Assembly (NCBI GenBank): GCA_002841685.1
Contig: PHAM01000059.1
Location: forward strand, 1 to 10,647
Origin: Elusimicrobia bacterium HGW-Elusimicrobia-2
Lineage (GTDB): Bacteria; CG03
Direction: 5' to 3'
DNA: 10,647 bases
Within the stretch, counting starts at the first letter, position 1, and the number at the start of each line of letters is the position of its first letter. Shown one piece after another: positions 1 through 10,647 of this stretch. Both the position numbers and the translations under genes were made by a program. Below the pieces are notes generated by a model. The model saw only the letters and a program-made list of their open reading frames with translations, did no database searches and was not told where the DNA came from.

Positions 1-954
1 TGCAAAATAAGGAGCTGGCTGGCGAACTCCATCCCGCCGGGGCTTAAGATAAGTTTTGCCGTCGGTATAGGCCTATTCCTCACCTTTATAGGATTGAACG
101 AGACAGGGATAGTCACACTCGGCTCCCCCGGCGCTCCCGTGCATGTGGGTAATTTCACCGATCCCACAGTTCTGCTGGCGATATTCGGTTTTATCCTCAT
201 GTGTTTTTTTATGATAAAGAAAATAAAGGGAGGCCTTCTTCTCGGTATTCTTTCGGTTACATTGCTGTCGTTTGTTTTAAAGCTGTCTCCAATCCCCGCA
301 AAATGGGTCAGCATGCCGCCGAGCATATCCCCGATCTTCTTACAACTCGATATACTGGGGGCGCTCAACTGGGGTTTCTTCTCGGTAATACTGACTGTCT
401 TTGTGATGGATTTTGTGGATACGATGGGCACGCTGATAGGCCTGTCATTCAAGAGCGGGCTTCTTGACGAGAACGGCGAACTGCCCGAAATTGAAAAACC
501 CATGCTCTGCGACGCCATAGCGACAGTCGCGGGAGCTCTTCTGGGAACCACAACCACGGGAACTTATATTGAATCGGCGACCGGAATTGAAGCCGGGGGG
601 AAATCAGGGCTCACGGCTGTTGTAACGGCTTTCCTTTTTCTGACGGCGTTATTTTTTGCGCCGCTTTTCCAGGCCATCCCGTCTTTCGCGTACGGCCCCG
701 CGCTGATCATGGTGGGAATGATCATGCTCTCCCCGATCGCAAAGCTGGATTTTGACGACCTGACGGAGCTGATCCCCGCCTTTACCGCTCTCGTCCTGAT
801 GAGTTTTACATATAACCTGGGAATAGGGATGACCGCAAGTTTTGTGATGTATCCTCTTGTGAAGATCCTCTCCGGCAGGACAAAAGATGTTTCGCAGGGT
901 ATGTGGATACTCGGCGGACTCTCGCTTGTATTTTATGTATTCTTCCCGTATTGA
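1..954 (+). CDS. NCS2-family nucleobase permease (AzgA-like), 5' end outside window
   Basis: Inner-membrane proton symporter-type carrier for purine bases (adenine/guanine/hypoxanthine in the AzgA branch). The reading frame is open from base 1, so the gene enters from the left; 317 codons are visible. AzgA-like proteins are usually about 430-450 residues, so roughly the first quarter (the first few membrane helices) is missing. Family signatures are visible: the stretch 'IGLFLTFIGLNETGIV' just after the left edge, the 'FVDTMGTLIG' helix, the 'GTTTTGTYIESATGI' loop followed by 'AGGKSGLTAVV', and a run of hydrophobic helices to the C terminus. The TTG at 94 lies inside the conserved core and is not a start. 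The exact substrate cannot be read from sequence, but a cytosine deaminase 1.2 kb away supports a salvage role. Family certain, substrate moderate. Confidence 0.93.
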   Translation, partial: CKIRSWLANSIPPGLKISFAVGIGLFLTFIGLNETGIVTLGSPGAPVHVGNFTDPTVLLAIFGFILMCFFMIKKIKGGLLLGILSVTLLSFVLKLSPIPAKWVSMPPSISPIFLQLDILGALNWGFFSVILTVFVMDFVDTMGTLIGLSFKSGLLDENGELPEIEKPMLCDAIATVAGALLGTTTTGTYIESATGIEAGGKSGLTAVVTAFLFLTALFFAPLFQAIPSFAYGPALIMVGMIMLSPIAKLDFDDLTELIPAFTALVLMSFTYNLGIGMTASFVMYPLVKILSGRTKDVSQGMWILGGLSLVFYVFFPY

Positions 955-1008
955 TCCGGTTTTTCCGGCTTTGCAAATAGGGGAATATGCTTTTTTGCAC
1001 TTACTTTT

Positions 1009-1989
1009 ATGAAGCCATTGGAACCGCATCGTTGTCTGATTATATTTATTTTTCTATGCGCATATCCCCACATAATGCGGGCTTCCGAACCGCCGCGAGA
1101 AGAGGATACTGGCGACGAACAGCTGCGTTTCTGGGATCACACCCATGAATTCATATCAAAAGGCCTGTATGCTCCCGTCGCGTGGTTTGATGACTTTTTC
1201 AGCGACGAAAGAGCGCTCGAGGAAGTGCCGGCGAGATCAAAGGTCAGGCTGCGCAGTGACCTGAGATTCTCGGAAGGCGGGCAGGCCTATATGCGCACCT
1301 TTTTGCACGCGAGCATACGTCTGCCGAAAGCGAGCAAAAAGCTGAAGCTGATCATCAGTGACGAGGATGAGGACGCTGTGCCCGTCACCACCGGCGAGCT
1401 TGTTAAAACCGGCGTCAGAAATGCGACGGACGCCGACCGCGCCGATGTCGGACTGAGATATAATGTCCTTGACACGATGCTCTCCAGACTGCATTTCGGA
1501 TCGGGCATGAAGGCCGAAACCCCGCTTTCACCCTATGTGCGCGTCTACTACAGGCATCTTTTCCCTTTAACGGAAGTCTCGCAGATCCGCTTCAGCGGCC
1601 AGGCCCGGGTGAAGCACAACGAGGGCTGGAGAAATACTCTGCAGCTTGGCGTGGAGAGATTGTTTTCCGAAAGCAATATCCTGCGCTGGAGCAACGCCGT
1701 TGTTTTAGAAGCCTCCGATGTCGACTATAACTGGTCGAGCTACATCGGCTTCCAGCAGCAGATATCAGCGAGGAACGCTCTGTCATACACCCTGGGCATG
1801 TCGGGGGTGTCCGACCGGAGGCTCATCGTCGAGAATTACAGGGCGAGCATCCGCTTCCGGCGTAATTTTTATAAGGGCTGGGTTTTTTATGAGATAGAGC
1901 CCGCGAACGACTGGCCGCGGGATGACTTCGGCGCCTATTCGCCCGTGGCCTCTATCGCCTTCCGTCTGGAAATACAGTTCGGCCGCTGA
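1009..1989 (+). CDS. Predicted outer-membrane beta-barrel protein, function unknown
   Basis: A 326-residue protein I cannot name. The first ~25 residues form an export signal: basic start, hydrophobic core 'CLIIFIFLCAY', probable cleavage near 'MRA/SEPP'. There is no lipobox. The mature protein starts acidic and has an aromatic motif 'APVAWFDDFFSDE' near residues 55-67. It then shows alternating polar/hydrophobic strands rich in Arg, Tyr and Trp ('VRVYYRHLFPL', 'LQLGVERLF', 'VFYEIEPAND', 'IAFRLEIQFGR'), as in outer-membrane barrels. I recall unnamed 'WFD-FF' proteins with a similar layout in other Proteobacteria. The ATG at 1009 has no clear Shine-Dalgarno, but it is the only start giving a full signal peptide. 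The gene lies 54 bp after the permease stop, so it may be cotranscribed with it. A probable terminator follows directly. Confidence 0.85.
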   Translation: MKPLEPHRCLIIFIFLCAYPHIMRASEPPREEDTGDEQLRFWDHTHEFISKGLYAPVAWFDDFFSDERALEEVPARSKVRLRSDLRFSEGGQAYMRTFLHASIRLPKASKKLKLIISDEDEDAVPVTTGELVKTGVRNATDADRADVGLRYNVLDTMLSRLHFGSGMKAETPLSPYVRVYYRHLFPLTEVSQIRFSGQARVKHNEGWRNTLQLGVERLFSESNILRWSNAVVLEASDVDYNWSSYIGFQQQISARNALSYTLGMSGVSDRRLIVENYRASIRFRRNFYKGWVFYEIEPANDWPRDDFGAYSPVASIAFRLEIQFGR

Positions 1990-1992
1990 TCC

Positions 1993-2020
1993 GCGGTGGT
2001 TGCAGCGCCGTTTTCTTTTT
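1993..2020 (+). terminator. Probable intrinsic terminator after the barrel gene
   Basis: CGGTG (1994-1998) pairs with CGCCG (2006-2010), with one G-T wobble, across a 7-base loop. TTTTCTTTTT (2011-2020) follows immediately. It sits 4 bases after the stop codon of the preceding gene. The stem is short, so strength is uncertain. Confidence 0.5.
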
Positions 2021-2082
2021 AAATCGCCGGCATATCTGATAAAATAAAACTGTTTGCTCTTTATCGGGAACAGGGAGGATTT

Positions 2083-2160
2083 ATGAGTGCGCCGATCTTT
2101 TACGGCGAGTTTGACGGGCGCAGAAAAAAGAGGGTGCTCATCAAGATAATAGGCGAATAG
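2083..2160 (+). CDS. Possible 25-residue basic small protein
   Basis: A short ORF, ATG at 2083 and TAG at 2158-2160, with a strong Shine-Dalgarno (GGGAGGA, 2073-2079) three bases before the ATG. The peptide opens [11 protein letters not shown], continues with a basic patch GRRKKR and ends in a hydrophobic/charged tail VLIKIIGE. It is flanked by a probable terminator upstream (ending 2020) and a hairpin-plus-T-run that starts in its own stop codon, so it would be a separate mini transcription unit. No clear promoter is visible; a weak AT-rich -10 candidate (GATAAAAT) lies near 2038-2045. I do not recognise the peptide. It could be a real small protein, a leader peptide or the remnant of a longer gene. 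Confidence 0.4.
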
Positions 2161-2183
2161 CGCCGCCTGTTCAGGTCGCTTTT
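2159..2183 (+). terminator. Probable terminator between the small ORF and the deaminase
   Basis: AGCG (2159-2162) pairs with CGCT (2177-2180), and an inner CCT/AGG stem closes a GTTC loop. A run of T (2180-2183) follows. The stem has an internal bulge. It lies between converging genes and on the minus strand forms a hairpin without a T tract, so any minus-strand termination would be weak. Confidence 0.4.
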
Positions 2184-2188
2184 AAAGA

Positions 2189-2632
2189 TTAAACGCTGTA
2201 GCGCTTTCCGCTGTCTTTTTCCCAGAGGCCGGGGTTTTTGGCTATCCAGCCGGACATCATCTCGTAGCAGAGCGCGAAGTCAAGGTCTATGAATTCCGTG
2301 CCGTGGTCGGTGAGGAATTTCACATCTCCCTGATAATTCCGTTTTTCCCCGACGATGCACTTGGATATGCCGAATGTGACGATGGCCCCCGCGCACAGGT
2401 AGCAGGGCATCAGCGTGCAGTATAGCTGGGCGCCCTCAAATGACGCTTTGCGTCCGGCGTTGCGCATGCACACGATCTCGGCGTGGGCGAGGGGATCCCC
2501 GTCCTGCACCCTGCGGTTATGGCCCCTTGATATTATCTTACCGTCCCTGACCAGCACCGCGCCTATGGGTATCCCCCCTTCGGACATGCCTTTCCTCGCT
2601 TCGTCAACCGCGGCTTTCATGAAATCGTTCAT
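2189..2632 (-). CDS. Cytosine deaminase, yeast FCY1-like (cytidine/deoxycytidylate deaminase fold)
   Basis: Cytosolic zinc hydrolase predicted to convert cytosine to uracil in pyrimidine salvage. It has 147 residues, close to the ~158 of yeast cytosine deaminase. The zinc site is intact: H50-A51-E52 (His ligand and catalytic Glu) and P76-C77-x-x-C80. Residues lining the cytosine pocket in the yeast enzyme have clear counterparts: N39 in 'GHNRR', an aromatic Y100 in 'VGEKRNY' where yeast has Phe, and W137 and D140 in 'LWEKDSG', matching the yeast 'WFEDIGE'. This fits cytosine deaminase better than tRNA adenosine deaminase TadA or guanine deaminase, though substrate is inferred. The ATG at 2632 has no Shine-Dalgarno, and a good promoter lies directly upstream, so the mRNA may be leaderless. 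Confidence 0.92.
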   Translation of the reverse strand: MNDFMKAAVDEARKGMSEGGIPIGAVLVRDGKIISRGHNRRVQDGDPLAHAEIVCMRNAGRKASFEGAQLYCTLMPCYLCAGAIVTFGISKCIVGEKRNYQGDVKFLTDHGTEFIDLDFALCYEMMSGWIAKNPGLWEKDSGKRYSV

Positions 2633-2639
2633 AGCGTTA

Positions 2640-2669
2640 ATTGTACAAAATCTCAGCCGCGTGTGTAAA
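2640..2669 (-). promoter_or_regulatory. Sigma70-type promoter for the deaminase, possibly leaderless
   Basis: Read on the minus strand: -35 TTTACA (2664-2669), an 18-bp spacer and -10 TACAAT (2640-2645). Initiation about 7 bases downstream would fall at or next to the deaminase ATG (2632), leaving little or no 5' leader, which agrees with the missing Shine-Dalgarno. Confidence 0.5.
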
Positions 2670-2685
2670 AGAAAAAAGTGTCGTG

Positions 2686-2716
2686 TTGCTTTTATAAATC
2701 TGAAATATTGTATAAT
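2686..2716 (+). promoter_or_regulatory. Sigma70-type promoter for the small barrel gene
   Basis: TTGCTT (2686-2691), a 19-bp spacer and a perfect -10 TATAAT (2711-2716). The spacer is slightly long. The leader to the start codon at 2812 would be about 90 bases. It is arranged back-to-back with the deaminase promoter, with only 16 bp between the two -35 boxes. Confidence 0.6.
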
Positions 2717-2811
2717 GCGGCATGTTGTTAAAAGGATAGGCGGTCTCAGTAATTTAATAACAGAGAGGAATAATGTCAGACAAAATAAATTTAAAAAAGG
2801 AAGGTAAAATT

Positions 2812-3300
2812 ATGAGAAAGTTAATGATATTTGTAAGTTTGGCCGCGGTATTGCTTTGCGGTAATGCATCAGCGCAGACCGGGGATTATGAATTGGGGGT
2901 TATTTTAGGTGAGCCTACTGGATTAAGCGCTAAGTTGTGGACAGGAGACAACACAGCGATTGATGGCGCTTTAGCATGGTCAACAGGGGGAAATGATAAT
3001 GACAGTCTATATTTCCATGCTGATTATCTTATTCATAATTTCAATTTTATCAAGGTAGAGGAAGGGAAACTTCCCTTTTATTATGGTATTGGAGGAAAAG
3101 TTAGAATTAGGAATGATAGAGACGATAGATTGAATGATTCTGACGATTTCAGGACCGGTGTTCGTATTCCGGCAGGACTTGACTATATCTTTGAAGGCGG
3201 CAAGGTTGATATTTTTCTAGAAATTGTTCCTGTCTTTGTTATAGCGCCGGATTCGGATTTTGATATAAATTCAGGACTTGGCATCAGATATCATTTTTAG
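2812..3300 (+). CDS. Small outer-membrane beta-barrel protein with 'GEPTG' motif
   Basis: A 162-residue exported protein. The signal peptide MRKLMIFVSLAAVLLCGNASA has a clear signal peptidase I site (ASA/Q, after residue 21) and no lipobox. The mature part opens 'YELGVILGEPTGLSAKLWTGDN' and 'AIDGALAWS', a pattern I associate with small 8-strand-like barrels in diverse diderm bacteria, and closes with the barrel-type end 'SGLGIRYHF' with terminal Phe. Loops are Asp/Asn-rich ('GGNDNDS', 'RNDRDDRLNDSDD'). I chose ATG 2812 because it has a good Shine-Dalgarno (GGAAGG) and begins a classic signal peptide. An in-frame ATG at 2773 also has a plausible site (AGAGGAA) and would add 13 residues, so dual starts cannot be excluded. 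The gene is more AT-rich than the genes to its left. Function unknown. Confidence 0.85.
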   Translation: MRKLMIFVSLAAVLLCGNASAQTGDYELGVILGEPTGLSAKLWTGDNTAIDGALAWSTGGNDNDSLYFHADYLIHNFNFIKVEEGKLPFYYGIGGKVRIRNDRDDRLNDSDDFRTGVRIPAGLDYIFEGGKVDIFLEIVPVFVIAPDSDFDINSGLGIRYHF

Positions 3301-3416
3301 GCAGACATTTGTCCAGAAGTCTCTGAAGTCAAACATTCCGGAATCAGAATCAATAAACTGGTTTTTAACGAGAAATGTTAAACCGATCGTTGCTTTTATC
3401 ACCTAAAGCGAGGAAG

Positions 3417-4304
3417 TCAGGGAAGGATGTTAAGTTCCGTAAAAGGGCAGTCAAAATTTGAATAAATGAGAAGTTCCGCTTTTATATTTTTTGACGGTAT
3501 CAAAAAATCTTTTTTTAATACGCTGATTAACCGCTGTGTCTGAATTTGGGAGATGGCGTTCTCAACAGTGTGGCATTTTATTTCAACTCCAGGGTCAGTT
3601 ATATGCGCAAAGACAGCCATGAGCGAGGAGATCATATCTTTTCCGGGGTCCGTTAAACGGTTATTATTATCAAACATATCAGCATTGCTCAGCTCCGCAG
3701 TCAGATTCCCGTCATAGTGTTTTATAATCATGCCGAATGAAAAAGCTTCGCCGTAAAAGCTGTATTTTTTCCCGTTGCCGGTGTTAAGGACCAGAAGAGG
3801 GGAATAGGGTACGCCGGGATGAAATTTTTTGATGTCTTCTTCTTTTATATTAATCTGATCGGGAACTTTTCCCTGCCCCCCGTACCGCGCCATTTTTTTT
3901 CCGCGCGAGTTAACTATAGTGATTTCCCAGGTTTTAACATCAGACGAGCATTCTATGATAAAGTTCCCGTAATAATAGGGTTCGGATGATTTCTTCCAAA
4001 TTATTGGGATTTTGCGGCTATGCAGCAGTGAAACAGTGTCCGAGATGAGGGAATGAACGGCGGGCCGGATTTTCCGTACATCAAGAAGGGGGAAAAAATC
4101 TTTGGTTATAATAGTACCGCTGATTTCCTCTAAATCGGGTTTCAAAAATTTGATAACAGGTTTTTTATCAGGATTTGTAATTACGACTTTTAGTTCTTCT
4201 GATGTTTTTCCGGTCAGCGGCACAATTTTTTCCGGTTCTTCACCGACAGCTAAGGTGGAAATGCTAATCAACAAAAGCGCTGTGGCATATAAGGTGTTTT
4301 TCAT
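3417..4304 (-). CDS. Exported OmpA-like protein with a degenerate peptidoglycan-binding domain
   Basis: Last gene of the operon, 295 residues. A signal peptide (MKNTLYATALLLISISTLAVG) gives a periplasmic protein; there is no lipobox, so it is not a Pal-type lipoprotein. Residues ~125-195 ('TWEITIVNSRGKKMARYGG' to 'KKYSFYGEAFSF') resemble the FlgD/Ig-like segment that precedes OmpA domains in many diderm proteins. Residues ~201-290 fit the OmpA C-terminal fold: 'ELSNADMFDNNNRLTDPGKDMISSL' matches the usual beta1/alpha1 region, 'VEIKCHTVEN' stands where GHTDN is expected, and 'QTQRLISVLKK' where LSxxRAxxV is expected. The diaminopimelate-contacting Asp is replaced by Val247, while R258 remains. 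The usual C-terminal GRxxNRRVE end is absent. The ATG overlaps the TonB-like gene's TGA (ATGA) with no Shine-Dalgarno, so translation is probably coupled. Likely the cell-wall or outer-envelope partner of the complex. Confidence 0.75.
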   Translation of the reverse strand: MKNTLYATALLLISISTLAVGEEPEKIVPLTGKTSEELKVVITNPDKKPVIKFLKPDLEEISGTIITKDFFPLLDVRKIRPAVHSLISDTVSLLHSRKIPIIWKKSSEPYYYGNFIIECSSDVKTWEITIVNSRGKKMARYGGQGKVPDQINIKEEDIKKFHPGVPYSPLLVLNTGNGKKYSFYGEAFSFGMIIKHYDGNLTAELSNADMFDNNNRLTDPGKDMISSLMAVFAHITDPGVEIKCHTVENAISQIQTQRLISVLKKDFLIPSKNIKAELLIYSNFDCPFTELNILP

Positions 4305-5419
4305 TGCAGTGAAAACTTAAAAGCTATTTCTCCGGTTTCCTCTTTCATGGAATTATTTCCTCTTAGGGGCGCGAAAACCCATCGCTCCAACTCTTTTATC
4401 GCAAGTTTGTCCAGTTTTGTGAAGCCTGAAGTCAACTTAACAAAAACTTTATTTTTTACACGGCCGTCAGGAAGCACCGTAAATCTTAGAACAACAACAG
4501 GGGCAACTCCTTCTCCGGCCAGCCAAACAGGATATGGAGGTATATAAGATTTTATAATTTTCCGGTTTTTTATTTCACCGGTGATTCTCATACCCACATC
4601 AGTGTTGGCGGATGAAGAGGGAAGCGATATTTCTTTATCCTCTTTTACGGGTGAGCTGTCAAGGTCTCTGCGGTTAAACGGAGTATCAGTGAGAGGATCC
4701 CCCGAGACTTTTTCTTTTTGACTGACCAATCCGGAAAAACTTTTTCCCGCATTAGCCGCCGGTTTTCCGTTCCCGCCCGGTTGGCTGATAGAGCTTGCGC
4801 CTTCAGCGGCAGTATCTGAGAGCCCTTCCCGCGATTTGCCGGACGCCGTCCTGTTTCTTTGGAGGGAGTCTGTATTTATCAGAGTATCTTTAACAGCAGG
4901 GAGGGGCATTGATTTAAAATGCCGCGCTTGGCCCAGCGACTGCTGATTTTTCAGAAACCCGCCTTTATCAATATGGCCCGCGAGCGTTTCTTTTTCAACT
5001 GTAGTTTTATTATTTCCAATGAACAATTCGCTGGAACTGCCTGCATTTTTTAATGAGGGCATGCTAAAATGAGAAGTTTTTTTATTTGTAATGTTCTTTA
5101 CATGATCAGCCGTTATAAGGGATACCGGTTTTATGAATCCGGTTTCAGTAACAGTGTTTTCAATAGGATTTTCTCCCGCATTGGAATTTATTTTCCCGTC
5201 AAACAGTATCAGGTCGGCCGACTGCTTTTGGATTTTCGCGATATCTTTCATTATAGCCGCCATTTTTTTATCTTCATGCCCAACGAAAGAAACTTCCGCA
5301 ACAGAAGCTTTGTTATTTATTATTTTTCCGCCTGTACCGGTTATAAACAGAAGGATCAGGAATATTATCAGGTGAATAGAGAAAGAACCTGCGAAGGGGT
5401 ACAGCAGATCACGAGTCAT
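4301..5419 (-). CDS. TonB/TolA-type energy transducer
   Basis: Inner-membrane protein spanning the periplasm that would pass proton-motive-force energy from the ExbB/ExbD complex to an outer partner. It has 372 residues from the start chosen here. A short cytoplasmic tail is followed by one membrane helix (~9-28) with the S-x-x-x-H motif (S12, H16) that in TonB and TolA contacts ExbD/TolR. A ~260-residue Ser/Asn/Lys/Gly-rich linker follows, without the Pro-Lys/Pro-Glu repeats of classical TonB. A typical TonB C-terminal domain occupies ~288-372 ('YPVWLAGEGVAP', 'FTVLPDGRV', 'LTSGFTKLDKLAIKELERWVFAPL'). I prefer ATG 5417-5419 because it makes an exact ATGA overlap with the upstream gene, as at three other junctions. 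An ATG at 5461 in the same frame would add 14 residues. Whether it is Ton-, Tol- or Glt-like cannot be decided; no TonB-dependent receptor is in view. Confidence 0.85.
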   Translation of the reverse strand: MTRDLLYPFAGSFSIHLIIFLILLFITGTGGKIINNKASVAEVSFVGHEDKKMAAIMKDIAKIQKQSADLILFDGKINSNAGENPIENTVTETGFIKPVSLITADHVKNITNKKTSHFSMPSLKNAGSSSELFIGNNKTTVEKETLAGHIDKGGFLKNQQSLGQARHFKSMPLPAVKDTLINTDSLQRNRTASGKSREGLSDTAAEGASSISQPGGNGKPAANAGKSFSGLVSQKEKVSGDPLTDTPFNRRDLDSSPVKEDKEISLPSSSANTDVGMRITGEIKNRKIIKSYIPPYPVWLAGEGVAPVVVLRFTVLPDGRVKNKVFVKLTSGFTKLDKLAIKELERWVFAPLRGNNSMKEETGEIAFKFSLQ

Positions 5420-5805
5420 TTTTTTTGCGCTACTCCAATGGATATTTTTTTTGCCCCGCATACCCGGCCGACGCTAAGCAGAGGTTCAATATCAGCATAT
5501 AAAAGTCTTTTGTCAGCCTGAATTAAAAGCGGGCTTGAGGGGGAAGCTTTTAATTCAGCGCTCAGCAGCTGTTTCAATTCACTGAAATTTATTTCCCGGC
5601 CGTCCATTCCAAGTATGCCTCCGGCGGTAAGCGACACTATGATCTGAGAGGATGTTTTATCCCGAGCCGTTTCCGATAAGGGCAGATCTATATCGGCGCT
5701 CTTGTTGGAAATGCCCGGTGATATCAGTATAAGGATAAGCAGGATCACCAGCGCCATGCTTGTTAACGGCATCATGTCAATATCGGTTACAGGTTCCATA
5801 TTCAT
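5416..5805 (-). CDS. ExbD/TolR-family protein lacking the proton-carrying Asp
   Basis: Second of two tandem ExbD/TolR proteins, 129 residues. A short cytoplasmic N terminus leads into one membrane helix ('MMPLTSMALVILLILILIS') and a periplasmic domain with normal ExbD features ('GGILGMDGREINFSELKQLL', 'LLIQADKRLLYADIEPLL', 'CGAKKISIGV'). In ExbD the helix reads P-x-x-D and that Asp (D25 in E. coli ExbD, D23 in TolR) is essential for proton use. Here the aligned position is S16 (P13-L-T-S16). It may be a structural partner of the first ExbD rather than a proton-conducting subunit. The start overlaps the preceding stop as ATGA. The upstream bases (CCCCCTCC) look like anti-Shine-Dalgarno rather than a ribosome site, so coupled re-initiation is likely. 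Confidence 0.85.
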   Translation of the reverse strand: MNMEPVTDIDMMPLTSMALVILLILILISPGISNKSADIDLPLSETARDKTSSQIIVSLTAGGILGMDGREINFSELKQLLSAELKASPSSPLLIQADKRLLYADIEPLLSVGRVCGAKKISIGVAQKK

Positions 5806-6200
5806 TGCGCGGAGGGGGTTTCAAGCAAAATTAAATTTTTTGCGCCTGCCAGGCGTGCCGAGTCAAATACTTTAACCAGGCGTTTTAGCGGGACGTCGCC
5901 GTCGGGAGCTATCACAACTTCTCTTTGGCTTCTTCCTGAAAGCTCTTTTTGAAGCCTCTTTTTTAACCTTGAAAAGGCAGTCGCCTGTCCGTTTACATAA
6001 AGTAATGTTTTTGAAACGCTCAAAAGCAGAATGCTTTCCCCGGAATAAATTTCACTTTTTCCGGATTGAGCGCTTCTAACCGCGTCTATATTTATGCCGT
6101 TCCAGAACATAGAAGGCAGCGTTACCAGAAAAACCACTATTAGAGTGAGAGCTGTGTCCGTAAGAGAAAGGACATTGGGCCGGACTTTATTTTCATACAT
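5802..6200 (-). CDS. ExbD/TolR-family proton-channel subunit with conserved Asp
   Basis: First of the tandem ExbD/TolR pair, 132 residues. The N terminus MYENKVRPNVLSLTD leads into the single membrane helix 'TALTLIVVFLVTLPSMFW'. D15 in 'SLTDTAL' aligns with the Asp that carries protons in ExbD and TolR, although the Pro three residues earlier is Ser. The periplasmic domain has 'LLYVNGQATAFSRLKKRLQ', 'REVVIAPDGDVPLKRLVKVFDSARLAGAKNLILLE', matching the usual ExbD fold. It acts in the inner membrane inside an ExbB/TolQ pentamer. The start overlaps the end of the ExbB-like gene by 8 bases (ATGTATGA), with a GGAG about 10 bases upstream. Together with the Ser-bearing paralogue it could form a heterodimer. 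Confidence 0.9.
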   Translation of the reverse strand: MYENKVRPNVLSLTDTALTLIVVFLVTLPSMFWNGINIDAVRSAQSGKSEIYSGESILLLSVSKTLLYVNGQATAFSRLKKRLQKELSGRSQREVVIAPDGDVPLKRLVKVFDSARLAGAKNLILLETPSAQ

Positions 6201-6834
6201 CTTCTTTTTTCTCCGCGTTTCTTATCTTTAATTCCGTTATTATTTCATCTCTTACAATGGAAAGAGCCTGAACGTTCACGGATATTTTTCGTACGAGATA
6301 ATTATAAAGGATCACAGCCGGAACGGCTATGCATATTCCCGCCGCTGTTGTAACGAGCGCCTCAGCGACCCCGACGGCTATGACCTCACCCCCTCCCTGG
6401 CCGGTTGAGGCGATGCTCTGGAAGGATTTGATTATTCCGACAACCGTTCCCAGAAGGCCGACAAGCGGGGCAATATGGCTGGCCGTACCGATCACGCCGA
6501 CGTTGTTTTCCATATGGACTTTCTCCGTGTTTATCACATTTGTCATAAGTTCATATATGATTACGGTATCTCTGTCAGGTTCCGCGAGGCCGCTTTCCAC
6601 CATTCTGGAGACGGGCGCGGGCTCTCTCCGGCAGACGCTGATTATTTCCGCAAATCTGTTTTCCGCAATCATTACTTTGATCCTTTGACAAAATTCCCGG
6701 ATGTCTTTTCTGTTTCTGACGAAATAGAGGATTCTTTCTATAGCATAGGTCAGAGAGACCAGTGAAATGAGCATAAGAATCCACATCGCGAAACTCTTTA
6801 TAAAGACCTGACTAACGGATAATTCATGCAACAT
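6193..6834 (-). CDS. ExbB/TolQ/MotA-family proton-channel protein
   Basis: Inner-membrane pentameric scaffold of the proton channel, 213 residues, a normal length for TolQ/ExbB. Three membrane helices are visible: ~15-37, ~113-138 and ~154-180, with the large cytoplasmic loop between the first two. Conserved parts are intact: 'IAPLVGLLGTVVGIIKSFQSI' (T130) in the second helix, and 'VAEALVTTAAGICIAVPAVILYNYLVRK' (E158, T162/T163) in the third, equivalent to E176 and T181 of E. coli ExbB. Translation starts at ATG 6834 behind a strong Shine-Dalgarno (GGGAGGA, 5 bases upstream), the best ribosome site in the operon. It follows an 89-base gap after the TPR gene and overlaps the first ExbD gene. 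Assignment to ExbB, TolQ or the gliding-motor homologue AglR cannot be made from sequence alone. Confidence 0.93.
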   Translation of the reverse strand: MLHELSVSQVFIKSFAMWILMLISLVSLTYAIERILYFVRNRKDIREFCQRIKVMIAENRFAEIISVCRREPAPVSRMVESGLAEPDRDTVIIYELMTNVINTEKVHMENNVGVIGTASHIAPLVGLLGTVVGIIKSFQSIASTGQGGGEVIAVGVAEALVTTAAGICIAVPAVILYNYLVRKISVNVQALSIVRDEIITELKIRNAEKKEDV

Positions 6835-6855
6835 TTATTCCTCCCGCCTCATGCC

Positions 6856-6875
6856 GGATCGCCGTCGAGGCGACC
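6856..6875 (-). other. Small hairpin between the TPR and ExbB/TolQ genes
   Basis: On the minus strand GGTCGCC and GGCGATCC pair (TCGCC/GGCGA plus GG/CC with one bulged base) around a TCGAC loop. No T run follows, so it is not a normal terminator. It lies in the only real intergenic gap of the operon, ~20 bases before the strong ribosome site of the ExbB-like gene. A role in mRNA processing or stability is possible; chance is also possible. Confidence 0.3.
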
Positions 6876-6923
6876 TATGCCAATTTGAGACTCTTTTTAC
6901 ACACTTGCCTGCTTTATTCATAT

Positions 6924-9900
6924 TTACTTCGGCGCCCCCGTGGAACCGATAGCTTGAAGCTGTTTTTTTTCGTTGATCTCGTTTATTTTTGCTTCCGCGG
7001 CGGCTATCCATTCCTCATTATCAGAAGTTTCCATAATTTTTTTGTAAACGGGAATTGCTTTATCATATAGATCCGCTTTTACATAAATTTCCGCAAGATC
7101 CACCAGCCCCGTCAGATAAAATGTTTTATCGGGGCTTTTCAGGTTTTGAAGTTTAATATAATAGCGTTCCGCATTTTCAATGTCGCCGGATTTCAGATAA
7201 CATTCCGCCGCGCGGTAAAGAGTTTCGGATTCGGCTGATCCGTATTTTTCCGAGTCCGCATAACTCCTGGCAGCTTCTTTATAATTGCCGTTATTGCGGT
7301 TGATTTCAGCTGCCTGAAACATCGCATAGCCTTTCTTTTCATGTGACGGATATTTTTTGATAAAATCCTCATATCCGGCTATGGCCTCGTCCCATTTTTT
7401 CATACGTTTATAGCATAGCGCTTTGTTGAGCGCCGCGTCAGGAGCGAATCCTTCCGCTTTCGGGTCATCCGCCAGAGCGCTGTAATAAAGGCAGCTTTCT
7501 TCTATTCTGCCCAGTTTAAAGAGAGCGTTTGCCATATGAAATCCGGCGGAATAACGCCTGCTGTTCTCCGGAAAACTGGTTATAAAATTGTTGAACGCGT
7601 TTATGGCGTCTTTGTTATTTTCCGCCATATATAGACTTTCGGCAAGGTAATACAGGGCCAGTTCTGACGATTGAGTTTGGGGATATTCAATTATGATCTT
7701 GCGGAATAGCGCAGATGCCTTTACATATTGTTTTTTTTCAAAGGCCCGTGTGCCGAGCTGCCAGTACGCTTCGCCCGCCATATCGCCGTCAGGATAGAGT
7801 TTTACAAACTCTGCAAGGCCCTGTCCGCCTGCATCCCGCAGGCCTTTTTCATAATACGCCATCCTGATATTTTCAAGGACATCTTTTTCTTTTTCATCGC
7901 CGGGGTAGAGCGCGATAAATTTTTTAAAATCAGCAATAGCCTGTGTAAATTTCCCGCTGTTATAATAACTTTGCGCTATGCGCATTTGCGCGTTTTTGGA
8001 TGATTCGCTTGAGGGGAAGCGCTGTTTGATTTTACGGTAATAAAACACAGCATCCGTGTAATTGCCGAGCCCGAAACTTGTGTAAGCAAGGCGGTTGTAA
8101 GCTTCCAACGTGTATTCGGAATTTTTATGGATTATTCTCTTCCAGCATTTTTGTGCTTCATCAATGTGCTGGAGTTTGAAAAAACATTCTCCCTGCAGAA
8201 AGAGGGCTTCATAAACAGCGTCGCCGCCGCTATAGTTTTTTAAAAAATCCTTATAATCGGCGATTGCTTTTCTGTAATTGCCGGCGTTAAAAAAAAGTCC
8301 CGCGGAAGAGAGGAGCGCGGCTTTCGCGACAGATTTATCGTCTTTGAATTTTTCGGAAAATTCACGGTTTTTGAGTTCTGCGGCGGCATATTCTCCCCTT
8401 AGGACTTTACAGGCGATATTCCCGCTTTCCGCAAATTTGACAGCGGGAGTTCCGGGATATGTCGCTATAATATATTCAAATGTTTTTTCGGCTTCGTTGA
8501 TTTTACCGCTGTTGTAATAAGCGTCCGCTATAATATAGTATGTCCATGATTTCCATTTAGCGGTGAAAAGATCTTCCTTGTCGGCTAATGACAGAATGCT
8601 TGTCATAAGGGTATCGTTGTCCCCTGAATTTACATATTGCATAGCCAGCATAAATAAGGCTTTGCCTCTTGTCTCAGCATCGTTTATGCTGTTTATTATT
8701 CCCTGAAATACTGTCGCAGACGCATTGCGGTTTCCTTCTCTGTAAAGACACATCCCTTTCATAAGAAGGATATTTTTTTCAGTATCACTGGATTTTATCC
8801 GCGGGCCTTCCAATATTTTTTCACAAACGGAAAGAGCGTTTTCATACTGGCCCGTGTTATAATAGAGAAGGGCGAGGTCGCATGATGCTGTTAAACTTAT
8901 GTTTTGGCCGGGATAGGCGGCAATAATTTCGCGGTATTTTTCATAAGCCGAATCATATTTTTTGATTTCAGCGCAGGATTTCGCCCATAGATGATGTGTG
9001 TATGCTTCCGGTTCCGTGCCGGTATATTTTTCCATAAAATATTTACAGTTCGCGATGGCCGCGGTATAGCGTCCGCTTTCATAGCGGCAGTATCCGGTCA
9101 TTAGCCTGGCGTATGGAGCGTAATCTCCGGCGGGATATTTGCTCAGGATGTTCAGAAAAATCCCCGCGGCGGAGTCATATTCTTTCATTTTGTAATAAAC
9201 GATGCCCTGCGCGAACATTGCGTCATCCTCAAGCCCCGTTTTCACGTTTCCCGCATAGATTTTTTTGTAGATGGCTCCCGCCTGTAAAAGAGCGCCCTCT
9301 GCCTCAATACATTTAGCGCGATAAAATTCGCTTAGTTCCAGGTTTTCAAAATCGGGGCTTTTAATTCTGGCGAAACAGGTTTCAGCTTCGCTATATCTGC
9401 TCTGATAATAAAGGATTAAACCTATACAATAGTTTGCCCTGTCACTTGTTTGGTACTGTTCGTATTTGGATAGCAGGCGGTTCATTATGTCTAATGCTGT
9501 TTTTGTTTCCCCTTTTTTCAGGTGGCATTGGGCCTTTGAAAATTCCGCTTCGGGTATCAGCCCTCCTTTTTTTGGGCTGATTTTCTCAAAGATTTCCATG
9601 GCTTCGTCGAACTTCCCGGTGTTATACAGGACTTCCGCTTTTCTGAAGGAGACGCAGTCATAAAATCCGTCTCCGGAAACCGTAGATAAAGCGGATGTAT
9701 AATGGCCCAGAGCTGTTGCATAGTCCTTGTTTTTGAAATTGAGTTCTCCGAGGATATAATGTTTATCAGTTTTTTCAATGGAGGTATTGTTTTGAAGTAA
9801 TTGCTCAAGCTTTTTTTCTTCATTTGAATTGAACAGGGTTATTATAGTTTTTCCAGGTTCTTCTAAACCCATAAGAATAGAAGTCCTTATTTTTGCGGTG

Positions 9901-10235
9901 ACCCAATCCGTGTTTTCCTGTTCCTGAAATTTTCCGGTTGCCGGTGGCGATAAAGAAATGATGCCGGGCTCATGTTCCGGGGTGATATTTTCTTTTTTGA
10001 GTATTTCAGCCGGGCCTTCTTTTACGTTTTGTCCAATGTACTCAATAAGGTTTGCTGGGTCGTTGCTCTGCGAGGCTGCGGACACGGATGGCGGATTATC
10101 TGCTTTTTCAGTCTCTTCCGGGATATTTTTCACAATTTTATCGGTGGGTATTGCTATTACCTGCGGAGCGGGCTGACGGGGAAGGGTTTTATATCCGAAA
10201 AAAGATATTGTTAGAGCGGCAAGCAGGTAGATCAT
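6924..10235 (-). CDS. Giant membrane-anchored tetratricopeptide-repeat protein
   Basis: An 1103-residue protein. The N terminus (IYLLAALTISFFGY, residues 2-15) is a short hydrophobic anchor or uncleaved signal with no positive charge before it. A polar, Pro/Glu-rich linker to about residue 110 follows. The rest is a long TPR solenoid, roughly two dozen repeats. Typical units are 'DEAMEIFEKI', 'QAIADFKKFIALYPGD', 'DAINAFNNFITSFPEN' and 'EAIAGYEDFIKKYPSH', with the 'YP' at repeat ends seen in YbgF/CpoB- and BamD-like TPRs. No enzyme domain is seen. ATG 10233-10235 overlaps the TGA of the DNA-binding gene (ATGA), and an in-frame TAA 7-9 bases upstream rules out a longer protein. A GGGAGG lies about 11 bases upstream. 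In Tol systems and the Agl/Glt machinery, TPR proteins are envelope scaffolds, so a periplasmic scaffold for the downstream motor is the likely role (inference). Confidence 0.9.
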   Translation of the reverse strand: MIYLLAALTISFFGYKTLPRQPAPQVIAIPTDKIVKNIPEETEKADNPPSVSAASQSNDPANLIEYIGQNVKEGPAEILKKENITPEHEPGIISLSPPATGKFQEQENTDWVTAKIRTSILMGLEEPGKTIITLFNSNEEKKLEQLLQNNTSIEKTDKHYILGELNFKNKDYATALGHYTSALSTVSGDGFYDCVSFRKAEVLYNTGKFDEAMEIFEKISPKKGGLIPEAEFSKAQCHLKKGETKTALDIMNRLLSKYEQYQTSDRANYCIGLILYYQSRYSEAETCFARIKSPDFENLELSEFYRAKCIEAEGALLQAGAIYKKIYAGNVKTGLEDDAMFAQGIVYYKMKEYDSAAGIFLNILSKYPAGDYAPYARLMTGYCRYESGRYTAAIANCKYFMEKYTGTEPEAYTHHLWAKSCAEIKKYDSAYEKYREIIAAYPGQNISLTASCDLALLYYNTGQYENALSVCEKILEGPRIKSSDTEKNILLMKGMCLYREGNRNASATVFQGIINSINDAETRGKALFMLAMQYVNSGDNDTLMTSILSLADKEDLFTAKWKSWTYYIIADAYYNSGKINEAEKTFEYIIATYPGTPAVKFAESGNIACKVLRGEYAAAELKNREFSEKFKDDKSVAKAALLSSAGLFFNAGNYRKAIADYKDFLKNYSGGDAVYEALFLQGECFFKLQHIDEAQKCWKRIIHKNSEYTLEAYNRLAYTSFGLGNYTDAVFYYRKIKQRFPSSESSKNAQMRIAQSYYNSGKFTQAIADFKKFIALYPGDEKEKDVLENIRMAYYEKGLRDAGGQGLAEFVKLYPDGDMAGEAYWQLGTRAFEKKQYVKASALFRKIIIEYPQTQSSELALYYLAESLYMAENNKDAINAFNNFITSFPENSRRYSAGFHMANALFKLGRIEESCLYYSALADDPKAEGFAPDAALNKALCYKRMKKWDEAIAGYEDFIKKYPSHEKKGYAMFQAAEINRNNGNYKEAARSYADSEKYGSAESETLYRAAECYLKSGDIENAERYYIKLQNLKSPDKTFYLTGLVDLAEIYVKADLYDKAIPVYKKIMETSDNEEWIAAAEAKINEINEKKQLQAIGSTGAPK

Positions 10236-10468
10236 TTGTTTTTATGCCTCCCGTTTTTCACGGTGACGCCGCGCCTCTGATTTTTCTTTCCGGCGGCAAA
10301 CAAGTTAAGAGAGTCCAGCCAATTTTCCAGAACAGATTTTTTGAACCGCCACGAGCCACCTATCTTAAAACAGGGTATTTTGCTGTTTGTGATCATCCGG
10401 TAAATAGTTTTTTCATTTAACTGAAGATAATCAGCAACCTGCCTAATGGTTAAAATTTCACGTATCAA
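10232..10468 (-). CDS. Excisionase/MerR-type winged-helix DNA-binding protein
   Basis: First gene of the operon, 78 residues. Residues 6-51 match the small HTH family found in excisionases and MerR-like regulators (helix_turn_helix_17 type): 'LTIRQVADYLQLNEKTIYRMI' forms the helix-turn-helix, 'IPCFKIGGSWRFKKSVLENWL' the wing and last helix. The C-terminal ~25 residues are basic and disordered-looking (KKNQRRG, GRHKNK). No integrase or phage gene is nearby, so a local regulator is more likely than a true excisionase. The start is TTG (10466-10468), with AGGAG 7 bases upstream and the HTH beginning at once. The strong promoter is ~32 bp upstream. The TGA overlaps the TPR gene start as ATGA, tying the two translationally. 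Autoregulation is plausible but not shown. Confidence 0.88.
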   Translation of the reverse strand: MIREILTIRQVADYLQLNEKTIYRMITNSKIPCFKIGGSWRFKKSVLENWLDSLNLFAAGKKNQRRGVTVKNGRHKNK

Positions 10469-10499
10469 AATAAATCTCCTAAATTTTCCAATATTGTAT

Positions 10500-10529
10500 A
10501 TTATAATACCAAAATGTCCAGTATGTCAA
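10500..10529 (-). promoter_or_regulatory. Consensus sigma70 promoter of the envelope operon
   Basis: Minus strand: TTGACA (10524-10529), an 18-bp spacer, TATAAT (10500-10505), both hexamers perfect. Transcription would start near 10493, about 25 bases before the TTG start of the DNA-binding gene, and could run through six downstream genes. No other convincing promoter was seen inside the operon. Confidence 0.8.
10514..10527 (-). repeat. Direct repeat GACAT-N4-GACAT in the operon promoter
   Basis: On the minus strand GACAT occurs twice with a 9-bp period (10523-10527 and 10514-10518), overlapping the -35 box and the spacer. A third copy in the opposite orientation lies at 10563-10567. This could be an operator for the adjacent DNA-binding protein, but a 5-bp repeat can arise by chance. 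Confidence 0.3.
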
Positions 10530-10647
10530 TATAAAAAAATAATCAGCATGGGAATAGGAAGGGACATCGTGACCCCCCTGGGAAGAAATATAGGTTTATC
10601 AGGTTGATTTGTTTTGGGGAAGGATATGAAAAGAAGATAAGGATTAT
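10530..10647. other. Non-coding right edge, no gene identified
   Basis: An AT-rich stretch followed by a G/C-containing patch (10561-10583) and a purine-rich end. Only trivial ORFs are present. The plus-strand end has Shine-Dalgarno-like purine runs, so a divergent gene might begin just beyond the window, but nothing inside proves it. Confidence 0.4.

Follow-up and report, generated by a model that had tools for sequence, protein, structure and literature searches.

The window, which is the entire contig of 10647 bp, carries seven co-directional open reading frames on the minus strand. These and their promoter are listed below from the upstream end, where the view 5' of the HTH gene stops with the contig.

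10500..10529, minus strand: promoter TTGACA-18-TATAAT, matching the consensus in 12 of 12 positions
10232..10468, minus strand: DNA-binding protein with HTH_17 domain (Pfam, 59 bits), 78 aa, TTG start
6924..10235, minus strand: TPR scaffold of 1103 aa with N-terminal hydrophobic segment and TPR arrays
6193..6834, minus strand: ExbB/TolQ-like motor subunit, 213 aa (MotA_ExbB, 104 bits)
5802..6200, minus strand: ExbD1 (ExbD, 62 bits), D1 lineage in the tree, transmembrane Asp kept in the motif LSLTD
5416..5805, minus strand: ExbD2 (ExbD, 71 bits), D2 lineage in the tree, transmembrane Asp replaced by Ser (PLTS instead of PLxD)
4301..5461 (probable start 5419, 372 aa), minus strand: TonB-like transducer with a TM helix carrying SxxxH, a long linker and TonB_C (31.9 bits, cut-off 24.6)
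3417..4304, minus strand: terminal protein, with a signal helix, about 100 low-confidence residues, an Ig-like domain and an OmpA-fold domain predicted in its AlphaFold2 model

Domains scoring above the Pfam cut-offs are HTH_17, the TPR arrays, MotA_ExbB, ExbD (twice) and TonB_C. ATGA overlaps are present at the HTH/TPR, ExbD1/ExbD2 and TonB/OmpA junctions, and the ExbD2/TonB junction is of the same kind if 5419 (372 aa) rather than 5461 (386 aa) is the start of the TonB-like protein. The ExbB and ExbD1 genes overlap by 8 bp, and 89 bp lie between the TPR and ExbB genes. Both promoter hexamers and their spacing are kept in the sister genome G001 (VMTI01000094, locus L080); because the DNA upstream differs between the two genomes, the promoter is more than a chance match. 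The original prediction of a seven-gene operon with four ATGA overlaps and one consensus promoter is borne out in its reading frames, junctions and promoter, and the seven genes are predicted to form one operon behind it.

The HTH gene had been described as an excisionase-like regulator heading the operon. An HTH_17 protein is confirmed in this place and has an orthologue at the equivalent position in G001, but the gene is missing from the module head in G013, in other phyla and in G004 (Elusimicrobia bacterium CG08_land_8_20_14_0_20_44_26, PEXM01000084), where unrelated genes lie upstream; it is genus-specific and stands outside the conserved module. For the TPR scaffold, sequence identity is 74% to the G001 counterpart, about 60% to that of G004 and 24% to that of G013. 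Altogether, the six genes from the TPR protein to the OmpA-like protein make up an ordered module in the window's phylum and in five other phylum-level groups. Conservation of gene order had been set beforehand as a check, and the order TPR-ExbB-ExbD-ExbD-TonB-OmpA is retained in other phyla; a self-contained envelope motor of one ExbB and two ExbD proteins, equipped with a transducer and an OmpA-fold protein of its own, is conserved elsewhere as had been proposed. In the literature on ExbD heterodimers, FlgD-Ig sorting domains and T9SS with ExbB/ExbD we found no description of this module.

The transducer has the TM motif SFSIH in the window; among 18 module loci (the window and 17 relatives) SxxxH is present in 15 and the His in all. 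The terminal protein, earlier called OmpA-like, has no Pfam match in the window, though an OmpA fold is predicted in the AlphaFold2 model of its residues 200-294 (97 residues aligned with Salmonella OmpA at Z 12.3, fold matches Z 12-13). A sequence search of the PDB with this protein gave no match; the fold search succeeded. Its relative in G013 scores FlgD_ig, and with a profile of its relatives a match is found as the last gene of most module loci.

The presence of ExbB, ExbD and TonB_C domains could indicate a dedicated TonB system, serving nutrient uptake via a TonB-dependent receptor encoded elsewhere. However, in none of the phyla was such a receptor recognised within the module, and its constant members are instead the large TPR protein and the OmpA-fold protein, which makes this explanation highly improbable. 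Kinship with Tol-Pal had also been suggested. In a tether of this kind, acting in outer-membrane integrity or division, the TonB-like protein would correspond to TolA, the OmpA-fold protein to Pal and the TPR protein to CpoB. The best-scoring named equivalogs are indeed the TolQ and YbgF/CpoB models, the terminal protein has the OmpA fold, and a canonical tol-pal motor was not found elsewhere in the window's genome, where the other TolQ/ExbB-like motor belongs to a TPR-barrel-ExbB-ExbD-TonB set on contig C78. Still, all tolQ/tolR scores fall far under the curated cut-offs, TolB is absent from the operon and from the other-phylum loci, the terminal protein carries an Ig-like domain and has no lipobox Cys after its signal helix, and the module is patchy among 16 genomes of the phylum, unlike a housekeeping system. 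A separate tolQRA-tolB-pal locus in the genome was considered and rejected, the TolB_N matches being located in CsgG/LpoB-like domains. The absence of TolB and of a receptor agrees with the original prediction; the proposed kinship itself found no support, and we regard a Tol-Pal-like role as quite unlikely.

The window ExbB clusters in the tree with ExbBs of other module loci, and ExbD1 proteins from different phyla make up a single lineage, as do the ExbD2 proteins. The ExbB tree gives the same clades and places the window together with loci of G353's phylum (100/99). The Ser found at the Asp position of the window ExbD2 is shared by ExbD2 of G004. Among 62 complete ExbD1/ExbD2 pairs, the proton-carrying position is D/D in 43, D/N in 10, D/A in three, D/S in three and N/D in three; exactly one partner lacks the Asp in 19 pairs (ExbD2 in 16, ExbD1 in three), and double loss occurs in none of the 62. 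All 37 single-ExbD loci possess the Asp; L225, apparently an Asp-less locus of this type, is in fact a dual D/N locus. On the tree the losses amount to about four separate events, which hit ExbD1 as well as ExbD2, ExbD1 being the Asp-less partner in clade IV. About four events are too few for the lack of double losses to be decisive statistically, and the system does not depend on having a single Asp, as 43 of the 62 pairs retain both. Because the Asp was lost in one partner only and never in both, and the single-ExbD loci all keep it, the pattern points to an axle that is an ExbD1:ExbD2 heterodimer and has one proton site. An Asp-less ExbD working as a homodimer is unlikely, since one would hardly expect a dead homodimer to persist so long. 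Of the 104 Asp-keeping ExbDs in dual loci, 102 have Asn at position -6, and 13 of the 19 Asp-less ones have Asp or Glu there; an acidic residue here was considered as compensation for the lost Asp and rejected, as single-ExbD controls often have the -6 acid plus the Asp and the sign test on four events gives p 0.25.

Alternatively, ExbD2 might be a regulatory or inactive paralogue, so that two homodimeric complexes or an inhibitory subunit would take the place of an obligate heterodimer. Known structures of 5:2 motors show homodimers, the window ExbD2 has lost its Asp, and whether paired TolR-like proteins form homo- or heterodimers is stated as unknown in the literature (PMC9389320). An inactive role is not tied to either paralogue, however, as in clade IV the Asp was lost from ExbD1 instead; moreover, 43 loci keep both residues and the overlap of the ExbD1 and ExbD2 genes suggests coupled synthesis. 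We consider this alternative to the heterodimeric axle unlikely.

Another observation concerns the neighbourhood of the module: the genes that usually precede it in relatives encode an outer-membrane protein of the PorV family and a giant secreted protein whose tail is type IX-like. PorV_fam scored above cut-off directly upstream in six of eight tested relative loci, including a fusion of an N-terminal PorV domain to the TPR protein in clade I, to which the window belongs (L231/L232). The AlphaFold2 model of the PorV-like protein matches T9SS PorV at Z 31.6-31.7, a tie with FadL; for its Ig tail the match is the C-terminal domain of PorU (Z 12.1). The large secreted proteins end in FlgD_ig in all 12 cases tested, and one of them, beside a clade mate of the window, exceeds the TIGR04183 cut-off for T9SS sorting. 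SprA_N was found in 13 of 19 module genomes and in none of 14 controls, a co-occurrence that may only mirror phylum, since there were no module-free genomes of the same phylum among the controls. The PorV/cargo pair is missing in clade IV (G294, G157), neither PorV nor cargo genes are present on the window's contig, and SprA_N gave no match at 0.001 in the window's genome (G000) and G001; secreted proteins of the window's genome do terminate in FlgD_ig/CHU_C domains. The most likely reading of these neighbourhoods is that the module would power a type IX-like machine, and its export role in the organism of the window would be an extrapolation from the relatives. These neighbours and the Asp loss in ExbD2 go beyond the original prediction.

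We propose a proton-driven trans-envelope motor with an ExbD1/ExbD2 heterodimeric axle, energising a type IX-like export or attachment machine, and give this model an even chance. An ExbB pentamer would surround one ExbD1 and one ExbD2, with the single canonical proton-binding Asp of the axle on ExbD1. If the axle rotates, the TonB-like protein could relay its motion across the periplasm to outer-membrane partners, i.e. the giant TPR protein and the terminal Ig/OmpA-fold protein. In this way the motor would energise the PorV-like carrier, a SprA-like translocon and the secreted proteins with Ig-like C-terminal domains, and the module would take the role of GldL/GldM in Bacteroidota. A bolder version, possible but in our opinion doubtful, is that at least six phylum-level groups drive a type IX-like machine by ExbB-ExbD1-ExbD2-TonB instead of GldLM, with an obligate heterodimer as axle, several lineages having independently dropped one Asp and the 5:2 motor running on the other. 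As one Asp was repeatedly lost, from either paralogue and never from both in the pairs seen, the homo- or heterodimer question and the need for both axle Asp in a 5:2 motor become open to direct testing. Should the type IX link hold, SprA/PorV-like systems beyond Bacteroidota would also gain a motor, and a single operon would unite the worlds of Ton, Tol and type IX.

The operon had been assigned to the Agl/Glt class, in which one TolQ-like and two TolR-like proteins move surface adhesins. AglR/AglQ/AglS of Myxococcus xanthus (Agl-Glt, Nfs) have the same one-plus-two motor make-up (PMC3169522) and likewise TPR and TonB-type partners, and weak GltC/GltE and AgmX/PglI scores were obtained; the likeness is one of parts list only. 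That much of the assignment stands, but AglQ and AglS are both described with the Asp (PMC9389320), which ExbD2 lacks here, no other Glt proteins were recognised in the module, and the Myxococcus partners are scattered across several loci (PMC3169522). A gliding motor of this type has a rather small chance of being correct; it overlaps with the export machine that we favour, because the T9SS energy chain also powers gliding in Bacteroidota (PMC10994853).

With Tol-Pal the module shares a TolQ/TolR-like motor and TPR and OmpA-fold proteins; it differs in its two TolR-like proteins, in having no TolB and in an OmpA-fold protein without lipobox. The type IX energy chain (GldLM, SprE/PorW TPR, PorV, PorE, SprA) resembles it in the PMF motor, the TPR protein and the OmpA-fold protein, as well as in the PorV-family carrier and Ig-like C-terminal cargo domains near the relatives' modules and the SprA-like genes of most module genomes. 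The module motor, however, is ExbB/ExbD/TonB and not GldL/GldM, GldK/N were not seen in the module loci, and PorV and cargo are not on the window contig. In another system, published in 2025 (PMC12204202, Fig. 4a), a TPR gene, one TolQ-like gene and two distinct TolR-like genes stand in line with the gene of a TM-anchored transducer; Asp loss is not mentioned in the section considered here. There the transducer ends in vWA, whereas that of the module ends in TonB_C, and the module adds the Ig/OmpA-fold protein and, in relatives, PorV and cargo upstream.

The window is the complete contig C8 (10,647 bp) of a draft genome of 1.78 Mb and 96% completeness. The originally predicted seven-gene run on the minus strand, from 10468 to 3417, is confirmed: all seven ORFs were found behind a perfect TTGACA-18-TATAAT promoter, with Pfam domains in the order HTH_17, TPR (1103 aa), ExbB, ExbD, ExbD and TonB_C, and no Pfam match in the last protein. 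Four predicted ATGA overlaps were read at the HTH/TPR, ExbD1/ExbD2, ExbD2/TonB (provided that TonB starts at 5419) and TonB/last junctions; the remaining two are an 8-bp overlap and an 89-bp gap.

1-954 (+): permease, its sole NCBIfam matches weak and sulP-type
2189-2632 (-): TadA-like deaminase (81.7 bits, under the cut-off)
3417-4304 (-): last gene of the run, Ig/OmpA-fold product

The deaminase and permease are perhaps a nucleobase salvage pair. Equal promoter hexamers and spacing, with similar bases downstream, precede the orthologous HTH gene of sister genome G001, in otherwise different surrounding DNA. An OmpR-type response regulator (L080:396-1106) is divergent from the operon in that sister genome.

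Among 16 genomes of the phylum the module is patchy: besides the window genome, it occurs in G001 (HTH-TPR-ExbB, where the contig ends), Elusimicrobia bacterium CG08_land_8_20_14_0_20_44_26 (G004; TPR at one contig end, ExbD2-TonB-OmpA at another) and G013 (complete, without the HTH gene). Profile searches with the TonB protein over 386 genomes, and with ExbB over the phyla of the matches, recovered the order TPR (~1000)-ExbB-ExbD-ExbD-TonB (310-450)-Ig/OmpA in five more phylum-level groups; gene order is therefore conserved, and this spread suggests that the module moved between lineages as a unit. Every first ExbD falls in one group of the ExbD tree and every second in another, so the duplication is older than the spread over phyla. 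Module ExbBs stand apart from those of systems with a single ExbD, among them the second motor of this genome on contig C78, with two long-branched non-module rows among them in one of two ExbB trees. Clade I unites the window with loci of the G353 and G187 phyla (100/99 on ExbD1+ExbD2, 92/88 on ExbB); the ExbB tree, which joins the window to the G353-phylum loci at 100/99, is the safer, because ExbD1 of the window sits on a long branch. A mirror-image layout, in which ExbB occurs twice in tandem (one copy being 450-508 aa long) with one ExbD or none in view, was seen at L041, L093 and L095 (G007, G005, G006).

The transmembrane helix of ExbD/TolR/MotB carries the proton-binding Asp (PMC9389320). 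In the window it is kept in ExbD1 and replaced by Ser in ExbD2, as in ExbD2 of G004. The 62 complete pairs (59, the window and G013, and L225) comprise D/D 43, D/N 10, D/A 3, D/S 3 and N/D 3, with loss in both partners in none; Asp is present in all 37 single-ExbD loci. The loss can fall on either paralogue, and the partner without Asp remains a well-conserved ExbD; we therefore infer that both sit together inside one ExbB pentamer, although the absence of double losses is no proof, the tree requiring only ~4 loss events. One genome (G431) has three module copies (L195, L199, L200), with states D/A, D/N and D/S. At position -6 from Asp, dual loci have Asn in 102/104 Asp-keeping ExbDs and an acidic residue in 13/19 Asp-less ones; the acidic residue was rejected as a trait tied to Asp loss, not being specific once single-ExbD controls were included.

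Docking of the transducer on ExbB is probably conventional, as the transmembrane His is shared by 18/18 TonB proteins compared and the full SxxxH by 15; SxxxH of TonB/TolA contacts the motor (PMC12204202).

In the AlphaFold2 model of the last protein (mean pLDDT 62, ordered part ~80), a signal helix and ~100 low-confidence residues are accompanied by two domains: one Ig-like, at 123-197, and one of beta-alpha-beta-alpha-beta-beta topology, at 200-294. As modelled, the second of these has an OmpA fold (Z 12.3 and rmsd 2.1 over 97 residues to Salmonella OmpA; Z 13.4 to a Dot/Icm OMC protein). FlgD_ig matches the G013 relative. The sequence has no lipobox Cys, so this is not a Pal-type lipoprotein. 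Terminal proteins (e.g., L145:9294-10208, L146:8972-9889) often have an EVVVKG-like strand at the mature N-terminus; the TonB C-terminal domain could bind this segment.

Where relatives have sufficient DNA upstream, in most cases two extra genes sit directly ahead of the TPR gene. The nearer encodes a 410-460-aa outer-membrane protein, over the PorV_fam cut-off in L043, L145, L233, L234 and L241; in L232, of the window's clade, the passing PorV_fam domain is fused to the TPR protein as its N-terminus, an arrangement repeated in clade-mate L231, cut by the contig end. The modelled L145 protein matches T9SS-translocon PorV and FadL equally well (Z 31.6-31.7 for PorV), and the Ig domain at its C-terminus matches the PorU C-terminal domain (Z 12.1). 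The farther gene encodes a giant Ig-repeat protein with a terminal FlgD_ig (12/12 tested); the one adjoining L232 exceeds the T9SS type A sorting-domain cut-off. SprA_N occurs in 13/19 module genomes (frames of ~1250 to 2750 codons) and in 0/14 controls from other phyla, and the window genome has secreted proteins ending in FlgD_ig/CHU_C domains. GldLM powers T9SS export, in which substrates leave SprA on PorV via the C-terminal domain (PMC10994853). On this best reading the module would fill the GldLM role, and the mixed-axle motor probably serves a type IX-like machine; however, neither PorV nor cargo is on the window contig, SprA_N has no significant match in the window genome, and clade IV (G294, G157) lacks the pair.

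Other motor-like loci of the genome are:

C78, L051:6327-17010: second motor; T9SS-tail-like 858-aa protein, PorV-like+TPR protein, cNMP-binding protein, TPR (945 aa), 507-aa putative barrel, ExbB, ExbD, TonB
C48, L052:2366-4500: 454-aa protein with FliF-C, FliG-M and FliG-C matches beside a MotA-like gene
C79, L054:2225-7900: 1282-aa coiled-coil-like protein, then MotA-like and MotB/OmpA-like genes

The C78 PorV-like protein scores 69 bits against a cut-off of 90, beside FlgD_ig/CHU_C-type cargo. TPR-barrel-ExbB-ExbD-TonB recurs across this and other phyla (L037, L149, L155). Barrel-like proteins of ~490 aa (L092, L097, L098, L099) share a TonB-box-like LDLPxVxVWGxDxS motif at the mature N-terminus; in L051 and L037, the two members tested, Pfam shows no plug or receptor domain. 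The C48 protein represents rotor-like parts within a small genome.

The interpretation in the original prediction is thus supported in part: we regard the motor as a new variant within the ExbBD/TolQR class, with a mixed axle. In the Agl machinery AglQ and AglS, whose homo- or heterodimer state is given as unknown, both have Asp (PMC9389320), whereas in the window only ExbD1 does.
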